Source: Candidatus Saccharimonadota bacterium
Lineage (GTDB): Bacteria; Patescibacteriota; Saccharimonadia; Saccharimonadales; Saccharimonadaceae
Length of the DNA stretch: 58,628 nt
Direction: 5' to 3'
NCBI GenBank assembly: GCA_017460625.1
Contig: JAFUAT010000007.1
Location: forward strand, 1 to 58,628
Shown here: piece after piece, positions 1 through 58,628 of the stretch
How positions within the stretch are numbered: position 1 is the stretch's first letter
How the letters are laid out: every line of letters starts with the position of its first letter
Made by a program: the position numbers and the translations under genes
The notes under the pieces: generated by a model
The model's database searches: none
Told to the model about the DNA's origin: nothing
Seen by the model: only the letters and a program-made list of their open reading frames with translations

Positions 1-130
1 ACCGCCCGTCAAACCATGAGAGTCACCAACACCCGAAGTCCGCCTCGGCGGCCTAAGGTGGGGGAGATGATTGGGGTTAAGTCGTAACAAGGCATCGGTA
101 CGAGAACGTGTCGATGGATTACCTCCTTTC
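1..130 (+). rRNA. 16S ribosomal RNA, 3' end (partial)
   Basis: The conserved helix-44 strand AAGTCGTAACAAGG lies at about 80-93, and the anti-Shine-Dalgarno core ACCTCCTTTC at 121-130 closes the molecule; the 5' part lies outside the window. The 3' tail reads GGATTACCTCC instead of the usual GGATCACCTCC, and the stretch after AACAAGG is GCATCGGTA rather than the common GTAACCGTA, a divergence compatible with Saccharibacteria. The exact 3' end is uncertain by a few bases. No spacer tRNA or 23S gene follows. Confidence 0.95.
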
Positions 131-290
131 TTGAGAAGGAATTAGACGTCTGAACTCCTCTAGGAGAACAGATAGTCAAGTCGGTTACGGTTGTATCTAA
201 AAGCTTAAGACACAACATTTTCTGGTTTACCAGACGTAATGAAAGCTAACACACGAATTACGATATGATTGCACAGCTAAGTTGTTAAAC

Positions 291-319
291 AAAAAACCGC
301 CCGCCAGGGCGGTTTTTTT
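291..319 (+). terminator. Intrinsic terminator ending the 16S transcript
   Basis: CCGCCC (297-302) pairs with GGGCGG (307-312) around a GCCA loop, preceded by six A and followed by seven T. A terminator about 165 bp after the 16S end implies that the rRNA transcript stops before any 23S gene. The A-tract lets it also serve the oppositely oriented gene at 357-719. Confidence 0.9.
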
Positions 320-356
320 GTTACTAATAAAGCTTGGCGGTGCTAAAACAAATCAT

Positions 357-719
357 CTACCTTTCATCACCCGCACCGACCAGAGTTCCTCGCTTTTTTC
401 GGCTCGCTAATTTATCTAGATTCATTTGGGCCAACTCGCTTAAAGGCATATCAAGATATAAAGACACCTCCGCCACATACCAAAGCACATCGCCAAGCTC
501 TTTAAGGAGTGAAATTCTGTCTTCTGCATCGAACTCACCTCGCTTATCTCGCATAATTTTTTTAACTTTATCGGCAAATTCGCCAGATTCTCCCGCGAGC
601 CCCAGCACCTTATCTATAAATTCTGGCACATTTAAAGTTTTCTTAGACATGATTAGTCCCATATTATTTACACCAAGGTCTGTGGTCTTAGCTTGTTTTT
701 GATAGTCATCAAATTCCAT
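357..719 (-). CDS. MazG-like nucleoside triphosphate pyrophosphohydrolase
   Basis: A 120-aa all-alpha protein of the MazG/dUTPase-C-like family, which hydrolyses (d)NTPs to monophosphate and pyrophosphate in house-cleaning roles. The metal-binding signature is visible as GESGE near residues 43-47 and KELGDVLWY near 75-83, matching the family's ExxE...ExxD arrangement. The length fits a single-domain MazG-like protein rather than full-length MazG. The start has a strong AGGAGG six bases upstream. It is divergent from the TrmH-type gene, with which it shares a 10-bp palindromic promoter core. The substrate cannot be deduced. Confidence 0.85.
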   Translation of the reverse strand: MEFDDYQKQAKTTDLGVNNMGLIMSKKTLNVPEFIDKVLGLAGESGEFADKVKKIMRDKRGEFDAEDRISLLKELGDVLWYVAEVSLYLDMPLSELAQMNLDKLASRKKRGTLVGAGDER

Positions 720-736
720 TTTTCCTCCTTATCTGT

Positions 737-746
737 TATAATTATA
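737..746. promoter_or_regulatory. Overlapping divergent -10 elements
   Basis: TATAAT on the plus strand (737-742) and TATAAT on the minus strand (741-746) overlap in one palindrome, TATAATTATA. The plus copy lies 9 bases before the ATG at 752, so that mRNA would have almost no leader. The minus copy lies 21 bases before the ATG at 719 and leaves room for its AGGAGG. The two genes must compete for polymerase at the same site. Confidence 0.65.
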
Positions 747-751
747 ACACA

Positions 752-1285
752 ATGGAAAAAGTGGAAGATACCAGAAATCTTATCGATGAGTTCAAAGGAA
801 AGGAAAATGAACAAATTTTTTATGCGCTCTCAAAGACCAGGAACTCTCTAGAAATTGCCATCGAAAACGTTGAACATGATTTTAACATCGGCTCAATCGT
901 TCGCACGGCCAACTCGTTTAACGTATCAAAAGTTCATATCATTGGCAAGAAAAAATACAATCGTCGTGGCGCCATGTGTACCGATAAATATTTAGAAATC
1001 ATCCACCATCCCAGTCTAGAAGATTTTTTAAAAACTCAAGAAAATAGGGAACTAATCGCAATAGAAAACAACTTAGAAAATGCCAAACCTTTGCACGAAA
1101 AATCATTCAAAGAAAACACTACTTTAATTCTTGGCTCAGAAAACAGCGGCATTTCAAAAGAACTACTAGCTCACGCCACCGAAATTCGCTATATTGAATC
1201 TTTCGGCTCAACCCGTTCAGTCAATGTTGGCGCCGCTGCCGCCATTGCTATGTATGAGTGGATACGCCAAATTGTCTTAAAATAA
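752..1285 (+). CDS. TrmH/SpoU-family RNA 2'-O-methyltransferase
   Basis: A 177-aa SPOUT-superfamily enzyme expected to transfer a methyl group from S-adenosylmethionine to a ribose 2'-OH of tRNA or rRNA. The three family motifs are present: the motif-1 asparagine/arginine stretch DFNIGSIVRTANSF (about 41-54), motif 2 LILGSENSGIS (about 126-136) and motif 3 STRSVNVGAAAAIAMYEW (about 153-170), which forms the trefoil-knot cofactor pocket. It lacks the N-terminal substrate-binding extension of RlmB, so the target (tRNA G18 or rRNA) is open. The start follows the promoter core by 9 bases without an SD, suggesting a leaderless message. Confidence 0.88.
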   Translation: MEKVEDTRNLIDEFKGKENEQIFYALSKTRNSLEIAIENVEHDFNIGSIVRTANSFNVSKVHIIGKKKYNRRGAMCTDKYLEIIHHPSLEDFLKTQENRELIAIENNLENAKPLHEKSFKENTTLILGSENSGISKELLAHATEIRYIESFGSTRSVNVGAAAAIAMYEWIRQIVLK

Positions 1286-1519
1286 CTATTTACCAGTAAT
1301 AATATTTACGAGTATTGTTAGAATAAAAGTGTGCAAATTCATCGCCACAAGCAGCCCTACCACGATGGTAATAACGCCGAATAGTTTTACGTGCTCATAA
1401 GAAGAAACACCATTGGCCAAGTTTTCTGCGATTTGACGGTGAAAAAACACCACCGCTCCTCCTGCCGCAGCAATTAAAAGTCCGCCAAACAACCATCCGA
1501 TACTGAAAGTAAAATCCAT
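1286..1519 (-). CDS. Small two-helix membrane protein, unknown function
   Basis: I do not recognise this 77-aa protein. It has two hydrophobic segments, roughly residues 5-24 and 46-70, separated by a short polar loop, so it is probably an inner-membrane hairpin. The start at 1519 is preferred over an upstream in-frame ATG at 1537 because TATAAT (1531-1526 on this strand) lies exactly six bases before it; the upstream ATG would lie outside the transcript. It ends one base after the stop of the convergent methyltransferase gene. Confidence 0.6.
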   Translation of the reverse strand: MDFTFSIGWLFGGLLIAAAGGAVVFFHRQIAENLANGVSSYEHVKLFGVITIVVGLLVAMNLHTFILTILVNIITGK

Positions 1520-1613
1520 ATAACCATTATACCACATTCAAACAAAGAAAATCATGCCGTCTGCTCATTGTTTATGATATAATTTAAACATAAAAGTTAT
1601 AAAAAGGAATTCT

Positions 1614-2366
1614 ATGGAACAAAATTCACCATTTGGCACTGCTGCACCTACGGCAGCACCAAATACACCACCAGTTTCGGCGCCAACTATGCCAACCGAA
1701 ACGCCTGCTACATCAGCACCAACTACGCCAACCGAAACACCAACCATGTCAGTTACATCGGCATCGACTTTTACAAACGGCAAACAGAAGAAAGGCCCAA
1801 TGATTGCTATTATCATCATGGCTGTTCTTACGCTGTGCGGTGCCGGTTTTGGTATTTTTGGGATAATGCAAAGCTCAAATAAAGACAGCGAAATCTCAAA
1901 TCTAAAAACTCAGGTCGCCAACTTAAAATCACAAGCCAAAAATAAAGAGTCAGAAGATGGCGCAAACTATTTAAATAACTTACTCGCGAACATCGAAGAA
2001 ATAGGAGATTTAACTTACGGCGTTAAAACCGCCAAAATTTCCGACGAACAGTACATTTATGCCGAAATTGATAGTAACGCAAATCTACTCTTTGGTCGCC
2101 TAGAAAACCTTCAGGCCATCGCCGAAGATGTTGTGTTTGCAGATTTCTTGTACGAAGGCCAAGCCGGTGAATCACTCTACTTTATTAGAAGTGATGGCAC
2201 GGTCGGTGCAGTAAAAAATGCCACAAGCATCAATTACGACACTGAAACACCACAAGTCGAAGAAATAGCCATAGATTCCGAAATTATATCTATAAACAAC
2301 ATTATGACCGCTGATGGTTATGATATTGTCTTCATAGATTTCGATGGTAACTTTATAGAGCTATAA
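1614..2366 (+). CDS. Single-pass membrane protein with Pro/Thr-rich N-terminus
   Basis: A 250-aa protein of unknown function. Residues 2-55 are a low-complexity Ala/Pro/Thr region with an imperfectly repeated PTETP unit. A membrane helix follows at about 63-85, then a short coiled coil (SEISNLKTQVANLKSQ) and a C-terminal domain of about 130 residues presumably outside the cell. AAGGAATT precedes the ATG by four bases and TATAAT lies at about 1577. The arrangement (cytoplasmic disordered tail, helix, extracellular domain) is common in CPR proteins of unknown role. Confidence 0.65.
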   Translation: MEQNSPFGTAAPTAAPNTPPVSAPTMPTETPATSAPTTPTETPTMSVTSASTFTNGKQKKGPMIAIIIMAVLTLCGAGFGIFGIMQSSNKDSEISNLKTQVANLKSQAKNKESEDGANYLNNLLANIEEIGDLTYGVKTAKISDEQYIYAEIDSNANLLFGRLENLQAIAEDVVFADFLYEGQAGESLYFIRSDGTVGAVKNATSINYDTETPQVEEIAIDSEIISINNIMTADGYDIVFIDFDGNFIEL

Positions 2367-2475
2367 CTCTTACAAATAGCAACAATCTGGGAAATATGCT
2401 ATAATTTTAGTAGCGATTGGAGTGTGATCGAGTAGTTTAAATTTTGTGCTAAATAATTTGAAGGGGGGTGAGAAA

Positions 2476-3462
2476 GTGAGTGGCAGAAAACAACAATTTT
2501 TTGATGAATTGGTGAAGAAGACGAAAGAGCTTGGCCGTGAAGTAACATTTCAAGAAATGGAAGAAGATCCAGGCATGCCATCGCCGAATAATTACGCGTA
2601 CTATTATGGCTCTTTTTCAAACGCGGCAAAGGTAGCTCATAACTATGTACTAAATGGTGGTAAAGCAAAAACCAAAAAGAGCACCTCAGGGGTTAGTCAA
2701 ACTTCTGGAACGCGAATGAGCGGATTAAGTCCAGAAAGAGAAGCTGCAATAATCGAAGAATTCGTGGATATGTACATTGCGGCAGGCGGAGAGATGCCTT
2801 CACTTCGAAAAATCAAGAAAAATCCCTTGATTTCGGAAAAAGAAGTAGCGATCGCCAGAAAAACTAGACTAGTCGATGAGCGGGTAATCAGAAGACTCGC
2901 CGAAGAGAAGACAGGACGTAAATTTATGAGTCAACATGAGCGACGAACAGCACGTCAGAGAGAAACCATCTCTGCAAAAAAGGAGGGAAGAGAGATGAAC
3001 GAAAATGCAGAAGAAACCAAGACTGTAGAAAAGATAGTCGATACACCAAAGAGCAGAAAGCGCTGGAGTGCTAAAGAAGTGGCCAAAGCTGTAGCAACGT
3101 ATTGGGCTGAACACGAGGAACTCCCGCCTGCACGAAGATACAACGACGTGGAAAAGGAGTTCGGCTTGCCGCCATACACTGTAATCCGAAGAATTCTCGG
3201 GAATGATCGTGAAAGATGGCTTGATGTTGCTAGTGCGATACTAAATGATGGAGAAACAGTGGTCAAAAAACCAGAGCCAAAAGAAATTAGCGTGCAACAG
3301 AAAAGAGAACTAAAAACAATCGACGAACTAACAGAACTCTTAAAGGAGGGCGGCGCATTAGAATCTGTCATTAAAATGGTTGGACCGATAGAGCTGAATG
3401 CTACATACCGATACAAACTTGGTAACATGCCAATTCTCATCAAGATCGAAACAGAAAAATAG
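2476..3462 (+). CDS. Protein with three homing-endonuclease-associated (HNH) repeats
   Basis: A 328-aa protein made of at least three copies of a small helical module that resembles the homing endonuclease associated repeat: residues about 5-55 (with a typical P-x-Y...FGS-like core, YYYGSFSNAAKVA), about 75-130, and about 185-245 (PPYTVIRRILGN). Such modules bind DNA next to HNH or LAGLIDADG nucleases, but no HNH core (His-Asn-His) is visible here, so a DNA-binding protein without its own nuclease is the better guess. The GTG start is chosen because GGGGGGTGA lies five bases upstream; TATAAT lies near 2399. A terminator follows directly. Confidence 0.55.
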   Translation: MSGRKQQFFDELVKKTKELGREVTFQEMEEDPGMPSPNNYAYYYGSFSNAAKVAHNYVLNGGKAKTKKSTSGVSQTSGTRMSGLSPEREAAIIEEFVDMYIAAGGEMPSLRKIKKNPLISEKEVAIARKTRLVDERVIRRLAEEKTGRKFMSQHERRTARQRETISAKKEGREMNENAEETKTVEKIVDTPKSRKRWSAKEVAKAVATYWAEHEELPPARRYNDVEKEFGLPPYTVIRRILGNDRERWLDVASAILNDGETVVKKPEPKEISVQQKRELKTIDELTELLKEGGALESVIKMVGPIELNATYRYKLGNMPILIKIETEK

Positions 3463-3470
3463 CACAAAAT

Positions 3471-3497
3471 AAACCCCCGGTCACCCGGGGGTTTTAC
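3471..3497. terminator. Bidirectional intrinsic terminator
   Basis: CCCCCGG (3474-3480) and CCGGGGG (3485-3491) form a GC stem with a four-base loop, flanked by AAA and TTTT. It ends the preceding gene on the plus strand and, read from the other side, could end the tRNA-Ala/tRNA-Ile transcript on the minus strand. Confidence 0.85.
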
Positions 3498-3512
3498 CTG
3501 GTATAATTTGTT

Positions 3513-3670
3513 AGTAAAAATCGCATAGATTGGTGTTTTCTTCTTGCGAAGCGCTATTTCCGATAGAGCGAGCAAGAAAAAACGCCAAGATAGGCGATTT
3601 TTACAACAAATTGGTGGGGATATGTGGACTTGCCCGCGCAAGCACCACAGTCCCACTTTTTTATTTTTTT
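3513..3670 (+). ncRNA. Candidate small RNA with own promoter, two hairpins and terminator
   Basis: TATAAT at 3502-3507 is followed by a nearly continuous hairpin (arms 3507-3524 and 3594-3610, continued inwards by GGTGTTTTCTTCTTGC against GCAAGAAAAAACGCC). A second hairpin at 3614-3656 (TGTGG with CCACA, CTTG with CAAG, outer GTGGGGA with TCCCAC) is followed by 13 T in 14 bases, a textbook terminator. A transcript of about 155 nt would result. No ORF in it looks real. Its segment 3610-3632 is identical to the antisense of the 3' end of the neighbouring tRNA-Ile. A 6S-like role is conceivable from the long duplex, but it is shorter than usual; I do not recognise the family. Confidence 0.55.
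3610..3632. repeat. Duplicate of the tRNA-Ile 3' end (23 bp, matches 3681-3703)
   Basis: The 23 bases at 3610-3632 are identical to 3681-3703, which covers the encoded CCA, discriminator, acceptor strand and T-stem of tRNA-Ile. A further shared ACCACAG follows in both, with an insertion in this copy. It may be the scar of a former tRNA-targeted integration (a distal att site) or part of a functional antisense RNA; here it forms the 5' arm of the small-RNA terminator hairpin. Confidence 0.8.
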
Positions 3671-3682
3671 GTGAAACAAAAT

Positions 3683-3759
3683 TGGTGGGGATATGTGGAC
3701 TTGAACCACAGACCTCGTCATTATCAGTGACGCGCTCTAACCAGCTGAGCTATATCCCC
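3683..3759 (-). tRNA. tRNA-Ile (GAT)
   Basis: Read on the minus strand, acceptor GGGGATA pairs with TATCCCC; the D-arm is GCTC...GAGC; the anticodon stem CGTCA/TGACG carries loop CTGATAA with anticodon GAT; the T-arm is TGTGG-TTCAAGT-CCACA. The 3' CCA is encoded (3683-3685). It lies five bases after tRNA-Ala in the same transcript. This Ile/Ala pair usually sits in the 16S-23S spacer but is here separated from, and opposite to, the 16S gene. Confidence 0.97.
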
Positions 3760-3764
3760 AAATA

Positions 3765-3841
3765 TGGTGGAGTAACAGGGACTCAAACCCTGGACCTCCG
3801 CCTTGCAAAGGCGGCGCTCTAATCAACTGAGCTATTACCCC
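3765..3841 (-). tRNA. tRNA-Ala (TGC)
   Basis: On the minus strand acceptor GGGGTAA pairs with TTACTCC (one G-T pair), the D-arm is GCTC...GAGC, anticodon stem CCGCC/GGCGG with loop TTTGCAA gives anticodon TGC, and the T-arm is CAGGG-TTTGAGT-CCCTG. CCA is encoded at 3765-3767. It is the promoter-proximal gene of the two-tRNA unit. Confidence 0.97.
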
Positions 3842-3939
3842 ATAAAAATGTGCAATGTACTTTAAATTTTACACCAAACACCCTAAAAAATCAAGAGTCA
3901 TGCTATAATATAATCTATAAAACTTGCGTTATCTCTGTC

Positions 3940-5109
3940 ATGAATAAGAAAAAATTAATAGTTATTAGTGTTCTAGGTGTCATATTGATTTTTTCGTCTT
4001 TAGTTTTATACAAAATGTTTACCCAATCCACCGAAATCACGCTTAGTCAAACAGCAACTTTACCAACCCCTATAGATATTTCAGAATTCCTACCTGGCGA
4101 TTATCGTGCTAAGGCCGCCGCTCTAGATGGAAAGGTAATTCAAGAAACAAACAAAACCCTTCTGCCAACTGCATCAACTGCCAAAATAATACTAAGTCTT
4201 GCCATTATGGAAAAGAAACCATTTTCTCTAGGTGAAGAAGGGGAGCGAATTACAATATCCCCAGAATCCTACGAAAAATATCTTTGGTACATCAGTCATA
4301 ACGGCTCTACGACCAAAGTCTTAATAGGGGAACAAATCAGCCAATATGACGCCATCGCTTCCGTTTTAATGGTTTCTTCAAACAACATGGCCGATACACT
4401 TGCTACCTGGGCTTTTGGTAGTATGGATGAATACCGTTCCTATGCTACCGAGATGCTAGCACGACTTGGAGCTACAGATACAATTATAGGTACCGATGCT
4501 AGCGGTTATAGCGAAACGACGATTTCAACCGCTAGCGATCTTTGCATTATTGCAACCGCGCTCCTAAGAAATCCTGTTTTAAGGGAAATTGTTGGTCAAA
4601 AAACATATTCTGTTCCAGTGGCTGGCTTGCTTGAAAACACAAACAAAATTCTAGGTGAACCCTTAGGAGACAGCGTGGCAGTTTCCGGTGTTAAAACGGG
4701 CTATATCGGCGACATTTCAGGCTACAATCTTGTCAGCGCCTATGAATATGATGGCCATATCATTGTTTTGACGCTGCTTGGAGCCACCTCGCGTGCTAGT
4801 TCCTTTGAAGGGAGCAAAAACGAGCTCATTCGTTTATTCAGCGAGCTAAAAAGCTCAGTAATTGTAAAAAGTGGTGAAAACGTCGGCTACTACGAAACTT
4901 GGTGGAACGGTCGTCATGATATCGTCGCAGAAGAAAATCTATCAGCCATTATTCTAGAAGATCAAGAAAATAGCATCACGCTAAGCGAACAGGGGCTGAC
5001 AGTTATAGTAAACGGGGAAGAGCATCATATAAAAACTACCCACGATGCATTTGATAATGCTCCAAATATCTGGCAGCGCTTTCTTCATCTCTTTGGCTGG
5101 CACGCCTAG
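3940..5109 (+). CDS. D-alanyl-D-alanine carboxypeptidase (peptidase S11)
   Basis: A 389-aa penicillin-binding protein of the DacA/S11 type that trims the terminal D-Ala from peptidoglycan stem peptides outside the membrane. An N-terminal membrane anchor spans about residues 4-23. The catalytic motifs are in order: SxxK as STAK (about 79-82), SxN as SSNNMAD (about 147-153) and KTG as GVKTGYIGDISG (about 256-267). A C-terminal beta-rich region follows. The ATG at 3940 is chosen because the anchor begins there and TATAAT (3904-3909) lies upstream; codons before it would lie before the transcript start. No clear SD is visible. An intrinsic terminator follows. Confidence 0.9.
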   Translation: MNKKKLIVISVLGVILIFSSLVLYKMFTQSTEITLSQTATLPTPIDISEFLPGDYRAKAAALDGKVIQETNKTLLPTASTAKIILSLAIMEKKPFSLGEEGERITISPESYEKYLWYISHNGSTTKVLIGEQISQYDAIASVLMVSSNNMADTLATWAFGSMDEYRSYATEMLARLGATDTIIGTDASGYSETTISTASDLCIIATALLRNPVLREIVGQKTYSVPVAGLLENTNKILGEPLGDSVAVSGVKTGYIGDISGYNLVSAYEYDGHIIVLTLLGATSRASSFEGSKNELIRLFSELKSSVIVKSGENVGYYETWWNGRHDIVAEENLSAIILEDQENSITLSEQGLTVIVNGEEHHIKTTHDAFDNAPNIWQRFLHLFGWHA

Positions 5110-5133
5110 ACATCGTTATATATAAAACAAGAG

Positions 5134-5168
5134 AAAACCGCCTATAATGTTGGGAGAGGGGCGGTTTT
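5134..5168. terminator. Terminator hairpin after the carboxypeptidase gene
   Basis: AAAACCGCC (5134-5142) pairs with GGCGGTTTT (5160-5168) across a 17-base loop. The T-run is only four long, so efficiency is uncertain. Confidence 0.6.
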
Positions 5169-5181
5169 CCAGGTCATACAT

Positions 5182-5221
5182 ATAACTTGTGCAGCCTCGC
5201 AGTTTAATCTGCGCAAGTTAT
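5182..5221. other. Inverted repeat of 13 bp, unknown role
   Basis: ATAACTTGTGCAG (5182-5194) is complementary with one mismatch to CTGCGCAAGTTAT (5209-5221). No T-run follows. It sits in a 290-bp spacer that otherwise holds the preceding terminator, one TTGTTCGG motif (5294) and the promoter at 5312-5340; it may be a regulator site or an RNA hairpin. Confidence 0.45.
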
Positions 5222-5311
5222 CTCTAGTATATATCACGTGATGCATAATGTCAATACCTTTTTTCCACATTTTGTGCATAATTTTTAAAAAACTTGTTCG
5301 GGAAAAACCTA

Positions 5312-5340
5312 TTGACAAAACGAAAGCGGTATGATATAAT
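5312..5340 (+). promoter_or_regulatory. Consensus sigma-70-type promoter
   Basis: TTGACA (5312-5317) and TATAAT (5335-5340) are both perfect and separated by 17 bases, the strongest promoter seen in the window. It drives the small KGG protein gene, with a leader of about 50 nt, and suggests high expression. Confidence 0.9.
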
Positions 5341-5396
5341 TAAAACAATCACTAAAAAGTGTGTTAATTGTTATTGGTGGGCAGAAGGAAGGACAA

Positions 5397-5594
5397 ATGT
5401 CTGGAACTAAAGCCGGCGGTATGAAAGCAGCCGCTACTAACAAAGCGAAATACGGTAAAGAATTTTATGCTCGTATTGGTAAAAAAGGTGGCCAAAATGG
5501 TCACACTGGTGGTTTTGCCGCTAATCCAGCTCTTGCTCGTGTAGCGGGCGCTAAAGGTGGTCGTATCTCACGTCGTGGCCCAGCTAAGAAATAG
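5397..5594 (+). CDS. Small basic KGG-motif (stress-protein-like) protein
   Basis: A 65-aa protein rich in Lys, Gly and Ala. The segment RIGKKGGQNGHTGG and the later GAKGGRISRRG are the paired KGG-type motifs of the general-stress/conidiation-like repeat family. Its biochemical role is not known; basic composition hints at nucleic-acid binding. AAGGAAGGA five bases before the ATG decides the start over the upstream in-frame ATG. With the perfect promoter in front it is probably abundant. Its last 11 bases overlap the convergent metallopeptidase gene. Confidence 0.7.
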   Translation: MSGTKAGGMKAAATNKAKYGKEFYARIGKKGGQNGHTGGFAANPALARVAGAKGGRISRRGPAKK

Positions 5595-5979
5595 GGCAGT
5601 GCCAGATACCATCAGGGGTTTGAAATCGCGTTAGTCCGCACTCTGGACAACGCGATTTTTGATGTAACCAATCTCTATACGTGTCTAATTCTTCTTGTAT
5701 CAAATCTTTGTCTATCTCGACCCCATAAACAGTACAAAGCTCGCGTGCCTTCTCCCAGGCCTGGACTTCCATCTTAAGCCGCCCAACTTCTGTTTTAAAA
5801 GTTCGGTGGTGTGAGAGCGCATGCCCAAGCTCATGCAGCATCAACAAACAGTCAGAAACTTCTTCAGAATCTTTTTTATAAATTATCGTTCTCGGTGGAC
5901 GATAAGAGAATTTTGCCCCAGCTACAAACCTATAATCAGGGTAATCACTCTTGAGTTTTGCCAAAAAGGTAGCATCCAT
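5584..5979 (-). CDS. HExxH zinc metallopeptidase-like protein with C-terminal zinc knuckle
   Basis: A 131-aa protein whose segment LLMLHELGHALSHH (about 45-58) is a gluzincin HExxH helix of the kind found in IrrE/ImmA-like and SprT-like families. The extreme C-terminus, CPECGLTRF...WHCP, holds a CxxC and a further Cys that look like a small zinc ribbon. The likely role is proteolysis of a regulator, but no target gene adjoins it. The start overlaps the end of the ROK gene by 35 bases, so the two form one transcript from the promoter before 6712. Confidence 0.6.
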   Translation of the reverse strand: MDATFLAKLKSDYPDYRFVAGAKFSYRPPRTIIYKKDSEEVSDCLLMLHELGHALSHHRTFKTEVGRLKMEVQAWEKARELCTVYGVEIDKDLIQEELDTYRDWLHQKSRCPECGLTRFQTPDGIWHCPIS

Positions 5980-6712
5980 AAATCACCGATTCCAGCGGCC
6001 GTCGCGGCCGACGATACCGCACCCCACCATTTTTGGGTAAATATTTTACATACAGCTTAAAAATTTTACCAAGCGGTCCACCAAGGATGATCGTGTCAGG
6101 TTTGTACTCTTTAATTATGTCTGGGATGCCAAGATAAACCCGCTCTGCGATAGACATCATTGCCTTCTTACCCCTTAGCTCTGTTGCCATATCCACATGG
6201 AAAGCCCTCTCAAGCGCGCTAGAAGCTGCCAAATCCTCCCATTCGGCCGTTTTCCCATCTAGTTTATAAATTTTGTGTCCAGGCTCCAACTTATCAGATT
6301 CCGCCAGTAGTTTGCCCCTGGAAGCAACCCCACCGCCAATTCCGGTAGAAAAAGTAAGAAAAACCGTCTTGCCAGGCAATCTGTATGATTCATATACTGC
6401 AGCAAGATTTGCATCATTTTCAAAATAAATTGGACAGCTGAACAATTCTTGTAAAACATTTACCAGGGAGAAATTGCCCCAATCACGATTACCGAACCGG
6501 ACTGAACAATTTTTTTGTACAACACCAGGAACGGCTACAACCACAGCCTTTAACTGGTATTTACGAAATCTCTGTAGAGCCATTAGAAGCTCCTTTAAAA
6601 ATCGCTCTTTTTTCCAAGAGGTCTTAAATTTAACTCTTCTTAGCACCCGCCCCCGTTTAGAGAAGAGCGCGATTAATGTTTTTGTACCTCCAATATCTAT
6701 CGCTAAATACAT
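5945..6712 (-). CDS. ROK-family sugar kinase-like protein
   Basis: A 255-aa member of the ROK (repressor/ORF/kinase) family, ATP-dependent sugar kinases of the actin fold. The phosphate-1 motif AIDIGGTKT is at residues 4-12, the sugar-binding ENDANLAA at about 98-105, the phosphate-2 motif STGIGGG at about 122-128, EPGH at about 143-146 and the adenosine motif ILGGPLG near 209-215. The family's zinc motif CxCGxxGCxE after EPGH is missing, and the protein is about 50 residues shorter than typical glucokinases, so activity and substrate are uncertain. TATAAT lies exactly six bases before the ATG, indicating a leaderless mRNA. Confidence 0.8.
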   Translation of the reverse strand: MYLAIDIGGTKTLIALFSKRGRVLRRVKFKTSWKKERFLKELLMALQRFRKYQLKAVVVAVPGVVQKNCSVRFGNRDWGNFSLVNVLQELFSCPIYFENDANLAAVYESYRLPGKTVFLTFSTGIGGGVASRGKLLAESDKLEPGHKIYKLDGKTAEWEDLAASSALERAFHVDMATELRGKKAMMSIAERVYLGIPDIIKEYKPDTIILGGPLGKIFKLYVKYLPKNGGVRYRRPRRPLESVIYGCYLFGKTQE

Positions 6713-6718
6713 ATTTCG

Positions 6719-6761
6719 ATTATACTACACTCTAGACATTTTGGGGAGTTTTTGCTATAAT
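6719..6761. promoter_or_regulatory. Divergent promoters of the ROK and rpsA genes
   Basis: The minus-strand TATAAT (6724-6719) gives a leaderless ROK transcript. The plus-strand TATAAT (6756-6761, in TGCTATAAT) starts the rpsA transcript about 75 bases before its ATG. Confidence 0.7.
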
Positions 6762-6774
6762 AAAATCAGATTTG

Positions 6775-6820
6775 GGCTCATTCAAAGATGTCGCTTCCAG
6801 GCGATTTCTCTGAATGAGCC
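6775..6820 (+). promoter_or_regulatory. Hairpin in the rpsA mRNA leader
   Basis: GGCTCATTCA (6775-6784) pairs perfectly with TGAATGAGCC (6811-6820), and TCGC/GCGA can continue inside. The stem ends 22 bases before the start codon and has no T-run, so it is a structured leader, not a terminator. Feedback control by S1 on its own leader is known in other bacteria; here that is inference. Confidence 0.6.
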
Positions 6821-6842
6821 TAAAGAAAGGAAAGTTATAATT

Positions 6843-7910
6843 ATGGCTGATGCCAAAAAAATGAGCTTTGATGAGCTTCTTGAAAAGAATCAAGACGCAT
6901 CAAAGAAAGTCATCGCTGGAGACACCGTATCAGGGAAGGTAATCTCCATCAAAAAACACGAGATTCTAATCGATCTCGGCAGTCAAGGGGTTGGGCTTGT
7001 GCCTCGTCGCGAAGCATCCTATATCAGAGATTTGGAGCTTGGCAGCGAAGTTACCGCTTCAGTAATTGAAGCCGAAATGGAAGACGGCTACGTTCTTCTA
7101 TCTCTTAGAAAAGCAGTTAAGGATAAAGGTTGGGACGAAATCCAGAGCAAGATGGACAACGCTGAAACCGTTGAAATCACTCCATACGACGCTAACAGAG
7201 GCGGCTTGCTCGTAGAATACGAAGGTATTCGTGGGTTCTTACCAGTTTCTCAATTGTCTGCAGAGCATTACCCAAGAGTAGGTAGTGCTGATAAAGACGA
7301 AATCTTGCAACGCCTCAACTCTCTCGTAGGCAAACCAATCAAGGTACGCATCCTTGATGCTATCAAGAAAGAAAACAAGCTTATCTTCTCAGAGAAGGAG
7401 GCTATCAAAGATGGTCTAGCAGAGCGCTTTGCAAATCTAAACGTTGGCGATACTATTCACGGTGTAGTGACCGGTGTGGTAGACTTCGGCGTATTTGTAA
7501 ATGTGGATGGCATTGAAGGCTTAGTCCATATCTCAGAAATCTCCTGGGAACGCGTCAATAATCCATCAGATTACGTCAAAATCGGCGATGAAATCGATGC
7601 AAAAATCATTGCCATCGACAAAGAACGCTTGTCTCTCTCTATGAAGCAACTCATTGAAGACCCATGGCTCCACGAAGTAGAAAATCTAAAGAAGGGTGCC
7701 AAAGTAGAAGGTACAGTTACTCGTATCACTCCATTTGGTGCATTCGTCCAGATTAGCCCAGCCGTAGAGGCTTTGGTACACGTTTCTGAACTCGGCGAAG
7801 GCTCAGATGTCGACCCAGAAAAGGTTTTCACTTTAAACGAGCGCAAGAGCTTTACTGTTCTTGACATCGACAAAGAAGGTCGCAAGATTTCTCTTTCAAT
7901 CGACAAATAG
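6843..7910 (+). CDS. rpsA: 30S ribosomal protein S1 (four S1 domains)
   Basis: A 355-aa protein with four consecutive OB-fold S1 RNA-binding domains, at about residues 24-90, 108-185, 199-268 and 284-354. Domains 3 and 4 have the best consensus (VVDFGVFVNV..GLVHISEIS and ITPFGAFVQI..ALVHVSELG). S1 helps recruit mRNA to the 30S subunit; four-domain forms are usual in Gram-positive and CPR bacteria, against six in Escherichia coli. AAAGGAAAG upstream of the ATG at 6843 defines the start; the long in-frame extension before it overlaps the leader and the ROK gene and is not coding. A strong terminator follows. Confidence 0.92.
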   Translation: MADAKKMSFDELLEKNQDASKKVIAGDTVSGKVISIKKHEILIDLGSQGVGLVPRREASYIRDLELGSEVTASVIEAEMEDGYVLLSLRKAVKDKGWDEIQSKMDNAETVEITPYDANRGGLLVEYEGIRGFLPVSQLSAEHYPRVGSADKDEILQRLNSLVGKPIKVRILDAIKKENKLIFSEKEAIKDGLAERFANLNVGDTIHGVVTGVVDFGVFVNVDGIEGLVHISEISWERVNNPSDYVKIGDEIDAKIIAIDKERLSLSMKQLIEDPWLHEVENLKKGAKVEGTVTRITPFGAFVQISPAVEALVHVSELGEGSDVDPEKVFTLNERKSFTVLDIDKEGRKISLSIDK

Positions 7911-7924
7911 AACTTGCTACTTTT

Positions 7925-7967
7925 AAAAAACCAGACCTAAGTCCAATAAAAACAGGTCTGGTTTTTT
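7925..7967 (+). terminator. Intrinsic terminator after rpsA
   Basis: AAAAAACCAGACCT (7925-7938) pairs with AGGTCTGGTTTTTT (7954-7967), an 14-bp stem ending in six T. Confidence 0.92.
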
Positions 7968-8030
7968 GGTAAAGACCTTGCTTTTTTATAAATAAGCATT
8001 ATAATAGATGAAAAGAAAGGCCATACAAAA

Positions 8031-8333
8031 ATGCAAAACATCGATAATTTTATAGAAAATTTAATAGACGAAAAAGGTCTCAGTGTAGAGCCTGATATTA
8101 AGGACGAATTAAAAGCAGAAATGAAAGAACGTTTGATGGATCAAATCAATCGCGCAGCCATTAATGCATTAAGCGCAGAAAAAGCCGATGAACTAGCCAA
8201 AAAAATCGATGAGCCAGATTTTACTAACGAAAAAATGACCGAATTCATGATGAACTCTGGCGTAAATTTGCAAGAAATTGCGCTTGAAACTATGTTGAAA
8301 TTCCGCAGCTTCTATCTAGGCACGGAGAACTAA
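8031..8333 (+). CDS. DUF5663-like small helical protein
   Basis: A 100-aa acidic, fully helical protein without cysteines or membrane segments. Its pattern of an N-terminal short motif, a central E/K-rich helix and a C-terminal helix resembles DUF5663 proteins of Patescibacteria, and a second protein of the same type is encoded at 33192-33485. Function is unknown. AAGAAAGG lies ten bases before the ATG and TATAAT near 8001. It ends one base before the 960-aa gene starts, so both are co-transcribed and perhaps act together. Confidence 0.55.
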   Translation: MQNIDNFIENLIDEKGLSVEPDIKDELKAEMKERLMDQINRAAINALSAEKADELAKKIDEPDFTNEKMTEFMMNSGVNLQEIALETMLKFRSFYLGTEN

Positions 8334-8334
8334 G

Positions 8335-11217
8335 ATGGAAAAAGAGCAGGGAATAGTAAACAGCGAAAGTATGACCAGCTGGGATAAAATGGCGGCGGAG
8401 ATTCGCAGGCAAAATGAAATCGAGCGCGAAAAACGAAGCCAAGCCCTGATGAATCGCGGCGAAGTAAACGCTGATATGAAAGCCATTCAAGACGCAGAAA
8501 TAGCCGAAGCAATCGAAAAGGAAGTCCAAGTATCCATGGCAAGAGAGGTGCAGGCCATGATGCAAGAAGAAGCCCTGAGCGCGCAAACGATTGAAGCGGC
8601 CAAAGCCGAATTAATAAAAACCAATCAGAAACTCGCCGAACTTGAAGAAAAGTCGATTAAAACAGAGACCGAGTCAACCGAAGACGACATTGAATCCGCC
8701 AAAGCCGAACTCCTTAAAATTAAACAACAGCTAGCTGCGCGAGATAAAGAGAAAACAGAAGAGTCAACAAAAATCAAGCTTAAAGAGACAGAAGAAGCAA
8801 AAACAGAAGAGAAAGAAGAAACAAAACCGGTTAAATCAGCAAAAACTCAGCCTGAAGAGCCAGAAAACCCATTCGACACTCCACTTGTTGCAATTAATGC
8901 CGATTGGACTCATGATTCCAAAGAAATTGCCCATGATTTAGCCGAACAGGCCTTAAACGACGAGGTAGCAAAAGGTAATATCGCCAAGCGTATCTGGAAA
9001 GGCACACTCTTCAAGAAATTTTACGAAGAAAAATACGCCAAGGAATTCTTATCTGGTGAGCGCCAAGACGAAAAAGGTAGAACCATCAAAGACATCATCA
9101 AAGAACAAAAATCAAGCGTCATTGAGCGTTTTACCATGGGTGTCATCGAGAATGACCGCCGTTTTGTTCATGAAGCAGCCGGCGAGAAATTAGAAAAAGC
9201 CAACCCAGAGCTTACCGCCAGCATTAGGAGCGCCATCGAAGAATATGCTAAGGCCACCCCAGAGCCGGGCCAAAACTTAAAAGATTTGGATCGTGAATTT
9301 CAGAACAAGGTTGGCCGCATCATGCAAGAAGCTATCGATGGGGGTCTCATTGAAAAAGGCAACAAAACTACTAATTATCTGTCTGTCGCAAAGGAAGCTG
9401 CGCGTCGCTACCAGGAGTTAGCTACAAACGCCAGGGGTAAAGCCGAACACGAAATGGCGATGGAACAGGTAATGGCTGGTTTTAGAGTCTATAACGCCGA
9501 AGTTAGAAACGGTGTCCGCACTGAAGCCCACAGGGACAATATCGATAAAATCACTAACTGGTGGGAGAGTAGCAAAATCGGGCAGTTTATCCCAAGTGAA
9601 ATCGTTGCTGGGGCCGCTGGCGCAGCGCTGGCACTCACTCAAACGGGCACTAGAGCCATTTTCGGCGCCGCTGGGGGCATTATAGCTTCAAGTGCCTTGT
9701 CAGGGCTGAAAGAACGCAACCGCATCACAGAAGACCGCACGCGCATGCTAAGGGATGTTGCTAATGGTCTTTCTTATGATGGCAAAGGATTAAATAAAGA
9801 GCAAATCAAAGAAATCAAAGGTAGAAATGCCAGAAAAATGGCTAAATACGAAGCCAACATCGGTGGAACACTCTATGATATGCAAAAAGCTACAGATTTA
9901 GCAAGCAGAATCGAATCAGTCATGGAAGATACCGAAGGTGGCGAAAACCACACTAAAGAGCTTCTAAGCGCTATTGCAGAAGCACGAGTTAGGACAAACT
10001 TCTCTGATAGCGAACAAAAGGATTTAATTTCTTATTCCTCAGCGGATAAAAGGGGTGATGAGCGCTTAAGACTAGATATTGCATTAATCAAAGCCGAAAA
10101 ATCTTTGTCGGAACAAGACAAAATCATCGTAAGAGCGATGAAACAGGAAATCCTGGATAAAATCACCGAAGGCTACGACGACGAATCAGGTGAACACCAC
10201 GCTGGCGTAGACGAAAATGATGAACAATTCAAAAAATTACGTGCAAAATTAGCTCTAAAGAAAGCCGGAAAGACTCTTGCCCTAGGTAGCGCCTTCTTCC
10301 TTGGCTCTCAAGAGATAGCGTCTATCATTAGTCCAAATAAAATCGGTATTTTTGAACGCGCTGGTTTGATCAAGACCACCAATAGTAGTGAAGCAAGCGA
10401 AACATTACTCGCCAAAGGTTTCGATTTTGTAAACCGTGGCAAAGAAAACCCAGCCGACGTAATCACCAGATACGAAACTACTTCTATCAGAACAGATAAT
10501 CCAGATGTCATAAACAGATACGAAGCAGACGGTTACACCAAGACCGAAGTCAGCTCCGCCTGGAGTGAGCCACACAGGGAAATAGCGGACATCGACCCAG
10601 CGAATTCTACTGCCAAAATCGACGTAAAATACGATGGCTGGGCTAACAATGGCACTAGAGCTGCCGATGGTAACGAGCTCAGAACCGGCATTGAGAACGG
10701 TAGGTTTTTCTCTACTATGCGTGGCACTTCCACAGTTAACGGCCAGACTGTCAATTATGACCCAACTAACACTAAAGGCTTCTTAACCATTGGTAATTCT
10801 AAATTTGAAATTGTTTCGTCTATAGATCAAAATGGTCAACTCTCTTGGGGTGAAAATGGCGTATTTACTACTACTACAGGCGAAACTATCAAGGCTATCG
10901 GCGATAACGGCGAAAAACTCTATCGTTACTTCGAAGTAGCTCTCGATAACGGTGTAGATCCAGATGGCGTCCAGCATATCATTCCGCTTGCAACTGATGT
11001 TGGTTCCAATTCCTTCTCTGGTACTATGCAACAGATCATTGAAACAGCAGTAGAGCACCCAGCCGTCTATGAATTTACTAAACAAATCCCAATTACTGAG
11101 ACCATTATTCGCGATGTAGATTTTAACGGCTTTGCATTCGCCCCAGAACTTGGCCGTACGGGTTTAGGGGAAGTAAGAGCTTCAGAAGCTCCAGAGCGGC
11201 AACCAGAAACAGCCTAG
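8335..11217 (+). CDS. Large protein of unknown function with coiled coil and hydrophobic segments
   Basis: A 960-aa protein I cannot assign. Residues 1-170 are charged, Glu/Lys/Ala-rich and predicted coiled coil. A helical middle part follows, with a glycine/alanine-rich hydrophobic stretch at about 420-460 (SEIVAGAAGAALALTQ and GAAGGIIASSAL) and another near 645-670 (AGKTLALGSAFFLG). The C-terminal 290 residues are beta-rich and soluble-looking. It could be a membrane-associated structural protein. GGAGA eight bases before the ATG overlaps the end of the preceding gene, showing translational coupling. CPR genomes often carry such lineage-specific giants. Confidence 0.7.
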   Translation: MEKEQGIVNSESMTSWDKMAAEIRRQNEIEREKRSQALMNRGEVNADMKAIQDAEIAEAIEKEVQVSMAREVQAMMQEEALSAQTIEAAKAELIKTNQKLAELEEKSIKTETESTEDDIESAKAELLKIKQQLAARDKEKTEESTKIKLKETEEAKTEEKEETKPVKSAKTQPEEPENPFDTPLVAINADWTHDSKEIAHDLAEQALNDEVAKGNIAKRIWKGTLFKKFYEEKYAKEFLSGERQDEKGRTIKDIIKEQKSSVIERFTMGVIENDRRFVHEAAGEKLEKANPELTASIRSAIEEYAKATPEPGQNLKDLDREFQNKVGRIMQEAIDGGLIEKGNKTTNYLSVAKEAARRYQELATNARGKAEHEMAMEQVMAGFRVYNAEVRNGVRTEAHRDNIDKITNWWESSKIGQFIPSEIVAGAAGAALALTQTGTRAIFGAAGGIIASSALSGLKERNRITEDRTRMLRDVANGLSYDGKGLNKEQIKEIKGRNARKMAKYEANIGGTLYDMQKATDLASRIESVMEDTEGGENHTKELLSAIAEARVRTNFSDSEQKDLISYSSADKRGDERLRLDIALIKAEKSLSEQDKIIVRAMKQEILDKITEGYDDESGEHHAGVDENDEQFKKLRAKLALKKAGKTLALGSAFFLGSQEIASIISPNKIGIFERAGLIKTTNSSEASETLLAKGFDFVNRGKENPADVITRYETTSIRTDNPDVINRYEADGYTKTEVSSAWSEPHREIADIDPANSTAKIDVKYDGWANNGTRAADGNELRTGIENGRFFSTMRGTSTVNGQTVNYDPTNTKGFLTIGNSKFEIVSSIDQNGQLSWGENGVFTTTTGETIKAIGDNGEKLYRYFEVALDNGVDPDGVQHIIPLATDVGSNSFSGTMQQIIETAVEHPAVYEFTKQIPITETIIRDVDFNGFAFAPELGRTGLGEVRASEAPERQPETA

Positions 11218-11268
11218 TTTATTTGATTCCATAAAAAGTATGATATAATCGTCTGTAAGGAGATTTTT

Positions 11269-13029
11269 GTGAATAAAAAACCATCAGATACTAAATCATC
11301 AGCCAAAAAAGAGAAGAAATCAGAAGACAAAGCTCGCCCTTGGCTCAAATATTACAAAGAAGATCATATTCCAGACACTCTAGAGTATCCAGATTGTTCT
11401 ATCGTTGATATGATTATCCAGACCGCCGAAAAATATCCAGATAACGTTGCTTATTCTTATTACGGTCACAAAGTAACCTATAAAAATTTTGTCAAAAAGA
11501 TAGAAAAAGCCGCTCGTGCCCTTAAAAATTACGGCGTAAAAGAGGGTGACCGCGTCACCATTTGTATGCCAAATACCCCTGAAGGCATCACCATGGTTTA
11601 CGCAGTAAACATGGTTGGCGGTGTTTGTAACATGGTTCATCCGTTGTCATCAGAGAAGGAGCTAGAGTATTATATCAAGGTAGCTGAGTCTAAATACGTT
11701 CTTGTAATTGACGCTGTTTTTGATAAAATATATCGTTTGAGAGACACTGCAGGTCTAGAACGCATCATCGTGGTTCGCCCATCTGATGGCCTTGGTTTTT
11801 TGAAACAGAAACTCTACAGATTACTTCACATTAAAAAAGTGCGTCTTCCGATGAACGATGGGCGTGTTGTTCTCTGGGAAGATTTTATTGCTAATAGCTA
11901 TTTTTATCAAGGGAACTACCATGAAGAGCGTGGCGGCGCCGACCCAGCCATAATTATGTATTCTGGGGGCACTACGGGCGCTCCTAAGGCCGTTTTGCTA
12001 TCAAACCTTAATATCAACGCGGAATCAATCGTGGACGCCACCATGATACGTCAAATCGTGCCAGGAGCTAATGTTATATCAGTACTTCCGCTCTTTCACT
12101 GCTTTGGCCTAGGAGTTTGTATCCACACTCCTCTCTGTAAAGGTATGGGTTGTAATCTAATACCAGCCTTTTCTCATAAGTTATTTGCCGACATTCTAAG
12201 AAAAAACACCCCTAATTTCATCGTTGGTGTGCCAACTCTGTTTGAAGCTCTAGTAAACACCAAACTCGGTCCAAATGATCTAGAGTCTGTCACCGCTGTT
12301 ATTTGTGGTGGCGACACCCTGACCAGTACCTTAAGAGATAAAGTCAATGAGTTCCTCGCTGCACACGGCTCTAAGGCTAAAATTCGGGTTGGCTATGGGC
12401 TTACCGAAGGCTCAGGCGCCGTCTGTCTCTCCCCGGAGAATTCGTTTAAAGACGGTATCATCGGTGCTCCGATGCCAGATATGTATTTCAAAATCGTAAA
12501 ACCAGGCACCAAAAAGGAGGCTCCAACTGGTGAGGACGGCGAAATCTGTATCTCTGGTCCGCTTGTAATGATGGGCTATCTTGGAGACGAAGAAGAAACC
12601 GCCAAAGTCATGAAAGTCCACGAAGACGGCAAAGTCTGGCTTCATACAGGCGATATCGGCCACATCGGCGAAGACGGTCTAATTTACTTCGGCCAAAGGC
12701 TTAAACGCATTATCATTAGTAGTGGTTATAATATTTATCCTACTCACATTGAGTCTATCATTAACTCTCATGAGGCCGTAGAAACATCTATCGTTATTGG
12801 CATTGACCATCCTCACAAAGGACAAGTGCCAAAAGCCTTTATCGTCTTAAAAGAAGGTTACAAACCAGGGAAGCGAATCGAACGAGAAATCCGCGAATTG
12901 CTAGAAAGAAACATTCCAGTTTACGCCCTTCCAACCGCCTACGAATTCCGCGACGAACTACCAAAAACCTTAATCGGCAAAGTTGCTTTCAGAAAGCTCG
13001 AAAAAGAAGAACAAGAAAAAGATAAATAA
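11269..13029 (+). CDS. AMP-forming acyl-CoA ligase (long-chain fatty acid type)
   Basis: A 586-aa ANL-superfamily enzyme that adenylates a carboxylate and transfers it to a thiol. Visible motifs are the phosphate loop MYSGGTTGAPKAV (about 229-241), GYGLTEGSG (about 375-383), HTGDIG (about 462-467), the hinge region GQRLKRIIISSGYNIYP (about 477-493) and the catalytic lysine motif PKTLIGKV (about 564-571). Overall layout resembles fatty acyl-CoA synthetases. Saccharibacteria generally lack fatty-acid synthesis, so a role in activating host-derived fatty acids is plausible. The GTG start is set by TAAGGAGA, with TATAAT about 24 bases upstream. Confidence 0.88.
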   Translation: MNKKPSDTKSSAKKEKKSEDKARPWLKYYKEDHIPDTLEYPDCSIVDMIIQTAEKYPDNVAYSYYGHKVTYKNFVKKIEKAARALKNYGVKEGDRVTICMPNTPEGITMVYAVNMVGGVCNMVHPLSSEKELEYYIKVAESKYVLVIDAVFDKIYRLRDTAGLERIIVVRPSDGLGFLKQKLYRLLHIKKVRLPMNDGRVVLWEDFIANSYFYQGNYHEERGGADPAIIMYSGGTTGAPKAVLLSNLNINAESIVDATMIRQIVPGANVISVLPLFHCFGLGVCIHTPLCKGMGCNLIPAFSHKLFADILRKNTPNFIVGVPTLFEALVNTKLGPNDLESVTAVICGGDTLTSTLRDKVNEFLAAHGSKAKIRVGYGLTEGSGAVCLSPENSFKDGIIGAPMPDMYFKIVKPGTKKEAPTGEDGEICISGPLVMMGYLGDEEETAKVMKVHEDGKVWLHTGDIGHIGEDGLIYFGQRLKRIIISSGYNIYPTHIESIINSHEAVETSIVIGIDHPHKGQVPKAFIVLKEGYKPGKRIEREIRELLERNIPVYALPTAYEFRDELPKTLIGKVAFRKLEKEEQEKDK

Positions 13030-13039
13030 AAAACTTTCT

Positions 13040-13085
13040 ACACACCATTTTCCAGTTTTTACCGTAGCGTGCAGAGAGCCTATTT
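13040..13085. repeat. Degenerate half of the palindromic repeat family
   Basis: The segment GTTTTTACCGTAG followed by a CAGA...CCTATT tail matches the right arm of the large palindrome at 36918-37052 (GTTTTTACCGTAG, CAGAAGGAACCTATT). It fills the gap between two convergent genes and overlaps the last codons of the glycosyltransferase gene, so it appears to be a decayed copy. Confidence 0.5.
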
Positions 13086-14012
13086 ATAATAATTCATTCT
13101 TACTCTAATTCTCAGTTTAAGTGGTTTTTCTCTTAAAAAGCGATTTTTTCGCCATTTTGGAAAATAATGCGAAAGCATCTCTCTAGTCATTTTAAATCCC
13201 ACTTTTCCTTCTGGGAAACTAGAAAAATCCTTATTTGAATCAATTAGTAAATTCCAAATAAAAAACCATTCAAGTTCATCATGATATTTTGAAGTAGCTT
13301 TTGCTTTTTCGAATCTGGTATAAAGTCCAGAAAGCGCTGGAAAAATATCTAAATAATGCGGATCCCAGGCCTTTTTATGAAGTACCGAGCCACTGTTTTG
13401 ATAATAAAAATAAAGTGGCTGGTCCACCGCCGCAAAATTGTCGGTATAGAGAATTAAAGCAGAAATCATCTCCATATCTTCGTGAATCATCCCTTCGGCA
13501 AACGAAAACCCATGCCGCATCCACCACTCTCGATTAAAAACAAACTGCCAAGGCCCAGCCCCATATCGCACGAACCGACTCTTGAAATTCGGCTCAGTTG
13601 GCTTAACTGCGGATAGGTAATCAGAATGTTTGCCCTTGTAAATCCTGGACGCCCCCATCATCACGATATCGGCTTTTTTAGACTCCGCTTCAGATATGAG
13701 CAGATTAACGCTCTTTTCTGCAATCGTGTCATCTGCGTCCACAAACCAAACATATTTGGATTTAACCTTAGAAATACCAAAATTTCTTGCTGCCGCCGCT
13801 CCCTTTGTATGACATTGTAACACAGTAATCCTAAGCGGTGACTTTTCCATAAAATCTTTGACGATTTCCATTGAGTTATCTGAAGAACCGTTATCAACAA
13901 TAACGACTTCGGTTGATACTTTGGATAAAGCTACCGCCCGAAAAACCGACTCCAGGCACCGATAAAGATATTTCCCCGAATTATATACCGGAATAATGAC
14001 AGACAGAATCAT
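13080..14012 (-). CDS. Family 2 glycosyltransferase
   Basis: A 310-aa GT-A-fold enzyme that moves a sugar from a nucleotide donor to a surface polymer or lipid. The N-terminal SVIIPVYNSGKYL (about 4-16), VIVDNGSSDNS (about 37-47) and the metal-binding WFVDADDT (about 90-97) are family hallmarks; EDMEMI near 170 is the likely catalytic-base region. There is no membrane segment, so it acts at the cytoplasmic face. Acceptor and sugar are unknown and no polysaccharide cluster adjoins it. TATAAT lies six bases before the ATG, giving a leaderless message. Confidence 0.88.
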   Translation of the reverse strand: MILSVIIPVYNSGKYLYRCLESVFRAVALSKVSTEVVIVDNGSSDNSMEIVKDFMEKSPLRITVLQCHTKGAAAARNFGISKVKSKYVWFVDADDTIAEKSVNLLISEAESKKADIVMMGASRIYKGKHSDYLSAVKPTEPNFKSRFVRYGAGPWQFVFNREWWMRHGFSFAEGMIHEDMEMISALILYTDNFAAVDQPLYFYYQNSGSVLHKKAWDPHYLDIFPALSGLYTRFEKAKATSKYHDELEWFFIWNLLIDSNKDFSSFPEGKVGFKMTREMLSHYFPKWRKNRFLREKPLKLRIRVRMNYYK

Positions 14013-14018
14013 ACATCT

Positions 14019-14043
14019 ATTATAACTTATTACGTGCTATAAT
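14019..14043. promoter_or_regulatory. Back-to-back leaderless promoters
   Basis: TATAAT on the minus strand (14024-14019) and on the plus strand (14038-14043) each stand exactly six bases before an ATG (14012 and 14050). Both promoters and both starts fit into 37 bp between the genes. Confidence 0.75.
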
Positions 14044-14049
14044 TAAAAC

Positions 14050-14772
14050 ATGAAGAATATTGTCGAGGTAAAAAACTTCCAAATGAAGTTTGGCAAAAAG
14101 ACAATTATTAAAGATTTGTCTTTTGACGTAAGAGCCGGTGAAATATTCGGCCTTCTTGGTGCTAACGGCTCAGGGAAAACAACAACCTTAAGGGCACTGC
14201 TTGGTTTTTACACGCCTACAGGCGGGGAACTACTTGTGGACGGAAAACCATACGATCCAGAAAATCCAGCAGTAATGATAGGTTATTTGCCAGAAGAGCG
14301 CGGCCTTTATCGCAAAGAAACCGTGCTAGATAATCTCGTGTATTTTGGCGAATTAAAAGGTCTGAAAAGCCCTAGGGATTGGGCGCTAAAGTATCTAAAG
14401 CGCGTCAAGCTAGAAGACAAGCAAAACGAAAAATTAGAAAAGCTCTCTGGTGGCCAGCAACAAAAAATCCAGCTAGGCGTTACCATCATGAACGACCCAA
14501 AGCTCCTAATTCTAGACGAGCCAACCAAAGGTTTTGACCCGATGAATCGTCGCCTTCTCATGGAAATCATCGAAGAACTCCACCAGAAGGGAACTGCCGT
14601 CATCCTAATTACTCACTACATGGACGAAGTCGAAAAGCTTTGCGACCGCGCGCTTCTTCTTAAAAACGGCGTTGCCGAAGCCTACGGAACTATCAGTGAA
14701 ATCAAAAAACAGCACAAAAATAAATCTCTAGAGCAAATCTTTATAGATATTTACGGAGGTGAAAATGAGTAA
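14050..14772 (+). CDS. ABC transporter ATP-binding protein (NatA-like)
   Basis: A 240-aa nucleotide-binding subunit. Walker A GLLGANGSGKTT (about 34-45), signature LSGGQQQK (about 134-141), Walker B LLILDEP (about 154-160) and the switch His in ITHYMDEVE (about 190) are intact. With the ABC-2-type permease next to it, translationally coupled by an 8-bp overlap, it forms an exporter of the NatAB/YhaQ type. The substrate (ions, peptide or antibiotic) cannot be told from sequence. The ATG lies six bases after TATAAT with no SD. Confidence 0.92.
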   Translation: MKNIVEVKNFQMKFGKKTIIKDLSFDVRAGEIFGLLGANGSGKTTTLRALLGFYTPTGGELLVDGKPYDPENPAVMIGYLPEERGLYRKETVLDNLVYFGELKGLKSPRDWALKYLKRVKLEDKQNEKLEKLSGGQQQKIQLGVTIMNDPKLLILDEPTKGFDPMNRRLLMEIIEELHQKGTAVILITHYMDEVEKLCDRALLLKNGVAEAYGTISEIKKQHKNKSLEQIFIDIYGGENE

Positions 14773-15955
14773 TTCTTTACTAAAGGTCGTCAAATTTGAG
14801 TTTATCAGACAAATCAAAAAACCATCATTCTGGGCAACGATTATTCTTATACCTTTGCTCGTGGTGGGCATGATGGCGATTTCGTTCATGACATCTGGCG
14901 GGGTAAAAGCAAATCCTACTCTGGATGAAAATACCAAAGTGGCCATCACGGACGAAGTCGGAATTTTACCAAAAGAAATGCCGATTGTGGTAGATTACAC
15001 TAGAGAAGAGGGCAAAAATAAAGTCATAGACAAGGAACTTGACCTCTATTTCTACATTCCAGCAGACTTTAAAGAAAGTAAAAAAGTGGACTTTTATCAT
15101 ATTTCAGAAGGTTTGGAGATTTTTAATAATGACGGCCAAGCTATCAAAGGGATTTTGAATCAAGCTGTAGCTTCCGAGTTCGACGTTGTAGATGTCTTGG
15201 CTTTGACAGGCCAGTTTGATGTTGTAGATAACAAACTCACCGCCACCGGCGAAGTATCTAACGCTCTCGGAAAAGCCATCATCCCGTTTGTGTTCCTAGT
15301 CTGTTTCTTTTTCCTAATTACACTCTTTGGCGGACGGATGCTAATGACAGTAGTAGAAGAAAAAGAAAACCGCATCTCCGAAATGATTCTAACGACCGTC
15401 TCCACCAAACATTTGATTGTTGGCAAAATCATTGCCATGATGCTGCTTGGTGTCATCCAGATTTTAACTCTCATTATTCCTGTTATAGTCGCGGTTATAA
15501 TTTACAGAGATAACGAAATAGTTTCCGGTATTCTGTCTACCATTGAAATAGACCCTGTTAGCATCATTATAAACTTGGCTTTGTTCATCCTTTCAGTATT
15601 TTTAAGCATCGGTTTCTTAACCTATATCGGTACCATCACCCCTACTGCCAAAGATGCATCACAGTTTATCGGTCCAGTCATTATTGGCGTGGTCTTTCCG
15701 CTCTACTTTATGCAATCCTTTATGGCTACCGACCCGAATTTTCTAGTATATTTCCTGACCTATTTCCCATTGTCAGCTCCAACCGCTCTAATGCTAAGAA
15801 GCGCCTTTGGCACGCTTTCAAGCCCTGAGCTCATCATTGGTTTGGTAGAGATAGCCATCCTATCCTTCATCGTAATTCGTGCCACTGTTCACAGTTTCCA
15901 GAAAAACGCCATCAATTTCGGAATAGTATTGCCTAAATTCTTGCGACGGAGATAA
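14765..15955 (+). CDS. ABC-2-type transporter permease (NatB-like)
   Basis: A 396-aa membrane subunit: one helix near residues 20-42, an extracellular domain to about 175, then five helices in the C-terminal half, the layout of NatB-like permeases. GGAGGTGA five bases before the ATG at 14765 decides against the GTG at 14759. It overlaps the ATPase gene by eight bases and is followed at once by the small membrane protein gene at 15957, suggesting a three-gene operon. Confidence 0.87.
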   Translation: MSNSLLKVVKFEFIRQIKKPSFWATIILIPLLVVGMMAISFMTSGGVKANPTLDENTKVAITDEVGILPKEMPIVVDYTREEGKNKVIDKELDLYFYIPADFKESKKVDFYHISEGLEIFNNDGQAIKGILNQAVASEFDVVDVLALTGQFDVVDNKLTATGEVSNALGKAIIPFVFLVCFFFLITLFGGRMLMTVVEEKENRISEMILTTVSTKHLIVGKIIAMMLLGVIQILTLIIPVIVAVIIYRDNEIVSGILSTIEIDPVSIIINLALFILSVFLSIGFLTYIGTITPTAKDASQFIGPVIIGVVFPLYFMQSFMATDPNFLVYFLTYFPLSAPTALMLRSAFGTLSSPELIIGLVEIAILSFIVIRATVHSFQKNAINFGIVLPKFLRRR

Positions 15956-15956
15956 T

Positions 15957-16442
15957 ATGCTTTGGAAGATTCTACTCGTATTCTTAGTTTCAATGGTGCC
16001 TTTAATTGAGCTTCGTGGCGCTATTCCAATTGCCATTGGCATGGATTTAGGCTTGCCAGAATGGGCGGTTCTCATCATCGCATTAATCGGCAACATAGTC
16101 CCAGTACCAATTATTTATCTATTTGCCAGAAAAGTTCTTGAATGGGGGCAAAAATCCAAATGGAAGCCATTCAAAAACTTCTGTAATTTCTGTTTGGAAA
16201 AAGGGAAGAAAGCTGGTGATAAGCTACTTAAAAAAGCCAAATCAGGTGTATACTTCGCGCTGTTTTTGTTCGTAGCGATTCCAATCCCTGGTACAGGCGC
16301 CTGGACTGGCACTCTCGCCGCCTCGATACTAAATCTAGACTTTAAGAAAACCATGATTGCAATTATCTCTGGCGTTGTGACTGCTGGTCTTATCATGCTG
16401 CTTGTTTCGCTTGGAGTTTTTAAAATTATCTTTGGCGGATAA
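15957..16442 (+). CDS. Small multidrug export protein family membrane protein
   Basis: A 161-aa membrane protein resembling the Sm_multidrug_ex family: MVPLIELRGAIPIAIG near the N-terminus (about 11-26), helices at about 30-50, 95-115 and 130-155, and the conserved FVAIPIPGTGAWTG segment (about 104-117). The family name rests on weak evidence for drug export; a transport role is only likely. It begins one base after the permease stop and shares GGAGA from the end of that gene. Confidence 0.75.
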   Translation: MLWKILLVFLVSMVPLIELRGAIPIAIGMDLGLPEWAVLIIALIGNIVPVPIIYLFARKVLEWGQKSKWKPFKNFCNFCLEKGKKAGDKLLKKAKSGVYFALFLFVAIPIPGTGAWTGTLAASILNLDFKKTMIAIISGVVTAGLIMLLVSLGVFKIIFGG

Positions 16443-16447
16443 TCTCT

Positions 16448-16480
16448 AAAAAAGCGCCCCTTTTAAAGGGGCGCTTTTTT
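16448..16480 (+). terminator. Intrinsic terminator of the ABC operon
   Basis: AAAAAAGCGCCCC (16448-16460) pairs with GGGGCGCTTTTTT (16468-16480) around a seven-base loop. The A-tract makes it work also for the convergent gene ending at 16490. Confidence 0.95.
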
Positions 16481-16489
16481 GTTTGGTTT

Positions 16490-17302
16490 TTAGTAGGGGA
16501 AAAAGATTAGTTCAAAATTTCGAATTTTCCATTTGTGAGTCTTTTCCCAGGTCTTCTTGTCGGTGAAGACCTCTATCCATACCGAGTCGAAGTCTGGGCT
16601 TCCCAGCATCATCCTGATTTTGTCGCCATTATCATAAATGACAGGACGACCATAAATCTGCCAGTCAATATCTTTTGGGAAAACACCATAGGCTTTTTTG
16701 AATTCGACGCACTGATTTCTCCATTTTTCATTGTCAAAATCAGCGTCTATCTCGACCATCCTCCCTTTTAAATCCAGTATCGCGGAATATGTTCCGTCAA
16801 CATCAGGAATAGAGAGCAGCACTTTCTTCTCTGGACCAGATTCGCCGAAAAACGAGCCGTCAAAGTAATCCGTATAGACTTTCCCGACCCAGACAGAATT
16901 ATCTTCCTGACAGTCATCGGTACAAAGTTCAAAATACCTTTCGTCTTCTTCTGGGTAGCTTTCCATTCGTGCAGTTTCACTTATTTTACCGCAGGTAAAA
17001 ATCTCAGCCACGAGACCTTTTCCTACTTTCAAAAACCTAGCAAAACAATACACGTACGACGGTGGAGAACGAAAGTCGTCAAACATGAGTGAGTAAACTA
17101 TATTACTACTATCATCGTTGGAAAGCAATGCCCAGAGCTCCTTTCGTTTTGGATTCTCCCACAGGACCTCCTTAATCTTGAATTTAGAAGAAGCCAGATG
17201 AAATGGCTCCTTCGGTAGTAGCCCCACCCGTATCTCTCGTCCTTGCTCGTCACGAAAAACATGTCTTTCATCTTCTGTAATTCTAACATTATACTTTCTC
17301 AT
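16490..17302 (-). CDS. Soluble protein of unknown function
   Basis: I do not recognise this 270-aa protein. It has no signal peptide or membrane helix, is rich in aromatic and acidic residues and seems mostly beta. Repeated short stretches of the type W-x-G/D-x-x-Y occur but no known motif. The ATG at 17302 has GGAGG nine bases upstream and is chosen over the earlier in-frame ATG at 17347, which has no SD. It is transcribed alone. Confidence 0.6.
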   Translation of the reverse strand: MRKYNVRITEDERHVFRDEQGREIRVGLLPKEPFHLASSKFKIKEVLWENPKRKELWALLSNDDSSNIVYSLMFDDFRSPPSYVYCFARFLKVGKGLVAEIFTCGKISETARMESYPEEDERYFELCTDDCQEDNSVWVGKVYTDYFDGSFFGESGPEKKVLLSIPDVDGTYSAILDLKGRMVEIDADFDNEKWRNQCVEFKKAYGVFPKDIDWQIYGRPVIYDNGDKIRMMLGSPDFDSVWIEVFTDKKTWEKTHKWKIRNFELIFFPY

Positions 17303-17419
17303 ATTTCTACCTCCGTTTGAAAACAACCTAAAAAGACCAAAAACCAAACAATGTTAAAGTACTATCTTAATTATATCACAAAACATACAAAAAGTCAAAC
17401 GAACCGCTTTTGACAGGGG

Positions 17420-17448
17420 TTGCAATCTGTTTATCTCCATGTTATAAT
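17420..17448 (+). promoter_or_regulatory. Sigma-70-type promoter
   Basis: TTGCAA (17420-17425) and TATAAT (17443-17448) are 17 bases apart. The resulting leader of about 57 nt before the ATG at 17512 ends in a GGGGGTGA ribosome site, like the leader of the gene at 2476. Confidence 0.7.
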
Positions 17449-17511
17449 CTCTGTCAAGCGGGAGCTCTTTTGTAATTTGTTTTGTGGTTTATCTAGCAAG
17501 GGGGTGATAAA

Positions 17512-17778
17512 ATGTCAAAAACGGTTTATCTGGAGATTGACAATTGTACGAAGTGTCCATACCATTGGACGGACGATTTATTGACAGCGGATTCGTTTGA
17601 GCACGACATAGGAATTTTCTGCAAAAAAGTAACAGTCCCAGAGAATGAGACAACGATTACATATAGTGGAAGGTGTCCATACAAAATGGTAACCGCCGAT
17701 GATTGGCATCCCGAAAGATACGCTCTCGTGCCAGACTGGTGCCCATTACCTACAGAAATTTCACCTACAAAAGAATAA
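17512..17778 (+). CDS. Small cysteine-rich protein, putative zinc binder
   Basis: An 88-aa protein with six cysteines, arranged as CTKCP (12-16), FCKK (about 42), RCPY (about 60) and WCPLP (about 79). The pairs could form a zinc site; no known fold is evident. The start is backed by AAGGGGGTGA six bases upstream. It is monocistronic between a promoter and a terminator. Confidence 0.6.
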   Translation: MSKTVYLEIDNCTKCPYHWTDDLLTADSFEHDIGIFCKKVTVPENETTITYSGRCPYKMVTADDWHPERYALVPDWCPLPTEISPTKE

Positions 17779-17798
17779 CAGTTGACTCACCACAAAAC

Positions 17799-17824
17799 AA
17801 AACCCCAGGTTCGTCCTGGGGTTT
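17799..17824 (+). terminator. Intrinsic terminator
   Basis: AAACCCCAGG (17799-17809) and CCTGGGGTTT (17815-17824) form a stem with a five-base loop; T-rich sequence follows. Confidence 0.85.
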
Positions 17825-17895
17825 ATTTCTTAAGAAGTTTTAATTTTGTTTTAAGTTTAAATTGTTATGATAAAAACATAAACAAGGAACACACT

Positions 17896-17952
17896 ATGGA
17901 CTATGAAAACTATAGAAAAAAAGAACCTAAATACTTCAACTATTCGATATAG
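17896..17952 (+). CDS. Possible 18-aa peptide ahead of the AlkD-like gene
   Basis: An ATG with AAGGAA nine bases upstream opens an 18-codon frame rich in Tyr, Lys and Asn that ends three bases before the TATAAT of the next gene. It could be a short leader peptide or chance; coding is not shown. Confidence 0.25.
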   Translation: MDYENYRKKEPKYFNYSI

Positions 17953-17966
17953 GGTATAATTATAGT

Positions 17967-18647
17967 ATGACCTACGCCGAAATAAAATTAGCTCTATCTC
18001 GCGAAATTGATGATGATTACCAAGTTTTTGTCTCAAAGGGTATCCCAACTAGTCGTCCGATTTTAGGCGTTCGTATTCCCATAATTCGCGAGATAGCTAA
18101 AGCTGTTCCGTCTGCAGATATTATGCAAATAATTGGCAAAACTCCAGTCGCTTTGGAAGAAGTGCTGCTTCGTGGTATTTTGATTTCTAGATTGAATTAT
18201 ACCGAGATGCTAAAACTTTTCGATTCGCAAGTATCGATAATCGACAATTGGTGCTCGTGTGACATTTTTTGCTCAAATATTAAACCCTTAATAAAAAAGC
18301 ATCGCCTAGATTTTTTTGAACAAAAAATTGACTCACTTTTAAAGTCAGACCAAGAATTCGAAGTCCGTGTTGGGTTGGTACTTCTCTTTGCTTATATTGA
18401 CCCAGACTATCTTGCGGTAATTTTTGATCGCATTGAAGCTCTAAAAGACAGGGAAGAATACTACGTCAAAATGGCTATGGCTTGGCTTCTTGCTGAGTGC
18501 TTTATTAAATACCCAGAAGAAACTTTAAGCTATCTCAAAGCGTCCAAACTTCCAAAATGGACTTTCAATAAGGCTATTTCTAAAATTTGCGACTCTCGCC
18601 GCATTGATGACGAAATGAAGGCATATCTAAAAACCATCCGAAAATAA
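17967..18647 (+). CDS. AlkD-like DNA alkylation repair protein
   Basis: A 226-aa all-helical protein of the HEAT-repeat DNA glycosylase family, which removes bulky or positively charged alkylated bases. Family features include the N-terminal GVRIPIIREIAK (about 33-44), the central NWCSCDIF (about 94-101) and MAMAWLLAECFIKYPEETL (about 172-190). The length is normal. TATAAT precedes the ATG by exactly six bases. It is monocistronic. Confidence 0.8.
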   Translation: MTYAEIKLALSREIDDDYQVFVSKGIPTSRPILGVRIPIIREIAKAVPSADIMQIIGKTPVALEEVLLRGILISRLNYTEMLKLFDSQVSIIDNWCSCDIFCSNIKPLIKKHRLDFFEQKIDSLLKSDQEFEVRVGLVLLFAYIDPDYLAVIFDRIEALKDREEYYVKMAMAWLLAECFIKYPEETLSYLKASKLPKWTFNKAISKICDSRRIDDEMKAYLKTIRK

Positions 18648-18739
18648 TTATTGCTATAAGTTGCCATCTATGCTATACTTATAAGGTTCTATATCGTTGT
18701 TGAGTTACATATTCAGACTAATGAATAGGAGGTTCTTTA

Positions 18740-19366
18740 ATGAAAACTAGTGTTGAGAAATTATTTTTTTACCATTTCGACTGGAAAGACCTAAGCACCG
18801 GCGAACCGATGAGATACTATTATCTGATTCAGGTAGATGCCCCTGGCACTAACCATGATGGCGATCTTATGTCTCATCGTCTTGCCAAGCTTTTATATGA
18901 ACGTGGAAGTGTAGTGGCGGATTTCCCCAAGATCTTGTTAAGTGAGATTTATGATGATTGTTGCTGGGGATATGCTGGCTTTATGTTTACTGAAGGCGCC
19001 CTAGAACATCTCGAGGAAAAATCCTTCGAGCCACACTTCCATAATTATACTCATCTTACCCAGGAAGAATGGACAGATCTTGCCGATTGCATCATCAAGT
19101 GCATGAAATTGCGCATTCTCGCAGATGTAAGCAAATACCTTGAAATCGTCACTGCCGTGCCGACGCCAGAAGATTTCAAGGCCTCCATCAATAGCAACGA
19201 TGCCGTGGTCAAAGCCAATGAGGAGTACGCTGCATCAGGCGACTGGATTTTGAGTTTAGAAGATCAGTCCTTAATGCCTGAGCTTACCCTCGTTTTATTG
19301 GGGCTTCGCCGTGGCTTCTGGAGTGCTTTTAGACGCAATTGCAGCAAGTTCGAGCTGCAAGAATAA
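18740..19366 (+). CDS. Soluble protein of unknown function
   Basis: A 208-aa cytoplasmic protein without recognisable motifs; Cys-Cys at about 74-75 and many aromatic residues in the first half, helices in the second. TAGGAGG lies seven bases before the ATG and TATACT near 18671. A terminator follows, so it is a single-gene unit. Confidence 0.6.
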   Translation: MKTSVEKLFFYHFDWKDLSTGEPMRYYYLIQVDAPGTNHDGDLMSHRLAKLLYERGSVVADFPKILLSEIYDDCCWGYAGFMFTEGALEHLEEKSFEPHFHNYTHLTQEEWTDLADCIIKCMKLRILADVSKYLEIVTAVPTPEDFKASINSNDAVVKANEEYAASGDWILSLEDQSLMPELTLVLLGLRRGFWSAFRRNCSKFELQE

Positions 19367-19378
19367 TAATTTTTCCGC

Positions 19379-19405
19379 TAAATCACCCCTCTCGGGGTGA
19401 TTTTT
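19379..19405 (+). terminator. Intrinsic terminator
   Basis: AATCACCCC pairs with GGGGTGATT around a short loop, followed by TTTTT. Confidence 0.88.
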
Positions 19406-19432
19406 CTTGCGTTTGAGTGGTATAATATATTC

Positions 19433-19822
19433 ATGAAAATCTTAAACACCCCAACTACAAAGTTAAACCTTATTAAAGAATCCAAGAACTACATTCACAG
19501 CGAAGAGACCCGTAAAAATTGGCGAAATCTCCCGCTTACCAGCCAAATGGGCAACATCGGTAGTGAAGTTTCACGCTCGCTTAAATGGTCCAAAACAGGG
19601 AACAAAGCCCGAGCCGACAAGGCGATTGATCGCGCTCTAGAGCTTTTTGATCTTACTATCGAGCCAAATCGCACAAACCGACCATGTCTCACGGAGATTT
19701 TGATGGCGCGCGATGAATTTTGCGACTATTTTTTCGGTGGTAACTCTTACCACACCGACCCAGAAAAAATGCAAAAATACTACGATGGCTTTGTCATTAT
19801 GCAACAAAAGTTAGCCAGTTAA
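19433..19822 (+). CDS. Small helical protein of unknown function
   Basis: A 129-aa protein, basic in its first half and helical, with KARADKAIDRALELFDL near residues 55-71. No family recognised. The start at 19433 is chosen because TATAAT lies exactly six bases upstream and an earlier in-frame ATG at 19397 would precede the promoter. Confidence 0.6.
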   Translation: MKILNTPTTKLNLIKESKNYIHSEETRKNWRNLPLTSQMGNIGSEVSRSLKWSKTGNKARADKAIDRALELFDLTIEPNRTNRPCLTEILMARDEFCDYFFGGNSYHTDPEKMQKYYDGFVIMQQKLAS

Positions 19823-19989
19823 AACCCGCCAAAAACCATCCAAAACAGTCCATACCTCAAATGTTATAATGAAAAAAGGAGTATCAATGACAAAACTCAT
19901 TCTTTTGAAGCTACAACCATAAAACTTCGCTTGGCAATTTATTAACTTTTATATAAAATGTAATAAATTATCATAAAAAGGACAATAAT

Positions 19990-20309
19990 ATGACGCAGGC
20001 AACCTATAGCATAAGACTAGACAGGGACAAAAAAGCTAAATTTGATGAAATTTGCAATAGATTGGGACTTTCCGCATCTGCGGCTTTTTCTACTTTTGTC
20101 AATAAGACCATTGAAAAAAGAGGTTTACCATACGAACTCACTCTAGAAAAACCCCAGCCGATTACGGTATCGTCGAAGCCGACAAGCTCACTCATGAAGA
20201 GCTCATGGCGGAAATTCAGAAGGGAATTGACTCCGCCGAGAATGGTAAAATCTATTCCGAAGCTGAGGTCTTCGGCGATCTTCTCGGGGAGGATTATGCG
20301 AAAATATAA
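19990..20309 (+). pseudogene. RelB/DinJ-family antitoxin broken by a frameshift
   Basis: Residues 1-53 read as a RelB/DinJ ribbon-helix-helix antitoxin (SIRLDRDKKAKFDEIC, LGLSASAAFSTFVNKTI). After LEKPQ the original C-terminal part (LTHEELMAEIQKGIDSAE, then SEAEVFGDLLGEDYAKI) continues only in the -1 frame, so one base is missing or two are extra near 20148-20158, at AAAAACCCC. The ATG has AAAAAGGAC upstream. The partner toxin is also damaged, so this is a dying module just outside the integrated element. Confidence 0.75.
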
Positions 20310-20457
20310 AATTGCATATTCCAACGAAGCCAAAAAAGATATTCAAAGCATTTTTAGTTTTATAAAATCAATTTCATCAGAACAAAATGCCAAAAAACCA
20401 AGACATCATCACTTCCAAACCTTCCGATTGAGAGAACGGCTAAAAATCGAAACATTG
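20296..20457 (+). pseudogene. Truncated ParE/RelE-type toxin
   Basis: The ATG at 20296 overlaps the end of the antitoxin remnant, as is usual in these pairs. About 34 residues (start MRKYKIAYSNEAKKDIQS) match the first strand and helix of RelE/ParE toxins. The frame then continues with unrelated residues through the att repeat to a stop at 20490 inside the mobile element. The catalytic C-terminal part is missing. Confidence 0.65.
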
Positions 20458-20473
20458 TGGCTCCCGGGACTGG
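20458..20473. repeat. Left attachment site (attL), 16-bp copy of the tRNA-Asn 3' end
   Basis: Identical to 29052-29067 (encoded CCA, discriminator, acceptor strand and part of the T-stem of tRNA-Asn). The flanks differ immediately on both sides, as expected for the limits of crossover homology. Confidence 0.8.
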
Positions 20474-20501
20474 TCGCTAGCTTTTGCTAACGCAAAAATG
20501 C

Positions 20502-20530
20502 TTGACATTGTATTGCATTTGTAGTAAAAT
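20502..20530 (+). promoter_or_regulatory. Promoter of the toxin-antitoxin operon
   Basis: TTGACA (20502-20507) and TAAAAT (20525-20530) are 17 bases apart, with a TAGC-TTTT-GCTA dyad just upstream (20478-20489) where an autoregulating antitoxin might bind. Confidence 0.75.
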
Positions 20531-20548
20531 CAACATAAGGAGATATAT

Positions 20549-20830
20549 ATGAGTACAACTACACCAACCCAAATTAGAATAGACACAAATACTAAAAAAC
20601 GAGCGAACGAACTTTTCGCTACGCTAGGGATGGATATGTCTGGCGCAGTTAATATTTTTCTAAATCAATGTATATTAAGAGGCGGAATCCCTTTTCAAAT
20701 AGAAGTTCCCAAGTATAATCAAGAAACGGAGGAGGCCATAGCTGAGGCTCGCAAGCTTATGCAGGATGACACCGCTCCAACTTATCGAACTATGTCAGAA
20801 TACCATGCAGCCCTAGCAGGAGATAACTAG
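20549..20830 (+). CDS. Type II antitoxin, RelB/DinJ family
   Basis: A 93-aa antitoxin. Residues 5-50 have the ribbon-helix-helix pattern of DinJ: a short strand (TQIRIDTNTKKRANEL), then the two helices with LGMDMSGAVNIFLNQ. The acidic C-terminal half would wrap around the toxin. Antitoxins of this group bind and repress their own promoter. TAAGGAGATATAT gives a good ribosome site. The toxin gene begins directly after the stop codon. It is the first gene inside the element. Confidence 0.88.
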   Translation: MSTTTPTQIRIDTNTKKRANELFATLGMDMSGAVNIFLNQCILRGGIPFQIEVPKYNQETEEAIAEARKLMQDDTAPTYRTMSEYHAALAGDN

Positions 20831-21109
20831 ATGTATGATTTAAGAATGACCTCTAGGTATTCAAAGTCATACAAGAAGATGCGAAAACGCGGGCTAGACA
20901 TGAGCCTGCTAGACAATGTTGTGGATTTGCTAAGATGCGGAGAGATGCTACCAGCAAAATATAAAGATCATGCTCTTACTGGAAAATATAAAGGTTTTCG
21001 CGAATGTCATATAAAACCAGACTGGCTGCTAATATACGCAATAAATGAAGAAATATTAATCTTGGTTTTGTCTGATACAGGAACGCATGCAGATTTATTC
21101 GGAATGTAA
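20831..21109 (+). CDS. Type II toxin, YafQ-family mRNA endonuclease
   Basis: A 92-aa RelE-superfamily ribonuclease that cuts mRNA in the translating ribosome. The residues known to be catalytic in YafQ are all present: the first His in YKDHALTG (about 49), the second in RECHIKPDW (about 62) with the Asp of PDW (about 66), and the third in TGTHADLF (about 87). The toxin therefore looks active, unlike the broken module upstream. It starts at the base after the antitoxin stop. It probably stabilises the element. A copy of the tRNA-like att sequence begins at the end of the gene. Confidence 0.9.
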   Translation: MYDLRMTSRYSKSYKKMRKRGLDMSLLDNVVDLLRCGEMLPAKYKDHALTGKYKGFRECHIKPDWLLIYAINEEILILVLSDTGTHADLFGM

Positions 21110-21129
21110 GCTCTCGGAACTGGACTCGA
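21110..21129. repeat. Degenerate third copy of the tRNA-Asn 3' end
   Basis: GCTCTCGGAACTGGACTCGA (21110-21129) matches 18 of 20 bases of the tRNA-Asn gene at 29054-29073. Together with the left att copy it brackets the toxin-antitoxin operon, as though this were a separate cassette added next to an older left boundary. Confidence 0.65.
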
Positions 21130-21318
21130 TTCGAGCGAAGCGAGAACGATGTCCTGCTTTTTGTGTGCATCGTCAGATGCATGGCTCCGGCAAATGGAAA
21201 CATTGCGAACTAGCAGTATTCCATATGACGAAGTAAAGTTTGAGAATGTAAAAATTCTCATCGATAATTATAGCACGTCGCCTATATTGACGCAAATGAT
21301 AGAAGATAACAGATAGGC
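21130..21318. other. Spacer with short dyads, no gene
   Basis: Between the toxin gene and the next promoter I see only short inverted repeats (CGAGCGAAGCGAG near 21129; GCATCGTCAGATGC near 21168) and no supported ORF. Confidence 0.4.
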
Positions 21319-21343
21319 AACAGATAACGGTTATGGTATAATA
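21319..21343 (+). promoter_or_regulatory. Repeated leaderless promoter, copy 1
   Basis: A 25-bp block beginning AACAGATAACGGTTATGG and ending in TATAATA recurs at 21919-21943 with one mismatch. In both, TATAAT ends exactly six bases before the ATG. AGATAAC also occurs just upstream (21304), so a shared operator is likely. Confidence 0.7.
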
Positions 21344-21348
21344 TAGAT

Positions 21349-21894
21349 ATGGAAACCGAAATTGATACGAATTCGACCGATATTGCAATCGTCCCCGGAC
21401 GCACTCCGTCCGAACGTTTGAATATGGACATTGTAGAAGAAATGAAAAATCGTAGTCGGTCAGTTAAATTGTATAAGAATGATAAGAAAGCGCGATTTAT
21501 TGAATTACGTGCTCGCGGCGCGAGTTTCCAAGATATTGCTGACATTTTGGATTGTGGCAAATCAACTCTGGTTGGTTGGAATAAAGAATTAGCAGATGAA
21601 GTTGCCGAACGCAAGGCTATGACGAAAAATGATATTCTGTGCGATTATCAGGTTGCCCGCGATAATCGTTTACGCTATTTCGCTGAATTATATCGCGATA
21701 TAAAAAATGAACTAGCTAGACGAACTCTGCGCGACGTCCCGTCCGACAAGCTTTACGCTATGCTTGAAAAATGCTCAAAACATATTGACGAATTGAGCGG
21801 CGAAAAACGCGAAGATAGAAAAGACGCAAGCATTATAGCGATATCGCAAACAGAACGCGTTAGAACCGCCTTAAAATGCGTCAGAGCGGCATAA
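21349..21894 (+). CDS. Helix-turn-helix protein of the element
   Basis: A 181-aa protein with a resolvase/terminase-small-subunit-like HTH (ARGASFQDIADILDCGKST, about 54-72, then LVGWNKEL), followed by long charged helices. Phage small terminase subunits and transposase N-termini share this layout, but no large terminase or transposase follows, so an element-specific DNA-binding regulator or origin-binding protein is equally likely. It is transcribed leaderless from the repeated promoter. Confidence 0.6.
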   Translation: METEIDTNSTDIAIVPGRTPSERLNMDIVEEMKNRSRSVKLYKNDKKARFIELRARGASFQDIADILDCGKSTLVGWNKELADEVAERKAMTKNDILCDYQVARDNRLRYFAELYRDIKNELARRTLRDVPSDKLYAMLEKCSKHIDELSGEKREDRKDASIIAISQTERVRTALKCVRAA

Positions 21895-21918
21895 ATATCG
21901 CAGCCGACCGCTCTTTTT

Positions 21919-21943
21919 AACAGATAACGATTATGGTATAATA
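21919..21943 (+). promoter_or_regulatory. Repeated leaderless promoter, copy 2
   Basis: Same 25-bp block as 21319-21343 with a single G-to-A change, again six bases from the ATG (21949). It suggests common control of the two genes, perhaps by the HTH protein between the copies. Confidence 0.7.
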
Positions 21944-21948
21944 AGGCT

Positions 21949-23457
21949 ATGAACAATAGCCGACCGTCAGATATGATAAGTGATAATTTATCGGCAATGC
22001 GTCACGCGCACGAAGCCGTTGTCATTGCTTTGAAGTCCGGCGAATATAATGGCGAAGAGATTACGCCAAAAGAATTGAAGAAATTACCACAGGTTGATTA
22101 CCGTATAAAGAGAGTTATTGAAATCGGCGAGTTATTGGACAAAGTCGTCGGTAATGCGCCATACAGAGAATACGGTGTTCTTGCCGCGAGTTATCAATTA
22201 TTATGTTGTAATTTGAATCAAAGGGTTAACGAAATTGACGAAGACAAAAAGCCTTCTGAATATGCGTCACCAAAACAGTTAATTCCGCCAAAAGACATTG
22301 ATATTAAAAGCGTTGAAAGGTGTAAAAATACATTAGAGAAATGGTTGACAAATAAAGAAATTGAACGTTATGTCAAACCATTTAAGGAAGATATTGACCG
22401 ATTAAATAAATTGATTAGTTTTTGTGATAATGAGTTCAAGAAACAAAAGGATTATCCCGGCGATAAGTTGGTCTTTAATCCGTTTCCCGATTCAATACTG
22501 TATTATGCTAATCAATTGTTTAGCGATTGCGTGAACCAAATACTGATAGCAACAAAAATAACACCGGAGATAGAGTCAATTGCAGAATATATTACACAAG
22601 AAAATCAGTTTAGTGTAGCGGGAATCCAAATCAAATTCCACAAAGGACACGGCTTTGTGAGTTCGTTGGCAACGCAATGGGAGTATCTTGGCATTATCGG
22701 TAAATTTAATGACACTAAACCACGTGAACTGCTTATTAAATCGTATAAGAAGATAATAGCGACAATCCAAAATTACAATGACAATATTAGAAATATTATT
22801 GAACGGGACAGAAAGCCGGCGGGTAAAATAATGACTAAAACGTGTGGTATGGACGACACATTGCGCGACCTTGAAAGAACGTATGGACTATTAACCGAAC
22901 TATTAAACGGCGCAATATATGACGATAAAGAACTAACCAAAAGCCAAACTGATAGACTGAAAGAAATTGATTTATATTACCGCCAAATAATAGGCGTTAG
23001 CAAAGGTTTTGTCGTTTTGTTTGATTATCTTAATTTCTACCAAGGTCATTTTGGAGAACGACGCTATGCGCGCACTTGGCTCAAATCCGGATTGAACGTT
23101 GTTTATGATGAATTAACGCGTGTTTTCTATCAAACGTTAGATAATGAACATTTTAAAAATTGGACGGGCTGTCATAAAATAAAAACCCCAGACGTTGCAC
23201 GTGGAGATGTTGTGTCTGCGCGCAAAGATATTGCCGATTGGTTAAATGATAGAAAGGCTATGAAATATCTGCGGGATTTTAAATATGATATGGAACAAGC
23301 GTTAAGCCTCAAAGAAATTGAGCAGAATTTGATAAAAGGTCAAAACGAGGAATACCTTAAAATCGTAAAACCGCTTCGCGATTCGTTTAGTGAATTTACG
23401 AATATCACGCATTATAATTGTCAAGAAATCTTACAAGAAAATAATTTTTTAAAATAA
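21949..23457 (+). CDS. Large helical protein of unknown function (element)
   Basis: A 502-aa soluble protein, mostly alpha-helical, rich in Lys, Glu, Asn and Tyr, without signal peptide or membrane segment. No catalytic motif is recognised; a few histidines and cysteines (LCCN, CGMDD, HYNC) are scattered without a metal-site pattern. It is the second-largest protein of the element and may act in replication or host interaction. Leaderless start after the repeated promoter. It is followed by the non-coding centre of the element. Confidence 0.65.
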   Translation: MNNSRPSDMISDNLSAMRHAHEAVVIALKSGEYNGEEITPKELKKLPQVDYRIKRVIEIGELLDKVVGNAPYREYGVLAASYQLLCCNLNQRVNEIDEDKKPSEYASPKQLIPPKDIDIKSVERCKNTLEKWLTNKEIERYVKPFKEDIDRLNKLISFCDNEFKKQKDYPGDKLVFNPFPDSILYYANQLFSDCVNQILIATKITPEIESIAEYITQENQFSVAGIQIKFHKGHGFVSSLATQWEYLGIIGKFNDTKPRELLIKSYKKIIATIQNYNDNIRNIIERDRKPAGKIMTKTCGMDDTLRDLERTYGLLTELLNGAIYDDKELTKSQTDRLKEIDLYYRQIIGVSKGFVVLFDYLNFYQGHFGERRYARTWLKSGLNVVYDELTRVFYQTLDNEHFKNWTGCHKIKTPDVARGDVVSARKDIADWLNDRKAMKYLRDFKYDMEQALSLKEIEQNLIKGQNEEYLKIVKPLRDSFSEFTNITHYNCQEILQENNFLK

Positions 23458-23600
23458 AAACGACGGGAAAACGACGGGCGACGACGAGAAAATAAATTAT
23501 TTTTTCAAAAAACGGCGAAAAAACGGTAAGAAAACGGTGGCTTTACAAAAAATAACAGCCGAATAACAGCGTGAAAACAGCGACAACATTCTAAACCATA
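23458..23600. repeat. Iteron-like cluster of short direct repeats
   Basis: Three groups lie in order: AACGACGGG twice (23459-23478); AAAACGG three times in AAAAAACGGCG, AAAAAACGGTAAG and AAAACGGTGG (23507-23540); and AACAGC three times in a 10-12-base period (23551-23582). A dyad CCATAA-CCGG-TTTATGG follows at about 23595-23612. Such clusters are typical of origins or operators. Confidence 0.55.
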
Positions 23601-23636
23601 ACCGGTTTATGGGTATATTTTTAACCCGTTTCGTGA

Positions 23637-23642
23637 TATAAT
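23637..23642 (+). promoter_or_regulatory. -10 element of the structured region
   Basis: TATAAT six bases before the first paired base of the structured region (23648), so the transcript would start at the foot of its outer stem. Confidence 0.6.
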
Positions 23643-23647
23643 TAAAC

Positions 23648-23822
23648 TGCTCTAAATCAATTTTAATTTAACACGCAATACAGGAAAACCTGTCTTTGGC
23701 ACGGAATAGTTTATCTGATGAGATGAGCACCGTGTGCGAGTAACCAGATAAACCCTGTGTTGCGGGAAAACGATTTAGAGCATCGTCAGACGGTGCTCAT
23801 TTTATATTTAGAACCGTCTGAC
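23648..23822 (+). ncRNA. Highly structured leader or origin with pseudoknot potential
   Basis: Five perfect or nearly perfect helices: 23648-23658 with 23772-23782 (11 bp, outer stem); 23674-23684 with 23754-23764 (11 bp, one G-T); 23709-23717 with 23745-23753 (9 bp); 23785-23794 with 23813-23822 (10 bp); and ATGAGCACCGT (23723-23733) with ACGGTGCTCAT (23790-23800, 11 bp). The last pairing joins an apical loop to sequence outside the outer stem (a pseudoknot) and competes with the fourth helix; it is followed by TTTTATATTT. This looks like a switch or a single-strand origin. No known family recognised. Confidence 0.6.
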
Positions 23823-23856
23823 CAAGATATTACATAACCAAGGAGGTATTTGCGAA

Positions 23857-24228
23857 ATGGAAGGCATATTGGCAATTATCGTCGGTTGGGTCGTTGTAGC
23901 TTTGATTATTAGTGCGTTTAAAAACAAAGGCAAAAACAGCGATTCCGATATAGACAAAATCATAGAACAAGCGAAAAAAGACGGCAAAATCAAACCAATA
24001 ACAGAGCATTCTACAACTATGAAAGCGAGCGCCGATACAATCCGTTTAGGAACTGAATCTTGGGAAGAATATAAAAGGGATTTTGCCGGATTAAATAAAA
24101 GCCAACAAGAATATGAATTAGAATATTTTAAGAAAAAATTACACAAACGTTTCCGTAATGCTAATGAAGATATAAAAGACCAAGTTGATGAGGCGATACG
24201 AGAATTGGAGTTAATTTATAGGGCATAA
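23857..24228 (+). CDS. Small membrane-anchored protein (element)
   Basis: A 123-aa protein with one N-terminal membrane helix (about residues 4-21) and a charged helical cytoplasmic part. No family recognised. AAGGAGG nine bases before the ATG is the best SD in the element and lies 18 bases after the last hairpin of the structured leader, so translation or transcription may be controlled by it. The next gene overlaps its stop by one base (TAATG). Confidence 0.6.
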   Translation: MEGILAIIVGWVVVALIISAFKNKGKNSDSDIDKIIEQAKKDGKIKPITEHSTTMKASADTIRLGTESWEEYKRDFAGLNKSQQEYELEYFKKKLHKRFRNANEDIKDQVDEAIRELELIYRA

Positions 24229-25067
24229 TGAATATGGAAAAAACCGACGCGCAACAACGAAACGAAGATGAAGTCCGCCGCATAATGCGCGAACGCGGTT
24301 TTGAAACAGCGTTGGAATCCAAACCTAAAAAGAAACGTCGTGATTTTGATTTTAGTATTATCGGTAAAGTATTAGCCGCCATTGTAGTTATTAGCGGTTT
24401 ATCTTTTGGCGTTTTCGCGTTGATAAAAGCGCCTAAAAACGACGAGGTGGTAAAAGATACGTCTGACAACGAAGACACGCCTCAGAACGCCGATTACGCG
24501 GGTTTAGCGGTATGTTTGAACGCGGCATATACAGACATAGAGGCTGGCGACCCACAGTTTTACCCGAAACTTATTGCGTCATATAAAGCGCAACTTGATT
24601 GCCATAACCAATACCCCACGCCGGACAATGAATCGGAAATATCGGACATAAAACAGCGTTTGAGTAACGTGGAAATTGCCGCAAAAGACGCCGGCGTTAG
24701 CCAAGCCGATATTGAATCCGCGTATAGTTCAATTTCCCAACAAACAACCACAAATCAATCTACAAATGTAAACACGACCCAAAACACCGGCAGTAATTAT
24801 TCCGCACCGGATTGTAGTGCCGAAGAACGCGAGGTTGAAATCCGAAAAACCTTAATGGTGCGCGAGGAACAACAATACAACAGCATTTTTAATAGCAGAA
24901 AATCGTATAGCGAACTCGCTGACCAAGCGGGCGACAATCTTACGCAAGCAAACATTCTTTACGCCGAACAAAAAGCGCGCATAGACGCTGCTTGGCAAAC
25001 TTATTTAGACGCGCAGGCAGCATACAACACAGCGTATGACGATATGTTGAACTGTGAACGGCAATAA
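24228..25067 (+). CDS. Membrane protein with extracellular coiled domain (element)
   Basis: A 279-aa protein: basic cytoplasmic head (KKKRR, about 35-39), membrane helix at about 46-65, then an extracellular region with a Thr/Asn/Gln-rich linker (about 175-195) and a final helical segment. Four cysteines in the outer part (AVCLN, LDCH, PDCS, LNCE) could form two disulfides. The layout recalls phage or conjugation surface proteins, but no family is recognised. Start overlaps the upstream stop, so the two are co-translated. Confidence 0.6.
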   Translation: MNMEKTDAQQRNEDEVRRIMRERGFETALESKPKKKRRDFDFSIIGKVLAAIVVISGLSFGVFALIKAPKNDEVVKDTSDNEDTPQNADYAGLAVCLNAAYTDIEAGDPQFYPKLIASYKAQLDCHNQYPTPDNESEISDIKQRLSNVEIAAKDAGVSQADIESAYSSISQQTTTNQSTNVNTTQNTGSNYSAPDCSAEEREVEIRKTLMVREEQQYNSIFNSRKSYSELADQAGDNLTQANILYAEQKARIDAAWQTYLDAQAAYNTAYDDMLNCERQ

Positions 25068-25101
25068 GATGATACGTTTTGCGGTATAATTATATCAAGA
25101 T

Positions 25102-25875
25102 ATGAAAGATGTAATGACCGTAAGCAAAACCGTAAAGGTTTCAGTCACACGTGATATTGACTGGAATACACCGATTTTGAATAATCTTTTGTCTAGCAAC
25201 AACGTCGTGAGTGTTAATCGTTATCAAGAATTATTGCGGGTCGTAGAAAATGCTGGCGGGATAGCGAAAACGCTAGAACAAGCCACAGCGCAAGCAGTTG
25301 ATTCGTTTTTGTGCGATTTAATACCGTTAAATAACTTAATATCAAATGAGATTCAATTTAATGCTCAATTTGTGCAGATACCAACGGATTTTATAAGCGT
25401 TATTGATAAGATGGACGCACGCATAAAAATATTGATTGAAGAAGTTGAGGGATTGAAACAATTAAAACAAATCAAAACGATAGAATATCAGAAAAACACA
25501 GAATCCCCATTTCTCGTCATCAACGGACGAGAACGCGCTATGAGTGGTGATAAAATGGCATTTGTTGCCGAACAATTTTTTGGTGGCAGAAAACTTACGG
25601 CAAAGAAACGTTGGCTGATAGACAATCTGTATTATGATTATTCCGGCGATTATATCAAGAATAAGAAAAGCTTTATAGGCAATAAACAAACGCACGCCGA
25701 AAATCCAACAAAGACAAAAATAGCGTCTTTTCAGAAAGGGATTGATTCCGCTATTAAGGAAATAAATAACTTCATTGGACGTGTTTTAGGAACACAAAAA
25801 GATTTTATTGTGTATTTTGGAAAAGGTATTTACGGGTTAGACCCAACACTGATAAGACAGCAAAATAAAGAATAA
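25102..25875 (+). CDS. Soluble protein of unknown function (element)
   Basis: A 257-aa helical protein with no signal sequence. No motif recognised; basic C-terminal half (RKLTAKKRWLID). It has its own promoter, TATAAT at 25085-25090, 11 bases before the ATG, and no SD. Possible roles are replication accessory or regulator, by position only. Confidence 0.6.
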   Translation: MKDVMTVSKTVKVSVTRDIDWNTPILNNLLSSNNVVSVNRYQELLRVVENAGGIAKTLEQATAQAVDSFLCDLIPLNNLISNEIQFNAQFVQIPTDFISVIDKMDARIKILIEEVEGLKQLKQIKTIEYQKNTESPFLVINGRERAMSGDKMAFVAEQFFGGRKLTAKKRWLIDNLYYDYSGDYIKNKKSFIGNKQTHAENPTKTKIASFQKGIDSAIKEINNFIGRVLGTQKDFIVYFGKGIYGLDPTLIRQQNKE

Positions 25876-25897
25876 AACAAACTAAACAGATAAGCTC

Positions 25898-25907
25898 TCC
25901 GCGCGGA
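25898..25907. other. GC-rich palindrome upstream of the replication genes
   Basis: TCCGCGCGGA is a perfect 10-bp palindrome in a 65-bp AT-rich gap, followed by a second CACGGA half. A double-strand origin nick site or operator is possible. Confidence 0.35.
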
Positions 25908-25939
25908 ATCGCACGGAATTGTCGCGTTTTAATGGGGGT

Positions 25940-26122
25940 ATGAAAAGCGATGATTCAAAAAACAACGGAAAAACTACGGCGAACGATAACGCCATTGTTT
26001 TGACCGACGACGCAAAAATCGCGTTGGCGCAGTTTTTTGACGTTCTTATTAGTATGGATTCTGATGAATATGGGAATAGTCGAACATACGTAAAACAGAA
26101 AGAGGTAAGTTATGCGGATTAG
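25940..26122 (+). CDS. Small acidic protein (element)
   Basis: A 60-aa protein with a disordered Lys/Asn/Asp-rich start and one helix (DDAKIALAQFFDVLISM). GGGGGT six bases upstream supports the ATG at 25940. It overlaps the SpoVG-like gene by 11 bases, so it is part of the replication operon. Function unknown. Confidence 0.5.
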   Translation: MKSDDSKNNGKTTANDNAIVLTDDAKIALAQFFDVLISMDSDEYGNSRTYVKQKEVSYAD

Positions 26123-26420
26123 TGAAGTGAACATTACACCGATTAAGCCGCACGACGGGCTTGTTGGATTTGCCAATATCGTGATTGACGATAAATGGTT
26201 TTTAAGTTCAATCGGTATTCATACGAAATTAGGCGGCGGTTATCGAATTACATACCCGACGAAAGTAGTCGGCTCGCGGGTAATGGACATATTCCACCCA
26301 ATAAATCGCGAAACAAGTAAGGCGGTGGAATCGGCAATCGTTAAAAAGTTTAATGAGATTTTTGAAAGAAGTAATGAAAATGATAGATACAATCAAATTA
26401 GCAATCCCAATAAACGATAG
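26112..26420 (+). CDS. SpoVG-family protein (element)
   Basis: A 102-aa protein matching the SpoVG pattern: MRISEVNITPI at the start, the central strand-helix with LVGFANIVIDDKWFL, then GGGYRITYPTK and DIFHPINRETSKAVE, equivalent to the DIAHPI...R segment of SpoVG. SpoVG proteins bind DNA or RNA and act as regulators in Firmicutes; a similar fold is common on phages and plasmids. GAGGT precedes the ATG. It lies directly before the replication initiator, which it overlaps by 41 bases, suggesting a role in replication control. Confidence 0.75.
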   Translation: MRISEVNITPIKPHDGLVGFANIVIDDKWFLSSIGIHTKLGGGYRITYPTKVVGSRVMDIFHPINRETSKAVESAIVKKFNEIFERSNENDRYNQISNPNKR

Positions 26421-27501
26421 CCAAGACTTATCAAAGGTAGCGTTTGAAACGCCACTAAATGCCGTTAGAATTGGTTCTACGTCGTATTTTAGAACGTTCC
26501 GCAATCCAATTCCGGCGGAACGGCGATTGGGTATTTACCGTCCACGATTAACCTTTATACGACGACCAACTGGTATTGATAAGTCGATAAATATGCTGTT
26601 AGTAGAAATGTCATTGCCAAAATTGATATTCGGTAATAATTTTGAGGAAATCGCTGAAAACGATTTTGAAACAATCATTTCCTTGCTAACACGAAATCTT
26701 AAAGAAATGGGCGCACCGATTACGCCGGAACAAATACGAAAGGCAAGTGTAGTAAAAGTAGATTTATGTAAAAATATAATCCTTCCAGAATACGTCTCAG
26801 TTCCGTCGATAACTAATCAAATTCGGAAAGCAGATATTTCAATGATATACGACCCGGACTATACGAAATTTAGAAATGGCGGTCATATATTTCACGTCCA
26901 TTGTAATACTTCGGACATAGTCTTTTATGACAAGGTTGCGGATTTGCGACAAGGAAAGATTAGTGAGAAGCGCGGTTTCGAACAGGATTATTACGTTCAA
27001 ACCAAATTGCTTAAAGTATTACAGCAGAACAAGCGCGACATATTGCGCGTTGAGGTGCGCCTTAACAGCAAAAAGAAAATCAGGGCGGAATTAAAAGCAA
27101 TCGGCATTGATTGCGAAGATTTGACCTTCGAAAACATATTTAGGGCGGAATTAGCAAAAGGTATTCTATTCAGCCATTGGAATAAGATTTTTAAGACAAT
27201 CCCAAAAATATTATTAGACTCCGATTCGCCCGAACAACTTTTTTATAGAATTATCAAAGACAACAAGATTACCCCGCAAAAGGCATTGGCAAAATTAGGT
27301 TTTATTTTGTTAGAGGGACAGTGTGAAGATTCGCGACAACTACGCAACGTTATTGAAAATCGCTTTTCGCGGTCAACGTGGGCGGGTTTAAGAAAAGCCC
27401 GTGAACCGCCTAATAAAACTCAACTGAAAACTCTGCTCTATATCGGGCGGGTTATATCAGAAGCAAAAACGTTGCGCTCATCTGAAATCGGGCTGGACTA
27501 A
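26380..27501 (+). CDS. Replication initiator, filamentous-phage gene II/X (CRI) family
   Basis: A 373-aa protein resembling the phage/plasmid replication protein II/X family, whose founding members nick the plus-strand origin of filamentous phages through a tyrosine and start rolling-circle replication. Features: N-terminal MIDTIKLAIP; the conserved LPKLIFGNNFEEIAENDFE (about 81-99); VVKVDLCKNI (about 127-136); HVHCNTSDIVFYDKVADL (about 170-187); and DILRVEVRLNSKKKIRAEL (about 217-235). Several tyrosines could be the nucleophile. The start at 26380 fits the family N-terminus better than the ATG at 26353. It ends 71 bases before the recombinase. Confidence 0.75.
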   Translation: MIDTIKLAIPINDSQDLSKVAFETPLNAVRIGSTSYFRTFRNPIPAERRLGIYRPRLTFIRRPTGIDKSINMLLVEMSLPKLIFGNNFEEIAENDFETIISLLTRNLKEMGAPITPEQIRKASVVKVDLCKNIILPEYVSVPSITNQIRKADISMIYDPDYTKFRNGGHIFHVHCNTSDIVFYDKVADLRQGKISEKRGFEQDYYVQTKLLKVLQQNKRDILRVEVRLNSKKKIRAELKAIGIDCEDLTFENIFRAELAKGILFSHWNKIFKTIPKILLDSDSPEQLFYRIIKDNKITPQKALAKLGFILLEGQCEDSRQLRNVIENRFSRSTWAGLRKAREPPNKTQLKTLLYIGRVISEAKTLRSSEIGLD

Positions 27502-27572
27502 AAACGGTTCCGCTTATAAGATAGAGAGCTAGAAATTATATCACAATAATTAAAGCAAGAAAGGAAAATAAT

Positions 27573-29093
27573 ATGAGTAATAATAAATATAATGGAACAA
27601 AAGCATTTCTAATCGCACGGGTTTCTGACCCAAGCCAACGCGACGCATTGCCGGCACAGGAATTACGGTTGAAAGAATATGCGACAAAATTAAAACTTAA
27701 TTACGACTATCGTTGTTTTGACGAAACGGCGTATAAAGAGGACAGGCAAAAGTTCCAAGAAATAGTTACGGAAATCCAAAAATACCCGGATTTCTGTATA
27801 ATCGTATTCGACAAGATTGACCGGTTTACGCGCGACGGTTCGTCAGAGATAGTCCGTATATTCAAAGATATGGTTAAGGACGGAAGAATTGAGCTGCATT
27901 TTCCGTCCGACGGCTTAATAATTCATAAAGATTCGCCGGCTTGCGACAAGACTCGTCTTGGTATGGGTATGGTTTTCGGGGAATACTATTCTGCCGCAAT
28001 TAGTGATAATGTAAAACGCCGTTTTAACCAAAAAATCCACGATGGGGAGTGGCCTGGAAAAGCGCCGATAGGGTATATGAACATAATTGAGGGTAAGGAC
28101 AAAAATATTGTTCCAGACCCGGAACGCCGCAACTATATTGTTGAAACATTTAGGTTGCGTGCGCAAGGTGCTTCATATCGCGCTATCGCGAAAACATTAC
28201 GCGAAGACGGATTTACCAGTAATATGAAAGTCCCGCGCCCAATTACACAAAGTCAGATTGAGGCCATATTGGAAAATCCGTTTTATTATGGGGTTATGCG
28301 CTACAACGGCGGATTTTACCCTCATAAATATGAACCATTGATTACCAAAATGCTTTTTGATAAAGCGAAAGCGGCAAGCGACGCGCGGGCTTGGAATAAA
28401 ACCAAGACCGCGGTCAAAAACCATTTTACGTTTAACGGAATACTCCGTTGTGCTAATTGTGGTTGTAGTATGTCGTCATACAATAAGAAAGGACACGTTT
28501 ATTTACACTGCACCAAAGCAAAGGGTAATGGCTGCCCACAAAAAAATATACCGGAATCGGTCGTAATGGAACAAGTATTGGAATTGCTTGACCGACTTCA
28601 TATTGGGCAGGACGTTGTTGAACAAGCATTGGAATCACTTAAAAACGAACACGATAACCAACAAACATATTATGCTGGCGCGCTGGAAAAGGCGCGCCAC
28701 GAATATAGAAAATATAAAAACCGATTGGAAACTTTGTATGCTGACCGTCTTGACGGGCGTATTACTGTGGAAGAATACGATAAATATGCGACAGAATATA
28801 GAAATATGGTGGAAGAATTGGACGACCGAATCGTAAGGCTATCAAATGACGATAAATCGTTTGAAATTAAGGCTGGCTATCTGTTAGAATTGGCGGACAA
28901 AGCCAAAACCTTATTTGAAAATTCGCAACCCGAAGAAAAAACCAAACTTTTGAAACTTTTAGTTGCGAACTTGGAAATCAACCAAAAAAGGCTTCAATTT
29001 AACCTGTTGAAGCCTTTTGATATGCTCATTGAGCCACTCCAAAATGGAAATTGGCTCCCGGGACTGGACTCGAACCAGCAACCTCGAAGTTAA
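27573..29093 (+). CDS. Large serine recombinase (integrase)
   Basis: A 506-aa site-specific recombinase. The N-terminal catalytic domain has LIARVSDPSQRDALPAQ with the nucleophilic Ser near residue 18, and the FDKIDRFTRDG segment (about 77-87). The recombinase domain follows (GKAPIGYMN, about 156), then a zinc ribbon with CANCGCS (about 292) and HCTKAKGNGCPQK (about 312-324), a coiled coil (about 350-430) and a tail. AAGGAAA precedes the ATG. The last 14 codons, reading WLPGLDSNQQPRS, are antisense to tRNA-Asn, so the stop is borrowed from the target; in an excised circle the frame would read WLPGLVASFC. It is the only recombinase of the element. Confidence 0.93.
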   Translation: MSNNKYNGTKAFLIARVSDPSQRDALPAQELRLKEYATKLKLNYDYRCFDETAYKEDRQKFQEIVTEIQKYPDFCIIVFDKIDRFTRDGSSEIVRIFKDMVKDGRIELHFPSDGLIIHKDSPACDKTRLGMGMVFGEYYSAAISDNVKRRFNQKIHDGEWPGKAPIGYMNIIEGKDKNIVPDPERRNYIVETFRLRAQGASYRAIAKTLREDGFTSNMKVPRPITQSQIEAILENPFYYGVMRYNGGFYPHKYEPLITKMLFDKAKAASDARAWNKTKTAVKNHFTFNGILRCANCGCSMSSYNKKGHVYLHCTKAKGNGCPQKNIPESVVMEQVLELLDRLHIGQDVVEQALESLKNEHDNQQTYYAGALEKARHEYRKYKNRLETLYADRLDGRITVEEYDKYATEYRNMVEELDDRIVRLSNDDKSFEIKAGYLLELADKAKTLFENSQPEEKTKLLKLLVANLEINQKRLQFNLLKPFDMLIEPLQNGNWLPGLDSNQQPRS

Positions 29094-29126
29094 CAGCTTC
29101 TTGCTCCACCATTGAGCTACCCGGGA
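29052..29126 (-). tRNA. tRNA-Asn (GTT), integration target
   Basis: On the minus strand acceptor TCCCGGG pairs with CCCGGGA, D-arm GCTC...GAGC, anticodon loop CTGTTAA gives GTT, T-arm GCTGG-TTCGAGT-CCAGT, discriminator G and an encoded CCA (29052-29054). The first anticodon-stem pair (A27-G43) is a mismatch. The 3' 16 bases are the att core, so insertion leaves the tRNA intact. It overlaps the 3' end of the recombinase gene on the other strand. Confidence 0.95.
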
Positions 29127-29221
29127 CTAACTAATAATATGCCGCGCCCGACTCTACTAGGAGCCTAACCACAGGAGATTCATAACTTCTCCCTTAAAGT
29201 AGTGCGCGTAACTCCATTATA
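29127..29221 (-). promoter_or_regulatory. Promoter and structured leader of tRNA-Asn
   Basis: TATAAT on the minus strand (29221-29216) lies 90 bases before the tRNA. The leader can fold: CGCGC with GCGCG, CTACT with AGTAG, and an apical GGAGA/TCTCC hairpin near 29172-29191. Such a long leader is unusual for a tRNA; it may be a separate small RNA or a processing signal. Confidence 0.45.
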
Positions 29222-29271
29222 GCATATTTTTTCAAAATGTGGTAAAATTAAATACAGATTCTTATTTTAGT

Positions 29272-29329
29272 GGTAAGAAATAGCAATTTTGCGAGCATTT
29301 TAATCGCTAGCAAAACAACTATTCTTACC
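29272..29329 (+). promoter_or_regulatory. Hairpin leader of infB mRNA
   Basis: GGTAAGAAATAG (29272-29283) pairs with CTATTCTTACC (29319-29329, one bulge) and TTTTGCGAGC (29287-29296) with GCTAGCAAAA (29306-29315, one mismatch). A -10-like TAAAAT lies near 29253. There is no T-run; it ends 24 bases before the start codon. Confidence 0.6.
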
Positions 29330-29353
29330 AATAACAAAAAGGAAAGGAGCAGG

Positions 29354-31129
29354 ATGGAAAATCAAGAGCAAAAAACAATTCAAGTCGCAGGCTCTATTAC
29401 TGTGGACGAGCTTTCAACCGCCCTTGGCCTTTCTGTAACCGAACTTATCGGAACTTTATTTAAAAATGGCATCGTCGCCACAATTAATCAAAGACTAGAC
29501 TACGAAACCGCTCAAATCATCATCGATGAGCTAGGTCTAAAGAATGTCAAACTCGAAAAGAAAAACACCGCCACAAAAACCAGCGAGCATCATCGCGAGC
29601 TTTCAGACAAAGCAGTGAAGCGCCCACCAGTGGTAGCGGTAATGGGCCACGTGGACCACGGCAAAACCACTCTCCTAGACACCCTTCTCAGCAAAAAGAC
29701 CGTCGAAAAAGAGGCCGGTGGCATCACTCAGCACATTTCTGCTTATCAACTAAAGTACAATGACAGATTAATCACATTTCTAGATACACCAGGGCACGAA
29801 GCTTTTGCGGCCATTCGCCAGCACGGCGCGCTCCTGACTGATATCGTAGTTATCGTAGTGGCTGCAGATGACGGCGTAAAACCCCAGACGATAGAAGCAA
29901 TCAACTTTGCCAAATCCGCTAATGCCAAAATCATCGTCGCTATCAACAAAATCGACCGCGAAGGCGCCGATATTGATCGTACCAAAGCCGATTTGTCAAA
30001 CCATGGCCTTCAGCCAGAGGAATGGGGCGGCGACATCACCATGGTTCCAATTTCCGCCAAACAAAATCAAAACCTAGAAGAACTTCTAGACATGATTTTG
30101 CTCACAGCGGACATCGAAGAGCTAAAAGCCGATATTGATATTCCAGCCGAAGGTCTAGTCATAGAATCTCATATGGAAACCGGCAAAGGCTCAGTGGTAA
30201 ATCTCCTGGTCACCGGCGGGGAATTAAAAACCGGCGAGTTTATCGTGGCGGGTTCTACTTATGGCAAAGTCCGTACCATGCTAGATTGGCGCGGCAAACC
30301 AAAGGGTAAAGCCACTCCATCCACTCCAGTCACTATTACTGGTTTCAAAGAATTACCAAATTTCGGTGATAGATTTACCGAAGCTCCAGACGAAAAAACC
30401 GCAAGAAAAATGGCACTCTTAAACGCTCAAGCTGCCGCTAACGAATCCGCTTCAGCCAACGTCACTAGCACCGACCTTCTCAGAATGATGAACGTAGCAG
30501 ACAATTCCAAAGTCTTCAATGTTATCGTCAAAGGCGACGTGCTTGGTTCCGTTACTTCAGTAGTTGATAGTTTGAAATTAATCGATACCCACGGAGAAAT
30601 TACTTTAAATATCGTTTCAAGTGGCGTCGGTGATATTAATGAAAATGACGTCTATATGGCCGCCGGCGAAAACACCGTAATTTACGGTTTCAATGTAAAC
30701 GTACCTATCAATATTTCCAAAATGGCCGCTAGAGACGGCGTTCCAGTCCGCACTTATAAAGTCATTTACGAACTATTAGACGACGCCAAGCATGAAATGG
30801 AAAATCTTCTTGATGCCGAAATTATCGAAGAAGACAAAGGCGAAATGAAGGTTCTCGGCGTCTTCCGCACCGAGAAAACCAGCATCATCGCCGGCGGGGA
30901 AGTACTAAAAGGTGATGTAAAGCCAGGCTTTTTAGCCCGCGTAGTTAGAAACAAGAAATTCATCGGCGAAGCCGAAGTCGTGAGCACCCAAAAAGAAAAA
31001 ATGGACGTGGATGGTCTCGTCGCCGGCGAAACTGGTGGTCTCGCATTAAAAACCACCCAAAAAATCGATTTGCAAATAGGCGACCGACTTTCCTTCTTCA
31101 CTCGCGAGACCAAGAAACGCACACTTTAA
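29354..31129 (+). CDS. infB: Translation initiation factor IF-2
   Basis: A 591-aa GTPase that places fMet-tRNA on the 30S subunit and promotes subunit joining. After a short N-terminal domain (about 1-80) the G domain has G1 GHVDHGKTT (about 97-105), G2 GITQHI (about 122-127), G3 DTPGHEAF (about 143-150), G4 NKID (about 197-200) and G5 SAK (about 236-238); domains II-IV follow. The long disordered N-terminal region of many IF-2 proteins is missing, as in other reduced genomes. The ATG at 29354 is backed by AAAGGAG eight bases upstream; the in-frame sequence before it is leader. Confidence 0.96.
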
Positions 31130-31207
31130 CCTTCTTAAAACCCCATATTATTTTTTTGGAACTTAGAATTCTTTGTGTTGTAATAAAGAAAAACTACTAG
31201 GATAAAA

Positions 31208-31345
31208 ATGAATAAACGACCACCTACTGAGATAAAACCAAAGACCATCCCAAAAGATTCTGGGCTAAACTTGTTCCTGAAAATTTTTCTATGTTTAATT
31301 ACGCGCCGAAATGGACAGCCTAAAAACAGCGCCCGTGCAATCTGA
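31208..31345 (+). CDS. Possible 45-aa protein with hydrophobic segment
   Basis: An ATG preceded by AGGATA opens 45 codons: a basic, Pro/Lys-rich start, a hydrophobic middle (LNLFLKIFLCLI) and a basic end. It overlaps the first codons of the membrane protein that follows. It may be a real coupled small gene that provides the ribosome for the next start, which lacks an SD, or a chance frame. Confidence 0.3.
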   Translation: MNKRPPTEIKPKTIPKDSGLNLFLKIFLCLITRRNGQPKNSARAI

Positions 31346-33171
31346 AATTATATCAAATAACAATCAAGAATTAGGCAAAGTACTTCAAAACCCATCCGAT
31401 GCTGACGTCTCAAAAATCAGTGGTCTCACCATCGCGCTCTATATTGGTAGTATCTTGCTCTTAGCCGGTGTCGGAGGCCTGGTATTTTCTGGTGCTAAAA
31501 TACCTGGTTTAATCTTGTTAACTACCATGATGCTTGTATTCTATATCGGGGGAATTCTAGCACGAAATAGTGAAGCTTTGAAAACTGCTAGCCATGTTTT
31601 TGTTGGCACAGGCATGATAATGTTACCATTTCTAGGGTTCTTGTTTTACGACACCATAAAAATCGATGCTAGCATTATTTGGCTGATAATGAGTTTAATC
31701 GGGGTGCCGATTTATATTTTTGCCGCCTATGTTATGCAAAACAAGATATTTTCTTTTTTTTACTATCGCTGGCTTTATATCGCTAAGCTGTTCATTTGTT
31801 TCAATCATGAGTCTCGCTATGGTCTGGTACTTTGTCTTTGTGATGGTTCTAGGTTTTATCCTTGAATTTATAAACTTAGCATCAAAAAATGAAAAATTAA
31901 GCGTGCTCCTGGAGCCAGCTCGCCAATCTGGCGAATGGCTACCGCTTGCTGCATTTATTGCAAGTTTGTTTGCGATAACGAATCTTCGGGAAATCGATTT
32001 TGTTATTATCCTAGGAATCGCCATATTACATCAGATATTGACGTATATCCTAAAACCAAATATAGGGAAAGAGAGCATACTTAGATTAATTTTGCCGGCA
32101 TGGATTGTACTTCTAGCCCACACTATAGTCCCTTCGAACCTTACAATCGGTATTTCGCTTGCGTGCGTGGCTGTAGGCCAAGCCGTGCTCGTTTTCTCTA
32201 ATATCATTAAAAAGAAAGGGTACGAGCAACACAGACAAGAAACCGAATGCGGATGGCTCATTGTTATAATGGTGTGCTTTATAGTCGCAAGCATCTATCT
32301 TGGTGATAGAAACATAACCATGACTTGGACTTGGGTCTCCGTTGCGCTGGCCCTAGATTCAGCTATTTTATTAGTGACTAGGCATCTTCTAAAACAGGAT
32401 GTTTGGGCATTAGGGCTACTAGCTACAGGCATCGCGCTACCAATCGCTATCACAAGTGCTTTGGGAGTGAGCGCAAATAACGCCATGACAATTTATGCTA
32501 CTTCATATTTGATAGAGATGCTAGGTTTGGAAGCGCTGTTTTGGAAGAACGCCGAAAAAACAAACGATATATTCACAATGTTATCAGTTTTCATACTCGG
32601 AACGGCATCTCTAATTGCTGGGTGGAATCAACAATCTTCCCCAATAATCTTTCTAATTATGGCTGCTTGTTTCTTGGCTCGTGGCATTAGGAGTCGAAAT
32701 GATACATTAAAAGAAATAGCCGTTTATTGTGCTGCTGTTGGAATCTATCGTATGTTCAATATTTTTAATACCGATCTCAATTTAAATAGTCGCATAAAAA
32801 CCGAAATCCTTGTAGCCGGACACGTTGCGCTAGCGGGACTCATCACTAGTAGCATTTTATTTGAACGCAAAAACCACAACAAAATACATACCAGGCTGTT
32901 GATTGGTTGTATTGTGGTGTTACTTTCCGTGGGTATCGTAGCGCTTAACGGTCTTTCCTGGGCAATGTATCTATTCTTAATAGAGACGGTTATCATCCTA
33001 CTGAGCGGAATTTTCATAAAAGACAAATCTCTCCGCTATGCCGGCGCCGTAGGCGCAATACTGGCCGTGTTCTGGTTTACAAAAGATTTATCATTCGTCT
33101 GGCCTACTTTACTAGGGCTTGGGATTATTAGCACCGTGGTAATTATCTTGATAAAAAACAACAAAAAATAA
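31311..33171 (+). pseudogene. Polytopic membrane protein (DUF2157-like) split by a +1 frameshift at a T8 run
   Basis: The first frame (31311-31865) gives an N-terminal soluble part and about four membrane helices, and the second (up to 33171) about eleven to thirteen more. The two join smoothly if one T is removed from the run TTTTTTTT at 31754-31761: ...QNKIFSFF is then followed by TIAGFISLSCSFVS. The combined protein of about 620 residues resembles multi-helix DUF2157/DUF2339-like proteins of unknown role. A homopolymer length change may be a sequencing error, a true mutation or a phase-variable switch. Confidence 0.65.
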
Positions 33172-33191
33172 TTTTGTGCTATAATAACCTT

Positions 33192-33485
33192 ATGCATTTA
33201 GATGAAAAGTTTTTACAAGAAATGGGTCTCTCGGCTATGCCGGAAGACAAAAAACAAGAATTCCTAAATTACATCCAGGAAGAGCTTGAAGTCCGCATCG
33301 GACGGCGTATCGCTGAGGGCGTCCCCGAAGACAAGCTTCAGGAGTTTGACACTCTTACCGACATGAACGCTATCGGTGCCTGGCTCGAAAAAAACCGCCC
33401 AGATTACCACCAAATCGTCACGAGTTGTGTCGAAGAAATGAAACAGGCCATCCGCGCCAATCAATCTCGCCTAGTTCAGAACTAG
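33192..33485 (+). CDS. DUF5663-like small helical protein, second copy
   Basis: A 97-aa acidic helical protein. LDEKFLQEMGL at the start, then a helix LNYIQEELEVRIGRRIAEG, DKLQEFDTL and a final amphipathic helix match the DUF5663 pattern more closely than the copy at 8031. Function unknown. TATAAT (33180-33185) lies exactly six bases before the ATG at 33192, which therefore replaces the in-frame ATG at 33174 located before the promoter. Confidence 0.65.
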   Translation: MHLDEKFLQEMGLSAMPEDKKQEFLNYIQEELEVRIGRRIAEGVPEDKLQEFDTLTDMNAIGAWLEKNRPDYHQIVTSCVEEMKQAIRANQSRLVQN

Positions 33486-33487
33486 TC

Positions 33488-34288
33488 TTATTTCCCATAT
33501 CCATTCAAGAAACTTTTTGCATCCATTACCTTGCGGCCATCTGGTTGTAATCTGTCGACCGCAACAATTTGCTTATCAGCGCACTCTAAGGGAAGAAGAG
33601 CCGTCTCACCCGCGTTAGCTATATGAGCATCTAAAATCGCGCAATTTTTGCCAAAGAACGTATATTTGGCCTTTGGAAACCCCTGAAAAGCCACGATTTT
33701 CCTTAGAGTCTGCTCGGCTGTATCTGTTTCCGGCGTCAGTATTCCGTCCTTTTTCTCGAATTTTGAACAAAAAGTCGCTTTTTTCTCATCCTGAACAACT
33801 AATTTCACCGCCTTCTTAGAGTTTAAGATAGAAACCACCATCTTTGCCCCTATTTCCGCTAGCGTCTGGTATAAATACTCTTTGTTAAGAGGCGGATCCT
33901 CAAGCGTTGCCTGATTCAAAATCGGTCCTGCATCCATCTTAGAAACCAGTTTCATTACCGACACGCCAAAGGCGTTGTCTCCGTTTAAGATTGCACTTTC
34001 TATCGGCGAAGCACCCCTATATAAAGGCAAAAGGGAAGGATGAATATTTAAAATCCCCTCCGGCTCAAAAGCTTCTAGTACTCTAGCGGGAATCATCACC
34101 CCAAATGATGCCAAAACTCCGTGATATTCTGGATTTTCTTGTTTTAGCCGTACTGCTTCGTCCAAATCATCTCTGTCGTGTGCATGAAAAACCACCTGGC
34201 ACTCGCGCTCTAGAACTGCTAATGCATATTTTGCTAGTGGTCCGTTACCAAAGAAGATGATTTTATTCTTCGCCCCAGAGTTTCGCAT
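33488..34288 (-). CDS. fmt: Methionyl-tRNA formyltransferase
   Basis: A 266-aa enzyme transferring a formyl group from 10-formyl-tetrahydrofolate to Met-tRNA(fMet), needed for bacterial translation initiation. The conserved folate-binding stretch LNIHPSLLPLYRGASPIE (about 79-96) contains the catalytic-region SLLP motif; GVSVMKLVSKMDAGPIL (about 107-123) follows. It is about 45 residues shorter than the usual 310, mainly in the C-terminal tRNA-binding domain. It is the third gene of the priA-def-fmt operon and overlaps def by 26 bases. Confidence 0.9.
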   Translation of the reverse strand: MRNSGAKNKIIFFGNGPLAKYALAVLERECQVVFHAHDRDDLDEAVRLKQENPEYHGVLASFGVMIPARVLEAFEPEGILNIHPSLLPLYRGASPIESAILNGDNAFGVSVMKLVSKMDAGPILNQATLEDPPLNKEYLYQTLAEIGAKMVVSILNSKKAVKLVVQDEKKATFCSKFEKKDGILTPETDTAEQTLRKIVAFQGFPKAKYTFFGKNCAILDAHIANAGETALLPLECADKQIVAVDRLQPDGRKVMDAKSFLNGYGK

Positions 34289-34838
34289 TATCTCGAATCT
34301 CCTTTTTATAATCTTTTATAGGTTTCAGTTCGCCTTTATCATCCATATAATAAAAAGCATCAGCCTTGTCCTTGATATGATCGATAAAGAGTATTCCGTT
34401 CAAATGGTCAATCTCGTGTAGCAAAGTCCGTGCGAGCTCCCCAGTCGCCTTGATACGGACTTCTTTGCCATCTTCTAATTTGGCCTTTACACGCACCTTA
34501 AACGGGCGTGGAACCATCCCATAAATTTTAGGCACCGAGAGGCACCCCTCATAATCTGTCACGGTCTTTCCTTCGGTTTTTGTGACTTCAGGGTTAATTA
34601 GCGCAGTAAAATGCGCATTGTTTTTGTCCTCCATATCATCTCTGATGATAATAATGCGCTTATTTACACCCATCTGTGGTGCCGCCATCGCCGCCGATAG
34701 CTCATAAGGGTGTTTAGACTCCCAATCCACTGACAATTTTCGCATATCAGAAATAATCCCCAGTATCTCATCATCAATCTGGCGTACCTTCTCAGAAGAC
34801 TCCCTTAGGCGCTTGTCCGGCGTCGTAATAATTTTCAT
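34263..34838 (-). CDS. def: Peptide deformylase
   Basis: A 191-aa Fe/Zn metalloenzyme removing the N-formyl group from new proteins. Its three motifs are present: AMAAPQMGV (about 49-57, motif GxGxAAxQ with changes), EGCLSVP (about 97-103, metal Cys) and HEIDHLNG (about 144-151, metal His pair and catalytic Glu). It works with Fmt encoded next. TATAAT lies seven bases before the ATG, so a nearly leaderless promoter can start it separately from priA. Confidence 0.95.
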   Translation of the reverse strand: MKIITTPDKRLRESSEKVRQIDDEILGIISDMRKLSVDWESKHPYELSAAMAAPQMGVNKRIIIIRDDMEDKNNAHFTALINPEVTKTEGKTVTDYEGCLSVPKIYGMVPRPFKVRVKAKLEDGKEVRIKATGELARTLLHEIDHLNGILFIDHIKDKADAFYYMDDKGELKPIKDYKKEIRDNAKLWGEE

Positions 34839-34908
34839 AAGCTTAATTATATCACAAAAATATTCTCTAGTCCAGGGGTATTAAAGCCATTATAGAATTC
34901 GAAAAAAT

Positions 34909-36882
34909 CTACAGCAGGCTTGGTACATCGAGCGCTATTTTATAGCTCGTATCCAACTTAGCCAAAGTATCTTTCAGCGCTTTTCTTGAACTACACCTGA
35001 CCACAATTTCCCAGGTATAACCCCTTGCGGTTCTCTCGTGAAAGGCCGGCTGAGGCGGGGAAACCAAAAAAACGCTTTTATCCGCCAACATCCTTGACAC
35101 TGCCCGGATTTTTTTCAAAGTTGTCATCTCCGTTTTTGCTGTCACCGACACCTTTGCTACGAATTTAAACGGCGGAAAACCACTTTTTTTACGGTTTTTT
35201 AGCAAATATTCAGAAAAACCCAAAAAATCTTCATTCGTCGCAAATTTCAAAACTGGGTGTTCTGGCTGAAAAGTCTGTATAAATACTTCTGCTGTATCTG
35301 TATGGCCTCGCCCCACGCGTCCCATCACCTGTGTTACTAGCTGAAAAACTCTCTCTTCCGCCGAAAAATCCGGAAGACTCAGCCCCGCGTCCGCCTGAAC
35401 CACCCCCACAGTATTTAAAAGCGGCAAATCTAACCCCTTAGCTAGAGTCTGAGTCCCCACCAAAATATCCACCTCGCCATCTCTGACCTGTGTATACATT
35501 TCTTCCATACTCTCACCTTTTTTACTGTCCGCGTCGAACCGTTGCACTCTGGCCTTCGGGAAGAGCCGCCGTAGCTCATTTTCTAAAAGTTTAGTCCCGA
35601 ATCCCTTATGAATAAGGGGGCCACCCCCACAATTTGGGCATTTTAAGGGCACCTTGGATTTGTACCCGCAGGTATGACAATGCATCTCGTAGGTATCTAC
35701 ATGCAGTGTCAAAGGCAAAAAACAGTTCGGACACTTCAGCTCCAATCCGCAATCTTCGCAAATTGTCAGTGGGGAAGACCCCCGTCGATTATGGAAAATC
35801 AGCGTCTGCCGCCCCATCTCAAGATTTCGTTGCATTGCTAAGAGTAGTCCGTTAGAAAAATACCGATTTTTAGAAAAATTGTCTCTTTTTTTAAAATCAA
35901 TAATCTTAACATCGGGGCGAACAGCGGTCTTTTTGGCTTTTTCAAAAAGGGTAACCAGTGAATCATGGGAAGACGCCAGATAAAAATCATCAATAGCAGG
36001 GGTGGCAGAACCAAGCACCACGGGGCAATTTAAAAGCTCACCAAGCCTAGATGCGGCTCTAATAGCGGAGTATTTCGGAGAATTCTCCTGGTAATAGGTG
36101 GATTCATGTTCCTCATCCACGATGATAAGCCCAAGATTATTAAGAGGCGCAAATAGCGCTGAACGCGGCCCCACCACCACTCTTGCCCCGTCTCCAAGTA
36201 GCAGGGAATCAAAAATAGCCTGTCTTTCTATCTCCGTCTGCTTAGAGTGAATCACCGTCACCATCTCACCAAAGGTATTAGTAAAAACTTTTACCAGTTG
36301 TGATGTCAGAGCGATTTCCGGGACTAACAGCACAACTGATTTTTGCTCGGAAAGGGCCCTAGCAGCCATTCTAAGGTAGATATTGGTTTTACCACTACCA
36401 GTTACGCCAAACAGCAGCTTCGTGCCGCTAGGAGCCTTTAAAAGGCCTTCTAGAGCCTTTTTTTGGGCAGGGTTAAGCGGAATTTTCCCATTCTTGGACT
36501 GAGTTTCATCTTGTTCGGTCTGTTCGGTTTTTATAGGGGTTTGTTCGGTTCCAGAAAATGCCCCTGTTTTTCGGCGTTTTTTCAATACGCCCGTTGGCAA
36601 AATCATCTGCATAACAGATGAAAGCGGCGCTAGGTAGTACTCCGACATCCATTCAGAGATCTTAATTAGATGACTCGGAAGTGGTTTTGAATACAAAATT
36701 TTTGAAATCTCACGGCATTTAAAGTCCGGTTGAGCAACTTTTCTAACCACCACCGCCGGCGCCTTCCCACGCATCAGCGGCACTTCCACAATCGCCCCAA
36801 TATCAACTGGCAGGGAAGAAAAATAAGTCAGCGTGCTCGCGCCCCTACCTACTCCCTTTCCCAGTATCACCTCCACATACAT
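34909..36882 (-). CDS. priA: Primosomal protein N' (PriA helicase)
   Basis: A 657-aa superfamily-2 3'-5' helicase that restarts stalled replication forks. After the N-terminal 3'BD and winged-helix regions come Walker A GVTGSGKTNIY (about 158-168), DEEH (about 254-257), the zinc-binding insert with CEDCG, CPNC, CHTCG and CPNCGG (about 372-415), and helicase motifs QTLAKGLDLP and QVMGRVGRG (about 475-535). Residues 110-130 are a low-complexity Thr/Glu/Gln linker coded by repeated GTTCGG units. TATAAT precedes the ATG by exactly six bases. First gene of the priA-def-fmt block. Confidence 0.95.
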   Translation of the reverse strand: MYVEVILGKGVGRGASTLTYFSSLPVDIGAIVEVPLMRGKAPAVVVRKVAQPDFKCREISKILYSKPLPSHLIKISEWMSEYYLAPLSSVMQMILPTGVLKKRRKTGAFSGTEQTPIKTEQTEQDETQSKNGKIPLNPAQKKALEGLLKAPSGTKLLFGVTGSGKTNIYLRMAARALSEQKSVVLLVPEIALTSQLVKVFTNTFGEMVTVIHSKQTEIERQAIFDSLLLGDGARVVVGPRSALFAPLNNLGLIIVDEEHESTYYQENSPKYSAIRAASRLGELLNCPVVLGSATPAIDDFYLASSHDSLVTLFEKAKKTAVRPDVKIIDFKKRDNFSKNRYFSNGLLLAMQRNLEMGRQTLIFHNRRGSSPLTICEDCGLELKCPNCFLPLTLHVDTYEMHCHTCGYKSKVPLKCPNCGGGPLIHKGFGTKLLENELRRLFPKARVQRFDADSKKGESMEEMYTQVRDGEVDILVGTQTLAKGLDLPLLNTVGVVQADAGLSLPDFSAEERVFQLVTQVMGRVGRGHTDTAEVFIQTFQPEHPVLKFATNEDFLGFSEYLLKNRKKSGFPPFKFVAKVSVTAKTEMTTLKKIRAVSRMLADKSVFLVSPPQPAFHERTARGYTWEIVVRCSSRKALKDTLAKLDTSYKIALDVPSLL

Positions 36883-36917
36883 ACATCTATTATATCACGT
36901 AGCAGCCGTTAGGTCGT

Positions 36918-37052
36918 GAATAGGTTCCTTCTGTACTATCTCCCGGCTAAAAACCTGAAAAAATAGTGGTGGAAAGCCGGTACTGAAATACCGGAAGGCT
37001 TCCACCTGATTATTTTTTCTGGTTTTTACCGTAGTACAGAAGGAACCTATTC
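36918..37052. repeat. 135-bp near-perfect palindrome (MITE-like)
   Basis: The outermost 21 bases (36918-36938) are perfectly complementary to 37032-37052. Inside, CGGCTAAAAACCTGAAAAAA pairs with the rest of the right arm, GGTGGAAAGCC with GGCTTCCACC, and CCGGTA with TACCGG at the tip. It fills the spacer between divergent priA and the winged-helix gene. Related fragments occur at 13040-13085 and 40689-40710. No transposase is near. Confidence 0.8.
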
Positions 37053-37119
37053 GCAGCTAAACTCGTTGTAATTTTTACAAATAATGTGCTATAATAGGGA
37101 AAGTAAAAGGAGGTAGAGA

Positions 37120-37410
37120 ATGTTAGATCTGTTTATTTCTTCGCGCGTCCGTCGCAAAATCGTAGTGGTTTTTGCCAAATACCCAGACTTTAAGATACAT
37201 TCTCGTGGCCTAGCAAAGTTAATTAAAGAAGACCCAGGCAATATCCAACGCGAGCTTCAGCGTCTCGTCGAAGGGAATTTCTTAATTATGACCAAAAAAG
37301 GCGCCACCAGAATTTACCAAACCAACAAAAATTTCCCCATTTTAAAAGAACTTCAATCCATCGTGATTAAAAGCCAAAAAAGAAGTAAGCCCAAGAAAAC
37401 CATCAATTAA
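37120..37410 (+). CDS. Winged-helix DNA-binding protein
   Basis: A 96-aa ArsR-like winged helix: HSRGLAKLIKEDPGNIQRELQRLVEGNFLI (in pieces about 26-55) gives the recognition helix and wing, followed by a basic tail. No metal or ligand site. AAAGGAGG seven bases upstream and a TATAAT near 37090 drive it. It lies 12 bases before recJ in the same operon and might regulate it, but that is inference. Confidence 0.75.
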   Translation: MLDLFISSRVRRKIVVVFAKYPDFKIHSRGLAKLIKEDPGNIQRELQRLVEGNFLIMTKKGATRIYQTNKNFPILKELQSIVIKSQKRSKPKKTIN

Positions 37411-37422
37411 CAGGGGTCATAA

Positions 37423-39042
37423 ATGAACAAAATTCTTACTCAACTCGTGGAGTCTCGTCATCTCACGGATGATTATATCCACCCAAAATACGAAAACCTA
37501 GAAGCCCCAGAAAAGCTCCCAGATATCAAAAAAGCCATTACTCGCATCAAAAAGGCTATAAAAACAGGGGAGAAAGTTCTGATTTACGGTGATTATGATG
37601 TAGATGGTGTCACTTCGTCCACTCTGATGGAACAAACACTTAAATCCGCCGGTCTAAAACAGATTGAAATAATGCTACCAGACCGCTTTATAGATGGTTA
37701 TGGTATGAGCCCAAGGCTAATTAAAAGGGCTATAGAGCATCAAATAACACTAGTTATCACCGTAGATTGTGGCTCTAGAAATCGCGCCATTATCGACGAA
37801 CTAAACGAAAACGGTATTGACACTATTGTGACAGATCATCACGAATGTGAAGACACTATTCCATCTGCCGTCGCTGTTATCAATCCCCACCGCCACGATT
37901 ACAACGGTCCAGACTCTTTAAAGGCCCTTGCCGGCGTAGGAGTAGCCTTCAAATTAGCTCAGGCTCTTTCAAACGAAAACATGATCACAAAATCTCAAGA
38001 AAAATGGTTGCTAGATTTAGTTTTAATCGGCACAATTTGCGACAGCATGCTCATGTCAAAAGAAAATCGCATCCTCTGTTATTATGGCAAAATCGTCCTC
38101 GAAAAAACCAAACGCCCCGGCCTAATCGAACTCATGAGAAATGCCGGCGTAAAATCCATTACGGCAGAGTCAATTGGTTTTCAAATTGGCCCTAGATTAA
38201 ACGCCGCCGGTCGTCTTGCTACCGCCGAGACATCGCTAAATCTTCTTCGCACAGAGTCTTCTGCCGAAGCTGCCAAAATCGCCGCTAAGCTCGAAGAACT
38301 AAACAAAAAACGTCGCACCGAGCAACGCGCTGCTACCGCAGAAATTTCCGAACACCTTAAAACCGCCAAAGAGCATCCCCCAGTCATTATCGAAACCGGC
38401 ACCTGGCACGAAGGCATACTTGGTATTATCGCCGGCCGTTTGGTGGAACAATACGAAAAGCCCGCCTTTGTCTTGTCAGAGGTAGAAGAAGGTATTTTTA
38501 AAGGCTCAGGACGCAGCTTCGGTGAATTTAATTTAGCTCGCGCCCTAGAATACGCCAAAGATGCAATCATCGGCGGCGGAGGGCACGCTGCTGCTGCTGG
38601 CGTCCAAGTAAAGTCAAAAGACCTTTACGCCTTCAGGGAAAAAATTAACGAGTATTATCATAGCTTACATCTAGAAAATCAAGAACGTTTTTTGAAAAAG
38701 AGCGCCGATTTAGATATTACTAACCTAAAAGATCTAAACCTGGATTTAATGGCAGAACTAAGCCTTTTAGAGCCGTTCGGCCCAGGGAACGAAGAACCAA
38801 TCTTTTGTCTGAAGGATGCATATATTTATGATAAGCGTCGCATGGGTGTAGACGGTAATCATTTGCGTCTAGATTTAAAAGGAAAAGACAATACCATCAT
38901 TAAAGCAGTCGCGTTTTCCGCTCCATCTGGCTGGTTTGACATCGACATCGATTCTCCACATAGTTTCTTGATTAAACCAACAATCAACGAATGGAATGGC
39001 ACTCGCTCGGTGGAAGCTCGGTTGCTTGATATCATTGCTTAA
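37423..39042 (+). CDS. recJ: Single-stranded-DNA-specific exonuclease RecJ
   Basis: A 539-aa DHH-family 5'-3' exonuclease for recombination and mismatch repair. DHH-domain motifs IYGDYDVDGVTSSTL (about 53-67), VDCGSRN (about 113-119) and TDHHEC (about 138-143) hold the metal ligands; the DHHA1 domain has GGGGHAAAAGV (about 386-396) and a C-terminal OB domain follows. The ATG follows GGGG at eight bases. It is co-transcribed with the winged-helix gene. The length is in the usual range. Confidence 0.95.
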   Translation: MNKILTQLVESRHLTDDYIHPKYENLEAPEKLPDIKKAITRIKKAIKTGEKVLIYGDYDVDGVTSSTLMEQTLKSAGLKQIEIMLPDRFIDGYGMSPRLIKRAIEHQITLVITVDCGSRNRAIIDELNENGIDTIVTDHHECEDTIPSAVAVINPHRHDYNGPDSLKALAGVGVAFKLAQALSNENMITKSQEKWLLDLVLIGTICDSMLMSKENRILCYYGKIVLEKTKRPGLIELMRNAGVKSITAESIGFQIGPRLNAAGRLATAETSLNLLRTESSAEAAKIAAKLEELNKKRRTEQRAATAEISEHLKTAKEHPPVIIETGTWHEGILGIIAGRLVEQYEKPAFVLSEVEEGIFKGSGRSFGEFNLARALEYAKDAIIGGGGHAAAAGVQVKSKDLYAFREKINEYYHSLHLENQERFLKKSADLDITNLKDLNLDLMAELSLLEPFGPGNEEPIFCLKDAYIYDKRRMGVDGNHLRLDLKGKDNTIIKAVAFSAPSGWFDIDIDSPHSFLIKPTINEWNGTRSVEARLLDIIA

Positions 39043-39081
39043 GCATTTTAAATCCAGCTCGAGCTATGTTATAATCATGTT

Positions 39082-39612
39082 ATGAGAAAAGTCATTGTCA
39101 AATGCAAAGTTAGAGACCGTGACCGCTTAGAAAAAAAATTGGAGGACATCGGTCTAGAGTTTTCACCAATCTATTGGCAACACGATCGGGTTTTTGTCCC
39201 GCGTGGTTACAAGGGAAGGAGCAACTACCCCCGCCTTGTAATGCGAACAGAAATGCATGCCGTAGACGAACCGCCAAAATATATTTTGAGTCTTCGTCGT
39301 CATATCGAAGATTCTGGTGTGGACATTATTGAAGATACTTCCATCGTAGATTACGAAGGTATGGTTCGCACCATTTTGCAACTTGGCTTCAAGCAGTTTG
39401 GTGAAGTCTCTCGTCGCCGAGAAGAAATCAAGATGAGCGAAAACACCATGCTCTATCTAGATACATTAGATGACAACAACACGATTTATGCCAAAATCGA
39501 ATCAGTTCTAGATGAGCGCGAACCAGCCATCGCCGCCAAAACCGAGCTTATTTCTACTCTTCGGTCCTTCGGTGAGACGGATGTTATCGAATCCGCTTAC
39601 TTTGAATTATAA
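39082..39612 (+). CDS. CYTH-like domain protein
   Basis: A 176-aa protein whose layout fits the CYTH (adenylate cyclase IV/thiamine triphosphatase) tunnel fold: an opening strand with alternating charges (KVIVKCKVRDRDRLEKKL), LRRH near residue 73, a mid-domain RRREEIKM (about 113-120) and ends with acidic strands (LYLDTLDD, YAKIESVLDE). The classic ExExK opening is not exact (VKCKV), so catalytic competence is uncertain. Substrate would be a triphosphate. TATAAT lies six bases before the ATG. It lies 39 bases after recJ. Confidence 0.55.
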   Translation: MRKVIVKCKVRDRDRLEKKLEDIGLEFSPIYWQHDRVFVPRGYKGRSNYPRLVMRTEMHAVDEPPKYILSLRRHIEDSGVDIIEDTSIVDYEGMVRTILQLGFKQFGEVSRRREEIKMSENTMLYLDTLDDNNTIYAKIESVLDEREPAIAAKTELISTLRSFGETDVIESAYFEL

Positions 39613-40593
39613 TTAGCCTCTTGGTGGCTCGCCATCAGGTTCACCAAGTAGCTTTTTGCTTTTGATTTCATATCTCTTTCCGTTTACTGGTGAGATATAA
39701 TAATCTTCGTTTAGTAAATTCACAAACATTGTGAGATCTTTATCATCCATAATGATAATAGAGCCATCGTCATCCGTCATCAACTCAAGTTGCATTTCAT
39801 CTGCATAATCAAGTAACTTATCTTGTGGCATTTCTTCAGCAATATCCATCGCCTGAACTTTTTTAAGTAGTGGTTTCTTGTCGGCGAGAAGACCATTTAA
39901 TGTTAAACCTTCAGAGAAAGAAAGCTTGTACTTTTCGGTTAGTTCCTTTGCCTTTGCATCTGCAAGCACCTGTGATTTAAAATCATATTGGAACAAATTC
40001 TCGAATTTCGCTTGGTTAAATACAATGATGGTATCTTTAACGATAGCTACCTGATTATCATCTGGCATTTTGAGCGCTATTTCAGCAGAAAATGGCTCAA
40101 AGCTTTCTCCGTTAATTTCCCAGGAAGAGGCACCCTTAAGCGCCGAAGAAGCCGGTAGAATTTTTGCAATATAAAAAGTTTCAAGACCTTCTTCGCCTGG
40201 ATAGGTAAACTTAGCAATAATACCTTTAACCTTCTTAAAATCATATTCGTTCTCGGAAAAGTAATCAATATCTTTGTATTCGTTTTCAATCAAATGAATC
40301 AAAGTCTCAGCCCTTGTTACCTTGGAAAGGGAAGCACGATAAACTACCTTTTCTTCACCATCAGCCTTCTCGTAATCACGGCACTCCAAGCCCTTTTCGG
40401 CCTCATTTATAATATATGATACGGCTTCTTGCATAAAGACAGACTTCACTGCGCCAGTCAGTTTATCTGAATAGCGTATCTTATACGGCGTGTAATTTTT
40501 ATTAAAAAGAAACAGCTCCGCCGAAACGTTATTTTTTACTGCATCTATCTGGTTCGCCCACAAGAACACATCAAACGGTTCATTTGCTTCCAT
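39613..40593 (-). CDS. DUF4868 / KwaB-like protein
   Basis: A 326-aa soluble protein whose middle and C-terminal parts resemble DUF4868, the domain of the anti-phage protein KwaB: a strand with KDTIIVFNQAKFENLF (about 184-199), LDYADEMQLELM (about 266), and the end LNEDYYISPVNGKRYEIKSK (about 296-315). In known Kiwa systems KwaB works with the membrane protein KwaA; no such partner is encoded here. GAGGT lies six bases before the ATG, with TATAAT further upstream. It is transcribed alone, convergent to the CYTH-like gene. Assignment is from pattern memory only. Confidence 0.5.
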   Translation of the reverse strand: MEANEPFDVFLWANQIDAVKNNVSAELFLFNKNYTPYKIRYSDKLTGAVKSVFMQEAVSYIINEAEKGLECRDYEKADGEEKVVYRASLSKVTRAETLIHLIENEYKDIDYFSENEYDFKKVKGIIAKFTYPGEEGLETFYIAKILPASSALKGASSWEINGESFEPFSAEIALKMPDDNQVAIVKDTIIVFNQAKFENLFQYDFKSQVLADAKAKELTEKYKLSFSEGLTLNGLLADKKPLLKKVQAMDIAEEMPQDKLLDYADEMQLELMTDDDGSIIIMDDKDLTMFVNLLNEDYYISPVNGKRYEIKSKKLLGEPDGEPPRG

Positions 40594-40688
40594 TTTTACC
40601 TCACTTATTTTATTTAATTATAACATAAAAGGGTGTGTGGTAGATAGGTGTTTTTTGAGCATTTTGATAAGCCCAAGAAGTTTTTAAG

Positions 40689-40806
40689 GCTAAAAACTAA
40701 AAAAGTGATGGGGTAGGAATTTCTAAACGTGTTTTCGGAACATAAAGACTTGGCCAGAGCGGCCCGGAGCGTGTCCGAAGGACACGCTTTAGAAATTCCT
40801 ACCCCA
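40689..40806. repeat. Second palindromic intergenic repeat
   Basis: GGGGTAGGAATTTCTAAA (40710-40727) is perfectly complementary to 40788-40805, extended by CGTGT/ACACG; a nested GCGTGTCC/GGACACGC hairpin lies at 40769-40787. The left flank GGCTAAAAACTAAAAAAG (from 40689) is like the arm of the palindrome at 36918, suggesting one family. Confidence 0.65.
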
Positions 40807-40882
40807 ACTAGTATTGTTCGGTAATTAAAAAATAAAGGGGAGAAAAGTCAACCCCACTTTGTTCGGTAAATTAACAGAGAAC

Positions 40883-40902
40883 TTATCCACATTTGTGGAA
40901 AA
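40883..40902. promoter_or_regulatory. Pair of DnaA-box-like sites
   Basis: TTATCCACA (40883-40891), the canonical box, is followed three bases later by the inverted TGTGGAAAA (40894-40902). They lie 43 bases before the -35 element of the following promoter. Two boxes are too few to call an origin; control by DnaA is possible. Confidence 0.5.
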
Positions 40903-40944
40903 CTTCATGGTGTGAAAAAATGTCAAAATTCTTCAAAAAAGCAC

Positions 40945-40973
40945 TTGCATTTTCCTGAAAAACATACTATACT
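40945..40973 (+). promoter_or_regulatory. Sigma-70-type promoter ahead of the division cluster
   Basis: TTGCAT (40945-40950) and TATACT (40968-40973) with a 17-base spacer. The start would be about 300 bases before rsmH, producing the structured region below. Confidence 0.7.
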
Positions 40974-40979
40974 GAAGTT

Positions 40980-41267
40980 AGTGGAAACAATTACAAAAAC
41001 CACGAAACAAAAAAGCACATTAAAAAGGTTTGAGAACGATCAACTAGGAGCTCTGGCGCGCATTAAAATTTAGCGAGATGCGAAAAAACAATCGTGCGCA
41101 CTTTTCTCTAACACACCTCCCAATAAAACTCTATAGATCGTGTATGATCAACACAATAAGTCTCTCAACGGCTACAATTTTTATAATTGTGGTGGATAAA
41201 TTGTGTATTAAAACAAAAAACAAACAGAAACAAAACCGCTGAAGTTTCTAGTTGAGCGTTCTCAAAC
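40980..41267 (+). ncRNA. Candidate structured RNA or long leader before rsmH
   Basis: GTTTGAGAACGATCAACTAG (41028-41047) and 41248-41267 are complementary at 19 of 20 positions and enclose 200 bases without a supported ORF. Inner dyads include GCGCGCA/TGCGCAC-type pairing near 41056-41100 and an ACACAATTT-like dyad near 41175-41205. A separate leaderless promoter for rsmH follows at 41275, so the upstream transcript may be an RNA in its own right. I see no RNase P, tmRNA or SRP signature. Confidence 0.4.
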
Positions 41268-41286
41268 AATAGAATATAATATATAC

Positions 41287-42165
41287 ATGGAGAAATTACA
41301 TAATCCAGTATTATTATCTGAAGTTTTGGCAAGTCTTCGTCCTAAGCTTGGTGAGTCATATTTAGATCTCACGGCTGGTTACGGTGGACACGCCGAGAAA
41401 ATTTTGGATGTAACACAGAATTATAAGGATTCCGTGCTGGTAGATCGCGATAGCTATGCCATAGAATATCTAAAAAAGAAATTCGAAGGCAGAGATATTA
41501 CGTTTTATCATAGCGATTTTTACGATTCAGTGCTACAGCTTTTGCAGTGTGGAAAAACTTTTGATATAATACTAGCCGATTTTGGAGTTTCTTCACCGCA
41601 GCTAGATATAAAGGAACGCGGTTTTAGTTTCCGTGAGGAAGCTAATCTGGATATGCGGATGGACCAGAGGCAAAAGCTTACAGCGGATTATATAGTTAAT
41701 CACTGGAGCGAACGAGATCTCGGCGATATTTTCATTAAATACGGCGAAATCCCATCGGGTAGCGCTCGGATGTATGCTCGAGTAATCGTACATCATCGTC
41801 CTATTCATACCACCACGGGTCTAGCCGATCTCATTAAAACGAGAATCCATGGCTATTCCAAGACTCATCCAGCTACTCGCGTCTTCCAAGCTATCCGTAT
41901 TGCCGTTAATGACGAACTCGGACTTATAGAAAAGTCCCTCCCGCTTCTTCCGCAACTTTTAAACCCAAACGGACGCCTTGGAATCATCACCTTTCATAGT
42001 CTAGAAGATCGATTGGTCAAGGAGTTCCTAAGAGAAGAGATAGAACATGGCGAGGAATCAAGACTAAAAGTAGAAGTCAAAAAACCAATCACTGCGGAGC
42101 AAATGGAGTTGTTTATCAACCCGCGTGCTAGAAGTGCAAAGCTCAGAGTAGCTAAGCGAGTATAG
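41287..42165 (+). CDS. rsmH: 16S rRNA (cytosine-1402-N4)-methyltransferase
   Basis: A 292-aa AdoMet-dependent enzyme that modifies C1402 in the decoding centre of 16S rRNA; by tradition the first gene of division clusters (mraW). Motifs: YLDLTAGYGGHAEKIL (about 27-42), the cofactor loop, ADFGVSSPQLD (about 97-107), GFSFREE and LDMRMDQ (about 111-127), ATRVFQAIRIAVNDEL (about 197-212) and FHSLEDRLVK (about 236-245). TATAAT stands six bases before the ATG. No mraZ precedes it. Confidence 0.95.
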   Translation: MEKLHNPVLLSEVLASLRPKLGESYLDLTAGYGGHAEKILDVTQNYKDSVLVDRDSYAIEYLKKKFEGRDITFYHSDFYDSVLQLLQCGKTFDIILADFGVSSPQLDIKERGFSFREEANLDMRMDQRQKLTADYIVNHWSERDLGDIFIKYGEIPSGSARMYARVIVHHRPIHTTTGLADLIKTRIHGYSKTHPATRVFQAIRIAVNDELGLIEKSLPLLPQLLNPNGRLGIITFHSLEDRLVKEFLREEIEHGEESRLKVEVKKPITAEQMELFINPRARSAKLRVAKRV

Positions 42166-42213
42166 TTAGCGGAATTGATAAAAATAAAAACAAAACATAA
42201 AAAAGGAGGCAAT

Positions 42214-42288
42214 ATGCCAAAACAAATCGTAGTCGCGAGCCGTTCTCGCACCCAAACCATCAAGGTAAACTTCAAAAAATCAAACTAA
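42214..42288 (+). CDS. 24-residue basic peptide in the division cluster
   Basis: An ATG with AAAGGAGG five bases upstream opens 24 codons (MPKQIVVASRS..., ending KVNFKKSN). Such a strong ribosome site ahead of a short, very basic frame between rsmH and the ftsL-like gene suggests a real small protein or a leader peptide. No homologue is recognised. Confidence 0.5.
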   Translation: MPKQIVVASRSRTQTIKVNFKKSN

Positions 42289-42325
42289 TTGAAGAAAACC
42301 TTCAAACCTAATTTATGTGTGACCC

Positions 42326-42482
42326 ATGTGGGGCCTAATCGCCCCACATCTATGGAAAACACTAAAGACATGGGCCCTTAGGGTCCGCCAAAATAGAGTT
42401 CTCATTTGTGAGAGTGTGATGTATGACCTTCCAACGACCCTAGATAAGTCACTTGTAGCTCTGCTTACCTAGCGGCCGTTGG
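42326..42482 (+). promoter_or_regulatory. Structured leader before the ftsL-like gene
   Basis: The 260-base gap 42289-42549 holds several stems: ATGTGGGGC (42326-42334) with GCCCCACAT (42341-42349); GGGCCCTTAGGGTCC near 42380; CTCATTTGTGAG near 42402; CCAACG (42431-42436) with CGTTGG (42477-42482). None has a proper T-run. It may be a regulatory leader, since the AAGGAG of the next gene lies only at its end. No ORF seen. Confidence 0.45.
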
Positions 42483-42549
42483 CCTAAGACATTTCGCTCG
42501 TAAAGGGAACAAAACAAAAAATAAAAACAAAAAGGAGTTATTAAATTCA

Positions 42550-42900
42550 ATGAGTAGCGTTCAAACCTTCGTATCGCGTCGTGAAGCATCGCCGGTCAGT
42601 TTTGTCCGTGGTCGCAACACTATTCGCGTAGAAAAACGAAATCTCGGTTCAATTTCACAAATTGTAATTGTCAGTATGATTACCTTGATTTTCGGTCTAA
42701 TATATGCAGCCGAAGGCACCAAAGCTACTAGTTTTGATTATGAAATCTCTGCCGTCGAATCCGAAATTTCCGAATTGAATGCCCGTCGTGATGACCTTGC
42801 GGTCGAAAAGGCCCGTCTGACTTCTGTGGCTACAGCCAAATCAAGCACCGTCGCTGCTACTATGCCCGACGCTACTGTGACCGGTTATGCGGCGGATTAA
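42550..42900 (+). CDS. FtsL-like division protein
   Basis: A 116-aa bitopic membrane protein: basic cytoplasmic N-terminus, membrane helix at about 36-54 (ISQIVIVSMITLIFGLIYAA), then a coiled coil (SFDYEISAVESEISELNARRDDL, in part). Size, topology and position between rsmH and ftsI are those of FtsL, which links FtsQ/FtsB and FtsWI at the septum. Sequence identity in FtsL proteins is low everywhere, so the call rests on layout. AAGGAG lies 12 bases before the ATG. It overlaps ftsI by 14 bases. Confidence 0.7.
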   Translation: MSSVQTFVSRREASPVSFVRGRNTIRVEKRNLGSISQIVIVSMITLIFGLIYAAEGTKATSFDYEISAVESEISELNARRDDLAVEKARLTSVATAKSSTVAATMPDATVTGYAAD

Positions 42901-44629
42901 AATTTTAAAGTATATTACTCTAGCTGCATTTGCGATTATTGCGGTGCGGCTGTTTTTCATTCAAATCGTCGAACACGACGCATGGGTTGCTAAAGCCAAC
43001 GAGCAGCACACCATGCTAGAAACCATCACTGCACGCCGTGGCCAAATTTATATGTTGGATGGCTCTGAACCAGTGCCTGTTGTTTTGAATCAGTCAGTCT
43101 ACCAGGTTATTATCGACCCAGCAGTTACCCCAAAAGAAGAAATCAAGTCGGCTCTAGAAAAATATGCCAGCGATAAAATCACCGCAAATCTTGATGATAT
43201 ATATAATATAGAAGGATTACGCTATTATATTGTTGCAAAAAATGTTCCATTTACTGCTGCCGATCAAATCGCGAAGGAGGGCATCAGTAGCGTATGGCTA
43301 AAAGAGGGAAATGGTAGAGTTTATCCAGAAGGCGAAGTCGGCTCTACGGTTCTAGGGTTTGTCAATTCTGATGGTCTTGGTCAATATGGCGTGGAAGGGT
43401 CGCTAAATGATTTGCTAACTGGCAAAGATGGACTTTTGAAATCGATTTCTGATGTAAATAATGTTGCATTGTCTATTGGAAACGACAATGTTAAAATCCC
43501 AGCCACCGACGGCAAAGATGTAGTCTTGTCAATCGATCGCGGCCTCGAACGTGGCGTAGAAGAAGTTTTATCGGGTGCTATTAATTCTACAGCCGCCACC
43601 AATGCCGCCGCATTAGTAATGAATCCAAATACTGGGGAAGTAGTAGCAATGACCGCACTTCCTGGCTACAATCCTGGCGATTACGGAAATGTCAAAGATG
43701 CATCTATCTATATAAATCAAGTTACGGAAGTTCCGTACGAACCAGCTTCAATTTTCAAAAATTTCATTTTCTCCGCTGCCATCAATGAAGGGAAGATGAC
43801 CGCCGATAGCACTTATTTAAATACTCCATTTACCGAAATAGATGGCAACAAGATTTGGAATGCTGAGCAAAGAGCGATTTTAAATAACCAAACTTTAACC
43901 ATGAGAGATGCTCTCTATTGGTCTCTCAACGTTGGTTCTATTCAGGCGCTTAAATTCTTAGGTGACAATCCAAATGAAATTACCGCTACTGGTCGCGAGC
44001 GTATGTATAATTATTATAACGATAAATTCCGCTTGGGGCACGCTACCGGCATAGAACTAATTGAAGCCGAAGGGTTCATTTGGGAACCACATGCAGAAAT
44101 CTATGGTTTGAACGCCGCTTACGCCAATATGACTTTTGGTCAGAATCTATCTGCCACTATGATTCAAACTGCCGCCGCATTTTCATCTGTAGTAAATGGC
44201 GGAGTTTGGCGCACCCCATCGGTAGTTAAAGGCACTCTGGAAAACGGTGAGATTAAACCTTTAAAAAACCACGAAAAAGTCGAAGACCAAATTCTTTTAC
44301 CAGAAACATCTGCTACAATGCGAAGCCTTCTTATCAACAACCGTAGTTACAAAGCTCGTGCCGGAATTGATAAACCAGGCTATGACGTTGGCGGTAAATC
44401 AGGCACCGCCCAGGTCGTCGTTAATGGCGCTTACGACGACAGCATGACAAACCTTGTCGGCTCATATATCGGATTTGTCGCGCCAACTGGTAAAATGCCC
44501 GAATATGTCATTATGGTCAAAATGTGGGGCGAAGGCCAGGCTCTTTCTGGCGGGGAAGCACAGGATTTATTCGACACACTCTCAAACTACGTAATTAACT
44601 ATTTAAAAATTAAACCAGGAGGGGTATAA
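42887..44629 (+). CDS. ftsI: Peptidoglycan D,D-transpeptidase FtsI (PBP2/PBP3 class B)
   Basis: A 580-aa class B penicillin-binding protein that cross-links septal peptidoglycan. N-terminal anchor about 9-27, pedestal domain with ARRGQIYMLDG (about 50-60), then the transpeptidase: SxxK as PASIFKNF (about 285-292), SxN as YWSLNVGS (about 344-351) and KSGT as GGKSGTAQVV (about 502-511). It lies between the ftsL-like gene and mraY. No PASTA repeats are present. Confidence 0.92.
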   Translation: MRRIKILKYITLAAFAIIAVRLFFIQIVEHDAWVAKANEQHTMLETITARRGQIYMLDGSEPVPVVLNQSVYQVIIDPAVTPKEEIKSALEKYASDKITANLDDIYNIEGLRYYIVAKNVPFTAADQIAKEGISSVWLKEGNGRVYPEGEVGSTVLGFVNSDGLGQYGVEGSLNDLLTGKDGLLKSISDVNNVALSIGNDNVKIPATDGKDVVLSIDRGLERGVEEVLSGAINSTAATNAAALVMNPNTGEVVAMTALPGYNPGDYGNVKDASIYINQVTEVPYEPASIFKNFIFSAAINEGKMTADSTYLNTPFTEIDGNKIWNAEQRAILNNQTLTMRDALYWSLNVGSIQALKFLGDNPNEITATGRERMYNYYNDKFRLGHATGIELIEAEGFIWEPHAEIYGLNAAYANMTFGQNLSATMIQTAAAFSSVVNGGVWRTPSVVKGTLENGEIKPLKNHEKVEDQILLPETSATMRSLLINNRSYKARAGIDKPGYDVGGKSGTAQVVVNGAYDDSMTNLVGSYIGFVAPTGKMPEYVIMVKMWGEGQALSGGEAQDLFDTLSNYVINYLKIKPGGV

Positions 44630-44637
44630 TAACAGTA
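44616..44637 (+). promoter_or_regulatory. Combined ribosome site and leaderless promoter for mraY
   Basis: AGGAGGGG (44617-44624) runs straight into TATAAT (44625-44630), six bases before the ATG at 44637. Long operon transcripts would use the SD, transcripts from the internal promoter would be leaderless. Confidence 0.65.
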
Positions 44638-45662
44638 TGGGCGTTATTAACGAGGAGGTTTTCTACGGTTTGCTTTTAGCCTTGGCTAGTTTTCTAGTTT
44701 CAATGATGCTAACCCCTATCTATACTCATTTTGCTTACAAATATCATTTTTGGAAAAAGCAAAAACAAAAAACCGTCGATGGCAAAGATTTGCCAATCAT
44801 GTCTAAGCTTCATGCGCACAAATTCAAGCGGACTTTTCCGACTATGGCTGGCTTAATTGGCATAGTTGCTGTCACTGTAGTTACTTGGGTTTTTAATCTA
44901 GATCGTGGCCAAACTTGGTTGCCGCTGGTCGGATTTTTGGGTGGTTCCTTTGTGGGGGTAGTAGATGATTCTATCAATATTTTTGGCTCTGGTCGTGGTG
45001 CCGCTGGTCTTCGTGGACCAGTTAAATTTTTGCTAATCACCGCAGTAGGCGTTGCGCTCGGTTGGTTCTTCGCTGTTAAACTCGGCTGGACAAGTATCCT
45101 CGTTCCATTTATTGGTAATATAGAAATCGGCATAGTCGGCGTAATCGCCGTGTTTGCTTTTGCCGTGGTTGCTACATCAAACGCCGTAAATATTACCGAT
45201 GGTCTAGACGGTCTAGCTGGGGGTCTTGCGATGTTGTCATACGGCGCTTTTGGCGTTATCGCACTCTTTCAGGGAAATATCATGTTGTTTGGTTTTTGTC
45301 TTACCGTTATTGGCTGGCTTCTTAGCTACATTTGGTTCAACGTTCCGCCTGCTCGCTTCATGATGGGTGATACTGGTTCGTTTGCGCTTGGCGCCGGGCT
45401 AGGCGTTGTTGCTATGATGACCAACTCACTTCTACTTTTACCAATTATTGGCCTACCTTTTGTAGTAGAGACTGGCTCATCGCTAATCCAGCTTATTTCC
45501 AAAAAATTCTGGGGGCGCAAAATCTTTATATCAGCACCGCTCCACCATCATCTAGAAGCTAAAGGCTGGGGGGAAGCAAAAATTGTTATGCGCTTCTGGA
45601 TTATTGCTGGCGTTTGTGCTATTCTGGGTGTCTTTCTAGCCGCCGTTGGGGGTGCGGTATGA
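44637..45662 (+). CDS. mraY: Phospho-N-acetylmuramoyl-pentapeptide transferase
   Basis: A 341-aa polytopic enzyme that forms lipid I from UDP-MurNAc-pentapeptide and undecaprenyl phosphate. About ten membrane helices. Signature sites: GVVDDSINIF (about 103-112), NAVNITDGLDGLAGG (about 182-196) with the catalytic Asp, PPARFMMGDTG (about 236-246) and APLHHHLEAKGW (about 300-311). It is followed by ftsW with an ATGA stop/start overlap. Confidence 0.94.
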   Translation: MGVINEEVFYGLLLALASFLVSMMLTPIYTHFAYKYHFWKKQKQKTVDGKDLPIMSKLHAHKFKRTFPTMAGLIGIVAVTVVTWVFNLDRGQTWLPLVGFLGGSFVGVVDDSINIFGSGRGAAGLRGPVKFLLITAVGVALGWFFAVKLGWTSILVPFIGNIEIGIVGVIAVFAFAVVATSNAVNITDGLDGLAGGLAMLSYGAFGVIALFQGNIMLFGFCLTVIGWLLSYIWFNVPPARFMMGDTGSFALGAGLGVVAMMTNSLLLLPIIGLPFVVETGSSLIQLISKKFWGRKIFISAPLHHHLEAKGWGEAKIVMRFWIIAGVCAILGVFLAAVGGAV

Positions 45663-46888
45663 ATCGCAAACACAAATCCGACTTGGTGATTCTTTTTACC
45701 GCACTAGGGCTCATGGCGCTGGGTCTTATTGTAATTTACGCTATCGGTCCGATGCGGGCAAACGTTCTAAATAGTACCTATGGCACTGATTACGGCCCGA
45801 ACGATTTTTTTCTAGGTCAACTCCGTTCGGTGTTATTATCCCTTGCGGCGTTTTTCTTTGCCTTTAAAGTTCTGCCGTACAAATACATCCAAAAAGCCGC
45901 CAAACCACTACTAATTTTTGCGCTATTATTGTCATTAGCGCTCTGGGTTTTGTCGATGGCTCACGCTTCAATTGTTAAATGCGAACTCGGTGAGTGCCGC
46001 TGGTTTCAATTTGGTTCGGTCAGTTTCCAGCCAGCAGAGATTCTAAAGTTGGCCCTTGCAATTTATCTTGCCGATTTTCTTGCTCGCAAAAAAGCTGAAG
46101 GTCAAGTAGGGAAGTTTCAAGAATTCTGGTTGCCACTAATAATCGTTTGTGGTTTGTCATTGGGGCTCGTAGTGGTAGCACAGGGTGATTTAGGTACAGG
46201 CGTTGCACTCATCGCAATTATCTTTGGCATGTTGTTAGTTTCCGGGGTTCCAAGTTGGCAGTATCTCGTGATGCTAGCAATAGTTTTAACCGTGGCGGTT
46301 GGCTCCGTAGTAATGTCGTCTCACCGGATGGAACGTGTCAATGCTTGGTTTACTACCTTGACGGGCGGCGATTCATCAGATTCTACTTATCACATAGACA
46401 ACGCCATGCTAGCCATTGGCACCGGAGGTTTCGGTGGCGTAGGCATTGGCAATTCAGTCCAAGCCACCGGATATTTACCAGAGTCCATCAACGACTCCGT
46501 TTTTGCCATCATGGGCGAAACCTTTGGCTTCGTTGGGCTTTTTCTAGTAATCGCAGTTTTTTGTATTATGCTTCTTCGGATGTTAAAAGTGGCAAGCCAT
46601 ACGCCAGACGACAACAACCGCTTTTTAATCGTGGGTATTTTTTCGTGGACTTTAGCTCAAGTAGTTGTAAATATTATGGCTATGACCGCCTTGGTTCCAG
46701 TTACCGGTATTACATTACCACTTTTGTCTTACGGTGGGACTTCCATGCTCTTTATCGCCTTTGCAATTGGTTACGTTTGTCAACTTTCGTGTTATACTAG
46801 TAGAGAGGGAATCGATAAGCATGAAAATATTAGTAGTGGGGGGCGGCAGCGGGGGTCACATTACTCCAGCCGTCGCCGTCATTCGTGA
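45659..46888 (+). CDS. ftsW: SEDS peptidoglycan polymerase FtsW
   Basis: A 409-aa ten-helix SEDS-family glycosyltransferase that polymerises lipid II with its partner FtsI. Recognisable are FQPAEILKLALAIYLADF (about 122-139), QGDLGTG (about 176-182), the central AIGTGGFGGVGIGNSVQ (about 255-271), LPESINDSVFAIMGET (about 276-291) and GITLPLLSYGGTSM (about 350-363). The start at 45659 overlaps the mraY stop. Its 3' end overlaps murG by 68 bases, an unusually long overlap that gives it an extra hydrophilic tail. Confidence 0.93.
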   Translation: MNRKHKSDLVILFTALGLMALGLIVIYAIGPMRANVLNSTYGTDYGPNDFFLGQLRSVLLSLAAFFFAFKVLPYKYIQKAAKPLLIFALLLSLALWVLSMAHASIVKCELGECRWFQFGSVSFQPAEILKLALAIYLADFLARKKAEGQVGKFQEFWLPLIIVCGLSLGLVVVAQGDLGTGVALIAIIFGMLLVSGVPSWQYLVMLAIVLTVAVGSVVMSSHRMERVNAWFTTLTGGDSSDSTYHIDNAMLAIGTGGFGGVGIGNSVQATGYLPESINDSVFAIMGETFGFVGLFLVIAVFCIMLLRMLKVASHTPDDNNRFLIVGIFSWTLAQVVVNIMAMTALVPVTGITLPLLSYGGTSMLFIAFAIGYVCQLSCYTSREGIDKHENISSGGRQRGSHYSSRRRHS

Positions 46889-48065
46889 GATTCTAGAAAA
46901 ACGCCCTCGTGCAGAGGTTGAATTTTGGACTGATTTTAAATACTTCAAAAACGTCACCAAGCTTTGTTCTGAAATTGGCGTTTCCTGGGCGGAAGGTTAC
47001 GAGTCGAAAAAGGGAAGAAAAGGCCCCGTCATTCGTGTCCGTCGAACTCTAGCGGGCAAATTCCACCGTTATTCTGGTTGGAAGTTTTCTGATTATTTCG
47101 TACATTTTGATATCACGCTTAAAGATTTGCTAATCGGAAATATTCTAGGCTTTCTCGGCTTTCTAGGTGGCCTTGTTATGAGCTTTGTTAGATTGATTTT
47201 ACCAGGCACTCGTCCGAATGTCATCTTCTTAAAAGGTGGTTATACGTGCTTACCAATCGGCATGGTAGCTAAACTTTTTCGTATTCCATATATCATTCAC
47301 GAATCAGACTCCGTAGCTGGCCTAGCCAATCGTTTATTAATGAAAAAAGCCGTCAAGGTTGCTTTTGGTATGCCACCATCAGACGAGATAATGGAAAAAC
47401 ACAAAAACTATGTCTATACCGGTATACCAGTGGCTCCAGAGTTTAAGCCAGTCAGTCTTTTTCGCATGGAACAGCTTAAGAAAGCCTTTTCATTTAACCC
47501 AGATCGGCCTCTAGTTGTAATTACAGGTGGCTCGCAGGGGTCTGAAAATCTCAACGAAACTACGCGAATTATTTTGCCAGAACTATTAAAATCTACATCG
47601 GTCGCCCTGGTTGCCGGTCGCAAACATTACGAGAACATGTTAGATCTCAAAAAATACGAAAACTGGGATCATGCTTCACTAGAATCAAATTTTCGGATGT
47701 GGGAGTTTAATACTACAATGGATGAGCTCATGGGTGCAGCTGACGTTGTAGTGTCTCGCGCCGGCGCTACCACCATAGCAGAATTAGCTGCCTTGAAAAA
47801 AGCCACAATTCTAGTACCGTTTGAGCGTTTGCCAGGCTCGCACCAATTAGAAAATGCCAAACGTTTGTCTAGTTCAGAAGCCGCTGTAATGGTCTCCGAC
47901 GCAGATATGATGAAAAATCCTTCCGAACTTCTAGAAGCTATTACCCATCTCGTCCGTAGTCCACGTCTTCGCGCTGATCTGGCCGATCACCTTCATAGCG
48001 AGGCTTGCGTCGATGCCGCTACGCGCTTAGCAGATCTAATCCTAGAAGAGGCAGATAAAAAGTGA
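46821..48065 (+). CDS. murG: UDP-GlcNAc:lipid I N-acetylglucosaminyltransferase
   Basis: A 414-aa GT28 enzyme converting lipid I to lipid II at the membrane. G-loops GGGSGGHITPA (about 7-17) and ITGGSQGSENLNE (about 234-246), IHESDSVAGLANRLL (about 159-173) and SRAGATTIAELAAL with GSHQLENAKRL (about 312-355) are typical. It is about 55 residues longer than usual through an insertion with a hydrophobic stretch (ILGFLGFLGGLVMSFVRL, about 114-131). GAGAGGGA lies before the ATG at 46821, inside ftsW. Confidence 0.94.
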   Translation: MKILVVGGGSGGHITPAVAVIREILEKRPRAEVEFWTDFKYFKNVTKLCSEIGVSWAEGYESKKGRKGPVIRVRRTLAGKFHRYSGWKFSDYFVHFDITLKDLLIGNILGFLGFLGGLVMSFVRLILPGTRPNVIFLKGGYTCLPIGMVAKLFRIPYIIHESDSVAGLANRLLMKKAVKVAFGMPPSDEIMEKHKNYVYTGIPVAPEFKPVSLFRMEQLKKAFSFNPDRPLVVITGGSQGSENLNETTRIILPELLKSTSVALVAGRKHYENMLDLKKYENWDHASLESNFRMWEFNTTMDELMGAADVVVSRAGATTIAELAALKKATILVPFERLPGSHQLENAKRLSSSEAAVMVSDADMMKNPSELLEAITHLVRSPRLRADLADHLHSEACVDAATRLADLILEEADKK

Positions 48066-48685
48066 GAAAAAAAGACCCAGCACCATCCGCGCCCGAAGCA
48101 CCCAAACTCGCTCGGCGCCATCAAAACAAACATTCTCACATCAAATCAGGCCGAACCATTGGTGAGAGAAGGGAACATGTCGAAACCGCATCTGAGCGTC
48201 TAGCCGCTCGAAAAAAAGTCAAAAAACGCCAGAATCTCCGTATTATTATTACAGTTGTTGGTTTTATCATAGTCGGGGTCGCTGTCGTGCTACTCCTGAC
48301 AAAAGTACTATCCCAAAGGGAAGTGAACGAAGTCGAGACGGCACCCACTACAGTAGTAAAAACATACAAACCATCGATAGAGATAATCGACGAAAACGCC
48401 GCAGGCGGCATCACCACCCGCATGTCTGAATATATTGGCAAACTCGAATCAGATTTCCGCGAAAGGAATTATACCCCAATAAAAGCCGTCATCCCAGCCG
48501 GTTCCATCCGTGAAGTGGATTTTTATCTAGAAGGTGTACCCGGCTATATTAAAACCACCATCGACCGCGGCACCGGTGTCACCGCCGAAGACGCCGATCG
48601 GATGCTTCGGTATCTCACCTTGAATGAAGTATCAGAGTTTACTTATATAGATGTCAGAATAGACGGAAAAGCCTACTATAAGTAG
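48062..48685 (+). CDS. FtsQ/DivIB-position membrane protein
   Basis: A 207-aa bitopic protein: long basic cytoplasmic segment (about 1-60), membrane helix about 61-84 (NLRIIITVVGFIIVGVAVVL) and an outer domain of about 120 residues. Position directly after murG and topology match FtsQ/DivIB, which in other bacteria has a POTRA domain after the helix; here that similarity is not obvious. The GTG start overlaps the murG stop (GTGA). Last gene of the cluster. Confidence 0.6.
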   Translation: MRKKDPAPSAPEAPKLARRHQNKHSHIKSGRTIGERREHVETASERLAARKKVKKRQNLRIIITVVGFIIVGVAVVLLLTKVLSQREVNEVETAPTTVVKTYKPSIEIIDENAAGGITTRMSEYIGKLESDFRERNYTPIKAVIPAGSIREVDFYLEGVPGYIKTTIDRGTGVTAEDADRMLRYLTLNEVSEFTYIDVRIDGKAYYK

Positions 48686-48691
48686 AAAAGC

Positions 48692-48746
48692 GTTCGGGTT
48701 TTGTTCGGGTATGTTTTTTGTTCTTTTCGTTCGGTTTTTGTTCGGG
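48692..48746 (+). repeat. Clustered GTTCGG units
   Basis: Four GTTCGG units occur here, two of them as TTGTTCGGG (48701-48709 and 48738-48746). The 8-mer TTGTTCGG also occurs at 5294, 36511, 36541, 40814, 40859 and 49771, always on the plus strand. Confidence 0.5.
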
Positions 48747-49242
48747 AATTTTTAAAGTATTTACATTTAAAGTAGGGCAGAAGTAAAGAAAAACAGGGAA
48801 AAACTAAAAAAAGGGAAATAATCAAGGGAAAAAGTCAAATGTGGAAAACTCGGCCACGCGGCAGGCTATTAACAGGGGTGGCGGGATTTTAGATAACCAG
48901 AGTTGTAATTTTATCAACAATAAGTCTCGTTTAAAGACCCAAAAATGCTTTACAATTACCAATGAACAGCTCTGTTCACGCCCCAGTTATGATATATTTA
49001 AGATCTCAAGTCCAGGTACGAGCGTAATTATTGGTTTAAAACCTAGCCACACTAATTCCCGCTTAGCCGTTTTTCCCTTAGCCACTAGCATTTTACTGGT
49101 TTCAGGACGCATCGACAATCGTCTATTTTTAAATACTCCAATGTCTTAAAATCTATATTGTGCGACATTAAAATTATATAAATTTGGACGACTGTCGTTA
49201 TGTCGATTGCGTCGAATTACGTTAAAATTCTAATAAATATTC
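48747..49242. other. Intergenic region without a supported gene
   Basis: About 500 bases with A-rich tracts (GGGAAAAACTAAAAAAAGGG near 48797), a DnaA-box-like TGTGGAAAA (48842) and low-complexity sequence. A 102-codon plus-strand frame (48841-49149) and a 41-codon minus-strand frame (about 48992-49117) exist but have no ribosome site or motif. A structured RNA cannot be excluded. Confidence 0.4.
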
Positions 49243-49277
49243 AATTCTGGAACGGAATTCACTTCCGTCCCAGAATT
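49243..49277. terminator. Hairpin after the VirD4-like gene
   Basis: AATTCTGGAACGGAA (49243-49257) and TTCCGTCCCAGAATT (49263-49277) form a 15-bp stem with one mismatch, 23 bases after the end of the minus-strand gene. The following sequence is AT-rich but has no clean T-run. Confidence 0.5.
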
Positions 49278-49299
49278 CAAACTCCCTTACTATCTAGCG

Positions 49300-52299
49300 C
49301 TAGTGTCGTGCTGCCTTAAACCCATCAGCGGATACATCTTTAGAGTCATAATTATCCGGATTTGTAACAGGAGTCGACAGGGAAACAGGGGAAGCCGGCT
49401 TCTTGAGCGTCGGTACATTTACAGTAGATTTCTCCTGGTATTCGACTTCTACATGTGGGTTTATAGAGACGTTTAAGGCCTTTTTGCCCCGTTCCTTACC
49501 ATTTTTCTTGCGTTTATTATTTTTCTTCTTTCCCTTCCTAACAGGGGTGTTACCAGGGGCAGGAGCGACAGCAATCTTATCATTCCCTGCATTGTCACTT
49601 GGTGCGGTTGCCACTAAATCCTTGTTCCCTGTTTTGACGGCTTCTTTTTCGTTCACGAGTTTCGCCAAATCTTTTAGACCTGGTCGATTTTTGCCTTCAG
49701 CGGTATTAGGGCTAAGTTTAGCTTTCATGAAGTCCGACTGTGGTGTCGGTATGAATCTAAAGTTCGGTTTTTGTTCGGTATGCGGTATCTCAACTCGACC
49801 AGAGTCCCCCACAAATCTGCCAGTATTATCAAAACCATTAGCCGCCGAGCCCGCAGCGCGCCCAGAGTCGGATAGCTCTTTTTTGTACTTATCAGCCTGC
49901 TCGATAGTCGCACGAATTTCAGCTTCCACTTCTTCACGTGGGCGTCCATAGCGCACGCGGGAGTATTCAATGATAGCAGAGAAATTATCTTGTGGTGTAG
50001 CTGGAATAGATAGAGTAGTAGCAGAGAAGGCTGGAACCTTTTCGCCGTTGATAATCATCGAAATCACAAAGTGTCGGTTATTGAGTTGCAAAAGATCAGA
50101 TGCATCAAAAGTCGGCTCAAACTGTTTTACGAGTATCGGCGCGTCTTCAGCCGATACGCGAAAAGTAATAGTAGTACCGACGTTGCCAAACACCGCATCG
50201 CGCACATTTTCGGTCATTTGAGCCACATATTGGTTCGCCACGGTTAAGTTTAGTCCATACTTACGAGCTTCAGACAAAATTACCGCAAACGAATCCGTCG
50301 CGAAATTCTGAAACTCATCCACATAAAGGTAAAACGGACGTCTGTCTTCGACTCTAGGTATGTCAGAGCGACTCATTGCGGCAAGTTGTACCTTAGTGAC
50401 TAGAAATGCCCCGAGAATGGAAGCGTTATCTTCGCCGATTAAACCTTTTGAAAGGTTCACAACCAAGATTTTGCCTTCGTCCATGATTTTGCGAATGTCA
50501 AAAGATGATTTCGGCTGCCCAATGATATTTCTAATAATCGGATTCGCAGTAAAGGCGCCAACCTTATTTAGGACCGGAGCGATAGACTCGTTGATTTGCT
50601 TTTCATTCCACTGTCCAAATTCGTGTTTCCAAAATTGCAAGACCGTTACGTCCTGACAGTAATCCAAAGTCTCCTTCCTGAAGTCTTTGTCAGTTAACAT
50701 CCTAGAAATATCAAGCAAGGTTGTGGATGGTCTATCGAGAAGCGCAAGCAAGGTGTAGCGCAAGATATGTTCGAGTCTTGGCCCCCATGAATCTCCAAAC
50801 ATCCTTTTAAGTACACCAATCACTTCAGAACAAATATTCGGCTTTCTAGACGGATCTGAAATCTCTAGCGGGTTAAATGCAACAGGGAAGGCTGTATCTG
50901 CTGGATTGAAATACACTACATCCTTTACTCTAGATTCCGGAATAAACTTCAAATTATCAATTGCAAAATCACCATGCGGGTCGATAATGCAATACCCTTG
51001 GTTATAAAACACGTCAGAAAGCGCGAGAAGCTCTAGCATACCGCTCTTCCCTGCCCCTGTCTGACCAATAATATAAACATGCCTAGAACGATCAATCCTT
51101 TGCAAACCAAACTGATGGTTGATCCCACGGAAGTTCGTAAGTCCAAACGCAGAAATATTTTCATCAATCGCCTTTTCGCCAGTCAAAACCGGAAGTTGTG
51201 CTGGTGGTTCAGCTGTCTTGGCATTTGCCCAAACGATATTTGGCGTCTCCACGGATGTATGTGGCAAATGATAAACCGAAGCTAGTTCAGAAATATTAAG
51301 AATAAAACCCCTGTCAGAGAATTGACGCATCTTATAATCTTCGAGCGCCTTTTTATCAAAAGTACCGCCAGCCTGTTGGAACCCATTGATGGAAGTAGAA
51401 TTATACTGTTTAAACGTGCCAACTAGCGCTTGCATGTTGAGTTTGGCGTCTGTTTCGTTTTGCCCTAGATATGCCAAACGAATTTTTACGTCGTAACCAA
51501 GTTTGGTAGCCTTTTCTTCGGCTTTTGCGATCTGGGTTTTGGCTCTCTCAGATAGTTCTATCTTGGTATCTGAACCAGTTCCTCCTGCTGGTGGACGAAA
51601 CAGGGCGCCAATTGCTTCAATAAACCAAGTCCAGTCAAATCCGCTACTAAACTTCTTCCCTGATTTGACCTGCTCCACCCATTTGTCAGTTGTGCTCTTA
51701 TGCCAATCATCCGGAATTGGCCGCGTTAGAATCTGAATCCACATTTCTTCGGTACGGTCTGGATCCAACTTTGCCAAAGTCCCAGTAATACCGGCTAGCG
51801 GATCTACTTCAAATGAGTCAAAAGTCTTAATTGGCAAGGCTTCATCTGCTTCTAATTTTAGCTCTGTCGTATAGGAAATCGGGTATTTATTGCGATTGTC
51901 GGCATAATCTTCGTCCATTTTGTAAATTTGAACGGTTGGGTACTGGGCATAAATCTGTCCTTCTACGAAGTTTTGTAAAACTTTTGGCACCCAAACATAG
52001 AATCTAATTTGCCCAGCGGTAGAAACGATCTCAAAGGACAAATGCTCTTGTACTCCACCAGAATTTCGAAGTTCCTGCTTGTCGCGCAAAATTCCATGAA
52101 GTGACGCAAATAGTTGCTCTGCCGCCAACTCTTTTTTGTCATTCGCACGTGGTATTTCAAGCATCAAAAGTACCGAATCCACATTGAGAACCTTCAATTT
52201 ATTGAGCTTTTTGTAATTTCTATAGGTCAAAAAAGCCAGCAGCCCCACTACTGGTATCCAAAAGATTGGCATTAAAACAAAATGTATGACATTTTCCAT
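49300..52299 (-). CDS. VirD4/TraG-like type IV secretion ATPase
   Basis: A 999-aa protein with an N-terminal membrane helix (about 8-26), a soluble region of 370 residues, then a RecA-like ATPase: Walker A YIIGQTGAGKSGML (about 398-411), the strand YCIIDPHGDF (about 423-432), Walker B FYLYVDEFQNF (about 641-651) and LNLTVANQYVAQM (about 669-681). The C-terminal 200 residues are disordered with a basic KKNNKRKK patch. Such conjugation-type ATPases are widespread in CPR genomes. No relaxase or mating-pore gene adjoins it, so DNA or protein export with partners elsewhere is inferred. TATAAT lies six bases before the ATG. Confidence 0.85.
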   Translation of the reverse strand: MENVIHFVLMPIFWIPVVGLLAFLTYRNYKKLNKLKVLNVDSVLLMLEIPRANDKKELAAEQLFASLHGILRDKQELRNSGGVQEHLSFEIVSTAGQIRFYVWVPKVLQNFVEGQIYAQYPTVQIYKMDEDYADNRNKYPISYTTELKLEADEALPIKTFDSFEVDPLAGITGTLAKLDPDRTEEMWIQILTRPIPDDWHKSTTDKWVEQVKSGKKFSSGFDWTWFIEAIGALFRPPAGGTGSDTKIELSERAKTQIAKAEEKATKLGYDVKIRLAYLGQNETDAKLNMQALVGTFKQYNSTSINGFQQAGGTFDKKALEDYKMRQFSDRGFILNISELASVYHLPHTSVETPNIVWANAKTAEPPAQLPVLTGEKAIDENISAFGLTNFRGINHQFGLQRIDRSRHVYIIGQTGAGKSGMLELLALSDVFYNQGYCIIDPHGDFAIDNLKFIPESRVKDVVYFNPADTAFPVAFNPLEISDPSRKPNICSEVIGVLKRMFGDSWGPRLEHILRYTLLALLDRPSTTLLDISRMLTDKDFRKETLDYCQDVTVLQFWKHEFGQWNEKQINESIAPVLNKVGAFTANPIIRNIIGQPKSSFDIRKIMDEGKILVVNLSKGLIGEDNASILGAFLVTKVQLAAMSRSDIPRVEDRRPFYLYVDEFQNFATDSFAVILSEARKYGLNLTVANQYVAQMTENVRDAVFGNVGTTITFRVSAEDAPILVKQFEPTFDASDLLQLNNRHFVISMIINGEKVPAFSATTLSIPATPQDNFSAIIEYSRVRYGRPREEVEAEIRATIEQADKYKKELSDSGRAAGSAANGFDNTGRFVGDSGRVEIPHTEQKPNFRFIPTPQSDFMKAKLSPNTAEGKNRPGLKDLAKLVNEKEAVKTGNKDLVATAPSDNAGNDKIAVAPAPGNTPVRKGKKKNNKRKKNGKERGKKALNVSINPHVEVEYQEKSTVNVPTLKKPASPVSLSTPVTNPDNYDSKDVSADGFKAARH

Positions 52300-52317
52300 A
52301 CTATCATTATAACATAT

Positions 52318-53346
52318 TTACGCTAGTACGTATGAATTCTTGTCTATTTTCTTAAATAATTTTTTATTTTGTAAATTCAAAAGAATAGTAGTCTCTTTGA
52401 CCTTGCGATTTTTTAGAACTTGTTTCACGATTTCCTCTTTGCTTAGCGGTTTTTCGGACTTTTGTAAAATCGAAACGATAATGTCAGAAATAGTCCCCTT
52501 CTTATATCCCCAGGTATTAAGCGCATAAATACCGCGCCCAATCAAGATAAAACGCGGGTCTTTAATCAATTCATTATGAATTGCCTGCATCGTGACGTTT
52601 TTGCGTTTAAAGTTGGAGTTAGCAATTTCCTTCGCGATATCCGAAAAATGCATTGGCTCTTTCTTTGATTCAAGAATCACATAAATTTTGTCGCGAATAT
52701 TTTTAGGATTCACAGATGGCCATTTGGTTAGCCCCCAAACTCCATTAAGCGTAGCAAGCAGTTTTGAAATTGACGCAACAGCTTTTATATGATCAGGATG
52801 CTCATAATCTAGCTTACTGTCAAGCTCATCTAGAGTCATTGGTTGTTTATTTTTTGAAATAACAGAAACAATCTGATCCACTCTACTTCTAATCTCAGAT
52901 GTAGAACCGTACTCCGCAATCCCTATACTATAGTAATAACGGTCGTTCTCTTCTACAACGGCTAAATTCTTCGCAAATGTGGCAATAAAATAAATACCAT
53001 TTTGCTCGGAGGGAGTAGCTGTTTTGCCATAAATTTTAGCGGCGAGCGCGTCAAGCCTTGCGACTCTACCCATTTCTGTAAGATTACGGACCAAAATCTT
53101 TTCTGCAGCAGCTAGCTCTGGTATTTGATTCTCCTCGGCGGAAATCTGGAGACGTATCAGAATGGCCTTTTCGAGCTGGCGAACTCTCTCGCGGGTGATG
53201 GAAAGCGTTTCACCGATTTGTTCGAGAGTTTCTTTCCTTCCCTTCAACCCGAAACGTCGTGAAATAATTTCTTTTTCTCGTTCCTGTTCTACGATTTTCA
53301 GGCTCCCGGAGATTGCTTTTTTTAGGATTTCCGCATTTTGGTCCAT
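52318..53346 (-). CDS. Sigma-region-4 / HARE-HTH transcription regulator
   Basis: A 342-aa DNA-binding protein. The N-terminal 75 residues resemble sigma-70 region 4 (RFGLKGRKETLEQIGETL and ITRERVRQLEKA, about 30-61). Later winged-helix units include a HARE-HTH like that of RNA polymerase delta subunit (KKEPMHFSDIAKEIAN, then DPRFILIGRGIYALNTWGY, about 231-280) and a final winged helix. It lacks sigma regions 2 and 3, so it cannot open promoters alone and may modulate RNA polymerase. The ATG at 53346 has AAAGGAAA nine bases upstream and replaces an earlier in-frame ATG at 53409 lying at the -10 region. Confidence 0.75.
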   Translation of the reverse strand: MDQNAEILKKAISGSLKIVEQEREKEIISRRFGLKGRKETLEQIGETLSITRERVRQLEKAILIRLQISAEENQIPELAAAEKILVRNLTEMGRVARLDALAAKIYGKTATPSEQNGIYFIATFAKNLAVVEENDRYYYSIGIAEYGSTSEIRSRVDQIVSVISKNKQPMTLDELDSKLDYEHPDHIKAVASISKLLATLNGVWGLTKWPSVNPKNIRDKIYVILESKKEPMHFSDIAKEIANSNFKRKNVTMQAIHNELIKDPRFILIGRGIYALNTWGYKKGTISDIIVSILQKSEKPLSKEEIVKQVLKNRKVKETTILLNLQNKKLFKKIDKNSYVLA

Positions 53347-53510
53347 TGGTTTTTCCTTTATCCCTACTCTGTTATTTAGATTACTTATAAATATAATACC
53401 ATAAGTCATAGACTATGTCAACTATGGATTTTAACATTTTCTATTATTATTGTAGCACATTTTTTACAATTGTGAAAAAAAATTATAAAAGCATATGCTA
53501 TAATAAAATC

Positions 53511-54749
53511 ATGAATATCGCCGCAATTATTATCAGCGTAATCCTAGCCTTTATGGGGTTTGCTGGCGGTGGTGGTTCTAGTTCTGGCGGTGGTGGCGGT
53601 GGTGGCTTTAGCGGCGGTTCTAGTTATAGTAGTCACAGCTCCAGCTCTAGCTCTAGTTCTAGCAGCGATGACTCCGATCCGCTTCTCTTCTTCGTTACCT
53701 TTGGCATTATCGCAGTAATAATTTTCATTTTGAATTTCAAAGGTGGTAAATCATATAAAGACCACAATTCTACTACGCTAGAAAAACAGCTCCATACCCC
53801 AGCCAAACAAATTTTTGAATCCTATCAGTCAGACTGGACTAATTTCAACTACGCCGGTATTAGCAAATATACCACTAGTCACTATCAAGCTCATGCTTCT
53901 CTAATGCTAGACCTATTAAGAGAGCTTCATCGTGTTAATAAAGTAAGCAAACTAAAAGTAAGAAAGGTAATTTTGCTTGATTCAATCCCAGAAAACACTA
54001 CCCTTCCGATCCATATCCGATTCAAATTCATTTTTGACGGCCAAGACGAAGTTATAGATGAAACAACCAATCAAAAGCTCTACTCAACCTACGTTTCCTA
54101 TGCAGACGAAACCTGGAACTTTATCTATGATGGTCAAAGTCTAAAACTAGAAGGTATCTCCCAGCCAACCGAGTCTGCACCACATCTAATCAAATCTCTT
54201 GCAAACTTTGCAGACGAAAATCAACTCTTCTATAGTCCAGATTGGGGTCGCTACGCGCTCCCTGCTCGTGGCCTTATCTTTGGCGGTTCCAGCATGAAAA
54301 TCGCTGATGTTAATAATCACATTATTGGCAAATGGGGTGATTCGCTCATTCAACTTTACACTTATGCTCCTACTCCAGGGCAGACTACATCAAGCTATTA
54401 TATCGTTGGTCAAATCAATGTACCGAAAAAATATCTAGGCGTTATCGTGAAATCGCGCAAATTCAACACTAGCAAAAAACCAGATAAGTCCTACGAAAAG
54501 TTTAAAATGGAATGGAACGAATTTAATGACCGCTACGAAGTTTATGCTGCCTCGCGTGATGCGCTCCCAGCATTTGAGCTTCTAAATCCAAAGTTTATGG
54601 AGTATCTCTACAGCAAAAACCCAAGCTACAGCTTAGAAGTAGTAGATAATACCATCTACATTTATACTAACATCAGAAATGTTACAGAAGACGATTATAA
54701 GGAGCTCTTAGAAGTCTTACAAAAAGCTTACGCCGAGCTAAAAAACTAA
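53511..54749 (+). CDS. Membrane protein with Tim44-like and DUF3137-like domains
   Basis: A 412-aa protein. N-terminal hydrophobic helix (about 2-18), a Gly/Ser tract (about 19-53), a second helix (about 58-76), a Tim44/mba1-like domain (about 95-210: IFESYQSDWTNFNYAGI, KVRKVILL) and a C-terminal part similar to DUF3137 (WNEFNDRYEVYAASRDALPAFELL, in pieces about 328-355). Proteins of this type are common in CPR and Firmicutes; function unknown. TATAAT lies six bases before the ATG at 53511, which is thus preferred to the ATG at 53415. Confidence 0.7.
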   Translation: MNIAAIIISVILAFMGFAGGGGSSSGGGGGGGFSGGSSYSSHSSSSSSSSSSDDSDPLLFFVTFGIIAVIIFILNFKGGKSYKDHNSTTLEKQLHTPAKQIFESYQSDWTNFNYAGISKYTTSHYQAHASLMLDLLRELHRVNKVSKLKVRKVILLDSIPENTTLPIHIRFKFIFDGQDEVIDETTNQKLYSTYVSYADETWNFIYDGQSLKLEGISQPTESAPHLIKSLANFADENQLFYSPDWGRYALPARGLIFGGSSMKIADVNNHIIGKWGDSLIQLYTYAPTPGQTTSSYYIVGQINVPKKYLGVIVKSRKFNTSKKPDKSYEKFKMEWNEFNDRYEVYAASRDALPAFELLNPKFMEYLYSKNPSYSLEVVDNTIYIYTNIRNVTEDDYKELLEVLQKAYAELKN

Positions 54750-54754
54750 AAAAC

Positions 54755-54791
54755 AGAAAAGCTAAAAAGCTAAAAACTTTTTAGCTTTTCT
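54755..54791. terminator. Bidirectional terminator between convergent genes
   Basis: AGAAAAGCTAAAAAG (54755-54769) is perfectly complementary to CTTTTTAGCTTTTCT (54777-54791). It contains the last codons of topA, so the terminator and the topA stop overlap. Confidence 0.8.
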
Positions 54792-57066
54792 TGCTAGTTT
54801 TCTTTTTTGTCCCGCCCCTAGTTCCTCGCCGAGTTCTGCCAGCTTTCTTGGGCTTATTTGCGAGCATTTCTTTTGCTTGTTCCAAAGTAATTGACGAAGG
54901 CTCCACGTCTTTTGGAATTTTTACATTATTATACCGTCCAGGCCCTTTTACGTATGGGCCATAAGCACCATTTATGATCATGATTTCGTCCCAATCCGCA
55001 ATAATAGAATCCACTTTCGCTTGATATATCGGCAAAGCTTCTTCAAACGTCACCGTGTATGGATCTAAATCTTTCATCGGGACATTGTATTTTCCGCCCT
55101 TTAAATATGGACCAAACGGACCGCTCGCCGCAATTAGTTCCACACCTTGTTTAGTCTTTCCGAGCACTCGCGGCAAACTAGGCAGAGACAATTGTTTCAA
55201 TGCCTGTTCTAGATTAACGGTCTTAACCGATTTTCTTTTTGGCAGTGGCGCAAATCGTGGCTTTTCGCCAGATTCTTTTTCGTTGTCACCTAGCTGAATG
55301 AATCCGCCATTCTTGCCAACTTTTGCATAAATCGGTTTACCGGTCTCCGGGTCATGTCCAAGAAGCCGCGCATTATTATATCTCTCTACGCCACTCGCTA
55401 CCAGTACGGTGTCATGAAACGGCCCATAAAAATCTCGGAGCATTTTTACGCGCTCTAATTTTGCATCTGCTACTAAATCTAAATCTTTTTCAATATTAGC
55501 GGTAAATTTATAGTCAACGATGTTTTTAAAATTGTCAGTCAAAAAACCAGCAACTAACTCGCCAATTGGAGTTGGCACAAGCTTGCCTTTGTTGGCGCCG
55601 TATTTTTCTTTTATAACTGAGCGAGAAACCTGGGAGCCTTTCTTTACGCTAAGCTCTACTACTTCCCTTTCTTCACCCTCGGAATCGCCCTTTACCACGT
55701 ATCCGCGCGCTTGTATTGCGGTCATAATGGTTGCGTAGGTAGATGGCCGACCAATTCCGAGTTCTTCCAACTTTTTTACTAGAGAACCTTCTGTAAATCT
55801 AGCCGGTGGTTTAGCGAAATTCTGGCGTGCAGTGAGTGATAGGCAAGAGACCGCGTCGCCTTTTTTTAGTTTTGGCAGCTCTGTATCCTTGCTCTTGCCA
55901 TAGACTTTCAAAAAACCATCAAACACCACCACTTCACCTTTCGCAACAAAATTATGTGACAAACGAATGGTGGTTTTTGCTACTTTGGCATTTGCCATTT
56001 GCGTTGCCATTGTTCGAGCCCAAATTAGAGAATACAGTCGTTTTTCGTATTCAGTTCGGCCTGCCGATGCGCGTTTGACGTCAGTCGGACGAATTGCTTC
56101 GTGCGCTTCTTGCGCGCTAGCGTCTTTGGTTTTAAATGTTCGTACTTTTAAATATTCTTTGCCAAAAGTATTTTCAATAAAACTAGCAATTGCCGCCACG
56201 GCTTGCTTGGATAAATTCAAAGAATCGGTTCTGTGATACGTGATAAGACCTGCCTGGTAAAGTCCTTGCGCCGCACTCATCGTAGTTCGAGAAGAAAAAC
56301 CAAGTTTCGCGTTTGCTTCAATCTGAAGTGAGGCTGTGGTAAATGGCACTGGGTTTGCTTTAGTCCCTTCCGTTTCTTCTACGTCTTCTACTTTAAAGTC
56401 CGCTGTGCTTAATTTCTCTAAGAGCTCTTTCGCCTCTAATTCGGTTTCAATTTTACTGTCTTCATGATTTGCAGCGAATTCCTGCCCTTTAGAAAAATTG
56501 CCAAAAACTTTAAAACTAGACTTGCTCTCAAACTTTTCAATTTCCTTTTCTCTCTCTACGATCAGCCGAAGAGCTGGGCTCTGCACGCGTCCAGCGCTAA
56601 TCGCACCAGGTACTTTCTTTCGTACCATATCAGAAAGATCAAACCCAACCAGCATATCTAGAGTTTGGCGCGCTTGCTGAGAAGCCACCATATCCATATC
56701 TACCGTGCGCGGTGATTTAATCGCTGCTTCAAGCGCTGGTTTTGTGATTTCATGAAAAGTAATTCGAGCGGTATCTTTAGGCAATTTCAAAACTTCACAA
56801 AGATGCCAAGAAATAGACTCACCTTCGCGGTCTTCATCAGTCGCAAGCCAGACTTTGTCGGCGGCTTTTGCGGCCTTCTTTAGCTCTGCAATGATTTTGG
56901 TGTGTTCTGGATCAATTTCGTAAGTTACATCAAATGTCGATTTGTCAACCTTCGTATCCTTGCGAATATGCCCCACACTTGCAAGCACCTTAAAATCTCG
57001 CCCTAGGTATTTTTCTATCGTGTGGGCCTTGGCCGGGCTCTCTACTATCACTAAGTTTTTTGGCAT
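54781..57066 (-). CDS. topA: DNA topoisomerase I
   Basis: A 761-aa type IA topoisomerase that relaxes negative supercoils. Toprim domain LVIVESPAKAHTIEKYL (about 5-21) with DEDREGESISWHL (about 84-96); the active-site tyrosine in GLITYHRTDSLNLS (about 286-299), where His replaces the usual Met after Tyr; GRPSTYATIM (about 444-453). The C-terminus carries repeats with GPFGPYLKGG and GAYGPYVKGPG instead of Cys4 zinc fingers, and a Lys-rich end. The start is placed at 57066 (MPKNLVIVES); TATAAT lies four bases upstream. Confidence 0.95.
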   Translation of the reverse strand: MPKNLVIVESPAKAHTIEKYLGRDFKVLASVGHIRKDTKVDKSTFDVTYEIDPEHTKIIAELKKAAKAADKVWLATDEDREGESISWHLCEVLKLPKDTARITFHEITKPALEAAIKSPRTVDMDMVASQQARQTLDMLVGFDLSDMVRKKVPGAISAGRVQSPALRLIVEREKEIEKFESKSSFKVFGNFSKGQEFAANHEDSKIETELEAKELLEKLSTADFKVEDVEETEGTKANPVPFTTASLQIEANAKLGFSSRTTMSAAQGLYQAGLITYHRTDSLNLSKQAVAAIASFIENTFGKEYLKVRTFKTKDASAQEAHEAIRPTDVKRASAGRTEYEKRLYSLIWARTMATQMANAKVAKTTIRLSHNFVAKGEVVVFDGFLKVYGKSKDTELPKLKKGDAVSCLSLTARQNFAKPPARFTEGSLVKKLEELGIGRPSTYATIMTAIQARGYVVKGDSEGEEREVVELSVKKGSQVSRSVIKEKYGANKGKLVPTPIGELVAGFLTDNFKNIVDYKFTANIEKDLDLVADAKLERVKMLRDFYGPFHDTVLVASGVERYNNARLLGHDPETGKPIYAKVGKNGGFIQLGDNEKESGEKPRFAPLPKRKSVKTVNLEQALKQLSLPSLPRVLGKTKQGVELIAASGPFGPYLKGGKYNVPMKDLDPYTVTFEEALPIYQAKVDSIIADWDEIMIINGAYGPYVKGPGRYNNVKIPKDVEPSSITLEQAKEMLANKPKKAGRTRRGTRGGTKKKTSKKS

Positions 57067-57111
57067 ATATATTATAATAGCACAAATCATTCAAAATCCC
57101 AAAAACTACAG

Positions 57112-57177
57112 TGTTGTAAAAAATACAACATTATTTTTTAAAAAAACTATTGCATTTATGTTTGTATATGTTATTAT
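57112..57177 (+). promoter_or_regulatory. Terminator-like hairpin and promoter before the surface protein gene
   Basis: TGTTGTA (57112-57118) and TACAACA (57124-57130) form a hairpin followed by TTATTTTTT. Then come TTGCAT (57150-57155) and TATTAT (57172-57177), 16 bases apart, a promoter for the gene that runs off the window. Confidence 0.55.
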
Positions 57178-57338
57178 AAGAATGTAAAAAGGTCACACAA
57201 AAAAAGAAAAACAAAAATAGAAACAACACGTTTTTATGCGTATTGCATAAAATTGCCACACTTTTTGGCAAACAAACAAAAAGCCTAATTGGCTTCAATT
57301 CTAATATCAATACAAACACTATTATTTCGCGTGCAGGC

Positions 57339-58628
57339 ATGGTGTCTGCTATTATTTTGTTTTTGTTTTTCTCATACCTTTCTTTCCCTATCGTCCTAGG
57401 CTTGAACAACGTGGACGGTGCCGCTCAAACTTCTGTGACCACTCTTACCATGAACACAGACCACGAAAACGCAAGTCTAAGTCTTCTCACTGCCAGTACG
57501 AATGGTACCTTCGCTAGTGGCTCTGTAGACGAATCTGCACAATTCACTGTGCAGACGAACAACGCTACCGGCTACACCTTAACAATAAAAGGCACAGATG
57601 ATACCGGCAACCTAGTAAATAGCGACGCTGGTGCCGCCCTTGAGTCTATTGCTACAACTAGTGGTATAGACGAGACAACGTTCAATACGACTGCCTACAA
57701 TGGTAAATGGGGCTTTAAACCAAGCAAAATAAACTCTGTAGCAAACACCACAAAGTTCTATCAAGCACCTACTGCTACAGAACCTACAGTTCTAGACGTT
57801 ACATCAAACGCGAATAATACAGCAAACAGCTACACCATTGGTCTGGGCGCAAGAGCAGATTATACCAGCCCTGCAGGCGCCTATTCTAACACTTTCGTCT
57901 TAACTGCTGTAGGCAATCCAATCAGCTATTCAATTCATTATCTAGATGGCACTGGTGATACTAGTGTATCTAATATGCCAAGTACCCAATCCAGCACCAT
58001 AGATTCCACTTCTGCTATTATTAGTCCTAACAAAACTCCAGAAAGAACTGGTTATACCTTCTCCAAATGGTGCCTTGGTTCAGTTAATACTAGCGATGTA
58101 AGCAGCACAGACCATACTACCGGCACCGTCTGTAATGGTACAGAATATGCTAACGGTAGCAGTATATCATTTATTGATCAAACCTCCACCACTAACAGCG
58201 TAAATCTACATGCCTTGTGGGTTCCAAAGACTTATGATGTCACTATTAGAACCAGTACTGGTATTAGTAGTGTTACCCTAAATGGTACAAACTGTACATC
58301 TAGTACAGGATGCACTGTTTCCAACCTTGTCTACAAAAACAGTTATAGCCTTGCCGCATCAACAAACTCAGGCTACAGCTTTAGTGGTTGGACTAGTAGC
58401 ACTGGCATCGGCAGTATTGCAAATAGCGGTAGTAGCAATACAACCTACACAGTAGGCGATGGCACAACTACACTTACTGCTTCGGCTGCGAATGGTACCT
58501 ATACTATTGATCTTAACAACTACAACGCCACTTCTTCTGGCTCCACATCTGCAACGGTAACTTATAACTCTAGCAGTCTCACCAGCATCACCAATCCAAG
58601 CAGACAATATAGTGTATCTGGTTTCTCT
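57339..58628 (+). CDS. Secreted surface protein with InlB-type repeat (3' end outside window)
   Basis: An open frame of at least 430 codons continues past the window end. A hydrophobic signal segment (MVSAIILFLFFSYLSFP, first 30 residues) is followed by Thr/Ser/Asn-rich beta sequence. A Listeria-Bacteroides (InlB B-type) repeat ends in ERTGYTFSKW...HALW (about 230-305), and a further beta module contains YSFSGWTSSTG. Such proteins are adhesins or cell-surface stalks. The start is uncertain: the frame is open back to 57180, and the TTG at 57243 would add a basic n-region before the signal helix; no clear SD is seen at either. It may mediate contact with the host bacterium, by inference. Confidence 0.7.
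   Translation, partial: MVSAIILFLFFSYLSFPIVLGLNNVDGAAQTSVTTLTMNTDHENASLSLLTASTNGTFASGSVDESAQFTVQTNNATGYTLTIKGTDDTGNLVNSDAGAALESIATTSGIDETTFNTTAYNGKWGFKPSKINSVANTTKFYQAPTATEPTVLDVTSNANNTANSYTIGLGARADYTSPAGAYSNTFVLTAVGNPISYSIHYLDGTGDTSVSNMPSTQSSTIDSTSAIISPNKTPERTGYTFSKWCLGSVNTSDVSSTDHTTGTVCNGTEYANGSSISFIDQTSTTNSVNLHALWVPKTYDVTIRTSTGISSVTLNGTNCTSSTGCTVSNLVYKNSYSLAASTNSGYSFSGWTSSTGIGSIANSGSSNTTYTVGDGTTTLTASAANGTYTIDLNNYNATSSGSTSATVTYNSSSLTSITNPSRQYSVSGFS

Follow-up and report, generated by a model that had tools for sequence, protein, structure and literature searches.

The tRNA-Ile locus

Near the start of the window (the whole stretch of DNA analysed here, 58,628 nucleotides from a Candidatus Saccharimonadota bacterium), an intact tRNA-Ile gene follows a tRNA-Ala gene on the minus strand. 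Behind it lie a second copy of the tRNA-Ile 3' end, hairpins on both strands and a member of a palindromic repeat family. Read in the direction of the tRNA genes, the features are the following:

3765-3841, minus strand: tRNA-Ala(TGC), upstream of tRNA-Ile on the same strand (ARAGORN and Rfam)
3683-3759, minus strand: tRNA-Ile(GAT), intact (ARAGORN and Rfam)
3679-3703, minus strand: 25-nt direct repeat, copy 1, the tRNA-Ile 3' end with CCA plus 4 nt
3657-3670, plus strand: T-run TTTTTTATTTTTTT, which completes a plus-strand terminator-like site
3612-3656: small hairpin whose minus-strand 3' arm is the tRNA-Ile copy, with the T-run after it on the plus strand (folds; homologous layout at loci L131, L134 and L135)
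3608-3632, minus strand: 25-nt direct repeat, copy 2, a putative att-type copy of the tRNA-Ile 3' end with 21 nt of tRNA at 3612-3632 (exact match; all-or-none in congeners)
3503-3615, minus strand: member of the palindromic repeat family, model R1 (120.5 bits on the minus strand versus 46 on the plus strand)
3577-3596, minus strand: terminator-like half of the repeat in the tRNA sense, CGCC-TATCTT-GGCG then TTTTTT (read from the sequence)
3502-3507, plus strand: TATAAT without a -35 box, not conserved (the promoter proposed in an earlier note on this DNA)
3471-3494: ordinary perfect terminator hairpin between the plus-strand ORF 2446-3462 and the repeat (scored on the minus strand)

The two copies of the direct repeat, at 3608-3632 and 3679-3703, are exact over 25 nt, and 21 of these are the mature tRNA-Ile end including its CCA, positions 3612-3632 being identical to the complement of the last 21 nt of the gene (3683-3759, minus strand). 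The earlier note had described 3610-3632 as a 23-nt antisense to tRNA-Ile. The complementarity is borne out, with 21 nt matching the mature tRNA end and the other 2 lying beyond the CCA, but the segment repeats the tRNA 3' end on the tRNA's own strand and is not an antisense to it. Going 3' from the intact gene, there are about 50 nt, then the 3'-end copy, and then the repeat family member, which starts from the CCA of that copy. The long hairpin, second hairpin and T-run listed in the earlier note are all present. The large hairpin spans 108 nt and is followed by the second hairpin and a T13 run, and the hairpins between 3502 and 3703 fold beyond shuffled sequence on both strands (z = -8.9 for the plus strand, -8.2 for the minus strand). 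Since the large hairpin is a palindrome, such strong folding on both strands is expected.

A palindromic repeat at the 3' ends of tRNA genes

A DNA search finds a 93% identical copy of the large hairpin elsewhere in the genome from which the window comes (the window genome), as well as weaker copies in many congeners. With a covariance model, the repeat is detected in 99 of 174 congeners, and the window genome carries three strong copies, at the window locus, at tRNA-Tyr and at tRNA-Leu(taa). The hairpin is thus not peculiar to this locus, and it is not confined to one genus either: eight copies from a sister genus in the same family were read with their flanks, and every one comes after a sense tRNA. 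The core pattern occurs in 48 genome records, all of them Candidatus Saccharibacteria MAGs and most of them labelled ruminant gut, and a search of viral contigs, phages and plasmids gave no match to the repeat.

The position of the repeat is strongly biased. Ninety-six copies were read with their flanks, in model orientation. Of these, 55 start directly after the CCA of a sense-strand tRNA, and 29 isoacceptors are represented. About 7 more start after the CCA of a tRNA fragment or an apparent tmRNA, as judged by eye, and 19 start at the stop codon of a same-strand ORF, one of which, recognised by its C-terminus, we take to be EF-Tu. Almost all assigned copies have one orientation and start within a few nt of a CCA or a stop codon. 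The remaining copies are unassigned, and at least one of them (L090) lies on the 5' side of a tRNA. Two-way insulation between convergent genes is not supported as a driver of the repeat, the neighbours being convergent in 9 cases and codirectional in 12, with 34 not classed.

The covariation check proposed in the earlier note favours the large hairpin: among 70 aligned copies, 33 of 39 pairs have changes on both sides, and pairing holds in 93% of alignment cells, a share that drops to 39-49% once one side is slid. This covariation fits selection on a hairpin. The first (sense) half has a short G+C hairpin with a T-run after it in 63 of 90 copies, compared with 2.2 by shuffling, and the mirror half is terminator-like in 24 of 90 copies (1.4 by shuffling). 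Because the sense half consists of a G+C hairpin and a T-run, the repeat looks like an intrinsic terminator of the upstream gene set inside a larger palindrome. Two points weigh against reading it as a selected terminator. A terminator role does not account for the strong conservation of the repeat's centre, and similar covariation could arise, in part, at the DNA level, through template-switch correction of quasipalindromes.

The nearest copy often sits at a different tRNA in a different species, with 91-93% identity. As 29 isoacceptors carry the repeat and the closest copies are often at other tRNAs in other species, the repeat appears to disperse. Where a partial second copy occurs, it is almost always distal and in most cases a 3' half. 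Only about the first 20 nt of the repeat are retained at tRNA-Trp in the window genome; in G094 the repeat at this tRNA is complete. The arms pair inside each copy yet differ between subfamilies, and there is no close empty site to compare for a duplication. Two candidate movers were rejected. A REP driven by a RAYT is disfavoured, as no Y1 transposase is found in the window genome (G000) and only 8 of 174 congeners have one. Large serine recombinases do not co-occur with the repeat across genomes (18/15 versus 13/14, Fisher p = 0.80), and G027 has 11 repeat copies and no recombinase.

Copies of tRNA 3' ends

Short copies of tRNA 3' ends are frequent in the window genome, of which 706 of 712 kb were covered. 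For 11 of its 44 tRNAs, the last 10 nt or more of the gene are recopied within 200 nt downstream, in ten cases at 64-83 nt. Control pairs gave such a match in only 10 of 1892 cases, 6 of which are whole neighbouring tRNAs, and there were none upstream and none in antisense. With 11/44 tRNAs against 10/1892 control pairs, these copies are beyond chance. Copies with CCA lie 64-83 nt downstream of tRNA-Glu(ctc), Gln(ttg), Ser(gga), Gly(tcc) and Gly(gcc), and also of Met, Ser(tga), Leu(gag) and Arg(gcg). An orphan pair of tRNA-Ser(gga) 3'-end copies, of 29 and 15 nt and 76 nt apart, occurs on the plus strand of contig C10 of the same genome (L175); the copies end at 28488 and 28564, 7.3 kb from the tRNA and on the opposite strand. 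In another genome (L217, G131:C6), a 25-nt direct repeat with copies about 82 nt apart, made of 13 nt of tRNA 3' end and 12 nt beyond the CCA, is found downstream of tRNA-Thr(tgt) 2710-2785.

The ten copies at 64-83 nt (called scars below) adjoin an upstream arm with which they form a hairpin. In three unrelated cases, the arms are tRNA-specific and the loop GGGCTTCGCCAA is common, this loop being absent elsewhere in the 706 kb examined. On the plus strand, the small hairpin at the window locus is followed by a T-run, and direct reading shows a similar arrangement at tRNA-Glu, Gly(tcc), Leu(gag), Ser(tga) and the tRNA-Tyr of L087. A hairpin and T-run of this kind could stop transcription heading towards the tRNA. 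In four other congeners, the tRNA-Ile copy is present at a similar place without the repeat, and in L134 its place is between the tRNA-Ile and tRNA-Ala genes. Each tRNA-Ile locus compared has either a perfect copy or none, although some of these loci were found by an exact-copy search, which favours perfect ones.

In 12 of 174 congeners, other short hairpins stand behind tRNA-Ile or tRNA-Ala (L136-L147, L003, L006, L015, L019, L030). These Ala-type minihelices, (A)CAT|GGGGTG..CACTCCACCA, have covarying stems, a G3:U70-like wobble, A73 and CCA, features that make them candidates for natural alanine-chargeable minihelices.

Serine-recombinase elements at tRNA genes

The window genome encodes five large serine recombinases, each of them convergent with a tRNA 3' end and abutting it. 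Of 34 large serine recombinase ORFs sampled from the genus, 20 extend into the 3' end of a convergent tRNA. One of these targets is tRNA-Ile (L321, in G078), where the last codons of the recombinase are the complement of the same 21 nt as the window copy. The window itself holds an apparently intact 8.6-kb integrative element at tRNA-Asn (20458-29126), which is without a clear arm-loop-copy hairpin and has these parts:

27573-29093, plus strand: large serine recombinase entering tRNA-Asn, its last residues encoded by the tRNA complement
29052-29126, minus strand: tRNA-Asn
20458-20473: 16-nt copy of the tRNA-Asn 3' end, 8.6 kb off

At two other intact elements, at tRNA-Arg(tcg) in G000 (7.5 kb) and at tRNA-Leu(gag) in G026 (5.8 kb), the far copy has the scar-like arm-loop-copy layout. 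As recombinases sit at tRNA 3' ends, including that of tRNA-Ile, and intact elements show the scar layout, the window copy is read as an att-type scar. These recombinase genes and elements lend weight to an alternative offered in the earlier note, "an att scar that became a terminator". The word scar is nevertheless applied to the window copy by inference, because only about 50 nt, with no recombinase or cargo, separate the two tRNA-Ile copies. A second group of PF07508 recombinases (L297-L304) stands away from tRNA genes, several of them as tandem pairs in one contig.

A probable two-layered trailer and its alternatives

The feature may be described as the minus-strand 3' trailer of a tRNA-Ala/tRNA-Ile operon, built in two layers. 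The first, directly behind tRNA-Ile, would be an att-type scar made up of about 50 nt of other sequence and the second 3'-end copy (21 nt with CCA). A tRNA-targeting integrative element would have restored the tRNA at one end and left the original 3' fragment at the other, and the interior would then have been lost by deletion. With its plus-strand hairpin and T-run, the scar might keep convergent transcription from reading the tRNA in antisense. The second layer would be the palindromic repeat of about 108 bp placed behind the copy's CCA, which would move between loci and so disperse among the 3' ends of tRNAs and some other genes. Fixed in the sense orientation, it would offer the upstream gene an intrinsic-terminator-like hairpin and T-run in its first half, and the function would be termination. 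This account is probably correct: an att-type scar that can serve to terminate antisense transcription, with a dispersing terminator-like repeat behind it. The earlier observation is mostly right; its small-RNA reading is not supported, and an att scar turned terminator is the better, well-supported explanation. Several facts stand against the scar itself. An element would need far more than about 50 bp, and no recombinase gene lies between the tRNA-Ile copies. Random deletion would not predict ten scars of near-equal length in one genome. The tRNA-proximal flank is a T-rich/A-rich stretch in the scars and a recombinase gene in the intact elements, and the copies remain exact while the loops diverge.

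The small RNA had been proposed as a plus-strand transcript, about 155 nt long, that would act as a decoy or regulator with its terminator arm paired to the tRNA-Ile 3' end. The TATAAT at 3502, the stable folds, the T-run and the perfect complementarity agree with it, but a promoter scan is empty at 3502 and this lone box lies outside the repeat that relatives conserve. The covariance model scores far higher on the minus strand, and hairpin copies at other loci are fixed in the tRNA sense, so that the family is oriented with the upstream gene, here the minus-strand tRNA-Ile. An Rfam search of the feature returned only low-scoring matches, far below the family cut-offs, with the gathering cut-off reached for no known RNA family. 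Nor do promoter, hairpin and tRNA copy form one unit: besides the four genomes with a tRNA-Ile copy and no hairpin, most hairpins in relatives are without a tRNA-end copy, so the parts are separable, a result which the note itself had named as speaking against a small RNA. Such a transcript is very improbable. It is also improbable, though less so, that the copies of tRNA ends work as mini-tRNA hairpins (acceptor strand plus CCA), selected as processing signals or CCA-ended small RNAs, and not att scars. This would suit copies that begin at the hairpin's 3' arm with uniform spacing in the window genome, the loop shared by three unrelated scars with tRNA-specific arms, the perfect-or-absent tRNA-Ile copy and its place between two tRNAs in L134, and the Ala-type minihelices. 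However, the arm-loop-copy layout is also seen at the far ends of intact recombinase elements, the exact search pattern favours perfect copies, and gene conversion over 70 bp could also account for exactness. The predicted fold pairs the CCA itself in several cases, and most genomes and most tRNAs have no such copies.

It is unlikely that the palindrome by itself is a MITE or REP of the classical type, mobilised in trans by a transposase and sitting at tRNA ends only because a compact genome tolerates insertions there. The repeat is indeed short, non-coding and dispersed, with arm subfamilies, and native terminators of the window genome also often begin near a CCA. Against this stand the scarcity of Y1 transposases, the lack of association with serine recombinases, the near-constant orientation within a few nt of a CCA or stop codon, and the fact that no target duplication is recognised, there being no close empty site for comparison. 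A bolder proposal, possible but doubtful, has two parts. The palindrome would be a new kind of sense-only dispersing element aimed at gene 3' termini (the CCA of tRNAs, less often stop codons), supplying a terminator while older copies are pushed outward and truncated. At the same time, hairpins with acceptor strand and CCA, including the Ala-type with its G3:U70-like pair, would be kept as functional mini-tRNA ends behind tRNA genes.

Relation to known systems and significance

The tRNA 3'-end copy, read as an att-type scar, resembles the tRNA gene fragments left as attL/attR copies by tRNA-targeting integrative elements (e.g. PMC9897764): an intact tRNA is followed by a same-strand 3'-end copy through the CCA, and recombinases of the genus target tRNA 3' ends, that of tRNA-Ile included. 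Unlike those copies, the ones here are separated by only about 50 bp, they occur at ten tRNAs of one genome with near-equal spacing, and a tRNA-specific arm upstream folds with the copy into a hairpin. The palindromic repeat can be compared with several systems. Intrinsic (Rho-independent) terminators include repeat-made families, for example paired DNA uptake sequences (cited in PMC2267715), and they share with the repeat a G+C hairpin and T-run directly behind a gene, with a sense bias; the repeat differs in that its hairpin lies inside a 108-bp palindrome with a conserved centre and is dispersed across tRNAs and species. Like the REP/REPIN elements of RAYT transposases (PMC2817692, PMC3116915, PMC8266576), the repeat is palindromic, intergenic, dispersed and non-coding, but it is far longer, has fewer copies per genome and keeps one orientation behind gene ends, in a host without a Y1 transposase. 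MITEs (e.g. PMC6382973) are, as the repeat is, short inverted-repeat elements without a gene. However, the outer arms of the repeat differ from copy to copy, though within a copy they always pair, and neither a target-site duplication (in the absence of a close empty site) nor a partner transposase was found for it. In the open-access literature on Saccharibacteria palindromic repeats, on serine recombinases and tRNA, and on tRNA-adjacent minihelices, no description of these features was found.

If the two-layered account is right, two simultaneous processes shape the tRNA 3' ends of these Saccharibacteria. In one, serine-recombinase elements whose genes read into tRNA genes would leave copies of tRNA ends. 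In the other, a palindromic terminator-like repeat would spread from tRNA to tRNA and between species. Together they would make the evolution of stable-RNA ends in very small genomes open to test. The locus also calls for caution: a match read as "antisense to tRNA" beside a tRNA gene can, once the strand is set right, turn out to be an att-type copy. The more far-reaching result is the palindromic terminator-like repeat that disperses among tRNA ends. Another motif, GGGCGAGAACC..GGTTCGCC..GTAGGAG, also recurs near tRNA genes of the genus, in the flanks of L054, L057, L065, L097 and L122.

What the first reader, a model, noticed from the sequence alone, without database searches (positions are those of the whole stretch)
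40980..41267. Possible 290-nt RNA closed by a 20-bp stem upstream of the division cluster
Distant arms (41028-41047, 41248-41267) match at 19 of 20 bases, a sigma-70-like promoter lies in front and rsmH has its own leaderless promoter afterwards, so the interval seems to be transcribed for itself. It contains ACCTCCC, which could mimic an anti-SD sequence.
Basis: partly seen in the sequence, partly recalled or inferred. Interest (0 to 1): 0.55.

Follow-up and report, generated by a model that had tools for sequence, protein, structure and literature searches.

The report
Conserved Saccharibacteria RNA upstream of rsmH
The suspected RNA is real: a folded RNA of about 290 nucleotides, absent from the RNA family database, sits just in front of the ribosome-modifying gene rsmH in almost every genome of the tiny symbiotic bacteria Saccharibacteria, and it carries a recognition site that is otherwise typical of ribosomal RNA.

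Summary
The 20-bp stem is real (19/20) and is part of a 28-bp closing helix, P1. It belongs to a structured RNA with no Rfam 15 match. P1 and P2 covary across 47 diverse homologues (96% of cells paired; 25 of 28 pairs with two-sided changes; 0 of 500 shuffles as high), and a pseudoknot covaries too. A covariance model finds the RNA in 285 of 294 genomes of the class. Four of the nine misses show it beside rsmH on closer search; the other five lack an rsmH match in the assembly. It lies directly upstream of rsmH in 109 of 109 pattern loci where rsmH was found, often between mraZ and rsmH. In this genus mraZ is gone but the RNA stays. New features: a boxA-like NusB/S10 site in front of P1, resembling 16S leaders, and a nearly invariant, G-poor, unpaired core. 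NusB and RNase III genes were found in 20 of 20 relatives; Rho was not. I read it as a cis-linked, boxA-bearing, pre-rRNA-like leader that couples ribosome-assembly factors to rsmH and division-gene expression. The RNA family is near certain; the mechanism is inferred. The anti-SD, 6S and Rho readings are not supported.

The parts
40945..40973 (+). promoter-like TTGCAT-17-TATACT; transcript start expected near 40980 (inferred)
   Evidence: a loose version of the pattern is in 18 of 22 genus rows (no shuffle control); not listed by the generic scan
40981..41003 (+). small 5' hairpin GUGG...CCAC (genus only); arms change together by eye (GUGG/CCAC, AGCG/CGCU)
   Evidence: by eye; not counted formally
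41015..41026 (+). boxA-like site GCACATTAAAAA directly before P1
   Evidence: matrix from eight 16S leaders; L001 row: 0 of 100 shuffles as high
41028..41058 (+). P1, 5' arm of the closing helix
41059..41082 (+). P2 hairpin CGCAU...AUGCG; loop bases 41073-41076 (GCGA) form the pseudoknot with 41092-41095 (UCGU)
   Evidence: the pairing in the window itself is by eye
41092..41095 (+). 3' strand of the pseudoknot
   Evidence: 67 of 102 rows versus at most 30 in 2000 permutations
41098..41112 (+). GCACUUUUCUCUAAC: second, partial boxA-like stretch (weak)
   Evidence: by eye; not tested
41113..41134 (+). unpaired core ACACCUCCCAAUAAAACUCUAU, nearly invariant in the class
41136..41149 (+). variable hairpin GAUC...GAUC (insert of this genus)
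   Evidence: by eye
41151..41206 (+). P3/P4 arm: ACACAAU/AUUGUGU (41151-41157 with 41200-41206), GUCU/GGAU (41160-41163 with 41194-41197), conserved CUCAACG bulge, apical hairpin from 41171
41207..41236 (+). A/C-rich unpaired linker
41237..41267 (+). P1, 3' arm
41275..41280 (+). TATAAT, -10 of a probable second, leaderless rsmH promoter
   Evidence: 21 of 22 genus rows

Best explanation
SHOWN: a single-copy structured RNA family of the class to which the window belongs (Saccharibacteria), placed directly upstream of rsmH, often between mraZ and rsmH. It has a boxA-like site, a 23-28-bp closing helix P1, a P2 hairpin with a pseudoknot, a nearly invariant G-poor unpaired core and an A/C-rich linker. 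INFERRED: it works in cis as a pre-rRNA-like leader of the rsmH/division operon. NusB-S10 binds boxA on the nascent RNA as it does on rRNA, P1 then closes like the rRNA leader-trailer helix, and RNase III can cut it. The folded core, read by a ribosome-assembly or other RNA-binding factor still to be named, sets how much rsmH (and, where no internal promoter exists, ftsL/ftsI) mRNA is made or survives, so that ribosome maturation and the division cluster are tied together.
For: Covariation of P1/P2 and of the pseudoknot; 285 of 294 class genomes by model, four of the nine misses recovered beside rsmH; rsmH downstream on the same strand in 109 of 118 pattern loci, eight others ending too soon and one unrelated; the RNA stays with rsmH where mraZ is lost; boxA found by a matrix made only from 16S leaders (69 of 90 non-genus loci and 34 of 82 genus-like loci with at most 1 of 100 shuffles as high); NusB 20 of 20 and RNase III 20 of 20 genomes; precedent of boxA leaders on translation-linked genes (PMC5725501) and of boxA plus a long leader-trailer helix in pre-16S RNA (PMC10250234).
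Against: No expression data. In this genus and by eye in others of its family a TATAAT just before rsmH (21 of 22 rows) would let rsmH be transcribed without the leader. The boxA signal is weaker in the genus (34 of 82 at <=1/100) and its distance to P1 varies (median 22 nt with wide spread; 0-3 nt in the window's genus). No ligand or protein for the core is known. Without Rho the usual purpose of boxA antitermination is missing. Outside the class one weak hit has a P1-like stem away from rsmH (G525).
Confidence: 0.42

Rival explanations
1. A stable trans-acting RNA, cut out of the transcript at P1 by RNase III, whose unpaired core binds a protein or another RNA; the place next to rsmH is only its promoter context.
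For: Core kept almost letter by letter across the class; own promoter-like site here and a separate TATAAT for rsmH behind it; RNase III present in 20 of 20 genomes.
Against: The place is constant over 125 genera and survives loss of mraZ; recalled trans-acting RNAs (RNase P RNA, tmRNA, 6S) change neighbours between orders.
Confidence: 0.27
2. A metabolite-sensing riboswitch (for example for S-adenosylmethionine, the cofactor of RsmH), with the P2/pseudoknot unit and its A-rich joining strand as binding pocket.
For: H-type pseudoknot with covarying strands next to an A-rich strand; constant linkage to one enzyme gene.
Against: No Rfam riboswitch matches; pseudoknot letters vary freely while the invariant letters lie in the unpaired core; no terminator or ribosome-site switch recognised.
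Confidence: 0.12
3. Autoregulation by RsmH: the core imitates the enzyme's 16S target around C1402 and RsmH binds its own leader.
For: rsmH linkage; by eye ACACCUCCC resembles 16S ACACCGCCC (locates ACACACCGCCC in L240).
Against: Against shuffles the resemblance is not significant: family core 100 of 100 shuffles as good, genus core 21 of 100, and the best matches lie elsewhere in 16S; the core changes in some members.
Confidence: 0.08
4. The CACCUCC motif is an anti-Shine-Dalgarno decoy that pairs with mRNA ribosome-binding sites.
For: ACCUCC in 35 of 38 model-found rows; the window's own 16S ends in ACCUCC.
Against: Conservation goes far beyond the hexamer; three of 38 rows lack it.
Confidence: 0.05
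5. A Rho-dependent attenuator with the G-poor core as rut site, countered by boxA.
For: 52-nt family core with 21 C and 1 G; a boxA is present.
Against: No Rho over the family cut-off in 20 of 20 genomes, while 8 of 14 control genomes scored; rut sites are not kept letter by letter (recalled).
Confidence: 0.03

Closest known systems
boxA-bearing leader of suhB and other Nus-factor targets (PMC5725501, passages read)
   Same: boxA in the leader of a protein gene; many such genes are linked to translation.
   Different: There boxA represses translation and leads to Rho termination; here Rho was not found, and boxA is followed by a long helix, a pseudoknot and an invariant core.
Pre-16S rRNA leader: boxA plus leader-trailer helix (PMC10250234, passages read)
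   Same: boxA, then the 5' strand of a long helix that closes over the RNA and can be an RNase III site.
   Different: Encloses about 200 nt instead of 16S rRNA; followed by an mRNA; no significant sequence match of the core to 16S.
mraW RNA motif (Rfam; recalled as an actinobacterial element upstream of mraW = rsmH)
   Same: Lies upstream of the same gene.
   Different: No Rfam match of the window or of homologues.
6S RNA
   Same: Long RNA closed by pairing of its ends.
   Different: No Rfam 6S match; multi-armed with a pseudoknot, not one interrupted hairpin.

Membership tests
any family of Rfam 15 (including 6S and mraW) | covariance-model score at or above the gathering score | tested here: not met
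   Searches (gathering; E-value mode): none for this element
boxA-containing leader | boxA sequence (GYTCTTTAANA in PMC5725501) in the leader | tested here: met
   with a matrix from the relatives' own 16S leaders; strong outside the genus, moderate within it; the window's copy GCACATTAAAAA departs from the E. coli consensus
boxA-containing leader | NusB-S10 binding and Nus-dependent expression | not testable with these tools
   only the NusB gene was shown (20 of 20)
Rho-dependent attenuator | Rho factor encoded | tested here: not met
   0 of 20 genomes over the cut-off; 8 of 14 controls over it
pre-rRNA-like leader | long helix closing over the RNA after boxA | tested here: met
   P1, 23-28 pairs, covarying
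pre-rRNA-like leader | fixed boxA-to-helix spacing of 18-19 nt as in Enterobacteriaceae (PMC10250234) | tested here: inconclusive
   median 22 nt to the model hit but wide spread, 69 of 91 rows scored
cis-regulatory RNA of rsmH | conserved pairing and constant place upstream of rsmH | tested here: met
cis-regulatory RNA of rsmH | effect on rsmH expression | not testable with these tools
   needs RNA-seq and mutants

The most novel reading that the evidence does not exclude
A class-wide, apparently uncatalogued RNA is a miniature pre-rRNA: it carries boxA and a leader-trailer-like helix so that ribosome-assembly factors can sense or process it, and through it Rho-less symbiotic bacteria couple ribosome maturation to the rsmH/cell-division operon, at the place where other bacteria have mraZ. 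Its invariant core would be the docking site of a still unknown factor.
Probability: 0.3. Interest if true: 0.85.

Novelty: new variant of a known kind. Interest (0 to 1): 0.72.

Why it matters
An RNA kept in nearly every Saccharibacteria genome, with a core almost unchanged across 125 genera, is likely important in organisms with genomes of about 0.5-1.7 Mb and little known regulation. It makes the open question of how these episymbionts coordinate ribosome maturation and division, apparently without Rho, directly testable, and it offers a lineage-specific marker RNA. The models also show how far the family reaches: one clear, shortened relative was seen outside the class.

Tried and rejected
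Second hits per genome in this genus looked like paralogues; in the 5 of 6 genus genomes looked at closely they are the antisense strand of the same locus, and one assembly (G335) has two real places. 16S decoding-site mimicry looked attractive by eye but failed against shuffles. Rho attenuation was dropped because no Rho was found. Sequestration of an rsmH ribosome-binding site by P1 was considered: AGGUG lies in the P1 3' arm of many distant members, but it is absent in this genus and rsmH looks leaderless there (by eye). A first, unrestricted pseudoknot test was weak (mean 6.37 versus permuted 6.10, maximum 6.33); the restricted version was decisive, so its geometry was chosen after looking. 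Short peptides (...YEVIRLSK*) upstream of the RNA in some family members (by eye) were not pursued.

Literature: searches were searched. No listed title or abstract start describes this RNA; beyond the listings I read only passages of PMC5725501, PMC10250234, PMC11665869 and PMC8040213. PMC8040213 reports thousands of candidate RNAs from human microbiomes; its supplements could not be read here and could contain it.

Full report
Observation. They are the outer part of a helix of about 28 pairs. The + strand folds far better than shuffles (z -6.7) and better than the - strand (z -3.8). Two G-U pairs of P1 (alignment columns 25 and 27) never vary in 22 genus sequences; on the other strand they would be C-A mismatches, so the + strand is the RNA. 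Only two other places in the window have comparable inverted repeats, and 20 shuffles give none.

What it is. blastn over 40 genomes (the window's own and 39 relatives) found the interval in the window's genome, in 22 of 23 other same-genus genomes, and as a 32-base match in one order-level relative (G026); the same-genus miss, G008, is 59% complete. I aligned 22 copies, each directly upstream of rsmH; G015, whose copy is split over two contigs, and G026 were left out. Over these 22, 50 pairs in six helices hold 97.1% of cells, with 17 pairs showing two-sided changes; no shuffle reached the percentage paired, the counts of two-sided changes or the covariation score, and 15 of 500 reached the number of further pair types. 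A covariance model (R1) hit 190 of 246 order genomes and 189 of 244 class genomes. A second model (R2), from 47 diverse sequences, hit 285 of 294 class genomes in 125 of 128 genera. One of those hits (G268, E 2.4e-4) is doubtful, because no rsmH was found in that genome. Of the nine misses, four contain rsmH; a search without filters finds the RNA before each (E 1.5e-10, 2.1e-9, 1.4e-8 and 0.0022, the last two at contig edges). Five have no rsmH match in the assembly.

Beyond the class. In the phylum sample 36 of 37 in-class genomes scored (counted from the listing), but only 15 of 342 others, mostly near the threshold. I fetched 11 of those 15. One (G542, E 1.4e-9) has a shortened version exactly between mraZ and rsmH. 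A second (G525, E 3.2e-5) has a P1-like stem and the A-rich linker between mraZ and the next gene of its cluster, with rsmH elsewhere and without the C-rich core. The other nine show neither mraZ nor rsmH nearby at tblastn E 1e-3.

Linkage and naming. rsmH was found in 109 of 118, always on the same strand and 159-427 nt downstream of the core start. Eight of the other nine end within 256 nt, and L230 is unrelated DNA, about the one chance match that a hand estimate gives for this pattern. mraZ lies upstream in 57 of 103 loci with enough sequence. MraZ was not found in 18 of 18 same-genus genomes including the window's, but was found in 10 of 12 order-level relatives. So the RNA stayed with rsmH where mraZ was lost.

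Anatomy. From 5' to 3': a promoter-like site and small hairpin (genus only), a boxA-like site, P1, P2, a strand that forms a pseudoknot with the P2 loop, the unpaired core, a P3/P4 arm with the conserved CUCUCAA, an A/C-rich linker, and the P1 3' arm. In the 47-sequence alignment 25 of 28 P1/P2 pairs show two-sided changes (183 cells versus 41.6 in shuffles, 0 of 500 as high; every slid register collapses). The pseudoknot was tested by dealing the downstream strands among sequences: 67 of 102 distinct rows keep a 4-bp Watson-Crick match, versus a mean of 17.6 and a maximum of 30 in 2000 permutations; after dropping rows with the common CCU/CCC type it is 31 of 58 versus a maximum of 17; seven rows without a usable P2 were dropped beforehand. 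A freer first test was weak.

boxA. 16S leaders of eight relatives carry a boxA-like sequence. A matrix from these alone finds one 5' of P1 with at most 1 of 100 shuffles as high in 69 of 90 non-genus loci and in 34 of 82 genus-like loci, the window's copy among them (GCACATTAAAAA, 41015-41026). The spacing to the model hit has a median of 22 nt with wide spread, in the 69 of 91 rows over the score limit; in the window boxA nearly abuts P1. NusB is encoded in 20 of 20 genomes, RNase III in 20 of 20, Rho in none over the cut-off (the weaker matches look like ATP synthase subunits, inferred from length). Outside rRNA, boxA-linked gene functions are tied to translation in about a quarter of cases (PMC5725501, passages), and in E. 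coli boxA plus a leader-trailer helix of more than 17 bp organises pre-16S RNA (PMC10250234, passages).

Mechanism. Constant linkage over the class argues for action in cis on rsmH and the genes behind it. The boxA-plus-long-helix layout is that of a pre-rRNA leader, so I propose a leader read by the rRNA assembly machinery. Shown: structure, conservation, place, and boxA sequence. Inferred: transcription, NusB-S10 binding, RNase III cutting, and the effect on expression. The strongest counter-argument is the TATAAT just before rsmH in this genus (21 of 22 rows), which would let rsmH bypass the leader and favours a trans-acting product; that rival gets 0.27. The riboswitch rival gets 0.12. RsmH substrate mimicry failed its sequence test.

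Comparison. No Rfam 15 family matches the window or its homologues at this element. It is not 6S RNA. It works like a boxA leader by its parts, but binding and regulation are untested, so I do not file it as a proven member. Novelty: a new RNA family and a new variant of leader RNA; a prior unnamed listing in supplements of RNA surveys cannot be excluded.

Noticed in passing
window 40707-40808: Hairpin with near-perfect 20-nt arms (GGGGTAGGAATTTCTAA and its reverse complement) between the upstream gene and the RNA's promoter; the same 17-mer also occurs in L040, a same-genus locus. Perhaps a small mobile palindrome.
   Followed up: partly
window 36916-37054: Another long inverted repeat of about 139 nt (GGTTCCTTCTGTACTAT arms) with an inner hairpin.
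   Followed up: no
L018, L049, L051, L052, L053, L055, just upstream of P1: Short open frames of about 19-25 codons ending in a similar peptide (...YEVIRLSK*) in several members without mraZ (by eye): possibly leader peptides or MraZ remnants.
   Followed up: no
G000:C8:3295-3678 and 4372-5025: The NusB and RNase III genes lie about 0.7 kb apart, and close together in other relatives too: two proteins that would be expected to act on a boxA plus long-helix RNA.
   Followed up: no
G335:C7:3694-3961 and G335:C12:6450-6684: Two real copies of the RNA, each beside an rsmH, in one assembly; probably a mixed assembly, not paralogues.
   Followed up: partly
L085, just after the RNA's 3' end: An additional hairpin with the same helix sequence as P1 (...TTAGCTATATTGG...CCAATATAGGTGACCTT) before rsmH: looks like a partial duplication of P1 (by eye).
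   Followed up: no
window 1-129: The contig starts inside the 3' end of a 16S rRNA gene, and no 23S rRNA match is reported in the window, so the two genes do not look directly linked here.
   Followed up: no
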